In this document: positions 1 through 46,617 of the stretch, piece by piece
Layout: the number at the start of each line of letters is the position of its first letter
Numbering within the stretch: position 1 is the first letter of the stretch
DNA from: Candidatus Zixiibacteriota bacterium
Lineage (GTDB): Bacteria; Zixibacteria; MSB-5A5; GN15; PGXB01
Reading direction: 5' to 3'
DNA length: 46,617 bases
Assembly: GCA_900498245.1 (NCBI GenBank)
Contig: LS998015.1
Location: forward strand, 526-47,142
Position numbers and translations under genes: made by a program
Notes under the pieces: generated by a model
What the model was told of the DNA's origin: nothing
Databases searched by the model: none
What the model saw: only the letters and a program-made list of their open reading frames with translations

Positions 1-287
1 GTCGGGGTCCAGTCGAAGGTCCCCGTACCGTCGCCATTGTCGGTGAAGGTCGCACCCGTCGGAAGTGCCGAAGTTGCCAAAATCGGGATACTTTCAGCAT
101 CAGTCGCGCTGACGCCAAAATTGAGATTGGCACCTTCATCAACCGTCTGTGCTCCTATCGGATTTAATACCGGCGGTTGATTGGCCTGGGCTAATGCCAA
201 GGACGGAAGGCCGGCAATTATTATAGCGATCAAGAGGAATGTCGCCCTGGTTACGTTCCTGCTTCTTAATTTATGTTGCAGTTTCAT
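1..287 (-). CDS. Secreted Ig-like (putative-Ig/cadherin-like) protein, N-terminal part
   Basis: Only the first 95 codons lie in the window; the gene runs off the left edge. The ATG at 287 has an AGGAG ribosome site 8 bases upstream. The first ~33 residues form a signal peptide (basic start, hydrophobic TFLLIAIIIAGL core, Ala-rich end at ALAQA). The mature part begins NQPPVLNPIGAQTVDEG and continues through LNFGVSATDAES to FTDNGDGTGTFDWTP, the pattern of bacterial putative-Ig/cadherin-like repeats (PPVL..IG..TV.EG...F.V.A.D). It starts 11 bp after the stop of the neighbouring surface protein gene and is probably its operon partner. The rest of the architecture cannot be seen; by analogy with its neighbours, dockerin and sorting domains may follow. 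Confidence 0.8.
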   Translation of the reverse strand, partial: MKLQHKLRSRNVTRATFLLIAIIIAGLPSLALAQANQPPVLNPIGAQTVDEGANLNFGVSATDAESIPILATSALPTGATFTDNGDGTGTFDWTP

Positions 288-298
288 TTCCGCGTCTC

Positions 299-2803
299 CT
301 ATTTCACCAACAGCATCTTCTTGGTCTGGCTCTTACCGCCCACCTCCAGGCGATAGAAATAAATACCGGTGGCGACACCATGTCCGCCCTGATCGGTTCC
401 ATCCCATATGACCGTATGACGGCCCGGCACCATCGCTCCATCCACCAGGGTGCGCACCTGCTGACCGAGAATATTGTAAATTTTCAATTTGGCATTGTTG
501 GTTACCCCGCCGCCGGTTCCGGCGATATCGAATTCAATCGTGGTTGTCGGATTGAACGGGTTGGGGTAATTCTGGTAAAGCATAAACGTCGTGGGGACAA
601 TGGGCGGATTGGGATTATCCATCGGAATCTCAACCGCCCGGGCATTCGAGAGATAGGCCTTGGTGATTCGTATGGTCGTATTGTCATCCGCCTTTATCTG
701 TCGTTTGGTTTTCGCTTCGAGACGCACCACGTCGCTGGCGCCGGCGGGAATCAACATTGACGACATCTGCGTCTGGCGGCTGTATAAAACCATCCGTAGT
801 CTGCCCTTGTGGTCATCATTATATGCCAGAACAAGCGACTTGGCGGCTTCGGGCAATACCGGCGTGCCCAATTCCAAGGCATCGGGATCATAATCCACCT
901 GCAACTGCACCCCTGCCACCTGATCGGGAAATTCGCCGCGCACGTTCAAATTGGTCAATTGCCCCGATTCCAAATCGCCGTGCTCTATCTTCATAGTAGC
1001 GAATTGCCCGTTATAGTAATCGACAGGGGCCGGCGACGGGCTCATCGGCTGTCCGAGAATCATGTTGATAATTCCGACCAGGTCGACAACATTGACAACC
1101 GCGTCGAAATTGATATTAGCCGTGGCGAAGTTCCTAACCGGCAAGCCGAAATTGCCGATAATATAGGCCACCACGTTCACCAGATCGGCCACATTGATCA
1201 TTTTATCGAGGTTAACATCGCCGTAACGGTCAACCTGAACCAGGCCCGAATCGGTCACCAGAGCCAGTGACGCAATTTCCGGGTTCGGATCCACCGATTC
1301 CCAACCGTTGAAAAGCCGAACCGGATAGTCGCCGGCCGTGGCCGCGGAATCTATCGACATATAGGCCTTCAGGACCGCCGTCTTGGATATCGTATCGGCC
1401 GGCAATATCGGCTCGTTGGATAAACCGAACGTAAATACTCTTATCGAATCAGGATACGATCCTATATTTTCATAAACGACATATTCGGGAGTCCTGGTGG
1501 TCACGACAACTGAGTCTATTTGGGCAATTTCGCCCGGATATGACATATCGAACTGGATACCGTAAACCTCCGGCTGAGCCGAAATCAGATCTATCGGGAA
1601 TATGACCGGCGTCGCTCCCGGGACACCTCCGTTCGGGCGCGTCCCGGTTCCATAAGATGATGTCGAAAAGAGCCGATCTTTAAGAACCTTATTGACTGTA
1701 ATTGTAACATATTTAATTGTCGACACTGCCGCATTATCATCGGTGGCTTTAAAGCCCACCGGGAATGTCCCTTCCTGGGTAAATGACGGCGTGAACGAAA
1801 AAAGCCCGCTGGCGCTCTGCGTCCCCGGCGTGCTTGAAAACGTCGCATTGGAAGGCAAATTGACCGCTTCCAGCGTCACCACATCGCCGGCATCCACGTC
1901 GGTGGCCGCGATCGTAAAGGTCACCGTCTCACCCTGCATTATGCTATAGGTCGAAGGCACCGGATCGGTCACGACCGGAGCATGATTGCCGACCACATCG
2001 GGGCAGCAGGTGTCGCCGCAGATATGATATCCGGACGGGCAGGTTATCGTATCCGGGCAGCAACCCGTGGGGCAGGTATGAAATCCATCCGGGCAACCGG
2101 CTACAGCGGTATCGCAGGTAAAATATCCATATCCTAATATCCCTGTGGCGCGGGGATATACCGTTATAGTTCCATCCACGCTCGAAAACTGATTTTCACG
2201 AAATTCTGTCGAGCTGGTCGAGTTCTGAACCTGGACCAAATAGTGCTTGGTCTTGCTGACCGCAATCGTAGGTTTGACCTTGAACAGGAAGTACAAAATC
2301 CCCCCCACCGTATCCGCTTTAGCCGGTACAACACCGGCTCTGAAATATGGAAAGCAGGTAGTGTCCAAAGGAGGGAGCGGCGGCAGGAATTGTACAAATA
2401 TGGCATTTCTATTGGGATTATTCAGGCTTGAAGTATCTCTCGGAGCAAATATGCCCGGCAACTCCCTCCAATCAGCGGGGCTTGGCGCGCAACTGTCCAT
2501 CCCGGTGGACAGTAAACCGCGGCCGAATAGTTCCAGCGAGTCATAGACAATATTCGGACCTCCGCTTGATCCCTCAATCATATAGGGAGTCAATGCCGTG
2601 GTATCATAAGTGAAGCGGATAATAAAACCACCTACATCAGCCGGATTCTTGATTTGTACCGGGACTCTTGCTACCGAATCCGGAAGCGCCTTGAAATCAC
2701 CGACATCAATATAGTACGATGTATCGATCACTTGAGCGCCGGCGATTTCGCCCAGGGCAATAAGGATTGAAATTACTATCAATGGGATTTTATATGAACG
2801 CAT
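299..2803 (-). CDS. Surface protein: cohesin-like, Cys-rich, Ig-like, dockerin and T9SS-type sorting domains
   Basis: A secreted protein of about 834 residues, probably displayed on the cell surface. Order seen: signal peptide (MRSYKIPLIVISILIALGEI..AGA); cohesin-like beta domain (~25-215); a Cys-rich stretch (~225-275) in which CP-x-G-x-H-x-C-x3-CCPD recurs; an Ig/cadherin-like repeat (~278-375, starting NHAPVVTDPVPS); a second cohesin-like domain; a dockerin with two Ca-binding loops (GDVNLDKMINVADL and ANINFDAVVNVVDL, ~528-590); a further beta domain; and a C-terminal FlgD-like sorting domain (YQNYPNPFNPTT, then GIYFYRLE and KKMLLVK). The start at 2803 has GAGGTGG upstream and gives a normal signal peptide. 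An in-frame ATG at 2851 is possible but would bury the signal sequence. It lies 59 bp after the upstream gene, so 4851-2803-287 probably form one operon. Domain functions are by family resemblance; the ligand is unknown. Confidence 0.85.
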   Translation of the reverse strand: MRSYKIPLIVISILIALGEIAGAQVIDTSYYIDVGDFKALPDSVARVPVQIKNPADVGGFIIRFTYDTTALTPYMIEGSSGGPNIVYDSLELFGRGLLSTGMDSCAPSPADWRELPGIFAPRDTSSLNNPNRNAIFVQFLPPLPPLDTTCFPYFRAGVVPAKADTVGGILYFLFKVKPTIAVSKTKHYLVQVQNSTSSTEFRENQFSSVDGTITVYPRATGILGYGYFTCDTAVAGCPDGFHTCPTGCCPDTITCPSGYHICGDTCCPDVVGNHAPVVTDPVPSTYSIMQGETVTFTIAATDVDAGDVVTLEAVNLPSNATFSSTPGTQSASGLFSFTPSFTQEGTFPVGFKATDDNAAVSTIKYVTITVNKVLKDRLFSTSSYGTGTRPNGGVPGATPVIFPIDLISAQPEVYGIQFDMSYPGEIAQIDSVVVTTRTPEYVVYENIGSYPDSIRVFTFGLSNEPILPADTISKTAVLKAYMSIDSAATAGDYPVRLFNGWESVDPNPEIASLALVTDSGLVQVDRYGDVNLDKMINVADLVNVVAYIIGNFGLPVRNFATANINFDAVVNVVDLVGIINMILGQPMSPSPAPVDYYNGQFATMKIEHGDLESGQLTNLNVRGEFPDQVAGVQLQVDYDPDALELGTPVLPEAAKSLVLAYNDDHKGRLRMVLYSRQTQMSSMLIPAGASDVVRLEAKTKRQIKADDNTTIRITKAYLSNARAVEIPMDNPNPPIVPTTFMLYQNYPNPFNPTTTIEFDIAGTGGGVTNNAKLKIYNILGQQVRTLVDGAMVPGRHTVIWDGTDQGGHGVATGIYFYRLEVGGKSQTKKMLLVK

Positions 2804-2862
2804 TATCCACCTCAGGGATTTATGATTTGTTATCGTATTTAAAAAATCCATCTTACACACCT

Positions 2863-4851
2863 TTATTTTAAAAGAATCATTTTTTTCCGTGCCGTAAAAT
2901 CCGCCGCCTTGATCTGATAGAAGTAAATTCCGCTGGCGGCGCTGTTTCCTTTCTCATCTCTTCCGTCCCAAACCAGAGTATGATGCCCCGCCGGGAAAAC
3001 TCCGTCGGCCAGCACCTTTACATTGCGTCCAAGCAAATCATAAACCGTCAGTTCCACCCGCGCCGTCACCGGCAAGTCGAAACTGATATCAGTGGTCGGA
3101 TTGAAAGGATTCGGGAAATTTTGATATAATGAAAATCCCCTCGGCAGAATTTCTTCGGAACCGTCCCGGAAAACAATCGGCATCATCGTGCCGTCCGCCG
3201 ACGAGACCTGGATATCTTTGATCCTGGCTTCCGCACCCGTCACCTTGACTACTTCGTTGATTCCGGCCGGAAGGCGGTTCCCCTTGTCGCTGTAAATGAG
3301 AATACGGAGCAGGCTCCCTTCCCGGCGCCACTTGCACAGCATCCCCCGCGATTCCGGCGGTGCCTCCACCGTGATATTGTCATTCTCTGTTCCCTTCAAT
3401 TCCAGGGTCATTACGGCCGCCCCGATTTCTTCCGGGGAATCGAAGGCCACGCTGAATTCGTTCCGCTTGTCGCCGGACAAGAGCGCCACTTTCTCATGAT
3501 CGTAACGGGGCTTTAGTCCCGCGCTTAAATTTACTATCCGGTTGATAAGATAAACCAGGTCGGCGATCGAGGCCGGGAGCCCGTCCTGATTGACATCGGA
3601 ATTGGCCCGCTGCTCGTTATTCAGAGGACTGTTAACCGGGTTGATAAAATAATTCGTCAGGTATATGGCGTCCCCGATTTCGAACGCCAGACCGTTCAGG
3701 TTGATATCCCCCAGCGCGCTCTGGGTCACTTTCTTGATCGCGACAAATCCGTCGATATACTCGATCGCCGTCTGCTCTATTCGCGCGCCGGCCGTATCGG
3801 TCAGAGTGTTGTCGGTCCGATAAGCCAGATCCTCGAAAGCAAAATTTATCGGCACGGCAAATCCGGCAAAATTCAAATCTCGCGTGATATAGAAAGTTGC
3901 CGAAATAATCGGACCGTCGCCTGCCGCCAGTGGCGGCGTGACAATGCTGTTGGCAATGTCGGCGATTCCGACAACGTGCACATCTCCGGAGATGCCGCGC
4001 TCATTCAAATAATAATTGAAATATTCGAATCCGGCCGCTCGTGTTCCCGTCTTGGTCAAAGACGCCAGGCTCAGGGCCGATTGGTCGTAATTGATAAGCA
4101 AATCAAAGCCCCGGATCGGAACCAGGTTGGAAAGCCGGATATGCTCCGTAACCAGGTCGCCCGAATAACCCGAGACCGTATCTATCGTCAGGGCATATAT
4201 CACCGCCGGTGCTATATGGAAAGTCACCTGCACCGTGTCGGAAGCCCCATAAATGTCGCTCGCTATGAATCCGGCCGTGTATGATCCGGAATCGGCGAAA
4301 ACCGTCGCCCACGAAAACTGCGCCGGCTCGCCTGCTGTAAAAATCGATCCGGCCGGCTTGCCCGTCACGCTCCAGTTAAGAGCATCATGATCGGGATCGC
4401 TGGCCGATAGATTGAATGAAATTGGATTTCCCGCGACCGCCGAAATGACCGTCGGGGCGTCGATGAGCGGCCTTCTGTTGCTGTTTATGACATAGATATT
4501 GGCGGTCAACACCGTCGCCTGCGTTCCATCACCGGCCCAGAAGGATAGTGCAAATGGCGACCCCTCCGAAGACATCGGCCCGGCATAATCCGGCCGCCAT
4601 ATCAAACTCGCCGCGCCGTTACCGCTGTCGACGAAGATCGCTCCGGTCGGCTGACCGCTCACTCCCAGGGATATTTTATCATGGTCGATATCGGTGGCGG
4701 TTATATGCAGGCGGAGCGTTTGGCCTTCCGTAACATATTGATCTCCAACGGGAAGTATGGTCGGCGCACTATTGGCGTAAGCCACGGAGCCGTTGCCCGC
4801 CCAAGCGATGATTGCTATGATATATAATAACTTAGCAATTCTGATAAACAT
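2863..4851 (-). CDS. Surface protein: two Ig-like repeats, cohesin-like domain, dockerin, T9SS-type sorting domain
   Basis: About 662 residues. A signal peptide (MFIRIAKLLYIIAIIAWAGN..AYA) is followed by two cadherin/putative-Ig-like repeats (SAPTILPVGDQYVTEGQ and NRRPLIDAPTVISAVAG), a cohesin-like domain (~217-365, with GFDLLINYDQSALSL typical of the cohesin strand), a dockerin-like pair of loops (GDINLNGLAFEIGDAIYL and SDVNQDGLPASIADLVYL), a beta domain, and a C-terminal sorting domain (LYQNFPNPFNPTT, GIYFYQIK, KKMILLK). The start at 4851 is preceded by AGGGAT and gives a clean signal peptide; longer in-frame starts would place charged residues in front of it. Both a cohesin-like and a dockerin module sit on one chain, as in its neighbours. 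Role and partner are not known; extracellular assembly is inferred. Confidence 0.85.
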   Translation of the reverse strand: MFIRIAKLLYIIAIIAWAGNGSVAYANSAPTILPVGDQYVTEGQTLRLHITATDIDHDKISLGVSGQPTGAIFVDSGNGAASLIWRPDYAGPMSSEGSPFALSFWAGDGTQATVLTANIYVINSNRRPLIDAPTVISAVAGNPISFNLSASDPDHDALNWSVTGKPAGSIFTAGEPAQFSWATVFADSGSYTAGFIASDIYGASDTVQVTFHIAPAVIYALTIDTVSGYSGDLVTEHIRLSNLVPIRGFDLLINYDQSALSLASLTKTGTRAAGFEYFNYYLNERGISGDVHVVGIADIANSIVTPPLAAGDGPIISATFYITRDLNFAGFAVPINFAFEDLAYRTDNTLTDTAGARIEQTAIEYIDGFVAIKKVTQSALGDINLNGLAFEIGDAIYLTNYFINPVNSPLNNEQRANSDVNQDGLPASIADLVYLINRIVNLSAGLKPRYDHEKVALLSGDKRNEFSVAFDSPEEIGAAVMTLELKGTENDNITVEAPPESRGMLCKWRREGSLLRILIYSDKGNRLPAGINEVVKVTGAEARIKDIQVSSADGTMMPIVFRDGSEEILPRGFSLYQNFPNPFNPTTDISFDLPVTARVELTVYDLLGRNVKVLADGVFPAGHHTLVWDGRDEKGNSAASGIYFYQIKAADFTARKKMILLK

Positions 4852-5192
4852 AATATCCCTAATAACGGTTTTCACCGCTGACCATTTGAGCAATAAACAG
4901 ACCAACTTTGGCCTTATAAGCTCCATCTTCAACCGCCCCGTTCTCGTCAGGGCAGTTTTTCAAATTCCTCTCTATACCGGGCGGGGTCGGTCCAATTTCC
5001 TATTGGCCGGCATAGAGTTACTTCTTTTCTCTTCTCTCTCCCAGAACTTTAACTATGTTCAAACTTTGAACCCCTTAAAAAACAAAGAAGGATTATTTAT
5101 ATAGCAGGCGGGTAATTTTGATTCAATATTACCTCCTCTAACATATTGCTGCAATGGCTTGCAGTCCGTCAGAGAGGCGATCCTTGCCGACA

Positions 5193-5248
5193 AAATAAAA
5201 AAGCCCCTGTTATTCCATGAACTTGAACTGTTACATCCATTTGGGGCC
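5193..5248 (-). terminator. Probable intrinsic terminator with long loop
   Basis: On the minus strand GCCCC (5247-5243) pairs with GGGGC (5207-5203). The interior can form a second short helix (GTTCAT with ATG-T-AAC). A T-rich run TTTTTTATTT (5202-5193) follows directly. It lies downstream of the 5374-8037 gene and may be a second stop for its transcripts. Confidence 0.45.
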
Positions 5249-5327
5249 GTCACTCTTTCCTCTTTTCACCTAAAAAATCCATTCTTTATCAATCGTTCGG
5301 TTAGTCACTCCTTTGTTTAATTTTCTA

Positions 5328-5360
5328 TTTCCGAGGAGGGATAAAACCCTCCTCGGAAAA
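5328..5360 (-). terminator. Strong hairpin just after the 5374-8037 gene
   Basis: CCGAGGAGGG (5331-5340) and CCCTCCTCGG (5347-5356) form a perfect 10-bp stem with loop ATAAAA, extended by flanking T/A pairs. It begins about 14 bases after the stop codon. The run after the stem on the minus strand is mixed A/T rather than a clean T tract, so it may act as an RNA 3'-end stabiliser as much as a terminator. Confidence 0.6.
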
Positions 5361-5373
5361 ATCTGAAGTAAAA

Positions 5374-8037
5374 CTACTTCAACAGAGCCATCTTCTTCGT
5401 AGCCGAGAACTTGCCCGCTTCCGCTTTATAGAAGTAGACGCCGGAGGCCTGGTTAGAGGCATCCCAGTTCACGTTTACGATACCAGCTTCGCTATGACCG
5501 TCGAAGGAAGCTACCTTCTGGCCGACTACGTTGTAGATCGAAATGGTCCAGTTGGAAGCAACCGGGAGAGCCATCGAGATCGTCGTGGTCGGGTTGAACG
5601 GGTTAGGATAGTTGGTCAGGCTGAATGAAGTCGGCAGATTATCGATGCCGGTCTTGTAGGCCGAACCTTCGTAATTAGCGGCTTCCGCACGGAGAATCGT
5701 GCCGTTGGTGTTCAGAACATTGCCAGTGCAGGTCTGACCCTTGTCAAAGGAATAGACGAGAGCAACGGTGTTACCGTCGATCACGCCGGTCTTCAACTGC
5801 ATATTGGCAGCGCCGTCGGCAAGGCTGACATCAGCATGGCCGTTCATGACTACATACAGTGCGCCAAGTTCGACATCAGTGCTGAGTACCGAGCCGTTGC
5901 TGGTGAGGGTCATCGCGCCGGCATTCGGGTTCAACTTCGCATACGGCAGAGCATCGCCGACGATCACACGGATAAGATAAACCAGGTCGGCAACCGACAG
6001 CGTGGTTCCATCAGCGTTAACGTCGGTAGCGGCAATCTGACCTTCAATATTAACCGTGAAGGCCGCCAGGCCGCCGATGAAATAGTTGGTGAACACAACC
6101 GCGTCACCGATTTCGTTCGAGATACCGTTCAGGTTGACGTCACCGCGGGCGTCGATGTCGCCGCTGCAGATGATGTCCACACCGCCGTTGATGAAGTCAA
6201 CAAGGCGGAACGGCTGCTTCGCCAGAATGGCATAGGTCAAGCATGAATCCGGAGCGCCGACAAAAGTCGGGAACACTGAACCGCCGTCGGCAATGTTGTT
6301 CAAGCGAAGCGGATCGTCGAATTCATAAATCCCCGAATTCAACACGGTGATAACGTCATAGTCGTTCTCAGCCACCGGAATCGGAGGATTGCTTGCGCCA
6401 TAGCCCAGCGGGAAGCGCATGGCCAGGGTGTTGTCGCCGCAGTCGGTCCAGAAGAACCGAACCGGTACGAACATGCATTCCAAAGTCCGATCGTTGGAAA
6501 CGAGGAAGTCAAGCTGGAAGAGAATATGATCGGAAGGAATAACCTTGGAAACCGGGTGGTGATAACCGTCATTCTGGTCGGCAATCGCGATTACGCGGAC
6601 CAAACCAGTCGGGCAGCCATTGCCGCAGTTTCCGGTAGCGCCGAAGCGATAGGTCAGGTATTCGAATTCATTGGCGCCGGGAATCGCGAACAGGTCGCTC
6701 TTCACCACGTTCATCAGAGACAGAGCGGAAGCGTCATAGGCAATGAGGAAATCCCATCCCCAGACTTCCGCGTCGGCCGTGTTAAGATTGCCATAGACAT
6801 TCAACAGGGTGTGATGGCCCTGCAGGACGCCCTTACCGGTCAGCCCTTCGGCCTTTTCAATCTTAACATAGAAAGGATTGGTCAGAACCAGCGAGAACCT
6901 GCCCTGGCATTCGGCAAACAAACCGCCGCAGTCGGTGACTCTAACGGTGAAGTTATAGTCGCCGGCCGGGAGAGCGCCAGGAACAAAGGTCACTTTGCCG
7001 GTACCATCAACAGTGATCGCACCGGGAGCGTCGGACGCTTCAATCGACCAGGTCTTGGTATCGCCAGTGTTGATGTCGGCGGCAGTATACTGAATGAATC
7101 CGCCGCTGGTGCCAACAGTAATGTTGGGCTGGCAGGTAATCGTCGGGGCAGTGTTGCGGACGACGATATTGATAGTGCAGGTGTTAACCGCGCCACACGG
7201 ATTATTGGCATCGCCAATACCCACTACTACTGACAGTGACTGGTCAACATCGACGCAAGTGGCATTATAGGTCCACACGCCGGCATCAGTCACATCACCT
7301 ACGCCGGACATCTTGCAGAAATGAATTCCGCCAGGAGTTACATCCGGGTTCGGGACATCATGACCGGTGAAAGTATAGGTGAACGGAACGTTGAACTGCT
7401 GATCTAAGGTCAAACCGGGTGTGCAGTTATCGAACACCGGAGGCGGATCCGGCTGAACATTGACGGGCCAGCAGATCGGATCATAGGTCGGAACCGGGTC
7501 TTCAAACAGCCAGTCATAGGTCGGGTCGCTCGGAACGCCCTTCGCGATGCAAAGTTCACCAGGCGTACCGGGATCCGTAAGGGTTACGGTCACGCCCATG
7601 TGCAGGACCTGGAATTCCGTTCCGGTCGGATAGAGACCGGCATTGTTGGCCGCACCGCTGACGTTAAACAGGAACGGCAGATTGGCGGTGTGCGCGGGCT
7701 GATTAAACGTATTGAGATCCGCCCAGGTGGTGTAGAACAGATCCCACAACGCCTTAAAGGACGGAATAACCCAGGTGCTGGTGTCGGTGAAAGTAACCGG
7801 GTTGACAATACCTGTCCCGGTGAAAGTGAACGGGCTCGACCAGGCACCGCGCCACGCCGGCGGGGTGGTGTTGGTCGCGTAGATATCTACGAATACCGGC
7901 GCGCCTGAATTAATGGTCAGCGTGGAGCCGTCCATATATCCACCCGTCAGTTCGGTGCGGAAAGTCAAATCTGCGTTTGCTAGCCCAAAAGAAAGAAGCA
8001 ATAAGGATAAGACGAGAACTAAAACATTGCGTTTCAT
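5374..8037 (-). CDS. Large secreted protein with cohesin-like domain, dockerin and T9SS-type sorting domain
   Basis: A complete protein of 887 residues. The ATG at 8037 is preceded by AGGAG. A signal peptide (MKRNVLVLVLSLLLLSFGLANA) leads into an N-terminal beta domain that contains YDWLFEDPVP and ends near FDNCTPG. Two Ig-like stretches follow (~205-385), then a cohesin-like domain (~390-560, with GWDFLIAYDASALSL), a dockerin (~630-695; GDVNLNGISNEIGDAVVF and ATDVNADGTTLSVADLVYL), and the sorting domain (SLTNYPNPFNPTT, GVYFYKAE, KKMALLK). The N-terminal domain is shared with the gene at 33508-35121 (WLFEDPAP, FDNCAFGG), so the two are paralogues in that part. A long structured leader precedes it and a strong hairpin follows it, so it is probably transcribed alone. 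Function is not known beyond surface display. Confidence 0.88.
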   Translation of the reverse strand: MKRNVLVLVLSLLLLSFGLANADLTFRTELTGGYMDGSTLTINSGAPVFVDIYATNTTPPAWRGAWSSPFTFTGTGIVNPVTFTDTSTWVIPSFKALWDLFYTTWADLNTFNQPAHTANLPFLFNVSGAANNAGLYPTGTEFQVLHMGVTVTLTDPGTPGELCIAKGVPSDPTYDWLFEDPVPTYDPICWPVNVQPDPPPVFDNCTPGLTLDQQFNVPFTYTFTGHDVPNPDVTPGGIHFCKMSGVGDVTDAGVWTYNATCVDVDQSLSVVVGIGDANNPCGAVNTCTINIVVRNTAPTITCQPNITVGTSGGFIQYTAADINTGDTKTWSIEASDAPGAITVDGTGKVTFVPGALPAGDYNFTVRVTDCGGLFAECQGRFSLVLTNPFYVKIEKAEGLTGKGVLQGHHTLLNVYGNLNTADAEVWGWDFLIAYDASALSLMNVVKSDLFAIPGANEFEYLTYRFGATGNCGNGCPTGLVRVIAIADQNDGYHHPVSKVIPSDHILFQLDFLVSNDRTLECMFVPVRFFWTDCGDNTLAMRFPLGYGASNPPIPVAENDYDVITVLNSGIYEFDDPLRLNNIADGGSVFPTFVGAPDSCLTYAILAKQPFRLVDFINGGVDIICSGDIDARGDVNLNGISNEIGDAVVFTNYFIGGLAAFTVNIEGQIAATDVNADGTTLSVADLVYLIRVIVGDALPYAKLNPNAGAMTLTSNGSVLSTDVELGALYVVMNGHADVSLADGAANMQLKTGVIDGNTVALVYSFDKGQTCTGNVLNTNGTILRAEAANYEGSAYKTGIDNLPTSFSLTNYPNPFNPTTTISMALPVASNWTISIYNVVGQKVASFDGHSEAGIVNVNWDASNQASGVYFYKAEAGKFSATKKMALLK

Positions 8038-8329
8038 CTTGTGCTCCTATTTTGTTTCGTTAACAAATTCATCATCATTATAAGACTCTTTCTGAGTCTC
8101 TTAATAACCCCCCCTCGGGGTTCCCGAAACCATTCATGGTTCTTCGGCGAGAGCCACCAGGCCGAATGCCACTGATTCCGGAAGGATAAGAAAGTTCAGT
8201 TTGTTCTTTCTTCTGAGCGCGTGTTCTTCTAAAAATTACCTCTTAAAGTGTCACCTCCTTTCTTTTTCTAAAAGTTTTTCTTTTCTAAATCACCGTCTAT
8301 TTGAAACTCGTTAATTCTCCGTTACATCC
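8038..8329 (-). promoter_or_regulatory. Structured 5' leader of the 887-residue surface protein gene
   Basis: About 290 bases without a standard gene. Read on the minus strand it contains a very strong Shine-Dalgarno-like AAGGAGGTGA (8260-8251) that no start codon uses, and then a chain of hairpins: TTCGGC/GCCGAA (8066 and 8048 of the 8100s, i.e. 8166-8161 with 8148-8143), AACCA-TGAA-TGGTT (8141-8128), AACCCC/GGGGTT (8122-8106) and AGACTC/GAGTCT (8099-8083). The GCCGAA arm could pair either backwards with TTCGGC or forwards (CCGA with TCGG around the AACCA stem), so two folds exclude each other. No known riboswitch class was recognised. Confidence 0.45.
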
Positions 8330-9514
8330 CTACAGGCATATCGGCGCCGGGCCGTGCTTATAGATGAAGTTAATAATATAACTGACATCGAGAATATTGA
8401 GCCCCGCCTTGCCATTGCAGTCGGCCAGGTACGGATTCGGCAGAGCCGGCCCATGCTTATACAGGAAATTGATCAGGTAACTGACATCAAGGATATTGAT
8501 GACACCGTTATTGTTGACATCCCCGCACAACCCCTGAAGAATGGACAGCGTGCCGTCAAAAAGCGCCACCTTGGTCGAGTCCAGTTTTCCGGTCAGCAGG
8601 GAATCGACATGGAAAGAATCGGCCGGCGGCCCCTGGACCTTTTCCCACAACAGGCAATTGCTTCCGTCCCAGGCCTGGCAGACAAACCAACTGGTATCGG
8701 GAACATAATAAGAAATAACCCCGATCGAACTCCCGTCTTGCCGGGAAAAACTGAAATTATCCAGATTATGGGCCTGTATCGCGATCTTTACCGTCCGGTC
8801 CAGAACCGAATCGGGAAGGGGATAAACATCGGCCAGAAGTTTAATGAGCGGCTTGGTTCCATACTGCGGGAAGCCGATTCCTTTATGATAAGGAGGCGGG
8901 GCCGTATTGGCCTGCGCCGTAATTTTTATATCGTACCCGCTCCCGCCCAGCGACCGCGATTGAATATATTCCCATCCCGAAATCAGGGTTCCGGTAGTAT
9001 CGAAATTCCCGGTGTGGACAACTTGAGTGTCGATCACGCGCCAGTCATACCCCGGCACCCAGACCGAATCCAGACAAACCGAGTCGGGTAAATGGTAATT
9101 TGTACAACGATAATACCCCAATTGATAAGAGGAATCAACACAGGTCGACCCCGAATATTGTGTGCAAACCCAGTACCAGGAAGCGATCACGGTATCCAGA
9201 CAGGTGCTCCCATTCCATTGAGTGCATCTGTAATAAGTGGTGTCGATGACCGTATCGATGTTGGTCTGAAAGATCGCCCGGTCCGTCCGGCTCAGTTGGA
9301 GCCATAATTCGAACCCGGCGACCGTGTCGGCATAATTTCTCATATATACCGATATAACCGAATTTTGCGTCCCCGGATAGGCGGTCGTATCGCGAACCTC
9401 AACTTCCAAGTCAGGGTAGATTTGCGCGAACCCCGAGGAAACTCCCGCCAAAAGAAGCAGAATAGCGACGGCAAAAAGCCTGCTGAGCTTTAGGGATCTG
9501 GGACTGAAGGACAT
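8330..9514 (-). CDS. Secreted cohesin-like protein with C-terminal dockerin and Cys-rich inserts
   Basis: About 394 residues. The ATG at 9514 has AGGAGGAAGG directly upstream; an earlier in-frame start at 9532 lacks this. A signal peptide (~1-30, LFAVAILLLLAGVSSGFAQ) is followed by a cohesin-like domain (VEVRDTTAYPGTQNSVISV.., GFELWLQLS). The domain is interrupted by a Tyr/Trp/Cys-rich insert in which the unit W-x-G-S-T-C-x-D recurs (CTQWNGSTCLD, CTQYSGSTCVD, CTNY..SVCLD), with a related CQAWDGSNCL further on. The C terminus is a dockerin with two near-identical halves (GDVNNNGVINILDVSYLI and ADCNGKAGLNILDVSYII), each ending (F)(L/I)YKHGPA. There is no T9SS-type tail, so attachment to the surface would have to occur through the dockerin. 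Binding partner unknown. Confidence 0.85.
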   Translation of the reverse strand: MSFSPRSLKLSRLFAVAILLLLAGVSSGFAQIYPDLEVEVRDTTAYPGTQNSVISVYMRNYADTVAGFELWLQLSRTDRAIFQTNIDTVIDTTYYRCTQWNGSTCLDTVIASWYWVCTQYSGSTCVDSSYQLGYYRCTNYHLPDSVCLDSVWVPGYDWRVIDTQVVHTGNFDTTGTLISGWEYIQSRSLGGSGYDIKITAQANTAPPPYHKGIGFPQYGTKPLIKLLADVYPLPDSVLDRTVKIAIQAHNLDNFSFSRQDGSSIGVISYYVPDTSWFVCQAWDGSNCLLWEKVQGPPADSFHVDSLLTGKLDSTKVALFDGTLSILQGLCGDVNNNGVINILDVSYLINFLYKHGPALPNPYLADCNGKAGLNILDVSYIINFIYKHGPAPICL

Positions 9515-10061
9515 TCCTTCCTCCTGAAACAAAAATGTTTTAAGAAATTAGGCTATCCCTTAGCTAATAACAATAACTCTTAACCTCTAGGATTTAACCG
9601 GATAAACCGGCAAACATAGCCATGATGATTTATTACCATCTATCGGCTTTTTTGTCCTTTTTTTCAGCGATGCCTCTTTATCCGACAGCACTGATATATG
9701 TCAATTTCTTTTCTTTTAAGCGGCCCCCCACAGCCGACTTAAAACAGGAGTATTTTTGCTTTAGCAATATGCTTCAGGGTTCTTGCAGACCTTTTAGTTT
9801 ACCTTAATTCTTCAACTAAATAAGGTTATTTTGCGGACACTTTACCTATCATCCGACAGAATATATACAGAAGGGCGAATTCTGTCAATAGAAAATTTCC
9901 TTTTGTTCCCAATATTTTTCCCCCGCAACCGGCTTCTGTCCATTTCTCGATCAGCCTCTTCCCGCAATCCCGGGTCGGTTTTGCCCGAAATTAAATGTTG
10001 CCAGATCTCCCAATATTTTTTACATAGTTCTTCTAAATCACGGACAAGAGAGGTTATCGAT
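9515..10061. other. Divergent gene-free stretch
   Basis: AT-rich spacer between the minus-strand surface protein gene and the plus-strand hydrolase-like gene. One plausible minus-strand promoter (9677-9704) was found. A plus-strand reading frame is open upstream of 10062, but it has no ribosome site and its sequence looks non-coding. Nothing else is evident. Confidence 0.5.
9677..9704 (-). promoter_or_regulatory. Predicted sigma-70-type promoter for the 8330-9514 gene
   Basis: On the minus strand TTGACA (9704-9699) is followed after 16 bases by GATAAA (9682-9677). The -35 is perfect and the -10 matches 4 of 6. The expected transcript would have a leader of about 155 bases. Confidence 0.42.
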
Positions 10062-10982
10062 ATGGCCAAATTGATGAGCAAGAAGACCAGGGAAATCGTC
10101 CAGACCACCGCCGTCATTGTTATCGTCGTGGTCCTCATTTTTTTCTACGGAGTCTATCCCATCATGACCGTCCCCGGCGCCGTCGGACGACCCGATCGGG
10201 ATAAATTCAAGGACCCCGCCTTCCAGTTACCCAACGACCCTTCGATTTTTGTCGAACACGGTCTCAAGCCGGATACTTTTACGGTGGAGGCCAATGATAA
10301 CGTAAAACTGGCCGCACTCTACTTTTTCCCGGATACCTCCCAAGCCCGCCCTCTCCGCGGCACGGTCATCCTGGTCCCGGCCGCCGATACTGATCGAACT
10401 TCTTTGATCGACTACCCGGCGCCGCTTCTCGATTCCGGGCTGGCGGTCGTAACTTATGACCAGCGCGCTTCCGGACTTTCCGGCGGGGCCTATCATATGG
10501 CCGGAACCATTGAGGCGGATGACCTCACGGAGGTTATCGCGCACCTTTCAATTCACGGTCTCTTTCATCCCCCGCTCGCGGTGGCCGGATTCGGCCTGGG
10601 CGGAGACGCCGTCATCAATGCCGCCCGGACTGAAAAGAGAATTGCGAGCGTAGTGGCGGTCGATCCCAACCTGACCGCGACCAAATATATTGAAAGAATT
10701 ATAAAGAAAGGCGGACTCCTCCCCATCCCCTTTTCGAAAGCGACCTATTTCTGGTGGTACACCAAATTTTCCAGTTATCCCGGGGAACGAACCTCGGTCG
10801 ACCAGATTCTTCCCCTGGAAACCCCGACCCTTCTTCTGGAGTCCCCGGGTTTATTAGATTCTCCCGAAGTCAAGAAACTGGTACAGATTTCCAACGGGCT
10901 GGTAAATGTCTCCACCACCCCCGCTGACGGAGAGGTCCTTAAGAATGATGTTGTCAAGGCGTTACTTCAGAATATTAGGTAA
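10062..10982 (+). CDS. Membrane-anchored alpha/beta-hydrolase-fold protein lacking the usual nucleophile Ser
   Basis: A 306-residue protein with one N-terminal transmembrane segment (~14-33), so it is probably anchored with the domain outside the cytoplasm. The rest resembles alpha/beta hydrolases of the lysophospholipase/dienelactone type: the strand GTVILVPAAD (~100-109), then YDQRASGLSGG (~132-142, matching the family DxRGxGxSGG), then the nucleophile-elbow region. The elbow reads GFGLGG (176-181), so the expected G-x-S-x-G has Gly in place of Ser. A catalytic acid/base pair cannot be assigned with confidence. It may therefore be a non-catalytic member or use another residue. The ATG at 10062 with AGAGAGG about 9 bases upstream is preferred to far-upstream starts. 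It stands alone, with a weak hairpin after it. Substrate unknown. Confidence 0.75.
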   Translation: MAKLMSKKTREIVQTTAVIVIVVVLIFFYGVYPIMTVPGAVGRPDRDKFKDPAFQLPNDPSIFVEHGLKPDTFTVEANDNVKLAALYFFPDTSQARPLRGTVILVPAADTDRTSLIDYPAPLLDSGLAVVTYDQRASGLSGGAYHMAGTIEADDLTEVIAHLSIHGLFHPPLAVAGFGLGGDAVINAARTEKRIASVVAVDPNLTATKYIERIIKKGGLLPIPFSKATYFWWYTKFSSYPGERTSVDQILPLETPTLLLESPGLLDSPEVKKLVQISNGLVNVSTTPADGEVLKNDVVKALLQNIR

Positions 10983-11013
10983 GGCCATAGTTAGGGAAAT
11001 GAATCGGGGAACC

Positions 11014-11036
11014 GGGCGGTAACCGCCTGATTTTCG
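11014..11036 (+). terminator. Weak intrinsic terminator after the hydrolase-like gene
   Basis: GGCGG (11015-11019), loop TAA, CCGCC (11023-11027), followed by TGATTTTC. The stem is short, so termination may be partial. Confidence 0.4.
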
Positions 11037-11063
11037 TTGCTGAAAAATCCGATCAAATTGATT

Positions 11064-11096
11064 ACATTTTTTCTTGACATTGACGAAAATAAATGT
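11064..11096 (+). promoter_or_regulatory. Possible regulator-binding inverted repeat over the Rrf2 promoter
   Basis: ACATTT (11064-11069) and AAATGT (11091-11096) are inverted copies that bracket the -35 box and spacer and just touch the -10 box. The position would suit autoregulation by the Rrf2 protein encoded next. The half-sites are short and AT-rich, so this is only a candidate. Confidence 0.25.
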
Positions 11097-11101
11097 ATAA
11101 T
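11074..11101 (+). promoter_or_regulatory. Consensus sigma-70-type promoter for the Rrf2 gene
   Basis: TTGACA (11074-11079), a 16-base spacer, and TATAAT (11096-11101): both hexamers are perfect. Transcription would start near 11108, about 29 bases before the ATG. It may also serve the NO-reductase genes downstream. Confidence 0.75.
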
Positions 11102-11136
11102 AGATGAGTAAATGGTCATATAATCGGATATAAGAA

Positions 11137-11553
11137 ATGATTTATTCGCCTACTGCCCAACATGCCCTGCGGGCCCTGATTTATCTGGCCCGCCAGACGG
11201 AACGAATACCGATCCGGGTTTCGCAAATCGCCCAGGCCGAAAATATCCCGCGGCAATTCTTGTCCAAGATTCTCCATAACCTGAAAAACAAAAGGCTGGT
11301 CATCGCCACCAAAGGCCCCGGTGGCGGATTTACTCTCGCCCGCCCGGCCAAAGAAATCTCCATTATGGATATTGTCGAAGCGGTCGATGGGACTCAGGAT
11401 TTCGATAGGAAATGTATCCTCGGCCTGCAGGAGTGCAATGATAAAGCGCCCTGCGCCCTGCACAACCATTGGAAATCACTCCGCGATCAGTTCTCCAAAT
11501 CGATCGGGGCTATGACGCTCGATGCGGCGGTAAGGTCCCTGAAAAGTAAGTAA
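11137..11553 (+). CDS. Rrf2-family transcriptional regulator (NsrR/IscR-like)
   Basis: A 138-residue DNA-binding protein. The N-terminal winged helix (~1-65) has the family signature YSPTAQHALRALIYLA and the wing KGPGGGFTLAR. Three Cys follow at 93, 100 and 106 (C-x6-C-x5-C), the arrangement that holds an Fe-S cluster in NsrR (NO sensor) and IscR. It is followed by the DUF6448, hemerythrin-like, norC and norB genes on the same strand, which makes an NsrR-like role in NO sensing the best inference. A consensus promoter lies upstream, and an IscR-like palindrome sits between this gene and the next (11593-11618). Binding of a cluster and response to NO cannot be shown from sequence alone. Confidence 0.9.
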   Translation: MIYSPTAQHALRALIYLARQTERIPIRVSQIAQAENIPRQFLSKILHNLKNKRLVIATKGPGGGFTLARPAKEISIMDIVEAVDGTQDFDRKCILGLQECNDKAPCALHNHWKSLRDQFSKSIGAMTLDAAVRSLKSK

Positions 11554-11592
11554 AAAGGAGTTACTCATGAAACCTGTCTTCTATGCTAACAA

Positions 11593-11618
11593 AATACCTG
11601 ATTATAGGGTCAGGTATT
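11593..11618 (+). promoter_or_regulatory. Perfect inverted repeat, candidate Rrf2 (IscR-like) operator
   Basis: AATACCTGA (11593-11601) and TCAGGTATT (11610-11618) are exact inverted copies separated by 8 bases. The arms fit the outer halves of the E. coli IscR type 1 motif (ATASYYGA...TCRRSTAT), although the centre is one base shorter and does not match. The site lies in the leader of the DUF6448-norB genes, 24 bp before the ATG and right after the gene for an Rrf2 regulator. As RNA it could also form a 9-bp hairpin. Confidence 0.55.
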
Positions 11619-11641
11619 CATATTATTTGAGGAGGTCATAT

Positions 11642-12274
11642 ATGTTATCCCGAATTAATCTTGTCAGGCTGGGGACCCTGATTCTTTTTTCACTTGCCTT
11701 TCTGGCCGCGACAGCGCCGCCGGTTCGAGCTCATTGTGATACCATGGACGGGCCCGTCATCAAGGACGCCCGGACTGCTTTGGAAAGCGGCGATATCACC
11801 CCCGTCCTGAAATGGGTCAAGGCAGATGCGGAAGGGGAAATTCAAACCGCCTTCGCCGAAGCCCGAAATGTCCGCGTTCTCAATGAAACCGCCCGCGTCA
11901 TGGCCGACCGCTATTTCTTTGAAACACTGGTCAGAATTCACCGGGAAGGTGAGGGTGCCCCTTACACCGGATTGAAGCCCGCCGGATCGGATCTTCCTTT
12001 GTCCGTAGTCGAAGCGGACCGCTCCCTGGAAACCGGTTCTGATTCAACCCTGCAGGCGCTTTTACGGCAGTCCCTTCTGACCGGTCTGCATAAACGCTAT
12101 CTTGAAGCCCTCGAAAAAAGCCGCCACGCCTCTGAATCGGTTGCCTCCGGCCGGGAATATGTAGAATCCTATGTACAATTTGTCCATTACGTGGAACGAC
12201 TTTACTTGGACGCCTCGAGCGATCCGGGACACGGCCGGGAAGCCGGGCCGGATCACGGTGGGCATGACCAATGA
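11642..12274 (+). CDS. DUF6448 family secreted protein
   Basis: About 210 residues. The ATG at 11642 has GAGGAGGT 6 bases upstream and gives a signal peptide (RLGTLILFSLAFLAATAPPVRA) cleaved just before HCDTMDGPV, the conserved start of the mature DUF6448 protein. A second ATG at 11567 with AAGGAG is possible but would extend the signal peptide by 25 residues across the palindrome. The mature chain is mostly helical and ends in a His/Asp/Gly-rich tail (GHGREAGPDHGGHD) that could bind metal. Its stop overlaps an ATG of the hemerythrin gene (ATGA at 12271). Family function is unknown; the position between an Rrf2 regulator and NO reductase suggests a periplasmic role in NO or metal handling. 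Confidence 0.8.
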   Translation: MLSRINLVRLGTLILFSLAFLAATAPPVRAHCDTMDGPVIKDARTALESGDITPVLKWVKADAEGEIQTAFAEARNVRVLNETARVMADRYFFETLVRIHREGEGAPYTGLKPAGSDLPLSVVEADRSLETGSDSTLQALLRQSLLTGLHKRYLEALEKSRHASESVASGREYVESYVQFVHYVERLYLDASSDPGHGREAGPDHGGHDQ

Positions 12275-12306
12275 TTGAATCAAAACCAGTCAAGATTGGA
12301 GCCAAT

Positions 12307-12888
12307 ATGAAAGCGATTGAAATGCTGAAAAATGAACACCGCCTGATAGAAAAGGTTTTGGCGGCTCTTGAGTATTATATCGGGGCAATCGATAAGGGAG
12401 AAGAGATTGATCGGCGTGACCTCGCGAAATTCACCGCCTTCATCCGCACTTTTGCCGATTCCTGTCACCACGGCAAAGAAGAAGGAATTCTCTTCGCCGA
12501 AATGATCGAACGCGGCTTCTCCCGGGAGCAGGGGCCGGTGGCGGTCATGCTTATGGAGCATAATGAGGGCCGGCGGCTCATAAGCCGGCTTAATGCTCTG
12601 GCGGACAAAAAAGAACCGTGGGCCGAAAATGATCGCCAGGAAATATCCCGCACCGCTACAGAGTATATCGATCTTCTGCGCCGTCATATCATGAAGGAGG
12701 ATAATATCCTCTACCCCGCCGCCGAGCAGAATATTCCGCCCGAAATCATGACCGCCATGTATGACCGCTTTGAGAGGTTTGAAGAAGAAGAAACCGGAGT
12801 CGGAGAGCACGAGAAATTTCATCGGATGGCCGAAGAACTGGTGCGCAGGTACTCGCCCGGCGCTTCCCCTGCTAATCATCATCATTGA
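12307..12888 (+). CDS. Hemerythrin-like (HHE) domain protein
   Basis: A four-helix di-iron protein of 193 residues. Metal-binding His/Glu appear in the expected order: NEHRLIEKVL (helix 1), CHHGKEEGILF (helix 2), LMEHNEGRRLI (helix 3) and RRHIMKEDNILYP (helix 4). Members of this family bind O2 or NO or take part in repair of iron proteins under nitrosative stress. The start MKAIEMLKNEHR at 12307 matches family starts and has TTGGAG upstream; an ATG at 12271 overlapping the DUF6448 stop is the alternative. It ends with a His-rich tail (NHHH). Encoded directly before norC and norB, so it is probably part of an NO-protection operon. Confidence 0.9.
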   Translation: MKAIEMLKNEHRLIEKVLAALEYYIGAIDKGEEIDRRDLAKFTAFIRTFADSCHHGKEEGILFAEMIERGFSREQGPVAVMLMEHNEGRRLISRLNALADKKEPWAENDRQEISRTATEYIDLLRRHIMKEDNILYPAAEQNIPPEIMTAMYDRFERFEEEETGVGEHEKFHRMAEELVRRYSPGASPANHHH

Positions 12889-12906
12889 TAGAATATGAGG
12901 TCTAAA

Positions 12907-13617
12907 ATGTCAACCAAAACCGCCAAATGGATCTTTTATGCCGGGACTCTTTCCTCGGCTCTCCTTTTTCTGATACTCACTTTCGACACCCATCGTCAGG
13001 TCGCCGCTCTAACGCACGCCGACCGGCTTTCCGATGAGGTTGTGGCCGGGAAACATGTCTTTCAGAAATATAATTGCAACGATTGCCATACCATTCTCGG
13101 CTTCGGAGGATACTACGCCCCTGATTTGACCCGGGTCTACAGCCGCCGGGGAGAGAAATATATTCGCGGCATTATCACTCAACCGGAACTGACTCTGGCC
13201 AATTCCTTCCGCAAAATGCCGCACCAGAACGTCTCCCCCGAGGAAATTGATAAATTGCTTGCCTTCTTCCAATGGGTCGACGGCATCGACAACAATAACT
13301 GGCCCCCGCAGGACGAAAAGAGTCGCCGTTCCTCCGAAACCGCGCGTCTTATGGGCGGGACCGATTTATCCCCTGGAGCCGCTTTATTCAAAAGCAACAA
13401 CTGTATCACCTGCCACAAAATCGGCGGTGTGGGAGGTGATGCCGGCCCGGCGCTCGATGCTATCGGCTCACGGCTGGACAGAACCGCCATTCGCAAACAG
13501 ATTACCGATCCCCAATCCCTCAGGGCCAATTCCGACATGCCGGCCTACCCGGATCTTTCTGCGGGCGACCTGAAGGCCTTGGTCGATTTTCTCGTCAAGC
13601 AGAAAGGAGATAACTAA
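12907..13617 (+). CDS. norC: Nitric oxide reductase cytochrome c subunit with an extra haem domain
   Basis: A 236-residue protein that passes electrons to NorB. One N-terminal membrane anchor (~8-26) is followed by the NorC-type haem c domain (CNDCH at 57-61, then ILGFGGYYAPDLTRVY as in NorC, with the probable Met ligand in FRKMPHQ). A second cytochrome c domain carries CITCH at 166-170 and a possible Met ligand in SDMPAYP. Standard NorC has about 150 residues and one haem, so this is a two-haem form. The ATG at 12907 with GAGG upstream is chosen over 12895. The stop TAA shares its last A with the ATG of norB, so the two are probably translationally coupled. Confidence 0.92.
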   Translation: MSTKTAKWIFYAGTLSSALLFLILTFDTHRQVAALTHADRLSDEVVAGKHVFQKYNCNDCHTILGFGGYYAPDLTRVYSRRGEKYIRGIITQPELTLANSFRKMPHQNVSPEEIDKLLAFFQWVDGIDNNNWPPQDEKSRRSSETARLMGGTDLSPGAALFKSNNCITCHKIGGVGGDAGPALDAIGSRLDRTAIRKQITDPQSLRANSDMPAYPDLSAGDLKALVDFLVKQKGDN

Positions 13618-14951
13618 TGACTCCCTATAAATCACAACGGGTCGCCTATCCTTATTTTGTCATCGCCTTGCTACTGTTCGGCCTTCAGGTAATCATGGGA
13701 CTCTGGCTGGCCATAAATTATGCCTTTACCCTTCCTCAGAGTCTGGTTGACATTTTCCCCTTTGCCACGGCCCGCGCCTTTCATACCAATCTGCTTGTCC
13801 TGTGGATGTTGCTTGGATTTATGGGCGGAACATATTTCATGGTTCCCGAAGAAAGCAAATCGGAATTGTTCAGCACCAAACTTGCCTATATCCAATTAAT
13901 TCTACTGGTCGGGACCGGTGTCGCCGCTTTGACCGGCTTCTTGTTCGGCTGGACCAAAGGGAGACCCCTGCTCGAGATTCCTTTCCCTCTCAATTTCCTG
14001 ATCGTCGTGGGAGCCTTGATCTTCCTCTTCAATGTCGGTATGACTCTGTATCGGGCCAAAAATTGGACCATGATCCAGGGGACCCTTCTCGGCGGCCTGG
14101 TCATGCTGGCTCTTCTGTATTTATTCGGCATCCCCTTTTATAAAAATCTGGCCATCGACTGGTACTACTGGTGGTGGGTCATTCATCTCTGGGTCGAAGG
14201 GGCCTGGGAACTGGTGACCGGGGCCATCATAGCCTGGATATTGATGCGGATAACCGGAGTCCCGCGGGCCACTGTCGAAAAATGGCTTTATGTCGAAATC
14301 GGCCTTTTCTTGTTTACCGGAATTGTCGGAACCGGACATCACTACTATTGGATCGGGGCCCCCCATTATTGGCTCTGGATTGGTGGTATTTTCAGCGCTC
14401 TCGAGCCACTGCCGATTATCCTCATGGTCTGGGATACTTTCCGCCATGTCAGGGAACGAAAAGAGAAAGTGACTCATCCGGTCGTTTGGACCCTGGCCAT
14501 CGGCTGCTCCGTCTATCATCTTATCGGAGCCGGCGTCTGGGGTTTTGTTCATACTCTCCCGCAAATAAATTATTATACCCACGGGAGTCAGGTCACCGTT
14601 TCCCACGGTCATATGGCCTTTTTCGGCGCCTACGCTCTTCTGAATCTGACTATTTTCTATTACGCTTTTCCGCGCCTTAAGGGGATCGATGGTTTCCAGC
14701 AGAATTTGGGTAAAATCGGCTTCTGGACGACCAGCATTGCTATGTTCGCCCTGGGACTGGCATTTGGTGTCGCCGGTGTTTTGCAATCTTATCTGGAGCG
14801 GGTTTTGGGCCTTGGCTTTATGACCGCCCAGGCACAGATGCAACTATGGTTCAAAATCGCGATCGGAAGCGGACTCGTCTTCCTGGCCGGAGTTATCATC
14901 ATCATTTATGACCTCTTAAGCATGAAGTCTACACCGAAGATCGCATCTTGA
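13617..14951 (+). CDS. norB: Nitric oxide reductase large subunit
   Basis: A 444-residue, ~12-helix member of the haem-copper oxidase superfamily, reducing NO to N2O at the membrane with electrons from the preceding NorC. Expected active-site residues are present: low-spin haem ligand His56 (AFHTNLL); FeB ligands His190 (HLWVEGAWE), His241 and His242 (TGHHYYWIG); the cNOR glutamates Glu194 and Glu198; Glu263 (SALEPLPI); and haem ligands His330 and His332 (VSHGHMAFFGAY). The length suits cNOR-type NorB, not the quinol form, which carries a long N-terminal extension. No norD/norQ-type genes lie nearby, although a MoxR ATPase is encoded about 5 kb away. A terminator follows. Confidence 0.96.
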   Translation: MTPYKSQRVAYPYFVIALLLFGLQVIMGLWLAINYAFTLPQSLVDIFPFATARAFHTNLLVLWMLLGFMGGTYFMVPEESKSELFSTKLAYIQLILLVGTGVAALTGFLFGWTKGRPLLEIPFPLNFLIVVGALIFLFNVGMTLYRAKNWTMIQGTLLGGLVMLALLYLFGIPFYKNLAIDWYYWWWVIHLWVEGAWELVTGAIIAWILMRITGVPRATVEKWLYVEIGLFLFTGIVGTGHHYYWIGAPHYWLWIGGIFSALEPLPIILMVWDTFRHVRERKEKVTHPVVWTLAIGCSVYHLIGAGVWGFVHTLPQINYYTHGSQVTVSHGHMAFFGAYALLNLTIFYYAFPRLKGIDGFQQNLGKIGFWTTSIAMFALGLAFGVAGVLQSYLERVLGLGFMTAQAQMQLWFKIAIGSGLVFLAGVIIIIYDLLSMKSTPKIAS

Positions 14952-14972
14952 AGGCAGCAATGACACTATTAG

Positions 14973-15004
14973 AAAGGGCCGGCTTCGACCGGCCCTTTTA
15001 ATTT
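14973..15004. terminator. Bidirectional intrinsic terminator between norB and the DUF5686 gene
   Basis: AAAGGGCCGG (14973-14982), loop CTTCGA, CCGGCCCTTT (14989-14998), followed by TAATTT. A-runs and T-runs flank both sides, so it can stop norB transcripts (plus) and the convergent 15027-17402 transcripts (minus). Confidence 0.85.
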
Positions 15005-15026
15005 GCCCAATAATCGGATTCCCGGC

Positions 15027-17402
15027 CTAAAATCCCATTCCAACCACAAAAGAAAATTTGTTGCTCTGATAGTTTGACAGTTGCCAGGTGAAATAGGTCT
15101 TGAGCAGAAGCGGCAGCCCGCCGATCGCAAATCCGATTTCCCGATAGGGACTCCGGGCTTCAATCATATATTCGTCGCCAGGTCGAAATGCGTGATTCCT
15201 GAATTCCGTCCAGAAGATTCCCCCGTAAGCCGACAAGGTCAGAGGCAGACTCTTGAACGGCGGCAAACCTGTCCAGAGAAAGAATCTCCGGCCGAAATCC
15301 TGTTCGAGATACCCGGCCGCCATCCGGTTCCCGGCGAAATTGACGTGCCCCATGGTCTTAAAGGCCAGCGCCTCATACAAAATTCCTTCACTGCAATCGA
15401 CCGTGAAATATCTCTGGGGGGGAAGTTCTTTGTCTGAAATTCCGGCGCTCAGAAACAGCGATGTCTTCCCTAACCCAAGAAATTCCCGCTGGTGATTAAA
15501 CCCAACCTGATACCGGCGGAAATTAAAATCATTTTTGATCAGATCCGGTGAGGCCATTTCCATATTAAAACTGAACCGTGTATAGGGATAAGCCGGGATT
15601 GTCTCTTCCCGCCCTTTGATTTTCATCCAGTTCCTTGTTTCCCAAGTCACGCTATAAGTGAGTGACCGCAATTTGCCATCGGTAATCGGAGGATTTATCC
15701 GATAATCATGCGAGGTTTTTACAAAAGCGTAATTGGTGGCATTGATGACCGCATACTGATCGTAATCCCGATACGTCACCCCCAATGTCAACCGGTGTTC
15801 GGGCAGTATCGATGATTCCAATTTTGCCATGAATCCTTTTTCCAGATAATATTCGTACGGATCGGCCCGGTCGAAAAGACTCGGGATGGTCGGGTTGCCG
15901 TTGAGACTTGAAATCACAGTCGGTCGATGTGTTATCAAATCGTGGAATCCGAAACTGACCCGCAGTCCCCGTTTCTTCATAAAATCATATTGCGCCGTAT
16001 AATCATGCTGCCAGTATTTCCCCCCGAAAGCCCAGCCCGATTTTAGCCGTAATTGCAGTTTCGAATTGAAAAACGCCGGCTTGACCGCCCCGCCCAGATA
16101 GGCTCCTTCCACCCGGTTGAAATGGAAAAAATCCTGCGCAAACGACATCACGAGCGGCGCCGCCAGGACCGCCCGCATCGCCTTCTTATAGACCGGAATA
16201 TGTTTGACCGTCGAATCGATTCTTCGATATCCTTCCAGTTCCTGCGTTGTCAGCGGTATCGACGGTCCCGTGGCCCAAACCGAGGAATCGACCTTGTCGG
16301 CATTTTTGTCGACCTCAATAGCATAATCGAATGCCTCATCCGGGTAATCTAAATTGAAAGTGTAATTGAGCAGGGCCGCGGCGACATCAAAATTCAGCGG
16401 CGGCAGGCCGGGAAAGGGGAAATTTATATCGGCCGCCAGGCGGATTTCAATCGGCATCCAGATATCGTTGCCGAACGGTGCACATTTCTGGCTGTATCGC
16501 GTATTTTTGAGAAACGGTATCTCCCCCGCTTTATTGAACCCCAGATCGACCCCGGCCACGTCAAAACTGGAATCGACAATATCGATCGTCCCGGCAAAAA
16601 GCGGCACCGCCTCTTTCTTCGGCTCCACTTCAAGGCGGAAAATGGCCCGCTTGTCGAGATAAACGGTATCGATTAAATAATAATTGTAATAATCGAGCGC
16701 ATCGGTGGCCGTTGGCGAAACCATCGAGTTTTCCCCCAAATCGAGCCGGTTGCGGTTGAAATCGAGCAGTTCTCCCCCGAAAGCCACTAGCACCTCGGCT
16801 CCTTCCAGATTAGCCGATTCCCGCCGGGCAATGATAGTCTCTTTCTGCTTGTGCGGCTTCTCCCAGTTCGAAATCGATTGCGTTTCCGTAATGGCCAGGA
16901 TATTAATCGAATCCGGTTTTTTGCGGTCGCGAATCACCATCTTGGTGTACGACTCAAAAGAATAACTTCTGAGACGATTCAAAAGACTGTCCTTGTGCGC
17001 GATCGCTTCCAGAATAATTCTCTGCGCCGGATCATAGGCACGGGTATAAACCTTCATCCCTTTCAATAATTGAACCGCCGGACGCAATCTGATATCGATA
17101 TTTGACAGGTTCTTGTCGCCCGCAATTACGACGCTGTCGGAGTAGTAGGCAATATGGCTGAATCTGACCACGTATTGCCCCGTATCGAGTTTAATCCGAT
17201 ACTTTCCCTCGGCATTACTCAAGGCCGATTTGCCGGTCCCTTCGACACGAACGGTCGCGTACGGTATCACCGCTCCCGTCTGCTGATCGAAAACGGTTCC
17301 CTGAATCACCGCGCCAAATGAAATACCGATAACCATCATTGAAATTATGAAAAACCATAAGCCCGTTTTTCCGAATAGACACAAATTATTGAAATCTGAC
17401 AT
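15027..17402 (-). CDS. DUF5686 family outer-membrane protein with carboxypeptidase-regulatory-like domain
   Basis: A 791-residue protein. An N-terminal signal segment (~14-30) precedes a carboxypeptidase-regulatory-like beta sandwich (~32-110; VIQGTVFDQQTGAVIPYATVRVEGTGKSALSNAEGKY in pieces, then LKGMKVYTRAYDPAQRIILEAI). This is the start typical of Bacteroidota DUF5686 proteins. The long second half has the alternating pattern of an outer-membrane beta barrel and ends in FSFVVGMGF with a terminal Phe, as expected for BAM-assembled barrels. The function of the family is not settled; binding or transport at the outer membrane is the usual inference. The start at 17402 has only a GAGG very close to the ATG. 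It is transcribed convergently with norB and separated from it by a bidirectional terminator. Confidence 0.85.
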   Translation of the reverse strand: MSDFNNLCLFGKTGLWFFIISMMVIGISFGAVIQGTVFDQQTGAVIPYATVRVEGTGKSALSNAEGKYRIKLDTGQYVVRFSHIAYYSDSVVIAGDKNLSNIDIRLRPAVQLLKGMKVYTRAYDPAQRIILEAIAHKDSLLNRLRSYSFESYTKMVIRDRKKPDSINILAITETQSISNWEKPHKQKETIIARRESANLEGAEVLVAFGGELLDFNRNRLDLGENSMVSPTATDALDYYNYYLIDTVYLDKRAIFRLEVEPKKEAVPLFAGTIDIVDSSFDVAGVDLGFNKAGEIPFLKNTRYSQKCAPFGNDIWMPIEIRLAADINFPFPGLPPLNFDVAAALLNYTFNLDYPDEAFDYAIEVDKNADKVDSSVWATGPSIPLTTQELEGYRRIDSTVKHIPVYKKAMRAVLAAPLVMSFAQDFFHFNRVEGAYLGGAVKPAFFNSKLQLRLKSGWAFGGKYWQHDYTAQYDFMKKRGLRVSFGFHDLITHRPTVISSLNGNPTIPSLFDRADPYEYYLEKGFMAKLESSILPEHRLTLGVTYRDYDQYAVINATNYAFVKTSHDYRINPPITDGKLRSLTYSVTWETRNWMKIKGREETIPAYPYTRFSFNMEMASPDLIKNDFNFRRYQVGFNHQREFLGLGKTSLFLSAGISDKELPPQRYFTVDCSEGILYEALAFKTMGHVNFAGNRMAAGYLEQDFGRRFFLWTGLPPFKSLPLTLSAYGGIFWTEFRNHAFRPGDEYMIEARSPYREIGFAIGGLPLLLKTYFTWQLSNYQSNKFSFVVGMGF

Positions 17403-17571
17403 ACCTCAATCCCATCCGCTGCAATTTATTTTGAAAAAATATAGAAAGCCGCCTGTTAGTCAATACATATGAATTAATGAATTCCTATACGGGAAAGTCA
17501 AAAATTAGTTTCGTAATGGTGAATCTAAATGAATTCTTATCAAGGAATCCAGCCGGATGAATCAAAGTAGT

Positions 17572-17621
17572 TCGAAATCCCCCTTCGGAAGAGCCGAAGG
17601 CGAAGACGAACGGGGTTTCGA
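17572..17621. repeat. Nested palindrome, member of a dispersed intergenic repeat family
   Basis: Outer arms TCGAAATCCCC and GGGGTTTCGA enclose a smaller hairpin CTTCGG-AAGAG-CCGAAG (17583-17599). The right arm and its flank, read on the minus strand as GCATGTCGAAACC, recur exactly at 42815-42827, where they again form a GTCGAAACC/GGTTTCGAC palindrome. Confidence 0.6.
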
Positions 17622-17654
17622 CATGCAGAATTCCAGTACAAATTCAAAGTTGCA

Positions 17655-17690
17655 TCAGTTCCTCAGCGAGCCGTGCGAGCGGTGAACTGA
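17655..17690. repeat. Inverted repeat TCAGTTC/GAACTGA
   Basis: Arms at 17655-17661 and 17684-17690 are perfect over 7 bp with a GC-rich loop. No coding role is visible. Confidence 0.45.
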
Positions 17691-17727
17691 CGCTCTATCC
17701 CCGGAATAACGAGGGCAATATCGGAAT

Positions 17728-17768
17728 AATTGAGTAACCCACGCCTTGGGGTGGGCGCTCACTCAATT
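17728..17768. repeat. Hairpin AATTGAGT/ACTCAATT downstream of the DUF58 gene
   Basis: Perfect 8-bp arms at 17728-17735 and 17761-17768 enclose a CCCAC/GTGGG stem. It begins about 24 bases after the DUF58 stop on the minus strand. There is no T tract, but it could stabilise or end that transcript. Confidence 0.5.
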
Positions 17769-17792
17769 GATCGCTTTTGGAAAAAGAGAATC

Positions 17793-18689
17793 CTAGTACA
17801 ACTTCTCCCTTTTCGCCAGGAAGGCGTAAAGGGCGTAGTCGAAAGGCACCGACGTATCAATCAGATGATAATCGATCCGGCTCTGACGGCATTCCGACGC
17901 AATCTTTTCCGAGAACTCTTTCGACATCCGGGCAAAATGCTTTTTCATCTGCCACGGCAAAGTCGTGATCTCTTCCCCCGTTTCCATATCTTTGAAGATC
18001 GCCTCAGTCGGGAAAGCAAAATCCTTCTCCCGCGGATCGAGAATATGAAAAAGTATCACTTCATGCTTCTTGTGGCGAAAATGTTTCAGCCCCGAAATAA
18101 TTTTCTCCGGCTCGTCGAGCAGATCGGATAGAATGACAATTAATCCCCGGCGCGAAATCCGCTCCGCCATTTCATGCAGGGCAACGGCAATATCGGTTTT
18201 ATCACTCGGCGTTTGATTGGCGATCTCCTGCAAAAGGAGATGCAAATGCCCCGATTTGCTCCGCGGCGGGATATAGCGGCGGATCCGTTCGTCGAATGTC
18301 ACCAGCCCGACCGCATCCCTCTGCTTGAGCATCAAAAACGACAGCGCCGCCGAAAGCATCGCGGCATAATCGAGCTTCACCGTCCCGCCCGAGGAATACC
18401 CCATCGACGCCGAGCAGTCGAGCAGAAGATACCCTTTCAGGTTGGTTTCTTCTTCATACTGCTTGATATAATACCGATCCGATTTCGCGAACACCTTCCA
18501 GTCGATATCGCGGATATTGTCCCCCGGCATATACTGTCGGTGCTCGGCGAACTCCACCGAGAAACCGTGGTATGGCGATTTATGCAACCCGGCTATAAAC
18601 CCTTCGACCACCATCCGGGCGCGCAGTTCCATCCCCTTCAGTTTCCCGACAATTTCCGGGTCCAGATATTTGCGGTATGAAGTTTCCAT
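17793..18689 (-). CDS. DUF58 domain protein (vWA-like, MoxR-associated)
   Basis: A cytosolic protein of 298 residues. The family signature YMPGDNIRDIDWKVFAKSDRYYI (split here as GDNIRDIDW and KSDRYYIK) is followed by a von Willebrand A-like fold with an intact MIDAS motif DCSAS (DxSxS, ~93-97), so it should bind a divalent metal. Such proteins are nearly always paired with MoxR AAA+ ATPases, here encoded at 19484-20485, and are thought to help mature or insert cofactors into client complexes. The ATG at 18689 is used; a TTG at 18692 would add one residue. The ribosome site is weak. A perfect hairpin lies just upstream (18717-18737). No client is obvious. Confidence 0.88.
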   Translation of the reverse strand: METSYRKYLDPEIVGKLKGMELRARMVVEGFIAGLHKSPYHGFSVEFAEHRQYMPGDNIRDIDWKVFAKSDRYYIKQYEEETNLKGYLLLDCSASMGYSSGGTVKLDYAAMLSAALSFLMLKQRDAVGLVTFDERIRRYIPPRSKSGHLHLLLQEIANQTPSDKTDIAVALHEMAERISRRGLIVILSDLLDEPEKIISGLKHFRHKKHEVILFHILDPREKDFAFPTEAIFKDMETGEEITTLPWQMKKHFARMSKEFSEKIASECRQSRIDYHLIDTSVPFDYALYAFLAKREKLY

Positions 18690-18716
18690 CAAATCTATTC
18701 TACCAAATAATTACTT

Positions 18717-18737
18717 TGGCAGATGAAGCATCTGCCA
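18717..18737 (-). repeat. Perfect intercistronic hairpin TGGCAGATG/CATCTGCCA
   Basis: Nine-base arms (18717-18725 and 18729-18737) with a three-base loop, in the 142-bp gap between the membrane protein gene and the DUF58 gene. No T run follows on either strand, so an RNA-processing or protein-binding site is as likely as a terminator. Confidence 0.5.
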
Positions 18738-18831
18738 TTAACTCGATTCCCTCTAAATGTCATCCCGGTCTTTGACCTGGATCAAGAATGCGAATCTCAC
18801 TACTGATATTAAACCCTGGCGGATTAATTCT

Positions 18832-19434
18832 CTACGCCGTCCCCTTCTTCCTCAAATCGCTGAATATCTTTAATGACATATAAAACACCGATAGAAGTAT
18901 CAGCGGGCCGCCGATATAAATGAAGATCTTGGCATAGGGGCAAGTATCGGTTCCGGCCAGACCAATCGCATGAATCAATATCGCCGGCCCGAAAATCCAG
19001 TACACCAATTTCTTTCTTTTAATCGACGCCGTCGAGAAGAAAAATAAAACGCCGATCGCAAAGAACAGGGCCGTATGGCCGTTCAGATGCACATGCCCCA
19101 GTTTCAGATTATCAACAAACTTCTCCCAGGTCGTTTCGTCCGACGCCCCCGCGAATTTTCCCATATCTTCATTGGTGATCGGTTCCTCCTGCCCGGAATC
19201 GGCCCAGTTGGGGGCGGTCACCGCCTCCGAATCGGACTGAATCGCTTCCAAATCAGCCTGATAATCATACGCCGCCTGCGCCTGCATTTCATCTTCATCC
19301 CCGCCGAATAAACCCGATTCGATAATCGCCAGCCCGCCGGCCCAGAGCATCGCGACCAGCATCAGGGCCGTGAATATTCCGACAAACAGCTTCCCGTGCG
19401 CCGGGAGCATGGTCAGATTAAACTTCTCCCACAT
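18832..19434 (-). CDS. Uncharacterised membrane protein between MoxR and DUF58 genes
   Basis: I do not recognise this 200-residue protein. It has a transmembrane helix near 17-41, an acidic and Gln/Ala-rich soluble stretch (~45-108), and three further hydrophobic segments (~118-137, ~142-162, ~168-190), ending with a basic tail (LRKKGTA). A conserved-looking HVHLNGHTALFF at the start of the second helix carries three His that could bind haem or metal, and CPY follows between the last two helices. AGGAG precedes the ATG by 6 bases. It starts 49 bp after the moxR stop and is followed by the DUF58 gene, so the three are probably one operon. It may be the client or membrane anchor of the MoxR/DUF58 pair; that is inference. 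Confidence 0.75.
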   Translation of the reverse strand: MWEKFNLTMLPAHGKLFVGIFTALMLVAMLWAGGLAIIESGLFGGDEDEMQAQAAYDYQADLEAIQSDSEAVTAPNWADSGQEEPITNEDMGKFAGASDETTWEKFVDNLKLGHVHLNGHTALFFAIGVLFFFSTASIKRKKLVYWIFGPAILIHAIGLAGTDTCPYAKIFIYIGGPLILLSVFYMSLKIFSDLRKKGTA

Positions 19435-19483
19435 ATCCGTCTCCTATTAGTTCATTCCTTGAATTCAATTCATTCCGTACCGG

Positions 19484-20485
19484 CTATCCCTGCACCTTGA
19501 CAGTTTCAATCAATTTCTTCACGATCGCCGCTGTATCGACCCCGTCGGCCTCGGCGTTGAACGATGTCACGATCCGATGTCTCAAAACCGGCAGCGCGGC
19601 GAAACGGACATCCTCCGGACCCGGTGTCGGCCGTCCATCCAGTATCGCCCGAGTCTTGGCCGCCAGAATCATATACTGCGAGGCCCGCGGGCCGGCGCCC
19701 CACGACACCCAGTTCTTGATAAAATCGAGCGATTCTGCATTATTGGGGCGAGTGGCCCGGGATATATCGACCGCATATTTTATCAGATGATCCGACACGG
19801 GGACCCGCCGCACCAATTTCTGCAATTCCATTATCTGGGCGGCATTCAGTATTTTTCCGAGTGTGTGGGTCGCCGTTACAGTCGTGGTCCTGACAATCGT
19901 CTCCTCTTCTGCTCCCGACGGATAATCAACATAGATATTGAACATGAAACGGTCCAACTGGGCCTCCGGAAGCGGGTATGTCCCCTCCTGCTCGATAGGA
20001 TTTTGGGTGGCAAGGACAAAAAACGGCTCTTCCAGGCTATAGGTTTCCCCCGCCGCAGTCACTTCGTGCTCCTGCATTGCTTGAAGAAGGGCCGCCTGTG
20101 TTTTTGGCGGTGTTCTATTGATTTCATCTGCCAAAATGACATTCGCAAAGACTGGTCCCTTGACATAACGAAAACCGCGCCTGCCCGAAATCTTGTCCTC
20201 TTCGATTATTTCTGTCCCCGTAATATCCGATGGCATCAGGTCAGGAGTGAACTGAATGCGGTTGAATTTCAAGTCTAAGATATTGGCCAGAGTCGAGATA
20301 AGGAGGGTCTTGGCCAACCCGGGAACCCCGACAAGAAGACAGTGGCCGGAAGACAAAAGGGCTATCAGAAGCTGTTCTATTACCTGATCCTGACCGATTA
20401 TTACCTTGGATATCTCTCTCTTAATATTATCATGAGCCACCTTGAGCTGTTCTACCGCCTGAAGGTCGCCGCCTCTTTCCGTCAT
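19484..20485 (-). CDS. MoxR-family AAA+ ATPase
   Basis: A 333-residue chaperone-like ATPase. Walker A is GVPGLAKT (~52-59) and Walker B is VILADEINR (~115-123), followed by the MoxR-type sequence PPKTQAALLQAMQE, sensor ATQNPIEQEGTYPLPEAQLDRF, and the C-terminal helical lid ending with GPEDVRFAALPVLRHRI. MoxR proteins work with vWA proteins to remodel or load metal cofactors into partner complexes; the vWA partner here is the DUF58 protein encoded two genes downstream. The ATG at 20485 has GGAGG about 10 bases upstream. Candidate origin sequence lies immediately upstream. Confidence 0.94.
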   Translation of the reverse strand: MTERGGDLQAVEQLKVAHDNIKREISKVIIGQDQVIEQLLIALLSSGHCLLVGVPGLAKTLLISTLANILDLKFNRIQFTPDLMPSDITGTEIIEEDKISGRRGFRYVKGPVFANVILADEINRTPPKTQAALLQAMQEHEVTAAGETYSLEEPFFVLATQNPIEQEGTYPLPEAQLDRFMFNIYVDYPSGAEEETIVRTTTVTATHTLGKILNAAQIMELQKLVRRVPVSDHLIKYAVDISRATRPNNAESLDFIKNWVSWGAGPRASQYMILAAKTRAILDGRPTPGPEDVRFAALPVLRHRIVTSFNAEADGVDTAAIVKKLIETVKVQG

Positions 20486-20716
20486 TTTATTAGAACCTCC
20501 GTTGTCGTTACATATGTCATTATACTACAACAATATAACTTTAATTTATGAAAAGTAAGAGCCAACTGGAAAGGCCGAATACAACCCTTTAAGTAACTAC
20601 TAAACAGAAAGTTGTGGAAAACGAGCCAATTATGCCTTTACTGTGTCCGTTCAAGTGATTACCGGATATACGAATAGACGTTTATCCACAAATCGGAAGG
20701 TTTTTCCACAATTCTT
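20486..20716. other. Candidate chromosomal replication origin (DnaA-box cluster)
   Basis: A 231-bp gap between moxR and the bactofilin gene. It contains one perfect DnaA box TTATCCACA (20682-20690, plus) and two 8-of-9 boxes TTTTCCACA (20702-20710, plus; 20613-20621, minus). On the minus strand the 20613-20621 box is followed after 10 bases by TAGTAGTTA (20602-20594), which resembles a DnaA-trio. An AT-rich tract lies at about 20505-20570. The parA-parB genes and a perfect parS are within 3.5 kb, as expected near an origin. dnaA itself is not in the window. Confidence 0.5.
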
Positions 20717-21130
20717 TTAAAAACCTTTATCGTCCTTGTCGCGATTTTTCCAAAGAACCGATTCCGCTTTCTTTTCCGTCCCCGATTCAGCCGGTGGAAT
20801 GAAGCCCAGACTTGCCTGACCCTCCTTCATCCGACAGGCCCCGCAGAAAACCGCGCCCTGCTCCATGGCCAGAGACTTGGTCTTCAAGTCCCCTTCGATA
20901 TCGGACTTGGCCTGTAACTCGATTCGTTCCGAAGCGCTGAGATTGCCGACAACCTTTCCCGCTACCACCACCACTCCGGCTTCGATATCGGCTTCTACTT
21001 CCCCGCCGAGACCGATCGTGACGGTATCATCACAAATGATTTTCCCTTTGACCTTTCCGTCAATCCGCACCGCTCCCTTGACATCGAGCGTTCCCGTAAA
21101 AACGGCGTCCTTTCCGATAATGGTGTTCAT
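20717..21130 (-). CDS. Bactofilin (polymer-forming cytoskeletal protein)
   Basis: About 137 residues. The core (~5-100) is a beta-helix of short repeats (GKDAVFTGTLDVKGAVRIDG, KVKGKII, GEVEADIEAGVVVVAGKVVGNLSA in sequence), as in bactofilins, which form nucleotide-independent filaments that organise cell-wall enzymes. The C-terminal tail is charged and contains FCGACR. The ATG at 21130 has GGTGGAG upstream and avoids overlap with the preceding gene. It directly follows an M23 peptidase gene, the common bactofilin-LytM pairing linked to cell shape, and parA/parB stand upstream in the same orientation. Confidence 0.92.
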   Translation of the reverse strand: MNTIIGKDAVFTGTLDVKGAVRIDGKVKGKIICDDTVTIGLGGEVEADIEAGVVVVAGKVVGNLSASERIELQAKSDIEGDLKTKSLAMEQGAVFCGACRMKEGQASLGFIPPAESGTEKKAESVLWKNRDKDDKGF

Positions 21131-21146
21131 TACTCCACCTTCTGCT

Positions 21147-21935
21147 TTACTTGTTTGGTACTTCATTGCCTGATATATATCTTAAAGGGTTAATTGGTAT
21201 TCCGTTTTCCCTGATTTCATAGTGCAAATGCGGCGCGGTCGATTTGCCGGTATTCCCCGACAGTGCGATCCGCATCCCGGAATTCACCTTGTCGCCGGCC
21301 TTCACCAGAAGTTCGCTGTTATGACCGTACACGGTCGAAAGACTGTCGGCATGATCGATCACCACCATCAGACCGTAGGTCGAATCGTAGCCGGCGAACG
21401 CCACCCGTCCGCCCGCCGTGGCCAGCACCGGGGTGCCGATGGCCGCCGCGATATCGACTCCGGGATGTCCCCCGGTGGAATCGTCGGTATAGCCGCGCGT
21501 CATGAATCCCCGTAGCGGCAGACCTTCCGGTATGGCGCGATCTTCGTTTAGTTGGGCCGCCGAATCGCTTATACTTCCATCGTCAAGATTGGCGAAAAGA
21601 ACCGAATCCGGGGGAAGCTCGGGGATTTCGAAATCAATCCCGCCCAGGCGGGCGATCCGGTCGACAATGGCGCGCGTTTCCTTCATATTTTTTTCCAGCA
21701 ATCCCAATTTATACTTATACATTTTAAGCGAGACATTTTCCCGCTCCAGTTGTTCCGCCTCGGAGGCTTTGACCAGTATCCGACCGTAAAAAATAAACAA
21801 CAGGACAGTACAAAGGAGCATCACCGCCAGAAGCGCCACTACCGTCTTCAAAACCCATGCCTTGACCTTTATCCCGATCGGTGAACCGACCCCGTCCGGC
21901 ACCAGCATCAAATTGTAATATTTCGCCTGACCCAT
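21147..21935 (-). CDS. M23 family (LytM) metallopeptidase
   Basis: A 262-residue membrane-anchored peptidoglycan hydrolase. One transmembrane helix (~29-51) is followed by a coiled coil (~55-95) and a LytM domain (~150-250). Zinc ligands and catalytic residues are visible: HPGVD (His and Asp), and HLHYE with the upstream YGH. It starts 1 bp after the parB stop and ends 16 bp before the bactofilin start, so the genes are probably cotranscribed. By family knowledge it should cleave peptide cross-links and be positioned by the bactofilin filament. Confidence 0.93.
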   Translation of the reverse strand: MGQAKYYNLMLVPDGVGSPIGIKVKAWVLKTVVALLAVMLLCTVLLFIFYGRILVKASEAEQLERENVSLKMYKYKLGLLEKNMKETRAIVDRIARLGGIDFEIPELPPDSVLFANLDDGSISDSAAQLNEDRAIPEGLPLRGFMTRGYTDDSTGGHPGVDIAAAIGTPVLATAGGRVAFAGYDSTYGLMVVIDHADSLSTVYGHNSELLVKAGDKVNSGMRIALSGNTGKSTAPHLHYEIRENGIPINPLRYISGNEVPNK

Positions 21936-21936
21936 A

Positions 21937-22785
21937 TTAATTTATCTTCCGGAACAATTCCAGGATCCGGTCGAGGTCCTCCTCACCGTAAAATTCGATT
22001 TCAATTTTGCCGCGTTTCAGGCCGTTAGATATTTTAACGGACGTTCCCAGGAGTTGCTTGAGATAATTTTCCATTTCGACCAGAGCCGGGACCTTTCGCT
22101 TCGGCACCAATTTTCTCTTCTTCGTGCCCCGGGCCGTCTCTTCGGCCTGACGCACAGACATATTATCGGCGACAATCCGTTCCGCTAAACGCACCCGCGA
22201 CAAATCGTCTTCGATGGAAAGAATCGCCCGCGCGTGGCCCTCGGTCAGTTTTCCGTCGCGAATAAAGTCCTTGACCTTCTCCGGGAGCATTAAAAGACGA
22301 AGCATATTGGCGACCGCAGCGCGGGATTTCCCCACCTGTCCGGCCAATTGATTCTGGGTCAGACCTCCTTCATCCATCAATTTTCGGAAGGCCTCGGCCG
22401 CTTCCAGCGGATTAAGATCTTCGCGCTGAAGATTCTCCACCAGGGCCATTTGTAACATGTCCCCTTCATCCTTGTCGTCAAGAATTATCGCCGGGATATT
22501 TTCCATCGCCGCCAGACGGGCCGCCCGATAACGCCTCTCCCCTGCAATCAACATATAACCGTTGTCCTTACGCTTGATCACGATCGGCTGAAGGACCCCC
22601 TGGGTCTTGAACGATTCCGCCAGTTCCTGCAGACCCGCTTCATCGAACTGCCGCCGCGGCTGCACCGGATTCGGCACTATCATATTCAGCGGAACCGCCC
22701 GATATGTGCTTCCCGACTGAGATGTACTCTCCTGCGTCGGTATCAGCGCTTCCAGACCCCGCCCTAAAACAATTTTTCCAGTCAT
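21937..22785 (-). CDS. parB: Chromosome-partitioning protein ParB
   Basis: A 282-residue CTP-dependent DNA clamp. The N-terminal domain holds the catalytic C-box GERRYRAARLA (~87-97), followed by the helix-turn-helix that reads parS (GLTQNQLAGQVGKSRAAVANMLRLL, ~143-167 region) and a C-terminal dimerisation segment. The ATG overlaps the parA stop (ATGA at 22785-22782), so translation is coupled. A perfect parS lies about 1.3 kb upstream, inside rsmG. Confidence 0.96.
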   Translation of the reverse strand: MTGKIVLGRGLEALIPTQESTSQSGSTYRAVPLNMIVPNPVQPRRQFDEAGLQELAESFKTQGVLQPIVIKRKDNGYMLIAGERRYRAARLAAMENIPAIILDDKDEGDMLQMALVENLQREDLNPLEAAEAFRKLMDEGGLTQNQLAGQVGKSRAAVANMLRLLMLPEKVKDFIRDGKLTEGHARAILSIEDDLSRVRLAERIVADNMSVRQAEETARGTKKRKLVPKRKVPALVEMENYLKQLLGTSVKISNGLKRGKIEIEFYGEEDLDRILELFRKIN

Positions 22786-23540
22786 CGACTCAATACCTCC
22801 TTGGTCAGAGCCATATAATTTTCCGCACCCGTGGATAAGATGTCATACAGTATGATCGGCTTGCCGAAACTGGGCGCCTCGGATAGCCGGACATTGCGGC
22901 TGATGACAGTGTTGTAAACACGATTGTTGAAAAACTTGCGCGCTTCATCGGCCACCTGCCGCGACAGGTTCAGCCGCCCGTCATACATCGTCAGAAGGAC
23001 TCCTTCGATCTCCAGCGACGGATTCAAATTATTCTGCACCAGTTGTATGGTGTGCAGCAGCTGTCCCAGCCCTTCCAGCGCGTAATACTCGCACTGGATC
23101 GGGATGATAACCGAATGCGCCGCCGAGAGAGCGTTGACGGTCAGAAGTCCCAGCGACGGGGGACAGTCGATAATTATGTAATCGTAACGATCGGCCACCG
23201 TCGCCAGCGCCCGCGCCAGAATCTTTTCCCGCGACATCATCGATACCATCTCCACTTCGGCGCCGACCAGCGCAATCGACGAGGGGGCGACATTTAAAAA
23301 GGACAAGTCGGTCGGTTTTATCACTTCCAGCAGGGTCCGCGCCCCAATAAGGACTTCATAGACCGATGTATCCATTTTTGTTTTATCCAGACCGATCCCC
23401 GAGGTCGTGTTGGCCTGAGGATCGATATCCACCAGAAGCGTCTTCTTCTCCGCAACGGCCAGGCAGGACGATAAATTGACCGCTGTCGTCGTCTTTCCGA
23501 CCCCGCCTTTTTGATTGGCCACCGCTATAATTCTTGCCAC
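22782..23540 (-). CDS. parA: Chromosome-partitioning ATPase ParA (Soj)
   Basis: A 252-residue Walker-type ATPase. The deviant Walker A KGGVGKTTTAVNLS is near residue 10, followed by LLVDIDPQANTTSG and DYIIIDCPPSLG. It uses ATP to move ParB-parS complexes on the nucleoid. The start is GTG at 23540, preceded by AGAGGTG, and gives the family-typical beginning VARIIAVANQKGG. The frame stays open far upstream, but that extension overlaps rsmG and has no family counterpart. Confidence 0.96.
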   Translation of the reverse strand: MARIIAVANQKGGVGKTTTAVNLSSCLAVAEKKTLLVDIDPQANTTSGIGLDKTKMDTSVYEVLIGARTLLEVIKPTDLSFLNVAPSSIALVGAEVEMVSMMSREKILARALATVADRYDYIIIDCPPSLGLLTVNALSAAHSVIIPIQCEYYALEGLGQLLHTIQLVQNNLNPSLEIEGVLLTMYDGRLNLSRQVADEARKFFNNRVYNTVISRNVRLSEAPSFGKPIILYDILSTGAENYMALTKEVLSR

Positions 23541-23634
23541 ATTCACCTCTTGAGATTCATGAAGAATCAATTTCAAATTCTTATACTCAGGCAGATTATG
23601 ATATTGGCAAATATTTGGCAAGAAAATAATAATA

Positions 23635-24264
23635 CTATTTTGAAAATACGCAGATGGTCCGAACCCTATCGGAATTATCGAGATAATACTCGTGGGTGCG
23701 GCACTTGTGAAGCCCGGTTTTATTATTCGACGGGGGCGCAAATTTGGAGTAATAAATGAACTGGCCATGCGGGAGAAGAAGCGATTGCGCCCCTTGAAGC
23801 AGCCGCTGATCCGGGCGAACATATTTCATGAAACCATAATTGAATTCTGACGAAGGTATTTTCTTGATCGCTTCCAGAAAGTCTTCCGGAATGATTTTCC
23901 CCTTGAGACCGAACTTCCTCATGATCCCGGCCAGAAACCCGGCCTTCTTGAGCGTCCTTTCGAACAGAACCCCTTCCACCCCTGGGAATGATAATAATAT
24001 AATGAGGGAAGGAAATCCGGCTCCGGGACCGATATCAAATATTTTTCCGGCCGGAGGCTCAATAAACTCAAAAGGAATTAGGGAGTCGGCCGCCATCTGA
24101 ATGAGATCAGGGTAGGTTGTTTCACGTGAAACAAGGTTGAATCGGGCATTGGTCGCCTGAATTTCCTCCAGAAAATTGGCCACCACCCCGATCGAGCCGT
24201 ACTTTTCGATAATCTTCTCCGAATTGAAGAGGGGAAGACTGTATGGCTCGCTATGCGCAATCAT
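23635..24264 (-). CDS. rsmG: 16S rRNA (guanine-527-N7) methyltransferase RsmG
   Basis: A 209-residue SAM-dependent enzyme that methylates G527 of 16S rRNA. The SAM site is DIGPGAGFPSL (~78-88), close to the family DVGSGAGFPG. The preceding NLVSRET matches the usual NLTxx segment. The ATG at 24264 lies immediately after the mnmG stop, the classic gidA-gidB order. The codons for VSRET contain the parS site. The protein sequence is more divergent than usual around the SAM loop but complete. Confidence 0.93.
   Translation of the reverse strand: MIAHSEPYSLPLFNSEKIIEKYGSIGVVANFLEEIQATNARFNLVSRETTYPDLIQMAADSLIPFEFIEPPAGKIFDIGPGAGFPSLIILLSFPGVEGVLFERTLKKAGFLAGIMRKFGLKGKIIPEDFLEAIKKIPSSEFNYGFMKYVRPDQRLLQGAQSLLLPHGQFIYYSKFAPPSNNKTGLHKCRTHEYYLDNSDRVRTICVFSK
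24118..24133. other. parS centromere site
   Basis: A perfect 16-bp copy of the ParB-binding palindrome TGTTTCACGTGAAACA, embedded in the rsmG coding sequence about 0.6 kb upstream of the parA start codon. ParB would load here and spread. Confidence 0.95.
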
Positions 24265-26154
24265 TTAACTCGAAATTCCCCTTAAGGCGTTACCGTCTTT
24301 GTATCTCTTGACATAAATCGAAAGAACCGATAGATCCCCGGTCGTGATCCCCTCAATCCGTCCCGCTTGGCCCAGCGAAGTAGGACGAAACCGGCAGAAT
24401 TTCTCCCTGGCTTCATTCCGAAGGCCGGAAACGCCATCAAACGAAAATCCTTCTGGTATTAATTCGTTTTCCATCTTTCGGAATTTCTCTACCTCCCGCT
24501 CCTGCTTCTTTATATATCCTTCATATCTTATATAAATGGCGGCTCTTTCCAATATATTTGGCACGATTTTGTCAGATTGAGCAGGGAAAGCAAGAAATGG
24601 TTCAATATCCTCCGGACTGACTCCAGGAACCTTCAAGAGTTCGGCCAGCGTCACCGCTTCTCGTTTCACAAAATATTTCGCCAGACCGTCAAGCCGGGAC
24701 ACCGGGATCGTCACCTTCCGCAATCGGGCAATTTCCCTTTCGGTTTTCTCCCTTAAATCAATAAATCCGGCATAATCGCTCTCAGGTATTAGTCCATACT
24801 TGGCGGAATACCCAAATAACCGGTCTCGGGCATTATCCTCGCGTAGTCCCAGACGATACTCCGCTCGCGATGTGAACATGCGGTAAGGCTCTGTGGTGGA
24901 ATGCGTTATGAGGTCGTCAATCATGACTCCAATGTAAGCCTCGCTCCGATCAAGTATCAAAGGCGGTTCGCCTTTTATTTTCAGAGACGCATTTATCCCG
25001 GCCATTAATCCTTGACCGGCGGCTTCTTCATATCCCGAGGTTCCATTAATCTGGCCGGCCAGGAAAAGCCCCTTTATTCGCCTGGTTTCCAACGATCCGG
25101 CAATTTGATAGGCGGGACAATAATCATACTCAATCGCGTAACCCGGTTTTGTAATCTCCGCATTTTCCAGCCCGATCACTGTCCGGATGGCTTCATATTG
25201 GACATTCTCGGGAAGGGATGTCGAGAAGCCATTGGGATAAATCTCACTGGTCCCATTTCCTTCCGGCTCCAGGAAAATCTGGTGACGCGGCTTGTCGGAG
25301 AACCTGTATATCTTGTCCTCGATCGACGGGCAATAGCGCGGCCCGCGCGATTTGATTTGTCCCGAGAACATGGGGGAGAGGGTAAGATTTCTGGAAATTA
25401 TCTCTTTGGTCGTTTCCGTAGTGTATGTCAGGTGGCAGGAAACCTGTTTTATTTCGCGATCCCGCGTCGTGTATGAAAAGAAGGGGATTGGATATTCGCC
25501 AGGTTGTTCTTCACAACGAGAAAAGTCAATCGTTCGCCCGTCAAGGCGGGGCGGTGTCCCGGTCTTCAGCCGGCCTATTTCAAAACCAAGTTTTCGGAAC
25601 GATTCGCTTAGACTATAGGCCCCATTTTCCCCGCGCCGACCGGCCTGCATCTGTTTCTCACCAATATGAATCAATCCGCCAAGAAAGGTCCCCGAGCAGA
25701 CAATTACACTCTTTGCCAGAATTTTCCGGCCGTCTTCAAGCGCAATTCCTCTTATTTCATCACCTTCCGTGAGAAATTCCCCGGCTGTCCCTTCTATTAT
25801 TTCGATATTTTTGTCTTTCTCCAGATAGCGGCAAATATATTCATTATATCCAAGTCGATCCGCCTGGGCGCGGGTCGACCAGACCGCTGGACCGCGCGAC
25901 AGATTCAGCCGTCTGAATTGAATACCGGTGGCATCAATGGCCTTCCCCATGACTCCGCCTAGAGCGTCTATTTCTTTGACTATCTGTGACTTACCGAGTC
26001 CGCCGATAGCCGGATTGCAGGACATAAGAGCCAATTTGCTCTTATCCATCGAGATCAGCCCCACCTTTAAACCCATCCGCGACCCGGCCAGAGCCGCTTC
26101 CACTCCGGCGTGTCCACCGCCAATAACTGCTATATCAAAGTCGAAATGTTTCAC
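24265..26154 (-). CDS. mnmG: tRNA uridine 5-carboxymethylaminomethyl modification enzyme MnmG
   Basis: About 629 residues. With MnmE it forms the cmnm5U modification at the wobble uridine of certain tRNAs. The FAD-binding motif is VIGGGHAGVEAALA near the start. Family signatures include SCNPAIGGLGKSQIVKEIDALGG in pieces and GTPPRLDGRTI. The start is probably GTG at 26154, with TAGGAA about 10 bases upstream; a TTG at 26163 is too close to that site. It starts 12 bp after the mnmE stop. A parS-like sequence overlaps its first codons. Confidence 0.96.
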   Translation of the reverse strand: MKHFDFDIAVIGGGHAGVEAALAGSRMGLKVGLISMDKSKLALMSCNPAIGGLGKSQIVKEIDALGGVMGKAIDATGIQFRRLNLSRGPAVWSTRAQADRLGYNEYICRYLEKDKNIEIIEGTAGEFLTEGDEIRGIALEDGRKILAKSVIVCSGTFLGGLIHIGEKQMQAGRRGENGAYSLSESFRKLGFEIGRLKTGTPPRLDGRTIDFSRCEEQPGEYPIPFFSYTTRDREIKQVSCHLTYTTETTKEIISRNLTLSPMFSGQIKSRGPRYCPSIEDKIYRFSDKPRHQIFLEPEGNGTSEIYPNGFSTSLPENVQYEAIRTVIGLENAEITKPGYAIEYDYCPAYQIAGSLETRRIKGLFLAGQINGTSGYEEAAGQGLMAGINASLKIKGEPPLILDRSEAYIGVMIDDLITHSTTEPYRMFTSRAEYRLGLREDNARDRLFGYSAKYGLIPESDYAGFIDLREKTEREIARLRKVTIPVSRLDGLAKYFVKREAVTLAELLKVPGVSPEDIEPFLAFPAQSDKIVPNILERAAIYIRYEGYIKKQEREVEKFRKMENELIPEGFSFDGVSGLRNEAREKFCRFRPTSLGQAGRIEGITTGDLSVLSIYVKRYKDGNALRGISS

Positions 26155-26162
26155 GACAAACA
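26147..26162. other. Degenerate parS-like site at the mnmG start
   Basis: TGTTTCACGACAAACA matches parS at 14 of 16 positions; both mismatches are in the right-hand half near the centre. It lies 2 kb from the perfect site. The match may be partly due to the codons for KHF, so it is only a candidate secondary site. Confidence 0.35.
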
Positions 26163-26166
26163 ATTC

Positions 26167-27558
26167 CTATTTCCCGATACAGAACCGGGCAAAAATCCGG
26201 TCCAAAATCTCCTCATTATATATTCGACCCGTTATTTCGTCAATTTCATTTATTCCCTGTCTCATCTCAAACGCCACCAATTCCGGCGAAAGTGATTCTC
26301 TAATCCCCCCGGCGGTTCTTCTAAAAAATTTCACCGCCAGTTCCAATTTTCTTTTATGCCGCTCCGATGTCACAACCAATTGATCCGTAAGATCAGGCAT
26401 ACTGCCATTAATATGGTCAGTTAATTCCTTCCTGAGTCTCTGCAACCCGATCTTTGTCCGGCACGAAATTGTCACCTGCTTCGTATTTCCGTTTTTTTCA
26501 TCGACAGGCAATTTAGACCTGTGCTTCAATTTATCTATCTTATTGTACAATAATATAATATCTTTATTTGGGGAGAGTCTTTTGAGATCGCCCACCAAAT
26601 CCTTTTGCCAGTTCCGCGATGAGATATCGACCAGCCAAAGTACCAAATCCGCATTTTCCAGGACCGTCCGGGCCGACTTCTGCCCCTCTCGTTCTATATG
26701 ACCTGAACTCCGCCTGAGTCCCGCGGTGTCGGTTAAGGCAACCGGCACCCCTCCCAAATCGATCCACTCCGTCAGGTAATCGCGAGTCGTCCCGGGAATC
26801 GGGGCCACTATAGCCCGATTCTGATTGAGCAGGATATTGAAGAGCGACGATTTTCCGGCATTGGGTCGTCCGGCGATTGCTATCTTATATCCTTCCCTGA
26901 TGATACGCCCGGAGCGATAAGTTGAAATCAGCCCTTTCGCTTCCTTTATTATATAGTTCATTTCGGCCAGCATCTTATCCCTGGCCCGCATCTCTATATC
27001 TTCTTCCGGGTAATCAACCGAGGCCTCGATTTCAGCCAGCAGATCAATTGACTTCCTTCTTATTGCCTCAATCCCTTCGCTCATTGTCCCTAGCAAATTA
27101 TTTTTGGCCGCCATGTAGGAGAATTCGGTCTTGGAGCCAATCAAGTCGGCTACTGCCTCGGCCCGGGCCAAATCAATTCGCCCCGAGAGAAATGCTCGCC
27201 GCGTAAATTCCCCCGGTTCCGCCGCCCGGATCCCCAGTTTGAGTATTTCCCGGAGTATTCGCCGCAAGACGAACTGACCCCCGTGGCAGAAAATTTCGGT
27301 CTGCTTCTGACCGGTATATGATTTTCCTTCGGGCATTTCCACCAGCGTGACCTCGTCGATAATATCGCCTTTATTGTCCACAATATGACCGAAGTACATA
27401 TGGAAGGGCAGATACGGTACGATATCACCCAGCGGCGATCTGAAAATTGTCTCGGTTATCGTGCGGCTATTCGGCCCGGCAATCCGTATCGCTCCGATCC
27501 CGCCTTCGCCTGGTGGCGTAATTATGGCCGCGATAGTATCGTCATTGGAAAACTTTAT
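26167..27558 (-). CDS. mnmE: tRNA modification GTPase MnmE, apparently starting at AUA
   Basis: About 463 residues, the normal length. The N-terminal TrmE domain begins KFSNDDTIAAIITPPGEGG (family: TIVALATPPGEGGIG), the G domain carries GRPNAGKSS (P-loop), GTTRDY, DTAG and NKID, and the C terminus is the diagnostic FCIGK. The first ATG in frame (27399) would remove about 53 residues, including the conserved TPPGEGG. Between the upstream in-frame TAG (27573-27571) and 27399 there is no ATG, GTG or TTG in frame. An ATA at 27558 has AAGGAG exactly 6 bases upstream, and a promoter lies just before it. The likely start is therefore AUA; CTG at 27564 is less suitable because it touches the ribosome site. 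Confidence 0.88.
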   Translation of the reverse strand: MKFSNDDTIAAIITPPGEGGIGAIRIAGPNSRTITETIFRSPLGDIVPYLPFHMYFGHIVDNKGDIIDEVTLVEMPEGKSYTGQKQTEIFCHGGQFVLRRILREILKLGIRAAEPGEFTRRAFLSGRIDLARAEAVADLIGSKTEFSYMAAKNNLLGTMSEGIEAIRRKSIDLLAEIEASVDYPEEDIEMRARDKMLAEMNYIIKEAKGLISTYRSGRIIREGYKIAIAGRPNAGKSSLFNILLNQNRAIVAPIPGTTRDYLTEWIDLGGVPVALTDTAGLRRSSGHIEREGQKSARTVLENADLVLWLVDISSRNWQKDLVGDLKRLSPNKDIILLYNKIDKLKHRSKLPVDEKNGNTKQVTISCRTKIGLQRLRKELTDHINGSMPDLTDQLVVTSERHKRKLELAVKFFRRTAGGIRESLSPELVAFEMRQGINEIDEITGRIYNEEILDRIFARFCIGK

Positions 27559-27589
27559 ATGCAGCTCCTTCTAAATTATCCGACCATTA

Positions 27590-27618
27590 ATAATATTACC
27601 TTTCCGCAGGAAAATCAA
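27590..27618 (-). promoter_or_regulatory. Predicted promoter for mnmE
   Basis: On the minus strand TTGATT (27618-27613), 17 bases, TATTAT (27595-27590). The transcript would begin about 25 bases before the proposed AUA start. It follows the yidC terminator, so the mnmE-mnmG-rsmG genes need such a promoter. Confidence 0.5.
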
Positions 27619-27669
27619 GATCCGCGCCTGAATATGGAGTAATTCAAACCTTTATCGGCAATCACCGAT

Positions 27670-27698
27670 AAAAAAACCGGGCGGCTTCCGCCTCCCGG
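27670..27698 (-). terminator. Intrinsic terminator after yidC
   Basis: On the minus strand CCGGG-A-GGC, loop GGAA, GCC-G-CCCGG, followed by a run of seven T. It lies about 30 bases after the yidC stop. A second hairpin, TTTATCGG/CCGATAAA (27651-27672), overlaps its T run. Confidence 0.85.
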
Positions 27699-27727
27699 CT
27701 AAATCTTCGAAAAATCCTCTCGCCCGA

Positions 27728-29452
27728 TCAGGATTGCGGCGACATCACTGTCGTTTGTTTCTTGTACGGTTTAAATATTATCTGCTCGATAAGGGAAAAT
27801 AGAGAGAAACAGGTCCAGTAGAGAACCAATCCGGCGGCCGCCTTATAGAAAAAGAACCCCATCATCGGCGGCATAATATATACCAGTGCTTTGTTTTTCG
27901 GATCGGTCATGGTCATATGCTGCTGGATGAACATCACCACCATCATGATAACCACCATAATAATATAAGGATCGGTAAAGGAAAGCGCCCCGCGCGAGAG
28001 GTCGTTCCACCATAAAATAAACGGCGCCTGCCGCAGCAGAATTGTGGAACGGAAGACCGCAAAAAGAGCGAAGAAAAGCGGCAACTGCGGCAGATAGATC
28101 AGACAACCGGAGAATGGGTTAACCCCGGCGTCCTTATATAATTTCATCATTTCCCGGTTCAGCGCCTGCGGGTTATTCTTATGTTTCTTCTTAAGTTCCT
28201 CGAGTTTCGGCTGAATCTCTTTCATGGCCATCATCGAACGAACTGACTTTCGCGACAGCGGCCAGGTGACCAACTTAACCAAAAGGGAAAACACAATAAT
28301 GACCGCGCCGTAATTGGGTATAATCTGATACATCCGGGGCAGAAGCCACATGATCGGAACGGCGAAAATTTTGATTATCCAGCCCACGAATGGTGTCGTC
28401 CCGATATCAATCAAATCGACGATATTGTGCTTGTATCCCTTCAGAAGATCGTAATCGATCGGGCCGACAAAGACCGAGAAAGAATCAGTCAGACTCGGAG
28501 TGGCCGGCATATCCATGACCAGTCCGGTGGTAATCACCCTTTTTTGAACCGTCGCTCCCTGCGATGTAACTTCTTTTTCCTTCTTCCCGGTGGCCTTGAC
28601 CCCCGATGCTTCCCGCGACTGCGGAATCAGGATGGTCGTGAAATATTTCGAGCGATTAGCCACCCAGTTGGTCGTACCGCTCAGACTGACATTGAACTGG
28701 TTATTGGTATAATCATCGAGTTTGGTCCGTTCTCCCCCCATATAGGTTGCCGCCCAGAACATGCTGTAATCATCAGCGATTTCAAGTTCTGTCGGTTCCA
28801 ATGGATTGTTCCATTCCAGGGAATATTCCCGCTCAAAATTAAATTCGTTGTGATTATTTATCTCAATAACCAGATCATATTCATATTTTTGGGGATAAAA
28901 ACGATACCGTTTGGCGATCGACCCGCCGCCTTCCTTGTTATATATATATGTAAGTTCCAGGGGTGAGTTGTCGACGACATACTTTCCCGCCGCCAGAGAT
29001 GATTGATAAGCCAGTTTTCCGGCGTCAAATGTGCCGCCCGCGAAGAAAAATTGCGGCGTGGCTCTTTTGCAGTCGGGAAGCATCTCTACCGGTCCGTCAT
29101 CCGGATAATCGTACTTTTTCAATTTAAGGGAAATCGGACCGCCGCCATGGTTACTCAATAATATTACCCAGTTCTCGGTCTCCACTGTGATTGTATCTTC
29201 CGGCAGATTGGCCGTCTCCTCCATCGGCTGAATTTTGGCTTTGGCGGAATCTGTAGCAGTGACGGTCGTCTTTATTGAATCCTGGACAGCCTCCGGCTTT
29301 GTCTCGGCGGCTGGCACTTTAAGCGTATCGGCCGATTGCGTCTTCGACTGCGGAGGCGCCGGCTTATATAGGCCGAGCGTAGTCATGATCGGCACCCAAA
29401 AAATAACCAGCACCACCAGCAACAGCACGATTAATATTGTCTTTTTATCCAT
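27728..29452 (-). CDS. yidC: Membrane protein insertase YidC
   Basis: A 574-residue insertase. The N-terminal transmembrane anchor (MDKKTILIVLLLVVLVIFWVP region) precedes a large periplasmic P1 domain (~85-330) and the five-helix catalytic core (~335-560), with the family pieces PLSRKSVRSMMAM, LKKKHKNNPQALNREMM and NPFSGCLIYLPQLP. The presence of a P1 domain fits a Gram-negative type envelope. It follows yidD by 11 bp in the usual rpmH-rnpA-yidD-yidC order. The region after the anchor is rich in Lys/Thr/Ala/Glu and looks like a flexible linker. Confidence 0.96.
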   Translation of the reverse strand: MDKKTILIVLLLVVLVIFWVPIMTTLGLYKPAPPQSKTQSADTLKVPAAETKPEAVQDSIKTTVTATDSAKAKIQPMEETANLPEDTITVETENWVILLSNHGGGPISLKLKKYDYPDDGPVEMLPDCKRATPQFFFAGGTFDAGKLAYQSSLAAGKYVVDNSPLELTYIYNKEGGGSIAKRYRFYPQKYEYDLVIEINNHNEFNFEREYSLEWNNPLEPTELEIADDYSMFWAATYMGGERTKLDDYTNNQFNVSLSGTTNWVANRSKYFTTILIPQSREASGVKATGKKEKEVTSQGATVQKRVITTGLVMDMPATPSLTDSFSVFVGPIDYDLLKGYKHNIVDLIDIGTTPFVGWIIKIFAVPIMWLLPRMYQIIPNYGAVIIVFSLLVKLVTWPLSRKSVRSMMAMKEIQPKLEELKKKHKNNPQALNREMMKLYKDAGVNPFSGCLIYLPQLPLFFALFAVFRSTILLRQAPFILWWNDLSRGALSFTDPYIIMVVIMMVVMFIQQHMTMTDPKNKALVYIMPPMMGFFFYKAAAGLVLYWTCFSLFSLIEQIIFKPYKKQTTVMSPQS

Positions 29453-29463
29453 GGCTCTTTTCC

Positions 29464-29712
29464 TTATCGGGATTCCTTTCCGGGGACAGGATCATAGCCG
29501 CCTTCGTGCCAGGGATGGCAGCGAAATATCCGCTTGATACCGAGCCAGACCCCTTTAAGCGCTCCATGCTCCTTAATCGCCTCTTCGGCATAATGCGAGC
29601 AGGATGGATAGTACCGGCACTCGCCTCCGATCAGGGGAGAAAGAGTGTATCTGTAAACGGCGATCAAAATCAATAGGGGATAACTGAGTAAAGATATTTT
29701 CCTATTAGCCAT
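29464..29712 (-). CDS. yidD: Membrane protein insertion efficiency factor YidD
   Basis: An 82-residue protein with an amphipathic N terminus and the family core [27 protein letters not shown], seen here as [16 protein letters not shown] and the C-terminal [14 protein letters not shown]. Its start overlaps the end of rnpA by 8 bp. Helps YidC-dependent insertion by family knowledge. Confidence 0.95.
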
Positions 29713-30046
29713 CGATCTTTATCTGTCCGATTATTTTCTCCAGCTCCAATGACAATAATTGATGATTGACATCCTCGGCCGTACCATTAAACCTGAGCGC
29801 CAGAAGGTCGGGCATCTTCTGCTTCATATCCGCCCTGCGCACCTCTTCCCGGAGCCACCGCTTGATCCGGTTTCGTTCCACCGCCCCTCCGGCAATTTTG
29901 GGAACCAGAAACGCCGCCCGGTATCGGCCGGGGTCCGCTGTTTCCGCGGTGCTATAAAAAACTGTCAAATGTCCGGAACGGCATTTTTTCCCGGTTTTCA
30001 AAAGACTGTAAATCATTTTCCGGCTTTTTAACGAGTGATTGGCCAA
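29705..30046 (-). CDS. rnpA: Ribonuclease P protein component
   Basis: A 113-residue basic protein that assists the RNase P RNA in 5' maturation of tRNAs. The N-terminal [17 protein letters not shown] matches the family LKxRxEFxxVxxxGxR, and the central [15 protein letters not shown] corresponds to the conserved RNR motif (A-V-x-R-N-x-x-K-R). The start is probably TTG at 30046, since the ATG at 30016 would cut into the conserved first helix. It lies 6 bp after rpmH. Confidence 0.93.
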
Positions 30047-30052
30047 ACTAGA

Positions 30053-30205
30053 CTATTTTCTTTTCCTAACGGAAACCGTCAGGCGCTTCCGGCCCTTAGC
30101 CCGGCGCCGGGCCAAAACTTTGCGGCCATCGGCGGTCGCCATCCTCTTACGAAAGCCGTGATCGTTTAATTTCTTGCGATTCGACGGCTGAAATGTGCGT
30201 TTCAT
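30053..30205 (-). CDS. rpmH: 50S ribosomal protein L34
   Basis: A 50-residue, strongly basic protein: [12 protein letters not shown] at the start, then [20 protein letters not shown] and an Arg/Lys-rich end (SVRKRK), all diagnostic of L34. It is the first gene of the rpmH-rnpA-yidD-yidC cluster and has its own promoter at 30246-30273. Confidence 0.97.
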
Positions 30206-30245
30206 AATCCTAAAATTCCTTCAATTTAAATTTATAAGAATTACC

Positions 30246-30273
30246 AATATACCCAAAATCTCCCTATCGTCAA
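30246..30273 (-). promoter_or_regulatory. Promoter of the rpmH cluster
   Basis: On the minus strand TTGACG (30273-30268), 16 bases, TATATT (30251-30246). Five of six bases match at each hexamer. The predicted leader is about 34 bases. Confidence 0.65.
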
Positions 30274-30324
30274 GCGGAAATGGCAGGAATTCGAGCCCCT
30301 TATTTGCGCTATGAAACCCGTTTT

Positions 30325-31209
30325 CTATCCGTTACCCGAACTTCTCAGATTCAGTCTTTCCCGATATAACTGCCCGATTTCGGCCCCCAGGACGAAAACC
30401 ACCGAGGAATAATAAATCCATGTCGCGATAACGACAATGAACATATAGGTGCCGTAAATCTGTTTCAGAGATGCAATATTCAAAATATAGTAGCCGAATA
30501 TCTGGCGCGCCGCTTCCCATAAGAATGCCGCCCAAAGGGCGCTCAAGGCCGGTACCTTCCAGCCCAGCCGGGCGTAGGGGATCAGCGAATACAATGTAAA
30601 AAATCCCAGGAATATGAATGAATAGGAAACCGCTATAACGACTATATTCTCCCACTGACTGAATTGTAGAAATTTCAGGATTTCTGTTTTTTGCGCACTA
30701 TGTTTAAGTATATCGAGAATCGGCAGGATGGCGGTCGAAATAAGAAAAAAGAACATCACCAGAAGAACCATCCCGAAATCCCGCAATTTGCCGATTATTA
30801 TGAATTTCCCTCTCTCGGGAACAAACACCCGGTTGAGAATCGTCCGCATACTGCTGAATAAGCCGCTGGCCGCAATCATCAAACCAATCACACCTATCAA
30901 CCCGGCGATCTTTTTATAATGTCGAAATTCCTCGATCCGCCCGGCAATGAATTTCTGCACGAAATCGGAATAAACCTGATAGGGAACCACGCGCTCAATC
31001 ATGGAGTTTACCTGAGTTGTCAGCGCCTCATTGGCCAGGACATTCCCCAAAATGGAAAATATAATAAGAACAAACGGCACAATACAGACGAAGAGGGAAA
31101 AGGCCAGTCCTCCGCTCAATAGCAGGGCATGATGCTCATCGATACGGTGATACAGCCCGCCCAGATAATGACTCACGAAGCCCTTAACATAGTTCCAGAA
31201 CTTTATCAT
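30325..31209 (-). CDS. YihY/BrkB family membrane protein
   Basis: About 294 residues with six predicted membrane helices. Family pieces include ALLLSGGLAFSLFVCIVPFVL, GLIGVIGLMIAASGLFSSMRTILNRVF and the C-terminal IYGTYMFIVVIATWIYYSSVVFVLGAEIGQLY region. The family was once called RNase BN by mistake; its true role, perhaps transport, is unresolved. The ATG at 31209 has GGCGGAAG upstream. It stands upstream of rpmH on the same strand but the rpmH promoter lies between them. Confidence 0.92.
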   Translation of the reverse strand: MIKFWNYVKGFVSHYLGGLYHRIDEHHALLLSGGLAFSLFVCIVPFVLIIFSILGNVLANEALTTQVNSMIERVVPYQVYSDFVQKFIAGRIEEFRHYKKIAGLIGVIGLMIAASGLFSSMRTILNRVFVPERGKFIIIGKLRDFGMVLLVMFFFLISTAILPILDILKHSAQKTEILKFLQFSQWENIVVIAVSYSFIFLGFFTLYSLIPYARLGWKVPALSALWAAFLWEAARQIFGYYILNIASLKQIYGTYMFIVVIATWIYYSSVVFVLGAEIGQLYRERLNLRSSGNG

Positions 31210-31285
31210 AATTTGCACTTCCGCCTCAAGACCGATTTTACCTATCGGAGGAATTCAATTCGAACCTGCCTGCCGCAAAATAGGG

Positions 31286-31325
31286 ATAAAAAAAACCGCT
31301 GGCAATCGTGAAATCACCAGCGGTT
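31286..31325 (-). terminator. Strong intrinsic terminator after the PEP-CTERM gene
   Basis: On the minus strand AACCGCTGG (31325-31317) pairs with CCAGCGGTT (31302-31294), followed by a run of T (31295-31288). Nine-bp stem, 20 bases after the stop codon. Confidence 0.88.
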
Positions 31326-31344
31326 ACTTGTCGTTGGGGGCTAT

Positions 31345-31947
31345 CTACTTCTTGAAGCGAGTGATGCCCAGTCCAACCAACCCCAGCCCGAATAGGGCCA
31401 AGGTCGCCGGCTCAGGAACCACGTTGCTCCCTGTATAATCAAGCATTAAATAGGCCTGATCTATCCGAAGTTTCTGTTCTCCGGCAAGAACCGAAACCAA
31501 GAGGGGGCTTGAGTTCCAGAATCCGTCCACCGTGACATTGGTCAAATCATAAGTGGTATTATCATACCCCCACTGATTCAACGGGTCCCATGTCCAAATT
31601 CCCTGGATTCCAACATAATTATTGTCGGAATCAATCAGAAATCCATCGATCCACAGTCTCGCCCTCAGAATGACATCCGGCGGAACCGATAGATCGGCCG
31701 GCAGAGTATGTCCCCAGTCGAGACGATTGGGATAAATCCCACCATTCGAAAGAAGAACGCCCGGTCTGCCGGGATTTAGATCCGGATCCGAGAATGAGAT
31801 ACAGGACGCATACATGTAACGGTGATTGTCTCCGGAGAATCTCCAGTTATGGAAAATATTCTCCACCATTTGCGGGGTGGCCCAGAGCTGTGCCGGAACG
31901 GCCACCAGGACAAATAAGACAAACAGTTTTAAAAGCGTTTTGGGCAT
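31345..31947 (-). CDS. PEP-CTERM sorting-domain protein
   Basis: About 200 residues. A signal peptide (KTLLKLFVLFVLVAVPAQLWA) is followed by a beta-rich domain of unknown function (RFSGDNHRYMYAS.., WTWDPLNQWGYDNTTYD.., LMLDY) and a classic PEP-CTERM tail: VPEPA, a hydrophobic helix (TLALFGLGLVGLGI) and basic TRFKK. Such tails are recognised and cut by exosortases; no exosortase gene is in this window. The ATG at 31947 is preceded by a weak GGGG; another ATG at 31977 has none. It has its own strong terminator and a predicted promoter at 32085-32114. The ~30-residue N-terminal extension from 31977 would not suit a signal peptide. Confidence 0.88.
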   Translation of the reverse strand: MPKTLLKLFVLFVLVAVPAQLWATPQMVENIFHNWRFSGDNHRYMYASCISFSDPDLNPGRPGVLLSNGGIYPNRLDWGHTLPADLSVPPDVILRARLWIDGFLIDSDNNYVGIQGIWTWDPLNQWGYDNTTYDLTNVTVDGFWNSSPLLVSVLAGEQKLRIDQAYLMLDYTGSNVVPEPATLALFGLGLVGLGITRFKK

Positions 31948-32084
31948 TAAAGACCCCAAGTTAAACGTTGTAAGCATATAAAATTAAGCAATTATTATGC
32001 CGACGCCCTAACAAATTGCAGGACAATATCATATATAAATATTAGCGTGACCAATCAAAAAATAAATGAATTGATGCAGCCGTT

Positions 32085-32114
32085 TTTATGCATCTTTTTG
32101 CATATTATTGTCAA
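32085..32114 (-). promoter_or_regulatory. Predicted promoter of the PEP-CTERM gene
   Basis: On the minus strand TTGACA (32114-32109), 18 bases, CATAAA (32090-32085). The -35 is perfect, the -10 moderate (4 of 6). The leader would be about 130 bases. Confidence 0.4.
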
Positions 32115-32183
32115 GCTTTTTTATCATTTTCCATTGGAAAGATCCATATGCTGGACTTATTTGGCCCATTTTGGGGCTTCCGA

Positions 32184-32666
32184 TCAATTCAGTCTCCAAA
32201 GAGAAAAATTCAGCACCGACGCATATCCGACCCACGCCAGATAGGGAATCATTAAATAAGCCGCCGTCGGAACAAGAATCCTGAATTTTAAAATCGTCAG
32301 CAGAAGCATCAGCCAGAGAATAAGAATTTCCAAGAAAGCGACAAAGGTCAATTTTAATCCGAAGAACAGCCAGCTCCAGGCCGCATTTAAAATCAATTGC
32401 GCTGCAAAAAGCCCGATTGCCGTCGCCACTTGCGGAGCACCCCAGCCCCTCTTCCAGATCAGAAATAGGGCCATCCCCATCATCAAATACAAAGTCGTCC
32501 AAACCGGGGCAAATAGCCAGTTGGGAGGTGTAAAAGACGGCTTATTCAGTCCGGCGTACCAGTTGGGAATCGCCTCTATATTAGGAATAGAACCGATCAA
32601 CCCCGCCGCCTGACAGATCAGAATGCTGACCACAAGTTTGAAAATGTCACCTTTGGAAATTTCCAT
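32184..32666 (-). CDS. TspO/MBR family tryptophan-rich sensory protein
   Basis: A 160-residue protein with five membrane helices. Family signatures are WYAGLNKPSFTPPNWLFAPVWTTLYLMMG (seen in pieces as PSFTPPNW and APVWTTLY) and LNAAWSWLFFG. TspO proteins bind porphyrins and sterol-like ligands and are often linked to stress responses. AAGGG precedes the ATG. It stands alone between the PEP-CTERM gene and the small gene at 32808. Confidence 0.94.
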   Translation of the reverse strand: MEISKGDIFKLVVSILICQAAGLIGSIPNIEAIPNWYAGLNKPSFTPPNWLFAPVWTTLYLMMGMALFLIWKRGWGAPQVATAIGLFAAQLILNAAWSWLFFGLKLTFVAFLEILILWLMLLLTILKFRILVPTAAYLMIPYLAWVGYASVLNFSLWRLN

Positions 32667-32807
32667 TGACCCTTAAACCATTTCCCGGCATTGATGGTTC
32701 CCGCTTCAATAATGAATTGGAATTATCCTTGGGACATAGAAAAATGAGAATATTGTTATATTTTGGGAAATTGCCGATGTCCGGCGCGACAAATCAACCG
32801 GCAATGG

Positions 32808-33020
32808 CTACTTTTTCTTTAATAATCGATCAATCAGAATGAAGGCCAGAGCCGCCCTTTCATTCCTATCCAGCCGTTCTTCCAACCGTTTCAAATGAGC
32901 ATTGACTTTATCCGCCGTCACAGTGTTGGCCATTACCAATTCATACGCCTTTTCCAACTGCCCTTCATTAATGCAGTAAACCGATTCGCCGCCGGTTAAG
33001 TCAATTTCTTTCATGGACAT
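32808..33020 (-). CDS. Small hypothetical helical protein downstream of the IscA-type gene
   Basis: I do not recognise this protein of about 70 residues. It starts MSMKEIDLTGGESVYCINEGQ and is then predicted to be helical and charged (LEKAYELVMANTV..KVNAHLKRLEERLDRNERAALAFILIDRLLKKK), with a coiled-coil-like LKRLEERLDR. GGGGGAAT lies upstream of the ATG. It begins 17 bp after the IscA-type gene stop and is probably cotranscribed with it, so a role linked to Fe-S assembly is possible but unproven. Confidence 0.6.
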   Translation of the reverse strand: MSMKEIDLTGGESVYCINEGQLEKAYELVMANTVTADKVNAHLKRLEERLDRNERAALAFILIDRLLKKK

Positions 33021-33037
33021 ATAAATATTCCCCCGTT

Positions 33038-33358
33038 TTAGGCGCTGAAACTGGAGCCGCATCCGCATGATTTTTTGGCTCTTGGATTGGAAAAACGGAA
33101 TCCGGATCGAATCAGATCATCAGAGTAATCTATATGCAGGCCATCAAGATACAGGGCGCTGCGCATATCCGCCACCACCCTGAAATCATTATCTTGAAAA
33201 AGAACCACATCATCTTTGTGGAAATCGGTGTCAATGCCGGCCCCGTAAGTCAATCCCGAACATCCGCCGGATACAACTTCGATCCTCAGGAATTTCTCTC
33301 CGCCGACCTCGATATTTTTCAATTCCTGCTTGGCCTTTTCAGTGATATTTATATTCAT
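33038..33358 (-). CDS. HesB/IscA (A-type) iron-sulfur cluster carrier
   Basis: A 106-residue protein with the A-type core: INITEKAKQELKNI at the start, GGCSGLTYG in the middle and the C-terminal SCGCGSSFS, giving the three conserved Cys (one in CSG, two in CGC). These proteins accept and pass on Fe-S clusters. AAGGG precedes the ATG at 33358. The upstream extension of the frame is not supported. Confidence 0.93.
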   Translation of the reverse strand: MNINITEKAKQELKNIEVGGEKFLRIEVVSGGCSGLTYGAGIDTDFHKDDVVLFQDNDFRVVADMRSALYLDGLHIDYSDDLIRSGFRFSNPRAKKSCGCGSSFSA

Positions 33359-33448
33359 AAAACCCTTTTTGTTAAAACAATCTCTACTTTTTTGTGCAGA
33401 TATAATACGAGAACGGCCGCCATTTTTTGGAGGTAATTTGCCTTCAAT

Positions 33449-33481
33449 AAATAAAAGAAAAGGCCGGTTTTCCCGGCCTTT
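33449..33481 (-). terminator. Intrinsic terminator after the 33508-35121 gene
   Basis: On the minus strand AAAGGCCGG (33481-33473) pairs with CCGGCCTTT (33467-33459), loop GAAAA, followed by TCTTTTAT. Confidence 0.85.
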
Positions 33482-33507
33482 GCCAATTTGGGGGTGACTG
33501 TTCACCC

Positions 33508-35121
33508 TTAGGGCGCTATAAAATACGCTATTAATGTCCAGACTTCATTCGTGTACCAGCCGTCCATCAAATCAAATTCCTGTCGGATATTGACAATTTT
33601 CCCGATTCCCGGCGCGAACCACTCTTTGCCGTTTCCGGCGCACTCATATCCGCATCCCCATTGCGCTGTGAGAATATAGGCATTGGGGAAACTCCCGGCC
33701 GGCGTGGTAATTCCATCATGACCGATCACATTATACATCTTCATAAAATAGCCGTCATCATACGTCCAGCTATTGCCGGCAATTAGGGGAAATATATATT
33801 TCTCAGCTGGCGGAGTCGCTTCATATCCCAGATTAACCGTATCGCCCCGCGTCTCCACCATATAGGTGAAACTCCGATTATTCAAATCATAATGAATATG
33901 GTTGGAATCGATTGCCGAAATCATAATAGTGTCATATTTCATCTGCAGACTATCGAATCGCTCATACTGCCACCACGAACCTTCCTTATGAGGCAAGGCA
34001 TTTTCGATCGATCCGCATATCAGGTACTGCCCGCCTTTATAAATAAAATTGATGATCCGCGAAACATCCAGAATATTCACCGCCCCCGAATTGTCGACAT
34101 CGGCCTTATAATAACTGGGGGGAGGAGGCCCATCCTTATATAGAAAATTGATCAAATAGGAGACATCCAGAATATTGAGGGCATTATCCTGCTTGACATC
34201 GCCGCACCCCTCGCACGGATACATGGTTGGTTTCACATAAATGTCGAAATCGCAGTAACCTTGAATATTTGCCACGCACGAACTTCTCGCTCCAATAACG
34301 ACCGTATAGTTCTCTCCATAATCATCGCACGCCGGCGTGAAACTATATAACCCTGATGATTGATCAATACTCCCCGGACCAGAGATAATTCTGTAATTAA
34401 TGGGATCGCCATATAGCGAATGTGCGCCTATGTGGTGATTTAAGCTCTTTCCATAATCCACATAATATATTCCGCCAAATGCGCAATTATCAAATAAAAC
34501 CAAATCCATATCAGGCGGAACCGAAACATACCAGCAATATGGCAAACCCTGATCGGGATGAAAAACCGGTGCCGGATCTTCAAAGAGCCAGTTATAAGGA
34601 GGCCCCGGTGACGCCGTATCGATACATATATACCCCTCACTTCCCGGTGTCAGGTCAATAGAGACGGCAAACTGGATATAAGTTTTCTTCCCCAGTCCGG
34701 CCGGCCAGCCTGTAGAACCGGCTCCCGTAAAGCAGAAAGTGTCAGGCAGATTGCCGTCCCAACTGAATTCATTGATCTGGTTGGTCAGATCCCAGAATCC
34801 CGACGGCTCAAAGCCATTAAATAGATTTATTGATTGTGTCGAGCCGTACCAGCCCCGGTTAATATGATGTATCTGCGTAATACTGCCGTCGGGGCTATAT
34901 ATCCTCAACGGCAGAATCATCTGCGTGCGGGTTAAGTCATTGTTGTCCATCACAACACTGAAAATAACAGGACTCCCGGCATCCCCCGGTGAAATTCTGT
35001 TACAGGCGTATTGTGGCGCGGTCACCTCGATTGTCATCGCCGTTGCCGCCGCACTTGCCAGCATGCAAAATGCCGACAATATTGAACTTATCTTCCTGAG
35101 TATAAAATCCTCTCCCGCCAT
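33508..35121 (-). CDS. Secreted protein with dockerin and C-terminal beta domain, paralogue of the 5374-8037 protein
   Basis: Up to 537 residues. An N-terminal signal peptide (RKISSILSAFCMLASAAATA) is followed by a beta domain homologous to that of the 5374-8037 product (NWLFEDPAPVF, LFDNCAFGG), an Ig-like stretch (SGLYSFTPACDDYGE), a dockerin with two NILDVS loops (~305-365; GDVKQDNALNILDVSYLI and ADVDNSGAVNILDVSRII), and a C-terminal domain of ~165 residues (HKEGSWWQYERFDSLQ.., GKEWFAPGIGKIVNI) of unknown role. No T9SS-type tail is present. The ATG at 35121 has no ribosome site, whereas an in-frame ATA at 35103 is preceded by GGGAGAGG at 5 bases and would give a cleaner signal peptide, so the true start may be non-standard. 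A terminator follows. Confidence 0.85.
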   Translation of the reverse strand: MAGEDFILRKISSILSAFCMLASAAATAMTIEVTAPQYACNRISPGDAGSPVIFSVVMDNNDLTRTQMILPLRIYSPDGSITQIHHINRGWYGSTQSINLFNGFEPSGFWDLTNQINEFSWDGNLPDTFCFTGAGSTGWPAGLGKKTYIQFAVSIDLTPGSEGYICIDTASPGPPYNWLFEDPAPVFHPDQGLPYCWYVSVPPDMDLVLFDNCAFGGIYYVDYGKSLNHHIGAHSLYGDPINYRIISGPGSIDQSSGLYSFTPACDDYGENYTVVIGARSSCVANIQGYCDFDIYVKPTMYPCEGCGDVKQDNALNILDVSYLINFLYKDGPPPPSYYKADVDNSGAVNILDVSRIINFIYKGGQYLICGSIENALPHKEGSWWQYERFDSLQMKYDTIMISAIDSNHIHYDLNNRSFTYMVETRGDTVNLGYEATPPAEKYIFPLIAGNSWTYDDGYFMKMYNVIGHDGITTPAGSFPNAYILTAQWGCGYECAGNGKEWFAPGIGKIVNIRQEFDLMDGWYTNEVWTLIAYFIAP

Positions 35122-35306
35122 TTTTGATTTAACTTACTATCCCATTTTGAAGACAATGAAATTGTTTGTCTAATCCAAAGTTAATCTCATATCCAATTAT
35201 GTCAAGTTATTACTTGGGACACTGCAACCTGCCTTTCGCAATATCTCGTCCTCAATAACTTTTCCGCTTGAAATACCGTGCCAATTACGTATCTTCCTCG
35301 GGCATT

Positions 35307-35999
35307 ATGAATAAGGGTCTGCAGAAAATATTCGGCGAAATCCCCGAAACGTACGAACTGGTCAATCATATCCTGACGCTCGGAACCGATGTCATTGTCC
35401 GCAAACGAATGGCGTATCGGGCGGCGAAAGATGGCGGTCAAAGATGGCTCGATGTCTGCTCCGGGACAGGGGAGACCGCGGTCAATCTGAGCCGGCTGGC
35501 CAAAAACGGCACCCGGATATTTGCGGCTGATTTTTCCGCCCCGATGCTCAAAGTCGCCGCCGCCAAACCGGGGGCCAAAAATATCCGCTTCGTCCTGGCC
35601 GATGTCGGCCAACTTCCATTCCCCGATAATAGTTTCGATCTCATTACCCTTTCTTTTGCCACTCGCAATATCAACACGTCCCGCGATAATCTGATCAAAA
35701 CCGTTACCGAGTTCCGTCGCGTTCTCCGTCCCGGCGGACGGTACATAAATCTCGAAACCAGCCAGCCCCGCTTCAAATTTGTAAAGAAACTTATGCATTT
35801 ATATGTCCGTCTGGCGGTCAAACCGATTGGCTCTCGCATTTCCGGTTCCAAAGCCGGGTATGCCTATCTGTCCGAAACCATTCCGCGCTTCTACTCGGCC
35901 GAGGAATTTGCCGAAATTCTCAAAATCGCCGGATATAGCGAAGTCACTCATAAGCGGATGTTTTTCGGCATCGCCGCCCTCCATAAAGCCGTCAAATAA
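35307..35999 (+). CDS. ubiE: UbiE/MenG-type quinone methyltransferase
   Basis: About 230 residues. It starts LQKIFGEIPETYELVNHILTLG, the family opening (F..IA..YD..N..LS.G), then the SAM site DVCSGTGETAVNLSR (~48-62), and ends with the family-like YAYLSETIPRFYSAEEFAEILKIAGYSEV (in pieces). It should add the last C-methyl group to a quinone precursor; menaquinone is likely in this lineage. The ATG at 35307 is chosen because it places the conserved start at a normal distance; a TTG at 35268 is the alternative. Confidence 0.9.
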   Translation: MNKGLQKIFGEIPETYELVNHILTLGTDVIVRKRMAYRAAKDGGQRWLDVCSGTGETAVNLSRLAKNGTRIFAADFSAPMLKVAAAKPGAKNIRFVLADVGQLPFPDNSFDLITLSFATRNINTSRDNLIKTVTEFRRVLRPGGRYINLETSQPRFKFVKKLMHLYVRLAVKPIGSRISGSKAGYAYLSETIPRFYSAEEFAEILKIAGYSEVTHKRMFFGIAALHKAVK

Positions 36000-36043
36000 T
36001 TTTGCCGTTGCTAAGTCGTTAACAAAATTCCTATTGTACTGCC

Positions 36044-36721
36044 ATGGCGACAGTTGATCTCCTGAAATCCTGCTTTCTCTGCTCGGGCCTTGACAATGAT
36101 GAACTCCGAGCCGTTCATAATATTATCTCCATCAAAAGGCTTTCAAGAGGGGAGAGCCTGTTCCTTGAAGGAGATCCTGCCTCCGGCTTTTACATTTTGC
36201 TTGCCGGGCGGGTCAGAGTATATAAATCGTCCCCCGACGGCAAAGAGTTCACGATCCATCAAATCGCGCCCGGCCAACTTTTCGCCGAGGCGGCGGTCTT
36301 TCGCGGCAATAAATTTCCCGCCAGTTGCGATGCCCTCGAAAATTCCACCGTCGCCTTCCTTCCCAAAGAGGCTTTCACACAACTCATTAAAGAGTCGCCA
36401 CAGATTTCTCTGAAAATAATCGCCGCGCAGGCCGGTTTTCTTCGCGAATTCAATTTGAAAGTCGAGGAGCTGACTCTAAAGGAAGTTCCTTCGCGCATCG
36501 CAGCATATCTGCTTCGCGAATCACAAAAAAAGAAAAACCTCGAAATAACCCTCGACATCTCTAAGGCCGAGTTGGCCCGTACGCTGGGCACCATATCGGA
36601 GACACTCTCCCGCAATTTGAAGAAATTAAGAGAGATAGGCGCTATAAAGGTCTCCGGCAAAAAGATCACTATTCTCGAACCGGACGAACTTCAATCAATC
36701 GCCGACGGCAAAAAAATCTGA
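36044..36721 (+). CDS. Crp/Fnr-family transcriptional regulator (DNR-like)
   Basis: A 225-residue regulator. An N-terminal cyclic-nucleotide-binding-type domain (~10-125; SRGESLFLEGDPASGFYILLAGRVRVY) joins a C-terminal helix-turn-helix (~165-215). The recognition helix reads SETLSR, with Glu and Ser-Arg where Fnr and DNR contact TTGA half-sites, which fits the TTGAC-N4-GTCAA box 6 bp downstream of its stop. Only Cys10, Cys13 and Cys95 are present, fewer than the four Fe-S ligands of E. coli Fnr, so it is more like the haem-using NO sensor DNR or another type. No clear ribosome site precedes the ATG. It is placed directly before the genes it probably controls. Confidence 0.9.
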   Translation: MATVDLLKSCFLCSGLDNDELRAVHNIISIKRLSRGESLFLEGDPASGFYILLAGRVRVYKSSPDGKEFTIHQIAPGQLFAEAAVFRGNKFPASCDALENSTVAFLPKEAFTQLIKESPQISLKIIAAQAGFLREFNLKVEELTLKEVPSRIAAYLLRESQKKKNLEITLDISKAELARTLGTISETLSRNLKKLREIGAIKVSGKKITILEPDELQSIADGKKI

Positions 36722-36726
36722 TTCCC

Positions 36727-36740
36727 TTGACATAAGTCAA
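36727..36740. promoter_or_regulatory. Perfect Crp/Fnr-family operator TTGAC-N4-GTCAA
   Basis: TTGACATAAGTCAA is an exact palindrome of the type bound by Fnr, DNR and related factors. Its centre (36733.5) is 41.5 bp from a start expected at about 36775, given a -10-like GATATT at 36763-36768. That is the spacing of a class II activated promoter. The controlled genes would be 36815-41049. Confidence 0.8.
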
Positions 36741-36814
36741 AGGGGTTTTCCGCTTCTCAATCGATATTGGTCGTAGATATTGGACCATAAATGTCGATTT
36801 AAAGGAACCGGAAA

Positions 36815-37582
36815 ATGGCAAAACGAAAAATTATCAGGATTGATGAGGATAAGTGCGACGGGTGCGGACTGTGTGTCCCGTCCTGCGCCGAGGGTGCGCT
36901 GGCCGTAATCGACGGCAAGGCCCGGCTGGTGAGCGAAACTTACTGTGACGGTCTTGGCGCTTGCCTTGGAGAATGCCCCCGGGGCGCCATCACTGTCGAG
37001 GAACGCGATGCCGCCTTGTTTGATTCCGATGCCGTTGCCGATCATCTCCGAAATAAATTCGTCCAGAATTCAAGCCATCTCTCGTCAATCTCCAACATTA
37101 TGCCTGCACATTTTTCCTCCTGCCCCGGAAGCCACTCCCAATCATTGAAGCAAACATCCTCTTCAACACAATTCAGCGCACCGGCTGCCGAAACAGAGAT
37201 TCCATCACAACTTGGCAATTGGCCGGTCCAAATCCATCTCGCGCCAATCAAAGCACCGTACTTCCAAAACGCCCGGTTATTGATTGCCGCCGATTGCGTC
37301 CCCTTTGCCTTCGCCGATTTCCACAACCGTTTTCTCGAGGGGCGAATTCTCTTGATCGGCTGTCCCAAACTCGATGATACCGATACTTATCTCAATAGAC
37401 TGACCGCCATAATCGCGGAAAATGATATCCTGTCAATTGAAATCGTCTATATGGAGGTCCCCTGTTGCTCCGGGCTGGTGCATCTTATAAAGCGGGCCCT
37501 CACCGATGCCAATAAATCAATACTGCTGACTCTGCACAAAATCGGCATCCGCGGAAACTATCTAAGTAGCGAGAATTTATAA
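36815..37582 (+). CDS. Dicluster 4Fe-4S ferredoxin-like protein
   Basis: A 255-residue electron-transfer protein. The N terminus has two cluster motifs: CDGCGLC-x3-C (Cys14, 17, 20, 24) and CDGLGACLGECP (Cys44, 50, 54), the latter with a wider first gap as in the family that reads YCDGLGACLGECPxGAI. After a low-complexity Ser-rich linker (~85-125), a C-terminal domain (~135-255) contains LIGCPKLDD and VPCCSGLV, whose Cys could bind a further metal or thiol. It is the first gene after the Fnr-type box. Homologues often accompany DUF438 and hybrid-cluster genes, by general knowledge. Confidence 0.9.
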   Translation: MAKRKIIRIDEDKCDGCGLCVPSCAEGALAVIDGKARLVSETYCDGLGACLGECPRGAITVEERDAALFDSDAVADHLRNKFVQNSSHLSSISNIMPAHFSSCPGSHSQSLKQTSSSTQFSAPAAETEIPSQLGNWPVQIHLAPIKAPYFQNARLLIAADCVPFAFADFHNRFLEGRILLIGCPKLDDTDTYLNRLTAIIAENDILSIEIVYMEVPCCSGLVHLIKRALTDANKSILLTLHKIGIRGNYLSSENL

Positions 37583-37596
37583 CAAAGGATACAATT

Positions 37597-38832
37597 ATGA
37601 GCGAACTAATCAATAATGCCCGTAAACGGAAGGATCTGCTCAAACATATGATCCTCCAACTGCACAAGGGCGAGGCCCCGGACGCGGTCCGCAAGCAACT
37701 ACTCCGCCTCATGGGCGAAGTACCGTATGCCGATGTGGTCGAAGTGGAACAGGAACTTATTCATGATGGACTCCCCGAGACCGAAATCCTTCAGTTGTGC
37801 GACCTTCACACCGCCGTCTTGAAAGGCAATATCGACCAGAGCGGCGCCAGGACTGCTCCCCCCGGTCACCCTGTCCATACTTTCCTGCAGGAAAATAAGG
37901 CGCTAGGATGGGAAATCAGCACCCTTTCGCAGTTGTATGACGACATTAAGGGCCGTCCTGAAAGCGACGACGTCTCTCCGCTGATGATCGAAATCAGAAA
38001 ACACTTCAACGCCTTAAGCGATGTCGACAAACATTATCGCCGCAAAGAGAATCTTCTGTTCCCCTATCTCGAGAAGCACGGCGTCACCGGCCCGCCCACC
38101 GTCATGTGGGGAAAACACGACGAAACCCGGGGGCTCCTCAAAGCCGCTTTCGAGGCCCTGGAACAATCCGGGAATATTACCGCCGGCGAGGCCAAAATCG
38201 TCATCGATCTTGTCCTCGGCCCGGCCTCAAGCGCCGTAGAGGACATGATATATAAAGAGGAACAGATTTTGTTCCCGATGTGCCTCGATACCTTAACCGA
38301 GCCGGAATGGTACCATATCTATAACCAGAGTCTGGAAATCGGTTTCTGCCTGTATGACCCGACCGATATCTGGAAACCGGCCGTCGCATCCGCCGCGCCG
38401 GGAGCCGAATCATCAACTTCGGCCCGCGTCCAACTTGCCAGCGGGAGCATGACCCTGCAGGAATTGACCGCCATTCTCAATACCATTCCGTTCGACCTGA
38501 CTTTTGTCGATAAAGACGATACGGTCCGCTATTTCACGCAGGGGAGAGAACGGATATTCGACCGCAACCGCGCCATTCTCGGCCGCAAAGTCCAATTGTG
38601 CCACCCGCCGTCGAGCGTCCATATTGTCCAGAATATCATCGATGACTTCCGCGCCGGCATTCAGGATCGCGCCGCCTTTCATATCAATCTGCATGGACGT
38701 TTTATCAGCATCGAATATTTCGCCCTGCGGGGTCAGAATAAAGAATATCTGGGGGTGCTCGAAGTGAGCCAGGACCTGACCGAGAAGCGAAAACTGGAAG
38801 GGGAAAAACGGCTCTTAAGTTATGTCGATTGA
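37597..38832 (+). CDS. DUF438-hemerythrin-PAS protein
   Basis: A 411-residue cytosolic protein of three parts: DUF438 (~1-75; NARKRKDLLKHMILQLHKGE), a hemerythrin-like HHE domain (~85-240; PGHPVHTFLQEN, IRKHFNALSDVDKHYRRKENLLFPYLEKHG in pieces, WGKHDETR, IYKEEQILFPM) and a C-terminal PAS-type domain (~290-400; FDLTFVDKDDTVRYFTQGRERIFDR, ending LGVLEVSQDLTEKR). The di-iron site may sense or bind NO/O2 and the PAS domain may hold a haem or other ligand. AAAGGA precedes the ATG. It is the second hemerythrin-type gene in the window. Exact role unknown. Confidence 0.93.
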   Translation: MSELINNARKRKDLLKHMILQLHKGEAPDAVRKQLLRLMGEVPYADVVEVEQELIHDGLPETEILQLCDLHTAVLKGNIDQSGARTAPPGHPVHTFLQENKALGWEISTLSQLYDDIKGRPESDDVSPLMIEIRKHFNALSDVDKHYRRKENLLFPYLEKHGVTGPPTVMWGKHDETRGLLKAAFEALEQSGNITAGEAKIVIDLVLGPASSAVEDMIYKEEQILFPMCLDTLTEPEWYHIYNQSLEIGFCLYDPTDIWKPAVASAAPGAESSTSARVQLASGSMTLQELTAILNTIPFDLTFVDKDDTVRYFTQGRERIFDRNRAILGRKVQLCHPPSSVHIVQNIIDDFRAGIQDRAAFHINLHGRFISIEYFALRGQNKEYLGVLEVSQDLTEKRKLEGEKRLLSYVD

Positions 38833-38843
38833 AAGGATATAAT

Positions 38844-39368
38844 ATGAATAACACAAAATCTCCCATAGATATCACGCCCGAGACCAAAGTCGGCGCTTTT
38901 CTGGATAATTTCCCCCATCTGGAAAAATTCCTAATGGAGATGGCCCCGGCGTTCGATAAACTGCGCAACCCCTTCCTGAGAAAGACCGTGGCCCGAATCG
39001 CCACTCTCCGGCAGGCGGCCCAGATCGGCGGTGTTCCCCTCGGCACCTTGATCAACTCGCTCCGAGCCGCCGCCGGTATGGAGGAATCCGCGATATCGGA
39101 TGCTTCGACAGATAAATCTTCGGCGCCGGAATGGTACCGATCCGCGGACATTGCCAAAAGTCTCGACGCCCGCCCGATGCTGGAATCAGGGGAGCATCCG
39201 CTGGGAAAAGTCACGGAAGAACTGAAAGTCCTTCCCGAAAATAAAATCTTCGAACTTATCACGCCCTTTCTTCCCGCGCCGTTGATCGATGCCGCCCGAG
39301 GGAAGGGGTTCGCCGCCTATAGCGTAAATGACGGCGGAACATTTCGCACCTATTTCAAAAAGGAATAG
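38844..39368 (+). CDS. DUF1858/DUF2249-type protein
   Basis: A 174-residue protein. The N-terminal DUF1858 domain (~5-65; ITPETKVGAFLDNFPHLEKFL, then LRNPFLRKTVARIATLRQAAQIGGV) usually accompanies PAS/hemerythrin and nitrosative-stress proteins. The C-terminal half (~105-174; SGEHPLGKVTEELKVLPENKIFELITPFLPAPLID) resembles DUF2249, a SirA/TusA-like fold. AAAGGA lies 7 bases upstream of the ATG, 11 bp after the DUF438 gene. Function unknown; a small redox or NO-related partner is inferred from context. Confidence 0.85.
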   Translation: MNNTKSPIDITPETKVGAFLDNFPHLEKFLMEMAPAFDKLRNPFLRKTVARIATLRQAAQIGGVPLGTLINSLRAAAGMEESAISDASTDKSSAPEWYRSADIAKSLDARPMLESGEHPLGKVTEELKVLPENKIFELITPFLPAPLIDAARGKGFAAYSVNDGGTFRTYFKKE

Positions 39369-39371
39369 ATT

Positions 39372-39728
39372 ATGTCATCGCCCACATCCAAAAACAGCGG
39401 CCGTCTCGACCCGGCCGAAATTTATCATCTCGATAAATTGCTCGACTATGTCCCCGGTTCCATTGTCAGCCGCACCCTGATTCAAAGTAAAGCCGGTACG
39501 ATCACGCTCTTTTCTTTCGGCGCCGGCCAGTCGTTGAGCGAGCATACCGCCCCGTATGACGCCCTGGTGCAGGTACTCGACGGCGAAACGACCCTGACTA
39601 TCGGGGGAAAACCGTTGACGGTCAAAGCGGGGGAGACGGTCCTGATGCCGGCCAATGTCCCGCACGCGGTCGATTCGGCGGCGGCCTCCAAAATTCTTCT
39701 GACCATGATCCGGGGGATCGCCGAATAG
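39372..39728 (+). CDS. Small cupin-domain protein
   Basis: A 118-residue single-cupin protein. The metal-site motifs are recognisable: GQSLSEHTAPYDALVQVLDGE (cupin 1; only one His plus an Asp and Glu) and MPANVPHAVDS (cupin 2). It starts 3 bp after the preceding stop and is followed at 10 bp by the NapH-like gene. Its substrate is unknown; cupins of this type accompany hemerythrin/Fnr genes in many bacteria, by general knowledge. Confidence 0.88.
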   Translation: MSSPTSKNSGRLDPAEIYHLDKLLDYVPGSIVSRTLIQSKAGTITLFSFGAGQSLSEHTAPYDALVQVLDGETTLTIGGKPLTVKAGETVLMPANVPHAVDSAAASKILLTMIRGIAE

Positions 39729-39738
39729 GGGAAATGCG

Positions 39739-41049
39739 ATGAGTTTCCTGATTCTTTTGCCGGTCATACTTTCCTCCCTGATACTCGGCGCCCATTTTTA
39801 CCGGAGCGCCAATTTCGGCCTGGTGCTCCTATGCGTAACCGCGCCCTTTATGCTTCTTATCCGCCGCGCCTGGATACCGCGTATCATGCAGATTCTGCTT
39901 TTTCTCGGAGCCGCGGTCTGGGTCTCGACCCTTCTGACCATCGCCAAAATGCGTCTCATGCTTGGCGAATCGTGGCTCCGAATGGCGATAATCCTCGGCG
40001 TGGTGGCGCTTTTCACCGCCGGTTCGGCCCTGGTGTTCCAAACCGGGCGGCTCCGCCGCCGGTACCAACAAAAGGCCATGGCGGTGAATCCTTCCCTGAC
40101 GGCATTCATCCTGACCGTCATCATTCTGACCATAGTGCAGAAAGTGGTGCAACCGCCGATGCTTCTTTTCGAGCGGTTCCTCCCCGGAGCCGGCTGGTTT
40201 GAAATTTTCCTTCTGGCCCTGTACGCCGGATGGATAACCGAAAATATGCTCGATATCAAGCAATCGCCCAAATGGCGGCTCCGTATCTGGTCCCTCTTTT
40301 CCGCCGTCTTTTTCGGACAACTTCTTATCGGTCTTCTCGGAATCGATAAATTCCTGATGACCGGGAAATTGCACTACCCCATTCCGGCTTTGATCGCGGC
40401 GGGACCGATTTTCCGCGGCGACGGTTTCTTCATGCCGATTCTTTTTGTCGCCACCGTCATCCTGGTTGGCCCGGCCTGGTGCAGTCATCTCTGCTACATC
40501 GGGGCGTGGGACAATATCGCCTCGCACGGGCGCGCCAAGCCGAAAAAGATGCCGCGCTGGCGTCAACCGGCCCGGATCGCTGTCATGGTTGCTGTCATTG
40601 CTTCCGCCATAATTCTCCGATTGGCCGGGGTTTCGGTCACGATCGCCTCGATTCTGGCGGTAACATTCGGCCTTATCGGGGTCGGTTTGATGCTTCTCTG
40701 GTCTCGCAGGGCCGGGGTGATGACTCATTGCACCGCCTATTGCCCGATCGGCCCGATGGCCAACTGGTTGGGGAAATTGTCTCCTTTCAGAATTAAGATT
40801 AATGATACTACTTGCACCGACTGCGGGATCTGCCACACCGCCTGCCGGTATGACGCTCTCAATATGGCCGATATCAAGAACCGCCGCCCCAATATCGCCT
40901 GCACTCTTTGCGGCGACTGCCTGGCCTCCTGCCGCGACAATTCTATCGAATATCATTTTCTCGGGCTTAAGGGGGCTTCCGCCCGGACCTTATTTTTGGT
41001 TCTGGTCATCTCTCTTCACGCCGCCTTTCTCGGAGTGGCAAGAATTTAG
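39739..41049 (+). CDS. NapH/NosR-like membrane ferredoxin
   Basis: A 436-residue integral membrane protein, about eight or nine helices, with redox motifs in the last 190 residues: CSHLC (248-252) and CTAYCPIGP (331-339), the C-x3-C pairs typical of NapH/NosR/CcoG-like proteins, then two 4Fe-4S motifs, CTDCGICHTAC (359-369) and CTLCGDCLASCR (388-399). Such proteins move electrons from the quinone pool or cytoplasm across the membrane. It is the last gene of the Fnr-box operon and could supply electrons to the ferredoxin or hemerythrin proteins. GGGGAAATGCG precedes the ATG. Confidence 0.92.
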   Translation: MSFLILLPVILSSLILGAHFYRSANFGLVLLCVTAPFMLLIRRAWIPRIMQILLFLGAAVWVSTLLTIAKMRLMLGESWLRMAIILGVVALFTAGSALVFQTGRLRRRYQQKAMAVNPSLTAFILTVIILTIVQKVVQPPMLLFERFLPGAGWFEIFLLALYAGWITENMLDIKQSPKWRLRIWSLFSAVFFGQLLIGLLGIDKFLMTGKLHYPIPALIAAGPIFRGDGFFMPILFVATVILVGPAWCSHLCYIGAWDNIASHGRAKPKKMPRWRQPARIAVMVAVIASAIILRLAGVSVTIASILAVTFGLIGVGLMLLWSRRAGVMTHCTAYCPIGPMANWLGKLSPFRIKINDTTCTDCGICHTACRYDALNMADIKNRRPNIACTLCGDCLASCRDNSIEYHFLGLKGASARTLFLVLVISLHAAFLGVARI

Positions 41050-41056
41050 TATTGAT

Positions 41057-41078
41057 GGGGCGTATGGCAATACGCCCC
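41057..41078. repeat. Palindrome GGGGCGTAT-GGCA-ATACGCCCC
   Basis: Perfect 9-bp arms with a four-base loop, 7 bp after the NapH-like gene stop and followed by TACGA. It could also help end that transcript. Confidence 0.7.
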
Positions 41079-41108
41079 TACGATACCCATTATCATCATA
41101 CAGTTACC

Positions 41109-41129
41109 GGGCGGGCGCAAGACCCGCCC
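41109..41129. repeat. Palindrome GGGCGGG/CCCGCCC
   Basis: Perfect 7-bp arms with loop CGCAAGA, followed by CTACAA. It shares the tail pattern CTACRA with the palindromes at 41057 and 42863, so the three look like one small intergenic family. Confidence 0.6.
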
Positions 41130-41183
41130 CTACAAGGGCGCGGCCCGGCTATCCATTTATGTCATTTCTACTCTTACATTGTC

Positions 41184-41203
41184 ATTCCGGGGAAAGCCGG
41201 AAT
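41184..41203. repeat. Palindrome ATTCCGG-GGAAAG-CCGGAAT
   Basis: Perfect 7-bp arms preceded by GTC and followed by C. The pattern GTCATTCCGG..AAGCCGGAATC is a widespread type of short intergenic repeat in many bacterial genomes. Confidence 0.6.
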
Positions 41204-41548
41204 CTGTTTTCCGCTCGCAACTTCTTGTCCGGCAACACCCGAAATAAAACAAAGCCGAAATAATTCGCGATGACCACAAAGCGATCAACGATATAGGCAA
41301 AGTTGGGTTTGTTCTGCAAAAAATTTTGATCGCCCCCCAATCAGCTTTTCGTTGCCCACAAGATGTTTCCGCCATTGCGCTTGCGGGTGTGTGAAGGCGC
41401 CAAAGCGATTGGCTTGGAATTGCCAAACAAAGCGGTTCTCTACTCCATGCTCGGTACAGTTCATAAATATAATTGTCCTCCCTATATAGGGGGCGCCGAC
41501 CGGAACACACCGAATTGGTATCAAAAGTGCAAAGTAAGGGGAGAGATT

Positions 41549-41571
41549 CCGTCAGGAGAGACTCCTGACGG
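41549..41571. repeat. Palindrome CCGTCAGGAG-AGA-CTCCTGACGG
   Basis: Perfect 10-bp arms with a three-base loop. Its right arm is part of the 21-bp sequence repeated at 42953-42973. Confidence 0.75.
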
Positions 41572-41582
41572 CGCGGGAGAAT
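41562..41582. repeat. Left copy of a 21-bp direct repeat flanking the lipoprotein gene
   Basis: The sequence beginning CTCCTGACGGCGCGGG and ending AGAAT is identical at 42953-42973 in the same orientation. The copies are 1391 bp apart and enclose the promoter, the lipoprotein gene and a palindrome array. Confidence 0.8.
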
Positions 41583-41588
41583 TACGTC

Positions 41589-41616
41589 TTGACAAGGAAT
41601 TGGTATTTTTTATAAT
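41589..41616 (+). promoter_or_regulatory. Perfect-consensus promoter for the lipoprotein gene
   Basis: TTGACA (41589-41594), a 16-base spacer and TATAAT (41611-41616). Both hexamers are exact. Transcription would begin near 41623, about 21 bases before the ATG. Confidence 0.8.
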
Positions 41617-41643
41617 TAATTGTCGTTTAACCCAAGGAGGGTT

Positions 41644-42750
41644 ATGTATTTGTCGCGTCATTATATACGATCTCTCTGCCGATTAATTCTGCCGGTGTTA
41701 TTGCTTCTATCATGCGGAGATAAAAGTACAAATAACGCTACGATTACAAGCGGAGATTATCATTTGATTTATGGTCCGGTCCTTATGCCCGACCTCAAAC
41801 TTCATACCTACACATACAGCACCAAGACCGGCGAAAGATTTGATACTAGCACCGGAACTGATTTGTACTATAGCGATTTCCGGTTCGCTGCCGGGGGTAC
41901 CATTGCGGCCTATACCGGCTGGCATCAGAGTCTGCGCTCGGGACCGAAAGTGACCTGGGTAACAACTTATCCCGCCGGCGATACTGTCGCTCTAAAAGAA
42001 GGAATCGGGGCCAAAACATTGTCCTTGAGTGCGGACGAGAGCGAACTGCTATTATTCGGATTGTATGGCTTTATGTTACTGTCTTTTCCGCCCCTGGATT
42101 CGATATATCAGGACTCTATCGGTATAATGGGTGGTTTTCTCACGGTCCCTGATAAATTTTACTTTCTTGATACAATTAAAGACACAATATATACCATTGA
42201 TTATTCCAACCCTGAATCGATTCAATCGGGCAAAAAGCCTCTGAATCTTGTGGATTCGGGCAAAGTGATAGCGGCGACCGCCGTGGATTACAATAATCAC
42301 CGTTTATACATACTTCTGTCAAATCACTTGACCGAAAGCAGCCTTATCGCGGTATTCGACTCCGATAGTCTGAATCTCCTTAAGAAGTTGAGTGTATCCC
42401 GCTATTTATGCGGTTTATCAATTTATCCTAATTATGATGCCTGCTATTTCTTCGGCAACGGTGCGATTGGGTCAGAGCGCAATCAAATTGACAAATACTC
42501 ATTTGCCTCAAATTCACTGCAGCCATTTTTAAAAAATGGCGATGTCAATACGCCGGATCCGTTTCAACCGCGACATATAGAATTTACTCCCGATGGAAAT
42601 GAGATGTTTGTGCTGATTGCGGGCGGATTATGGGGGCCTTCGCCAATTTTGGGATTGAACCTTTATAATAAGGAAATAACTCAATATCTAAAATGTGATA
42701 GTGGGGCGATTAGCATATTTCGGATAAATCCAATTGATTATTCCAAATAG
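41644..42750 (+). CDS. Lipoprotein, possible beta-propeller
   Basis: A 368-residue lipoprotein: a hydrophobic signal (RLILPVLLLLSC) ends in the lipobox LLSC, so the mature chain is probably anchored by Cys29. The rest is beta-rich with loosely repeated units such as LSLSADESELLLFGLYG, TAVDYNNHRLYILLSN and IEFTPDGNEMFVLIAGG, as in YncE-like or WD-like propellers; this is inference. AAGGAGGG precedes the ATG by only 3 bases. It has its own perfect promoter, lower GC than its neighbours by eye, and is enclosed by 21-bp direct repeats and palindromes, so it may be a recently acquired or mobile segment. Function unknown. Confidence 0.85.
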   Translation: MYLSRHYIRSLCRLILPVLLLLSCGDKSTNNATITSGDYHLIYGPVLMPDLKLHTYTYSTKTGERFDTSTGTDLYYSDFRFAAGGTIAAYTGWHQSLRSGPKVTWVTTYPAGDTVALKEGIGAKTLSLSADESELLLFGLYGFMLLSFPPLDSIYQDSIGIMGGFLTVPDKFYFLDTIKDTIYTIDYSNPESIQSGKKPLNLVDSGKVIAATAVDYNNHRLYILLSNHLTESSLIAVFDSDSLNLLKKLSVSRYLCGLSIYPNYDACYFFGNGAIGSERNQIDKYSFASNSLQPFLKNGDVNTPDPFQPRHIEFTPDGNEMFVLIAGGLWGPSPILGLNLYNKEITQYLKCDSGAISIFRINPIDYSK

Positions 42751-42818
42751 GTGGTCTTGTGGCTCAGGAGCGTCTTCGGTCCTGACAATTTTCATTATAT
42801 ACCAATGTCTGAGGGCAT

Positions 42819-42841
42819 GTCGAAACCACAGGGGTTTCGAC
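42819..42841. repeat. Palindrome GTCGAAACC/GGTTTCGAC
   Basis: Perfect 9-bp arms around ACAGG. With its left flank it shares GCATGTCGAAACC with the minus strand of the palindrome at 17572-17621. Confidence 0.7.
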
Positions 42842-42862
42842 CTATAAAATTAAAAAGGGCAC

Positions 42863-42875
42863 GGCACGTCGTGCC
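42863..42875. repeat. Palindrome GGCAC-GTC-GTGCC
   Basis: Short perfect palindrome followed by ACTACGA, like the palindromes at 41057 and 41109. Confidence 0.45.
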
Positions 42876-42886
42876 ACTACGAGGAA

Positions 42887-42907
42887 GGCGGTGTCAAAAC
42901 CACCGCC
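42887..42907. repeat. Palindrome GGCGGTG-TCAAAAC-CACCGCC
   Basis: Perfect 7-bp arms in the same array. Confidence 0.55.
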
Positions 42908-42952
42908 GCACCATATCCCGGCCCCACCAATCGGGGTTTTGACCTACTTTGC

Positions 42953-42973
42953 CTCCTGACGGCGCGGGAGAAT
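42953..42973. repeat. Right copy of the 21-bp direct repeat
   Basis: Identical to 41562-41582. Its 3' end borders the terminator of the 43028-45001 gene. Confidence 0.8.
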
Positions 42974-43003
42974 AAAAAGAAGGGACGGCAAAAGGACCGT
43001 CCC
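42972..43003 (-). terminator. Intrinsic terminator after the FG-GAP/dockerin gene
   Basis: On the minus strand GGGACGG (43003-42997) pairs with CCGTCCC (42988-42982), loop TCCTTTTG, followed by TTCTTTTTATT. Confidence 0.85.
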
Positions 43004-43027
43004 TAGAATCATATCACCATCACCTTT

Positions 43028-45001
43028 TCAACGACAAATTGGGGCTGAACCGCCCTTATAGATATAATTTATCAGATAGGTACAATCTAATATATCGACC
43101 GAACCATCCCCATTTATATCAGCCAAAGCCGGCGGATTTGGCGGAGGACCGCTCTTATATAAATATCTTATGAGAAAGGCCACATCCAAAATAGTCATCG
43201 AGCCAGTATTATCGAGATCTCCGCAGATATTGCCCACAACATATGCGGCAAAGGTGTGTGAAAAATCCGACCAGGATGAACCGTCCCAAGTCCTGTATCT
43301 CCAGTAAAACACTGAATCTGTTCCCAAGGCGGTCGATGGGCTGAAATTAGGAACCATTAGCCCACCCAAGTCATGAATTGGTGAACGGAAATCATAATAT
43401 CTGTCCAATTGAAATTCAAAGGTCTTTCCTTCCGGATTTTGCAAAGCCCGGCTCCAATCAAAAACAACCCTATCCGCTCTCACAGGTATACCGGAGGCGG
43501 GTTTGATTGAAGAAACCGGTTCCACATCGTAATAAAATAGCAGACTATCAGAAGTCGCGGGAACATCATAGTCGAGGAAAAGCGTCGCTTCCTTGTTTCC
43601 GATATGAACGACTCCACTAAATTTCGCTCCCGCCTGGACATTCGGCTTCGGCCTGAAAACCAATTTGTACTCGCCATTCTGCAAATTGCAGTCGACCGCC
43701 TGTTCATCAATTGCACGATTCCCGTTGACATCAAGCCTTTGGAAAGCCGCACCGGCAACAGTCCGATAATTTCTGGAAATTCTATAATTAGCGGGATTTG
43801 CCACATTCAGATTCACATTATCAAAACCTATTGTTGTCATTTTCTGGGATAGAAGCGGCGGATCGGGACATTGATTTATGAATAACTTAATACTATCTCC
43901 ACTATTTGATCCTGCAACAAAATCAGGATTGCCGTCACGATCTAAGTCTCCGACAGCCACCGCAAAGACGGTAGGTTCGGATTGAAAGGCGAGTTTTAAA
44001 GTATCGTAGAAATTGCCCTGCTCGCTCCCGATAAACAACTCCAATTGATATGTCGAACCATTGAGGACCGCCAAGTCAAGATAATTGTCGCGATTTACGT
44101 CGGTTATATCCAAAGCATATGATGTTCCATTGATCCATAAGTAGGAAATACTATCGAGACCTCCCTGCCCGTCACCGTAACCAACGGCGATGCGGCTCTG
44201 AAAAAAGTTTCCTTTGGCATGAAGTTGCGGTGTGATGAAAGCAAAATCAGCATTTCCATCATTATTAAAATCGGCAATCGGTTCGGTTATCGAGGCGGCC
44301 ATGGTATATTCATTCAGGCTGAAGGTGTCGCCCTGCATAAAATTTCCAGCACCGTCATTTGTGTAAATTCCGCCATTTCCATAATCATCCAAACCAACCA
44401 AATCATCTATCCCGTCATTATTTAAGTCACTCACATAGACCGTCATAAAATCATAAGGGAGGTTGATGGTGCGGAGTATCCCCCCCGATCCGTCGCCAAA
44501 GTGAATAAGGGTGTGGTCAAAGCTCTGACATTCAATTATGTCCAAATAGGTGTCGTCATCAATATACCCAAGGGCCACTCCTCCCAAATTATTGTATGGC
44601 TGTGATATGGAATCAACTTGAAAGGTGCGATCACCGTTATTAATTAGCAAATAGAGGTGGTCGGCAAAATTGGCGACAATATCAGGGAGATCATCATCAT
44701 TCAGAAATCCTACGCACAATGTCGCCGCCTCACCGCCTACAAGCAGAGGTTCTTCAAAATTACCGCCGGAACTGCCAAACATAACCCTCAGACGGGTGTC
44801 TTTGTCGCCTGCAAAAATGATATCATCATAGCCATCATTATCCAAGTCATAGCACTGAACAGTAAAAATGCTTCCAGGATGAGTTCGTCTTACTTCAAAA
44901 TTGAGATCCCCATCAGTACTTATCGCAACTTCGAAGAACCCAATAAGCAAAAATGAACAGATAATCATTAATGAGCGGAAATTTAATCGCTTTGACCACA
45001 T
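43028..45001 (-). CDS. Secreted FG-GAP/VCBS repeat protein with C-terminal dockerin
   Basis: A 657-residue protein. A signal peptide (MIICSFLLIGFFEVAIS region) precedes seven or so Ca-binding propeller repeats of the FG-GAP/VCBS type (~30-380): DLDNDGYDDIIFAGD, FLNDDDLPDIVANF, YIDDDTYLDIIEC, DLNNDGIDDLVGLDD, FNNDGNADFAFI, DVNRDNYLDLAVLNG and DLDRDGNPDFVAGSN. A beta-rich region follows (~385-590), then a dockerin (~595-657; GDLDNTGSMTILDVAFLI and ADINGDGSVDILDCTYLI) ending at the C terminus. The propeller is typical of integrin-like surface adhesins. The ATG at 45001 has GGAGGAAG upstream; the longer frame from 45082 lies across its promoter. Single gene with promoter and terminator. Confidence 0.92.
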   Translation of the reverse strand: MWSKRLNFRSLMIICSFLLIGFFEVAISTDGDLNFEVRRTHPGSIFTVQCYDLDNDGYDDIIFAGDKDTRLRVMFGSSGGNFEEPLLVGGEAATLCVGFLNDDDLPDIVANFADHLYLLINNGDRTFQVDSISQPYNNLGGVALGYIDDDTYLDIIECQSFDHTLIHFGDGSGGILRTINLPYDFMTVYVSDLNNDGIDDLVGLDDYGNGGIYTNDGAGNFMQGDTFSLNEYTMAASITEPIADFNNDGNADFAFITPQLHAKGNFFQSRIAVGYGDGQGGLDSISYLWINGTSYALDITDVNRDNYLDLAVLNGSTYQLELFIGSEQGNFYDTLKLAFQSEPTVFAVAVGDLDRDGNPDFVAGSNSGDSIKLFINQCPDPPLLSQKMTTIGFDNVNLNVANPANYRISRNYRTVAGAAFQRLDVNGNRAIDEQAVDCNLQNGEYKLVFRPKPNVQAGAKFSGVVHIGNKEATLFLDYDVPATSDSLLFYYDVEPVSSIKPASGIPVRADRVVFDWSRALQNPEGKTFEFQLDRYYDFRSPIHDLGGLMVPNFSPSTALGTDSVFYWRYRTWDGSSWSDFSHTFAAYVVGNICGDLDNTGSMTILDVAFLIRYLYKSGPPPNPPALADINGDGSVDILDCTYLINYIYKGGSAPICR

Positions 45002-45080
45002 AGCTTTCTTCCTCCTACTAAAAATTTCGTTTTTAAAAATTTCGGGTTTTTGGCAATGAGGCAAAACATAGACCCAATTC

Positions 45081-45108
45081 AATATACCGTCATTTCTAAT
45101 TACGTCAA
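45081..45108 (-). promoter_or_regulatory. Promoter of the FG-GAP/dockerin gene
   Basis: On the minus strand TTGACG (45108-45103), 16 bases, TATATT (45086-45081). The same hexamers and spacing occur before rpmH. The leader would be about 73 bases. Confidence 0.6.
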
Positions 45109-45308
45109 TTGAAATTTGGCCAATTTAAATTCATGACACCGGACAAATCTCCTAAAGCACAGAAATCCAATCCGAGCCATATCCGCGATCCCAAGTCAAT
45201 TGACGCACATCCATAATTAATGTGCAAAGATAGTCGGGGCATTTCCTATTCGAAACATGGGCGAAATATTGCATACCCCGGCGGCATCTTTTGGCGGTCC
45301 CGGCCGTA

Positions 45309-45336
45309 TTTACTTTTATGCTATTTTTGATATATT
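45309..45336 (+). promoter_or_regulatory. Predicted promoter of the M32 carboxypeptidase gene
   Basis: TTTACT (45309-45314), 16 bases, TATATT (45331-45336). Start expected near 45343, about 33 bases before the ATG. Confidence 0.42.
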
Positions 45337-45375
45337 CCGAAAAACCAGGAAACCTGTTAACTTTACGAGGAACCA

Positions 45376-46617
45376 ATGGCTGAAAAATATGACGAACTTT
45401 ATCAGGAACTGATCCGGCGGTGCAAGGAAATTACTATCCTCAACTCCTGCGGGGGACTTCTGGGATGGGACGAGCGGACCTATATGCCCCGTGCCGGCGC
45501 CCCGGCCCGCGCCGAGCAGATGTCGTATCTGGCGGGCATGACCCACAAGATGTTCACCGATCCGAAAATCGGCGAGATTCTTTCCGAACTGGAAAAATCG
45601 CCGCTGGTCAAGGACCCGGTCTCCGACAGCGCCGTGAATATCAACGAGACCCGCTACCAGTACGATAAAGCGGTCAAAATCCCGCAGAAACTGGTCGAAG
45701 AAATCGCGCACACCACGACTATGGCGCAAGGAATCTGGGCCGAGGCCCGCGGCGCCAACGATTATCCCAAATTCCTGCCGTGGATGGAAAAAGTCCTGAA
45801 ACTGGAACTGGAACTGGCCAAGTGCCTCGGATACAAGAAGGAAGCGTATGACGCGCTTCTCGATAATTACGAGCCGGGGGCGACCTACGAATCGATCGGC
45901 AAGGTTTTCGCCGACTTCCGCAAGGAACTGGTCCCGCTGGTGGCGGCGATCAAAGATTCCAAGCGGAAACCGGATCTTTCGATAATCGAGCGCGACTACC
46001 CGGTGGACCGCCAGGCCCTTTTCGGCCAGTCCGGCTCGATCGCGATCGGGTTCGATTTTCAGGCCGGGCGGCTCGATGTCACGGCGCATCCGTTCTGCAG
46101 CGGTATCACGCCGGGCGATACCCGGATCACGACCCGCTACAATCCGCGCCATTTCGGGCAGGCCTTTTTCGGAATTCTTCATGAATCGGGGCACGGCATT
46201 TACGATCAGGGGCTCGATCCGGCCCATTATGGGATGCCGCGGGGCGAATCGGTTTCGCTCGGAATTCACGAGTCGCAGTCGCGGATGTGGGAGAACCTGG
46301 TCGGGCGGAGCAAACCGTTCTGGAAACATTTCTTCCCGCGCGCCCAGCAGATGTTCCCCGAGGCGCTGGGGACGGTCAAGTTCGATGATTTCTATTTTGC
46401 CATTAACGATGTCAGACCGTCGCTAATCAGGGTCGAAGCCGACGAAGTGACATATAACCTTCATATCATCCTTCGGTTCGAACTGGAATATGCCATGCTG
46501 AAAGGGGACCTGGTGCCCAAAGATCTTCCCGGGGCCTGGAACGAGAAATTCCACCATTTCTTCGGCATCACGCCCAAGACCGACGCCGACGGCTGCATGC
46601 AGGATGTTCACTGGTCG
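45376..46617 (+). CDS. M32 family carboxypeptidase (Taq-type), 3' end outside the window
   Basis: The first 414 codons are present; the family usually has about 500 residues, so the C-terminal ~90 are cut by the window edge. The ATG at 45376 has CGAGGA upstream. Landmarks: WDERTYMPRAGAPARAEQM near residue 30, HPFCSGITPGDTRITTRY, the zinc motif HESGH (HExxH) and, downstream, the third zinc ligand within GIHESQSRMWEN. It is a cytosolic zinc exopeptidase that removes C-terminal residues from peptides. Codon use is strongly G/C-ending compared with the adjacent FG-GAP gene. A long open frame on the opposite strand is a by-product of this composition. Confidence 0.95.
   Translation, partial: MAEKYDELYQELIRRCKEITILNSCGGLLGWDERTYMPRAGAPARAEQMSYLAGMTHKMFTDPKIGEILSELEKSPLVKDPVSDSAVNINETRYQYDKAVKIPQKLVEEIAHTTTMAQGIWAEARGANDYPKFLPWMEKVLKLELELAKCLGYKKEAYDALLDNYEPGATYESIGKVFADFRKELVPLVAAIKDSKRKPDLSIIERDYPVDRQALFGQSGSIAIGFDFQAGRLDVTAHPFCSGITPGDTRITTRYNPRHFGQAFFGILHESGHGIYDQGLDPAHYGMPRGESVSLGIHESQSRMWENLVGRSKPFWKHFFPRAQQMFPEALGTVKFDDFYFAINDVRPSLIRVEADEVTYNLHIILRFELEYAMLKGDLVPKDLPGAWNEKFHHFFGITPKTDADGCMQDVHWS

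Follow-up and report, generated by a model that had tools for sequence, protein, structure and literature searches.

A candidate nitric oxide defense operon encoding an exported DUF6448 protein in a Zixibacteria genome

DUF6448 is a widespread secreted protein family without a described role, and a literature search found no paper mentioning DUF6448 or PF20046; a search on Sinorhizobium meliloti pSymA gene numbers, which were estimated, gave nothing relevant. In the window analyzed here (the whole stretch of DNA, 46,617 nucleotides, from a Candidatus Zixiibacteriota bacterium), a DUF6448 gene lies among genes for a nitric oxide (NO) reductase (NOR), a hemerythrin and a regulator. What does an exported protein of this family do at such a locus, and is its presence there more than a local coincidence? 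A sequence-only reading had proposed that DUF6448 is a new partner of NO reduction.

Gene content and layout of the locus

Positions 11137-14951 (plus strand) encode an Rrf2 regulator, an exported DUF6448 protein, a hemerythrin-domain protein, a two-heme NorC and the NorB of a cytochrome c-dependent NOR (cNOR). The features are as follows.

11074..11101, plus strand: sigma-70-type promoter of rrf2, TTGACA (at 11074)-16-TATAAT (at 11096); 12/12 consensus positions, a match alone and not functional proof
11099..11124, plus strand: candidate operator 1, AATAGATGAGTAAATGGTCATATAAT, one mismatch, overlapping the -10 element; from a genome-wide motif scan
11137..11553, plus strand: Rrf2-family regulator, 138 aa, C-x6-C-x5-C-x2-H; PF02082, E=1.3e-33
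11593..11618, plus strand: candidate operator 2, AATACCTGATTATAGGGTCAGGTATT, in the gap from rrf2 to the DUF6448 gene, a perfect inverted repeat of 9 bp; no mismatches to the motif of relatives
11642..12274, plus strand: DUF6448 protein, 210 aa, with a 30-aa signal peptide; PF20046, E=1.2e-55
12307..12888, plus strand: hemerythrin-domain (HHE) protein, cytoplasmic; PF01814, E=1.2e-24; the open reading frame may begin at 12271
12907..13617, plus strand: NorC carrying an additional cytochrome c domain at its C terminus; two CxxCH motifs; the open reading frame may begin at 12895
13617..14951, plus strand: NorB, catalytic subunit of cNOR, 444 aa; alignment to 3o0r_B
About 14975..15000, strand unassigned: GC-rich hairpin followed by T-rich sequence, 3' of norB, a probable terminator by sequence

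Profile matches place all five genes on the plus strand in the families that had been claimed for them, the hemerythrin-like protein included. The tight spacing described earlier holds at the TAATG junction at 13617, which carries an AAGGAG site; the ATGA overlap at 12271 is present, but the hemerythrin gene more likely starts at 12307, where TTGGAG precedes the ATG and the protein would begin with the MK(P/A)xEIL of its relatives. Position 12907 is the more likely start of norC. For the DUF6448 gene, a longer frame opens at 11567; the start at 11642 is more likely, with a strong GAGGAGGT ribosome site and the signal peptide directly following, so the gap to rrf2 would be 88 nucleotides and would contain the second palindrome. 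The hairpin at 14975..15000 was also flagged for a minus-strand reading.

The cNOR subunits carry the expected ligands, as had been stated. NorB matches the COX1 profile (PF00115, E=1.3e-62) and aligns over its whole length with Pseudomonas aeruginosa cNOR (3o0r_B, 394 bits, E=8e-117), with HLWVEGAWE, GHHYYW and SALEPL in register; it is a separate subunit with the FeB His ligands and the catalytic Glu, and lacks a quinol/cytochrome extension. NorC residues 9-141 match 3o0r_C (E=1e-22), and its pair of CxxCH motifs, at residues 61 and 170, reflects a second cytochrome c domain added to the single heme c expected of a membrane-anchored NorC, which by its sequence makes it a NorC variant. The locus shares the NorC-NorB pair, with a NorB close to 3o0r_B, with the norCBQD-type operons of Paracoccus and Pseudomonas, from which it differs in this second domain and in having Rrf2, DUF6448 and hemerythrin genes in place of NorQD. 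The hemerythrin-domain protein has its HHE domain of hemerythrin fold and its NO context in common with the di-iron repair proteins RIC/YtfE/DnrN, but in profile searches it has no ScdA_N domain and scores far below the cut-offs of RIC/YtfE models. RIC itself flanks DUF6448 at other loci.

Regulator and candidate operators

The regulator had been described as an Rrf2 protein with three Cys and set beside NsrR-type NO sensors. The three Cys are there, with a conserved His (C-x6-C-x5-C-x2-H-x2-W); an NsrR assignment is not supported. The protein scores 79.8 bits with the IscR equivalog (cut-off, 207.55) and 46.8 bits with that of NsrR (cut-off, 182), below both cut-offs, and its best PDB matches are IscR. 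By sequence pattern alone, it has the Cys3-His ligand set of IscR, with CxxHxxW also in related regulators, and is probably an Fe-S protein. It differs from IscR-type regulators in that its first two Cys stand one residue further apart, and isc genes are absent beside it.

Both candidate operators follow the 26-bp palindrome AATA-N2-TGA-N8-TCA-N2-TATT. At 0-1 mismatch, the 3.5-Mb genome contains two copies, both in this operon; 0/60 shuffles reached the inverted repeat of the second, and the same pair occurs in two relatives (G077 and G078). Because the pair is confined to the operon genome-wide and is kept in these relatives, the two sites look like operators dedicated to this locus, and they open the regulator to simple binding assays. 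The palindromes differ from the gammaproteobacterial NsrR operator (ATGYAT-N5-ATRCAT), which had no match at DUF6448 units; CRP-type motifs were not found at these units either. A further palindrome of relatives, AATCGCAT-N6-ATGCGATT, has no match in the window's promoter region even when 4 mismatches are allowed. Elsewhere, FNR/HcpR-type boxes (TTGAYNNNNRTCAA) precede 14 of 106 DUF6448 units, against 5 of 679 controls (p=2e-9), and the exact HcpR consensus (Rodionov et al. 2005, PMC1274295) precedes four units and no control. These boxes may report anaerobiosis instead of NO.

DUF6448 neighborhoods across genomes

The sequence-only reading had called for a genome search for DUF6448 beside norCB or Rrf2 genes, and the outcome bore out the association. 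Hemerythrin genes are 24 of 133 immediate same-strand neighbors of DUF6448 and 2 of 135 distant genes of the same loci (p=2e-6), in a sample that is biased toward sequences like the window's DUF6448 and in which relatives are not independent; NO reductases, Hcp and ferredoxin are likewise enriched. Among the cross-phylum loci, which are the best 80 matches, and those of the window's phylum, Rrf2-hemerythrin-DUF6448-NOR cassettes occur in that phylum (L030, L034, L037, L041), in Phycisphaerae (L047) and in Omnitrophota (L068). One locus has Rrf2 and hemerythrin with DUF6448 (L064), another DUF6448-hemerythrin-NOR (L089), and Pelobacter pPRO1 carries hcp, PAS, ric, flavorubredoxin and DUF6448 genes consecutively. 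Within the phylum of the window, 10 genomes contain both NOR and DUF6448 where about 4 are expected (p=8e-4), and in 7 of the 10 the two are physically linked.

The proposed partnership with NO reduction stands as an association with NO and nitrosative stress that extends beyond the window, where DUF6448 shares an operon and candidate operators with NOR. As worded, it was too narrow: DUF6448 also accompanies Hcp, flavodiiron protein and RIC where NOR is absent (L020, L049, L056), genomes with close relatives of this cNOR lack it, and about 57% of the 106 sampled loci show no NO gene up to three genes away and no FNR-type box either. Members of the family are spread over many phyla and are also carried by conjugative plasmids, enteric ones included, and some loci adjoin TetR/efflux, ECF sigma or AraC genes. 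A label "FDP" in two loci (L022, L025) was a generic metallo-beta-lactamase-fold match and was left out of the flavodiiron evidence. In two cases, DUF6448 and RIC lie in one open frame; we rejected these fusions as proof of interaction because both junctions have a ribosome site and an ATG.

The exported protein and its possible role

The DUF6448 protein covers the whole profile (1-147/147, 187.9 bits; gathering cut-off, 27). As had been noted, it has a predicted signal peptide and a His/Asp-rich tail, SSDPGHGREAGPDHGGHDQ; such His-rich tails are found in 86 of 92 family members. The mature protein would begin at 11732 with His1-Cys2-Asp3, which directly follows the predicted AxA-type signal peptidase site and is invariant in every DUF6448 sequence examined, as are H70, R71 and E74 in the family. 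The alignment-based AlphaFold2 model (pLDDT 91.9; a single-sequence model at 41.8 was discarded) is all-helical with two repeats from an internal duplication, and DSSP shows its N-terminal strand forming a bridge to the conserved T79-K82 loop. Neither sequence nor fold searches of the PDB and viral models found a relative. A mature N-terminal His, by predicted cleavage, is shared with His-brace metalloproteins, to which no fold match was found. Conservation suggests metal binding, and the same residues could instead be structural. The conserved N-terminus and the unmatched fold make this chemistry directly testable. To our knowledge, known proteins leave extracytoplasmic NO handling poorly covered.

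Computation shows the gene content, the association with NO genes, the pair of operators, the export signature, the conserved residues and a confident model; we lean toward reading the locus as an NO defense operon with its own switch and DUF6448 as its exported metal- or NO-binding member. Rrf2, probably as an Fe-S protein, would occupy both palindromes, at the rrf2 promoter and in the rrf2-DUF6448 gap; NO or cluster loss would free it, and DUF6448, hemerythrin, NorC and NorB would be co-produced. NorCB would convert NO to N2O at the membrane, and the hemerythrin would deal with NO, iron or damaged iron centers in the cytoplasm. In DUF6448, the His-Cys-Asp N-terminus and the His70-Arg71/Glu74 segment, possibly with His152 and the His-rich tail, would form an Fe or Cu site outside the cytoplasm that binds or scavenges NO, or metal released by NO. 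More speculatively, and we regard this as doubtful, DUF6448 could represent a novel class of exported metalloprotein, its two-repeat helical fold unmatched and its metal site formed by the N-terminal His-Cys-Asp, which would bind or convert NO extracytoplasmically and serve bacteria and some archaea as a standard component of nitrosative-stress defense.

The strongest competitor, possible although we would not favor it, is that DUF6448 acts outside the cytoplasm in metal stress generally, binding or buffering Fe or Cu, and that many stress regulons have taken it up; NO operons would be among them because NO frees iron from Fe-S proteins. The majority of loci without an NO gene, the varied neighboring regulators (Rrf2, Crp, TetR, ECF sigma, AraC), the mobile AraC-DUF6448 pairs without NO genes on enteric plasmids and Escherichia coli islands, and the His-rich tail all fit it. 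The enrichment, however, centers on NO and nitrosative genes and FNR/HcpR boxes, and metal transporters are absent from the top families at positions +-1 of DUF6448.

It is improbable that DUF6448 is a NOR-specific assembly factor that substitutes for NorQ/NorD, for example in delivering the non-heme iron (FeB). NorQD is essential to FeB insertion in Paracoccus cNOR (PMC9976466), and no NorQ (CbbQ_C domain) was detected among 132 genomes of the phylum (positive control, the pSymA rings). Yet cNORs 74-81% identical to the window's occur without DUF6448 (G029, G117, G100), DUF6448 more often accompanies qNOR, which requires no chaperone (PMC9976466), and L020 and L049 have no NOR. Least likely of all is that the association reflects common anaerobic regulation or cassette hitchhiking with no functional NO link. 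FNR-type boxes double as anaerobic control sites and DUF6448 genes are mobile on plasmids, but the adjacency recurs specifically with hemerythrin, NOR, Hcp and RIC in unrelated phyla, a dedicated candidate operator lies immediately 5' of the DUF6448 gene, and DUF6448 and RIC twice share a frame.

Since DUF6448 sits in NO-destroying operons with their own switch and control sites, it becomes a testable new NO defense part, of unproven mechanism, and the family gains its first testable function. The NsrR/HcpR/NorR nitrosative-stress regulons combine a local regulator with NO reductase, Hcp and RIC/hemerythrin, as some DUF6448 loci do; the accessible text of PMC1274295, which is older than the family, does not name DUF6448. 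Hemerythrin-, ferredoxin- and cytochrome-like genes are noted in HcpR regulons in that same text (Rodionov et al. 2005, PMC1274295), and HcpR-type boxes also precede some DUF6448 units.

Association of DUF6448 genes with genes for NO metabolism

As far as gene association and shared control go, the link between DUF6448 and NO is real. DUF6448 loci were taken from a Pfam search of 132 genomes in the window's phylum (18 with DUF6448), from the best 80 of at least 537 relatives in a collection of bacterial and archaeal genomes, and from plasmid records. Among the same-strand immediate neighbors (Pfam tally, n = 133), hemerythrin occurs 24 times, single-cluster ferredoxin 8, the NorB cytochrome domain 7, COX1 6, and RIC (ScdA_N) 5; the second neighbors (n = 106) include COX1 (8), the NorB domain (5), prismane/Hcp (3), and Rrf2 (3). 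Among genes at least six positions away in the same loci, hemerythrin falls to 2 of 135 (p = 2e-6), and COX1, the NorB domain, and Hcp are absent from the top families. An NO-type gene lies within three genes of DUF6448 in 39 of 106 loci, a sample biased by similarity that counts related genomes as independent and includes fragmentary MAG contigs; in the window's phylum, where a Pfam search independent of similarity to the window supplied the loci, 10 of 18 genomes have one nearby.

The search for DUF6448 beside nor or Rrf2 genes that the sequence-only reading had proposed gave recurring Rrf2-hemerythrin-DUF6448-NOR cassettes, in the phylum (loci L030, L034, L037, and L041), in Phycisphaerae (L047), and in Omnitrophota (L068). 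Plasmid pPRO1 of Pelobacter propionicus carries, in one run, nrfA-type, HPP, hcp, PAS, ric, flavorubredoxin, DUF6448, and ferredoxin genes.

NOR genes are found in 29 of the 132 genomes and accompany DUF6448 in 10, where about 4 would be expected (p = 8e-4). Seven of the 10 have NOR and DUF6448 physically linked. Nineteen genomes have NOR without DUF6448, and in three (G029, G117, and G100) the cNOR is 74 to 81% identical to that of the window, yet DUF6448 is lacking; DUF6448 is therefore an accessory, neither a subunit that NOR requires nor a maturation factor on which it depends. The suggested role as a partner of NO reduction is partly supported: DUF6448 is not strictly tied to NOR.

About 57% of the 106 sampled loci carry no NO signal. 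On enteric plasmids and Escherichia coli genomic islands (L024, L027, L145, and L146), DUF6448 lies beside an AraC/HTH regulator, divergent from it in the last three, with no NO genes; 6 of 5,426 E. coli genomes carry DUF6448. In L088, L092, L098, and L118, DUF6448 has in its vicinity an ECF sigma factor and, on the opposite strand, a conserved protein of 187 aa that matches no Pfam family. In L090 (labeled Methanosarcina sp. UBA293, an archaeon by label), hcp directly follows DUF6448.

Genes of the operon and their genomic context

Profile matches in the window confirmed all five genes of the operon (11137-14951, + strand) in place and family. Judged from sequence, three likely starts differ from those of the longest ORFs:

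11642, + strand: likely start of DUF6448
12307, + strand: likely start of the hemerythrin gene
12907, + strand: likely start of NorC

NorB is, as first read, a genuine cNOR catalytic subunit: its alignment with Pseudomonas aeruginosa NorB (3o0r_B; 394 bits, E = 8e-117) runs the full length and keeps the conserved His/Glu motifs in register. Whereas standard NorC has one heme, the window protein is a variant that adds a second cytochrome c domain after its NorC part (3o0r_C, E = 1e-22), and the name "two-heme NorC" is correct; NorC with two CxxCH motifs also adjoins NorB in L034, L080, and L084. On contig G077:C35 (64,113 bp; L031/L058), from the window's family and apparently identical to DYGG01000012.1, whose deposited label "Ignavibacterium sp." is doubtful, norB has an in-frame TGA and NorC an in-frame TAA.

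The window's genome encodes a second NOR, a single-chain quinol-type qNOR of 814 aa at about 376 kb (L144:5567-8011, - strand), without Rrf2, hemerythrin, or DUF6448 neighbors. Neither Hcp nor cd1 nitrite reductase was found in this genome, and nitrous oxide reductase gave no match in a search whose controls gave no signal. A role in detoxification seems likelier than complete denitrification.

The NorQ-type CbbQ_C domain is absent from all 132 genomes, though several have cNOR, and its model detects the S. meliloti pSymA positive control; FeB insertion in the phylum's cNOR would then follow another route or rely on a different MoxR protein. On the strand opposite to norB and about 3 kb away from it, the window encodes a pair of the NorQ/NorD kind, a MoxR AAA+ ATPase and a DUF58/VWA protein (17796-20485, - strand). 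Few or no such genes lie near DUF6448 in other loci.

The predicted DUF6448 protein

All DUF6448 sequences inspected have a signal peptide with an AxA-type end followed immediately by His-Cys-Asp, and the mature protein should therefore begin His1-Cys2-Asp3. This motif was partly used in collecting sequences; it also occurs in the Pfam-based phylum set and in 13 sequences deviating at position 6. His70, Arg71, Glu74, and Gly80 are invariant among 94 counted sequences, 88 have His152, and 86 of 92 have at least three His in a short C-terminal tail. AlphaFold2, run on an alignment, gives a confident, all-helical model (pLDDT 91.9, pTM 0.76); its isolated bridge between residue 4 and about residue 82 would place the N terminus next to the conserved T79-K82 loop. 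The halves of the protein are related to each other (hhalign E = 4e-10), with His70 opposite His152 in a simple register of our own alignment. Searches of solved structures and of viral models yielded no similar protein. We propose, as to chemistry, a putative metal site involving the N-terminal His.

In two phylum genomes (L042:6170-7747, - strand; L044:6914-8248, + strand), DUF6448 and full RIC (ScdA_N plus hemerythrin) share one uninterrupted frame, yet an ATG with an AAGGAG site stands at both junctions, and the arrangement may be a fusion that also has an internal start.

Shared control of DUF6448 and NO genes

Of 106 loci, 14 have an FNR/HcpR/NnrR-type box (TTGAYNNNNRTCAA) ahead of the DUF6448 gene or its transcription unit; among control units scanned in the same way, the count is 5 of 679 (p = 2e-9). 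The stricter HcpR consensus of Rodionov et al. 2005 (PMC1274295) is found in 4 DUF6448 units and no controls. Alternatively, the FNR-type boxes may report general anaerobic control.

The window Rrf2, taken to be NsrR type in the sequence-only reading, has the motif C-x6-C-x5-C-x2-H, which resembles IscR and not NsrR, and falls below the curated cutoffs of both; that designation did not hold. The operon content suggests that it senses NO. Within the 3.5-Mb genome, with up to one mismatch allowed, the dyad AATA-N2-TGA-N8-TCA-N2-TATT occurs only twice:

11099-11124: copy 1, overlapping the -10 element of a perfect-consensus promoter
11593-11618: copy 2, between rrf2 and DUF6448

Genomes G077 and G078 have exactly two copies each, in the same two places. 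Other Rrf2-led cassettes (G021, G019, and G053) have a different dyad, AATCGCAT-N6-ATGCGATT, in two copies flanking rrf2, with a degenerate pair in L068. A nor cassette of G003 that lacks DUF6448 also has this second dyad at its rrf2 promoter. These dyads are best read as putative operators of the local Rrf2 protein.

On S. meliloti pSymA (L025, about 619 kb), a FixK/NnrR-like box (TTGATCTGTATCAA) lies at -156 of DUF6448, and in the related pSmeSM11a locus (L022) DUF6448 adjoins a small hemerythrin-domain gene. S. meliloti is a well-studied host in which DUF6448 could be tested.

Follow-up and report, generated by a model that had tools for sequence, protein, structure and literature searches.

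A conserved HcpR-like operon in a Zixibacteria genome with DUF438 and DUF1858/DUF2249 proteins in the operon slot of Hcp

What does a hemerythrin-like protein do in an operon of electron carriers placed under a regulator of the NO-responsive kind? We examined this question in a single-contig genome of Zixibacteria type and 3.5 Mb, where the locus lies in a stretch of 46,617 nucleotides, hereafter the window. An earlier note on this DNA had described a DNR-like regulator, a perfect box and five close genes at 36044-41049, all of which are present. The cluster is confirmed as real, complete and conserved, and its six genes, all on the + strand, lie at the coordinates first reported:

36044..36721, + strand: CRP/FNR-family regulator, HcpR/DNR-like, 225 aa (Pfam cNMP_binding and HTH_Crp_2)
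36727-36740, strandless: palindromic regulator box TTGACATAAGTCAA, from the sequence; consensus among relatives TTGACYTAARTCAA
36763..36768, + strand: putative -10 element GATATT, a conserved column block over 36 promoters
36815..37582, + strand: FrdX-like ferredoxin of 255 aa, its C-terminal domain rich in Cys (Fer4)
37597..38832, + strand: DUF438 - hemerythrin-like (HHE) - PAS_10 protein of 411 aa; two iron-ligand positions are substituted, K150 and M217 (DUF438, Hemerythrin, PAS_10)
38844..39368, + strand: DUF1858/DUF2249 protein (DUF1858 and DUF2249, the DUF2249 match being under the Pfam cut-off); the ORF opens at 38829, and the start is probably ATG 38844 rather than TTG 38829
39372..39728, + strand: small cupin, 118 aa (Cupin_2)
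39739..41049, + strand: NapH/NosR-like membrane polyferredoxin, 436 aa (Fer4_5; NCBIfam resemblance)

The exact sequence TTGACN4GTCAA occurs at only five sites in the 3.5 Mb genome, the cluster box included; three of the other four are within genes and one is between convergent genes. Among Zixibacteria loci, 25 of 26 ferredoxin operons and 16 of 25 DUF438 operons have the looser form TTGAYN4RTCAA at most 200 bp upstream, and in relatives it precedes 13 of 38 octaheme-cytochrome operons, while two control patterns, one reversed and one altered, gave no match upstream of operons. Position 5 of the box is C in 40 of 51 boxes. The GATATT element lies 29.5-34.5 bp from the box centre, as expected for a class II activator site whose box is at -41.5. 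Given the rarity of the site, its conservation across operons, the empty controls and the conserved -10 spacing, a chance box was ruled out. The co-regulation that had been proposed for these genes, under a CRP/FNR-type regulator of the NO-responsive kind, is supported. Genome-wide there are 46 TTGAYN4RTCAA sites, most of them inside genes (about 40 were checked against gene calls); the refined consensus gave no further fit beyond the sites discussed here among these 46, about ten of which were judged on sequence alone.

For HcpR1 the published motif is wyTTGACnnnnGTCAArw and the core targets are hcp and frdX; HcpR1-type regulators have Ser or Pro at CRP-180, Glu at 181 and Arg at 185 (PMC1274295). 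A motif of this type lies upstream of the targets here. The recognition helix of the regulator reads S-E-T-L-S-R (S conserved in 22, E in 26 and R in 27 of 28 homologues) and so carries the HcpR determinants at all three positions, although these residues do not separate HcpR from DNR or FNR; nor did a PDB search with the regulator separate HcpR, DNR and CRP. His72, kept in 27 of 28, is a candidate for a heme-based NO response, but FNR-type proteins may share it. The cysteines are poorly kept (C10 in 16, C13 in 21 and C95 in 14 of 28), and since the four cluster cysteines are not conserved over the 28 sequences, an Fe-S FNR regulator was ruled out.

In both its box and its genes the locus agrees with the HcpR/FrdX nitrosative-stress regulon described in the literature. 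Like the HcpR-FrdX-Hcp regulon of anaerobes (PMC1274295, PMC12915319), the locus has a CRP/FNR regulator, a TTGACnnnnGTCAA box and, beside the regulator, a ferredoxin that is a putative FrdX and directly follows the box in 25 of 26 operons. Hcp is also shared by close relatives; hcp is a target in the relatives G011, G012, G038, G052, G069, G082, G093 and G113, and solitary Hcp genes in G082, G066, G093 and G011 also have the box upstream. The window operon differs in that it has no Hcp, and none was found in the window's genome (G000); the DUF438 and DUF1858 proteins are in the Hcp slot, a cupin and a NapH-like protein are added, and the co-regulated respiratory enzyme of the genome is an octaheme cytochrome, not NrfHA.

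The DUF438-hemerythrin-PAS and DUF1858/DUF2249 genes hold the operon slot of Hcp in the window and in other relatives. In loci L171, L177 and L179 the order is regulator, box, FrdX, NapH, Hcp, octaheme cytochrome and NrfH-like gene, while in L046 and L289 it is regulator, box, FrdX, NapH, DUF438, DUF1858, octaheme cytochrome and NrfH-like gene. Likewise, regulator and box are followed by Hcp in L178 and by DUF438 and DUF1858 in L042, and the regulators of these two loci are sisters. The earlier note had named a lack of conserved clustering in other genomes as grounds against it; clustering was found, and the claim survives. However, the slot sharing does not extend to strict exclusion at the genome level. 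Among regulator-positive genomes, DUF438 and Hcp occur together in 1 of 46 (Fisher p 0.0098), but over all 132 genomes p is 0.38, and independent pairs on the regulator tree (0 the same way, about 1.6 opposite) are too few for a test. In a second class the two occur together slightly above expectation (in 3 of the 6 genomes with Hcp, p 0.06), and Thermotoga maritima carries both. Strict exclusion was thus not upheld: it is weak after phylogeny is taken into account and absent in the second class.

The domain order DUF438, hemerythrin, PAS_10 was confirmed and places the protein in a PF0695-like family. PF0695 of Pyrococcus furiosus (3CAX) shares the HHE-PAS domains and the Met at position 217, but retains Glu at position 150; SMU_1151c of Streptococcus mutans (2QKP) has the same kind of PAS domain. 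Like the di-iron proteins YtfE, ScdA and RIC, the window protein has an HHE four-helix bundle, a NO-stress context and equivalents of H84, H129, H160 and E208, but in place of the ScdA N domain it carries DUF438 and PAS. The YtfE ligands H84, H129, E133, H160, H204 and E208 correspond to H91, H146, K150, H174, M217 and E221. Of 98 DUF438 proteins, 94 have Lys at the position of one bridging Glu and 91 have Met at that of one iron-binding His, so that a canonical di-iron DUF438 protein, with two of six YtfE-type ligands replaced family-wide, was ruled out. The HHE domain should not form a normal di-iron centre, and the remaining H146, H174 and E221 would accommodate one iron at most. In a structure model with overall pLDDT 75 and pTM 0.63, the HHE domain was the only well-predicted part. 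We propose the PAS domain, with its invariant C335-H336, as an alternative candidate cofactor site; H336 is predicted to lie between a short helix (332-335) and a long one (338-353). DUF438 proteins are spread over many phyla, and since the iron-site change is common to them, the protein may have a role in defence, or as a sensor, that has gone unrecognised. Among titles and abstracts of the literature naming DUF438 we found no paper dedicated to the function of the family. An HHE protein whose motifs are intact is encoded in a second cluster of the window (12271-12888).

The DUF1858/DUF2249 gene is the near-constant partner of DUF438, adjoining it in nearly all Zixibacteria loci and in 41 of 70 other loci. 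The literature on DUF438, DUF1858 and DUF2249 holds almost nothing functional apart from Thermus DrpAB (DUF2249; DUF1858-DUF2249-DUF2249), which shares the DUF1858 and DUF2249 domains and has a nitrate-respiration context, whereas the window protein has one DUF2249 and pairs with DUF438 instead of DrpA. The ferredoxin, described earlier as dicluster, has one complete CxxCxxCxxxC motif; because the second motif lacks one of its usual four cysteines (C44, C50 and C54 are there), that label is not certain. Invariant in 27 homologues are C103, C161, H170, C183, C217 and C218. The cupin keeps only two of the usual metal-ligand histidines (H58 and H98), and its gene mostly accompanies the NapH-like gene. 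The NapH-like protein, present in 13 of 132 genomes of the phylum, has two C-terminal 4Fe-4S motifs and at least 10 invariant cysteines. With 36.5 and 34.4 bits it scored well under the NCBIfam NapH equivalog cut-offs (213 and 234), and it resembles NapH in architecture only.

The earlier note saw no terminal reductase gene in the cluster. This account is incomplete: the same genome has an octaheme cytochrome operon with a matching box. This is the only other consensus-type box outside genes, and it lies elsewhere in the chromosome. The cytochrome, encoded outside the window, has eight CxxCH motifs, as in the octaheme HAO family, and is best matched by the Ignicoccus hospitalis octaheme cytochrome c (4QO5, E 2e-46); unlike in that family, Rieske, cytochrome b and multiheme genes follow. 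In relatives the octaheme gene directly adjoins the cluster. Genome-wide, the presence of DUF438 and that of the octaheme cytochrome were not significantly associated (p 0.59), and it is synteny and the common box that link the two. The window also encodes norBC.

Hcp is a high-affinity NO reductase. As Hcp holds the same operon slot in relatives, we propose that the DUF438 module does its job, and the reading we narrowly favor is an HcpR-type NO/nitrite-stress operon with DUF438 and DUF1858 as substitutes for Hcp, supplied by NapH and FrdX. NO probably activates the HcpR-like regulator, which, on its box centred at -41.5, would turn on FrdX, the DUF438-HHE-PAS and DUF1858/DUF2249 proteins, the cupin and the NapH-like protein. 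In the periplasm, nitrite or hydroxylamine would be dealt with by the octaheme cytochrome behind the same box. In the cytosol the DUF438 module would bind and reductively remove NO, or a NO product, drawing electrons from FrdX; the NapH-like protein would connect FrdX to the quinone pool. In C. difficile, NO resistance requires each of hcpR, hcp and frdX (PMC12915319). Against this reading stand the non-robust exclusion, the lack of a genome-wide association between DUF438 and the octaheme cytochrome, the broken di-iron ligands, the PAS domain, which is commoner in sensors than in enzymes, and the step from quinol to ferredoxin, which is uphill unless the potential of FrdX is high. The electron path proposed earlier fares unevenly here. 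Its quinone-NapH-ferredoxin-cytosolic acceptor layout is plausible, because relatives place regulator, box, ferredoxin and NapH-type protein beside Hcp. A di-iron hemerythrin as the terminal acceptor, with no other reductase, seems very improbable to us: the operon layout speaks for it, as do the many relatives in which a NapH-type gene adjoins FrdX, but E133 has become K150 and H204 has become M217, changes that run through nearly the whole family, and the genome has the co-regulated octaheme cytochrome.

The DUF438 and DUF1858/DUF2249 proteins could instead be sensors or adaptors of the NO/nitrite regulon rather than a reductase, the PAS domain binding a cofactor and the pair tuning expression or activity while NorBC and the octaheme cytochrome remove NO. 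The PAS domain has an invariant LCHPP motif, its Foldseek matches include the heme-PAS sensors Aer2 and FixL, DUF438 is without a reductase-type cofactor motif, norBC lies in the same window, and Thermus DrpB (DUF1858 and two DUF2249) modulates nitrate-respiration genes and is a proposed nitrate sensor (PMC6282519). However, the pair has no DNA-binding, kinase or other output domain, the operon already includes a regulator, and the pair holds the slot of a catalytic protein and adjoins an electron carrier; we regard such a role as unlikely, though with an appreciable chance. That the DUF438 protein repairs nitrosylated iron-sulfur centres with FrdX electrons, as a YtfE/RIC-like protein, would agree with its profile match to YtfE (E 7e-7), with the recovered HHE fold (3CAX, Z 22.1; FBXL5 hemerythrin, Z 11.1) and with the induction of RIC genes by NO in other bacteria (PMC9268430). 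The substitution of two of the six YtfE ligands in nearly all 98 proteins, the absence of the ScdA/DUF542 N-terminal domain of RIC and the intact-motif HHE protein already at 12271-12888 make it rather improbable.

The analysis assigns DUF438 proteins to a defined regulon, offers them a role in NO or nitrite stress that can be tested, and brings out a conserved ligand change in their hemerythrin domain, Lys for the bridging Glu and Met for His. If DUF438 substitutes for Hcp, anaerobes have a second cytosolic means against NO; if the DUF438 proteins act as sensors, an acceptor for the FrdX/NapH electron route is still required. A bolder suggestion, which we hold only tentatively and think doubtful, is that the two proteins could form a NO-detoxifying system, widespread but unrecognised, that takes the place of Hcp in HcpR-type regulons and works at a one-iron "pseudo-hemerythrin" or heme-PAS site, not a di-iron one. 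Speaking for the reading favored here, DUF438 genes outside the phylum have as neighbours norB (L228 and L238), octaheme cytochrome genes (L227, L242, L245 and L257) and FrdX (L250, L254, L257 and L258).

The cluster is most likely a variant of the HcpR/FrdX regulon, in which Hcp is the known NO reductase. The six genes and the box described in the earlier note were all found where it had placed them:

36044-41049, + strand: CRP/FNR-family (HcpR-like) regulator, FrdX-like ferredoxin, DUF438-hemerythrin-PAS (DUF438), DUF1858/DUF2249, cupin and NapH/NosR-like genes
36727-36740: box, between regulator and ferredoxin genes
36763-36768: -10-like GATATT
36815-37582, + strand: FrdX-like ferredoxin
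37597-38832, + strand: DUF438 protein, 411 aa

The genome, a single contig of 3,508,505 bases, has one DUF438 gene and no Hcp match. When we looked for conserved clustering in other genomes, a test set beforehand, the order regulator-ferredoxin-DUF438-DUF1858/2249-cupin-NapH was kept at 50-89% identity in same-family relatives (L003-L006, L008, L010). In the rest of the phylum, probably Zixibacteria going by the Candidatus Zixiibacteriota label on the named close loci, DUF438 and DUF1858/2249 stay adjacent and the other members vary; since two genomes (G082 and G076, loci L185 and L186) have the operon without either gene, the two act as a single removable unit. Among the 132 genomes of the phylum, DUF438 was matched in 48 (one match, at 26% identity, was set aside), the regulator in 46, the ferredoxin in 71, the window-type NapH-like protein in 13 and an octaheme cytochrome in 74.

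Several features of the neighborhood are recorded here as observations. In L184 (G079) the cupin and NapH-like pair stands alone, without regulator, ferredoxin or DUF438. A SAM methyltransferase-like gene (~250 aa) follows DUF438-DUF1858 in L225, L242, L245 and L249 (KSB1, Bacteroidota and Ignavibacteria-type loci). Immediately 5′ of the regulator, a ubiE/menG-type methyltransferase (35268-35999), retained in L037-L039, has a possible menaquinone link. The ferredoxin lacks one Cys of its second cluster motif, and C103, C161, H170, C183, C217 and C218 are invariant across 27 homologues, which suggests that its C-terminal domain may hold an unknown metal or redox site.

The recognition-helix residues of the regulator are common to HcpR, DNR and FNR, and position 5 of the box is C rather than T in 40 of 51 boxes, which favors HcpR. 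An Fe-S FNR was ruled out, as the required Cys is not conserved. In loci picked by protein rather than by box, part of them close relatives, TTGAYN4RTCAA occurs within 200 bp upstream of 25/26 ferredoxin, 16/25 DUF438 and 13/38 octaheme cytochrome operons; two control patterns gave no site upstream of the same sets. When 36 box-anchored promoters were aligned, only two clear blocks stood out besides the box: CGATATT and an upstream A-rich stretch that runs partly within the 3′ end of the gene for the regulator. Measured from the box centre, GATATT is 29.5-34.5 bp away, which would put it at -12 to -7 with the box at -41.5; this is the class II activation geometry established for FNR and CRP. 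A further site in the window, TTGACCTGGATCAA (18772-18785), may be due to chance; the gene that it precedes by 80 bp is of DUF58/MoxR-linked type (17793-18692, - strand).

In DUF438-less relatives, a ~570 aa protein between NapH and the octaheme cytochrome is Hcp, by sequence and TIGR01703. L171, L177 and L179 read regulator-box-ferredoxin-NapH-Hcp-octaheme-NrfH-like, and L046 reads regulator-box-ferredoxin-NapH-DUF438-DUF1858-octaheme-NrfH-like. Within one family (f15), L178 has regulator-box-Hcp-ferredoxin whereas L042, whose regulator is sister to that of L178, has regulator-box-DUF438-DUF1858-cupin-NapH-ferredoxin. Hcp genes apart from the operon still have a box 80-130 bp upstream (G082, G066, G093); together with the shared slot, this places Hcp and DUF438 in the same regulon. 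In C. difficile, NO acts through HcpR to turn on frdX-hcp, and both genes are required for NO resistance (PMC12915319). Mutual exclusion of Hcp and DUF438 is less clear than their shared regulon. The two occur together once among regulator-positive genomes (1/22/9/14, p 0.0098), but exclusion was not seen over all 132 genomes of the phylum (p 0.38), the tree offers too few independent pairs, and in a second class, centred on an Ignavibacteria genome, 3/6 Hcp genomes also have DUF438. In other groups 34/40 DUF438 genomes have no Hcp match, a count without a matched background.

The earlier note saw no terminal reductase in the cluster, a picture that is incomplete: elsewhere in the genome a matching box, TTGACTTAAATCAA, lies at 1416816, 130 bp upstream of an octaheme cytochrome gene. 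Apart from the window site, it is the only refined-consensus box found outside a gene in this genome. The cytochrome has eight CxxCH motifs (best solved relative 4QO5, E 2e-46) and is followed by Rieske, cytochrome b, multiheme and NrfH-like genes. Cytochromes of its family border the DUF438 cluster in five loci of the phylum (L042, L045, L046, L064 and L066) and in four beyond it (L227, L242, L245 and L257); in 17 genomes, including DUF438-less ones, such a cytochrome and the regulator are no more than 8 kb apart. Presence of DUF438 and of the cytochrome was not correlated across genomes (p 0.59), and the link is thus regulatory and positional. The cytochrome box sits in a divergent region (L081:4113-4947; 1416112-1416946 in the genome), on whose other side a thiol-peroxidase and ferritin-like gene pair might share the regulator. 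In many relatives a ~430 aa outer-membrane porin-like family is immediately 5′ of the cytochrome (L175:5341-6630, L176, L180-L182, L045, L178, L187, L196, L204, L206, L208).

A profile built from 21 members of the DUF438 family matches YtfE, whose ligands are H84 and H204 (Fe1), H129 and H160 (Fe2) and the bridges E133 and E208 (PMC9268430). In contrast, the window protein has H91 and M217, H146 and H174, and K150 and E221, respectively. Among 98 proteins from many phyla, position 150 is Lys in 94, position 217 is Met in 91, and position 174 holds either His (70) or Asp (28). Being family-wide, the change is old and maintained rather than one gene's decay, and the di-iron enzyme previously proposed is not supported, given the loss of a bridging Glu and an iron-ligand His. 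The remaining ligands resemble a 2-His-1-carboxylate site that may hold one iron. PF0695 differs in having Glu at 150, with Met at 217. The full E150/H217 set occurs in three divergent proteins (L064-L066), possibly the ancestral di-iron state; ferritin-like proteins are encoded near all three and octaheme cytochromes near L064 and L066. The predicted structure confirms the four-helix bundle (helices 92-118, 127-160, 165-189 and 196-232) and the PAS fold. C335-H336 of the PAS domain are invariant; since its structural neighbors include flavin and empty PAS domains as well as heme-binding ones, heme is a lead only.

We propose that NO from nitrite reduction would be sensed by the HcpR-like regulator, which would switch on both the cluster operon and the distant cytochrome operon. 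Outside the membrane the octaheme cytochrome would take nitrite, hydroxylamine or NO as its substrate. On the inner side, FrdX, coupled to quinones by the NapH-like protein, would pass electrons to DUF438 (with DUF1858/2249), which would remove NO or a derivative as Hcp does in relatives. The synteny, the box, the promoter geometry and the shared slot behind this scheme were observed directly, whereas the signal, the DNA binding, the path of the electrons and the chemistry are inferred. The main alternative is that the DUF438 pair is a sensor or adaptor, a role to which the PAS domain and the Thermus DrpAB precedent (PMC6282519) point. The earlier interpretation is partly supported: it is upheld in its conserved clustering, and not in its di-iron enzyme or in the view that no terminal reductase belongs to the cluster. 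A specialist would be surprised by the ligand change seen across the family and by the slot common to DUF438 and Hcp; we found no earlier description of either in a literature search mostly without subscription papers.

The window norC-norB genes (12895-14951) are under an Rrf2-type regulator and without a cluster-type box. This first NO cluster (11137-14951), in which no HcpR-type box was found, comprises the Rrf2-family regulator, an unknown protein, an HHE protein, a two-heme cytochrome c and a NorB-like gene, and the His/Glu motifs of its HHE protein are intact.
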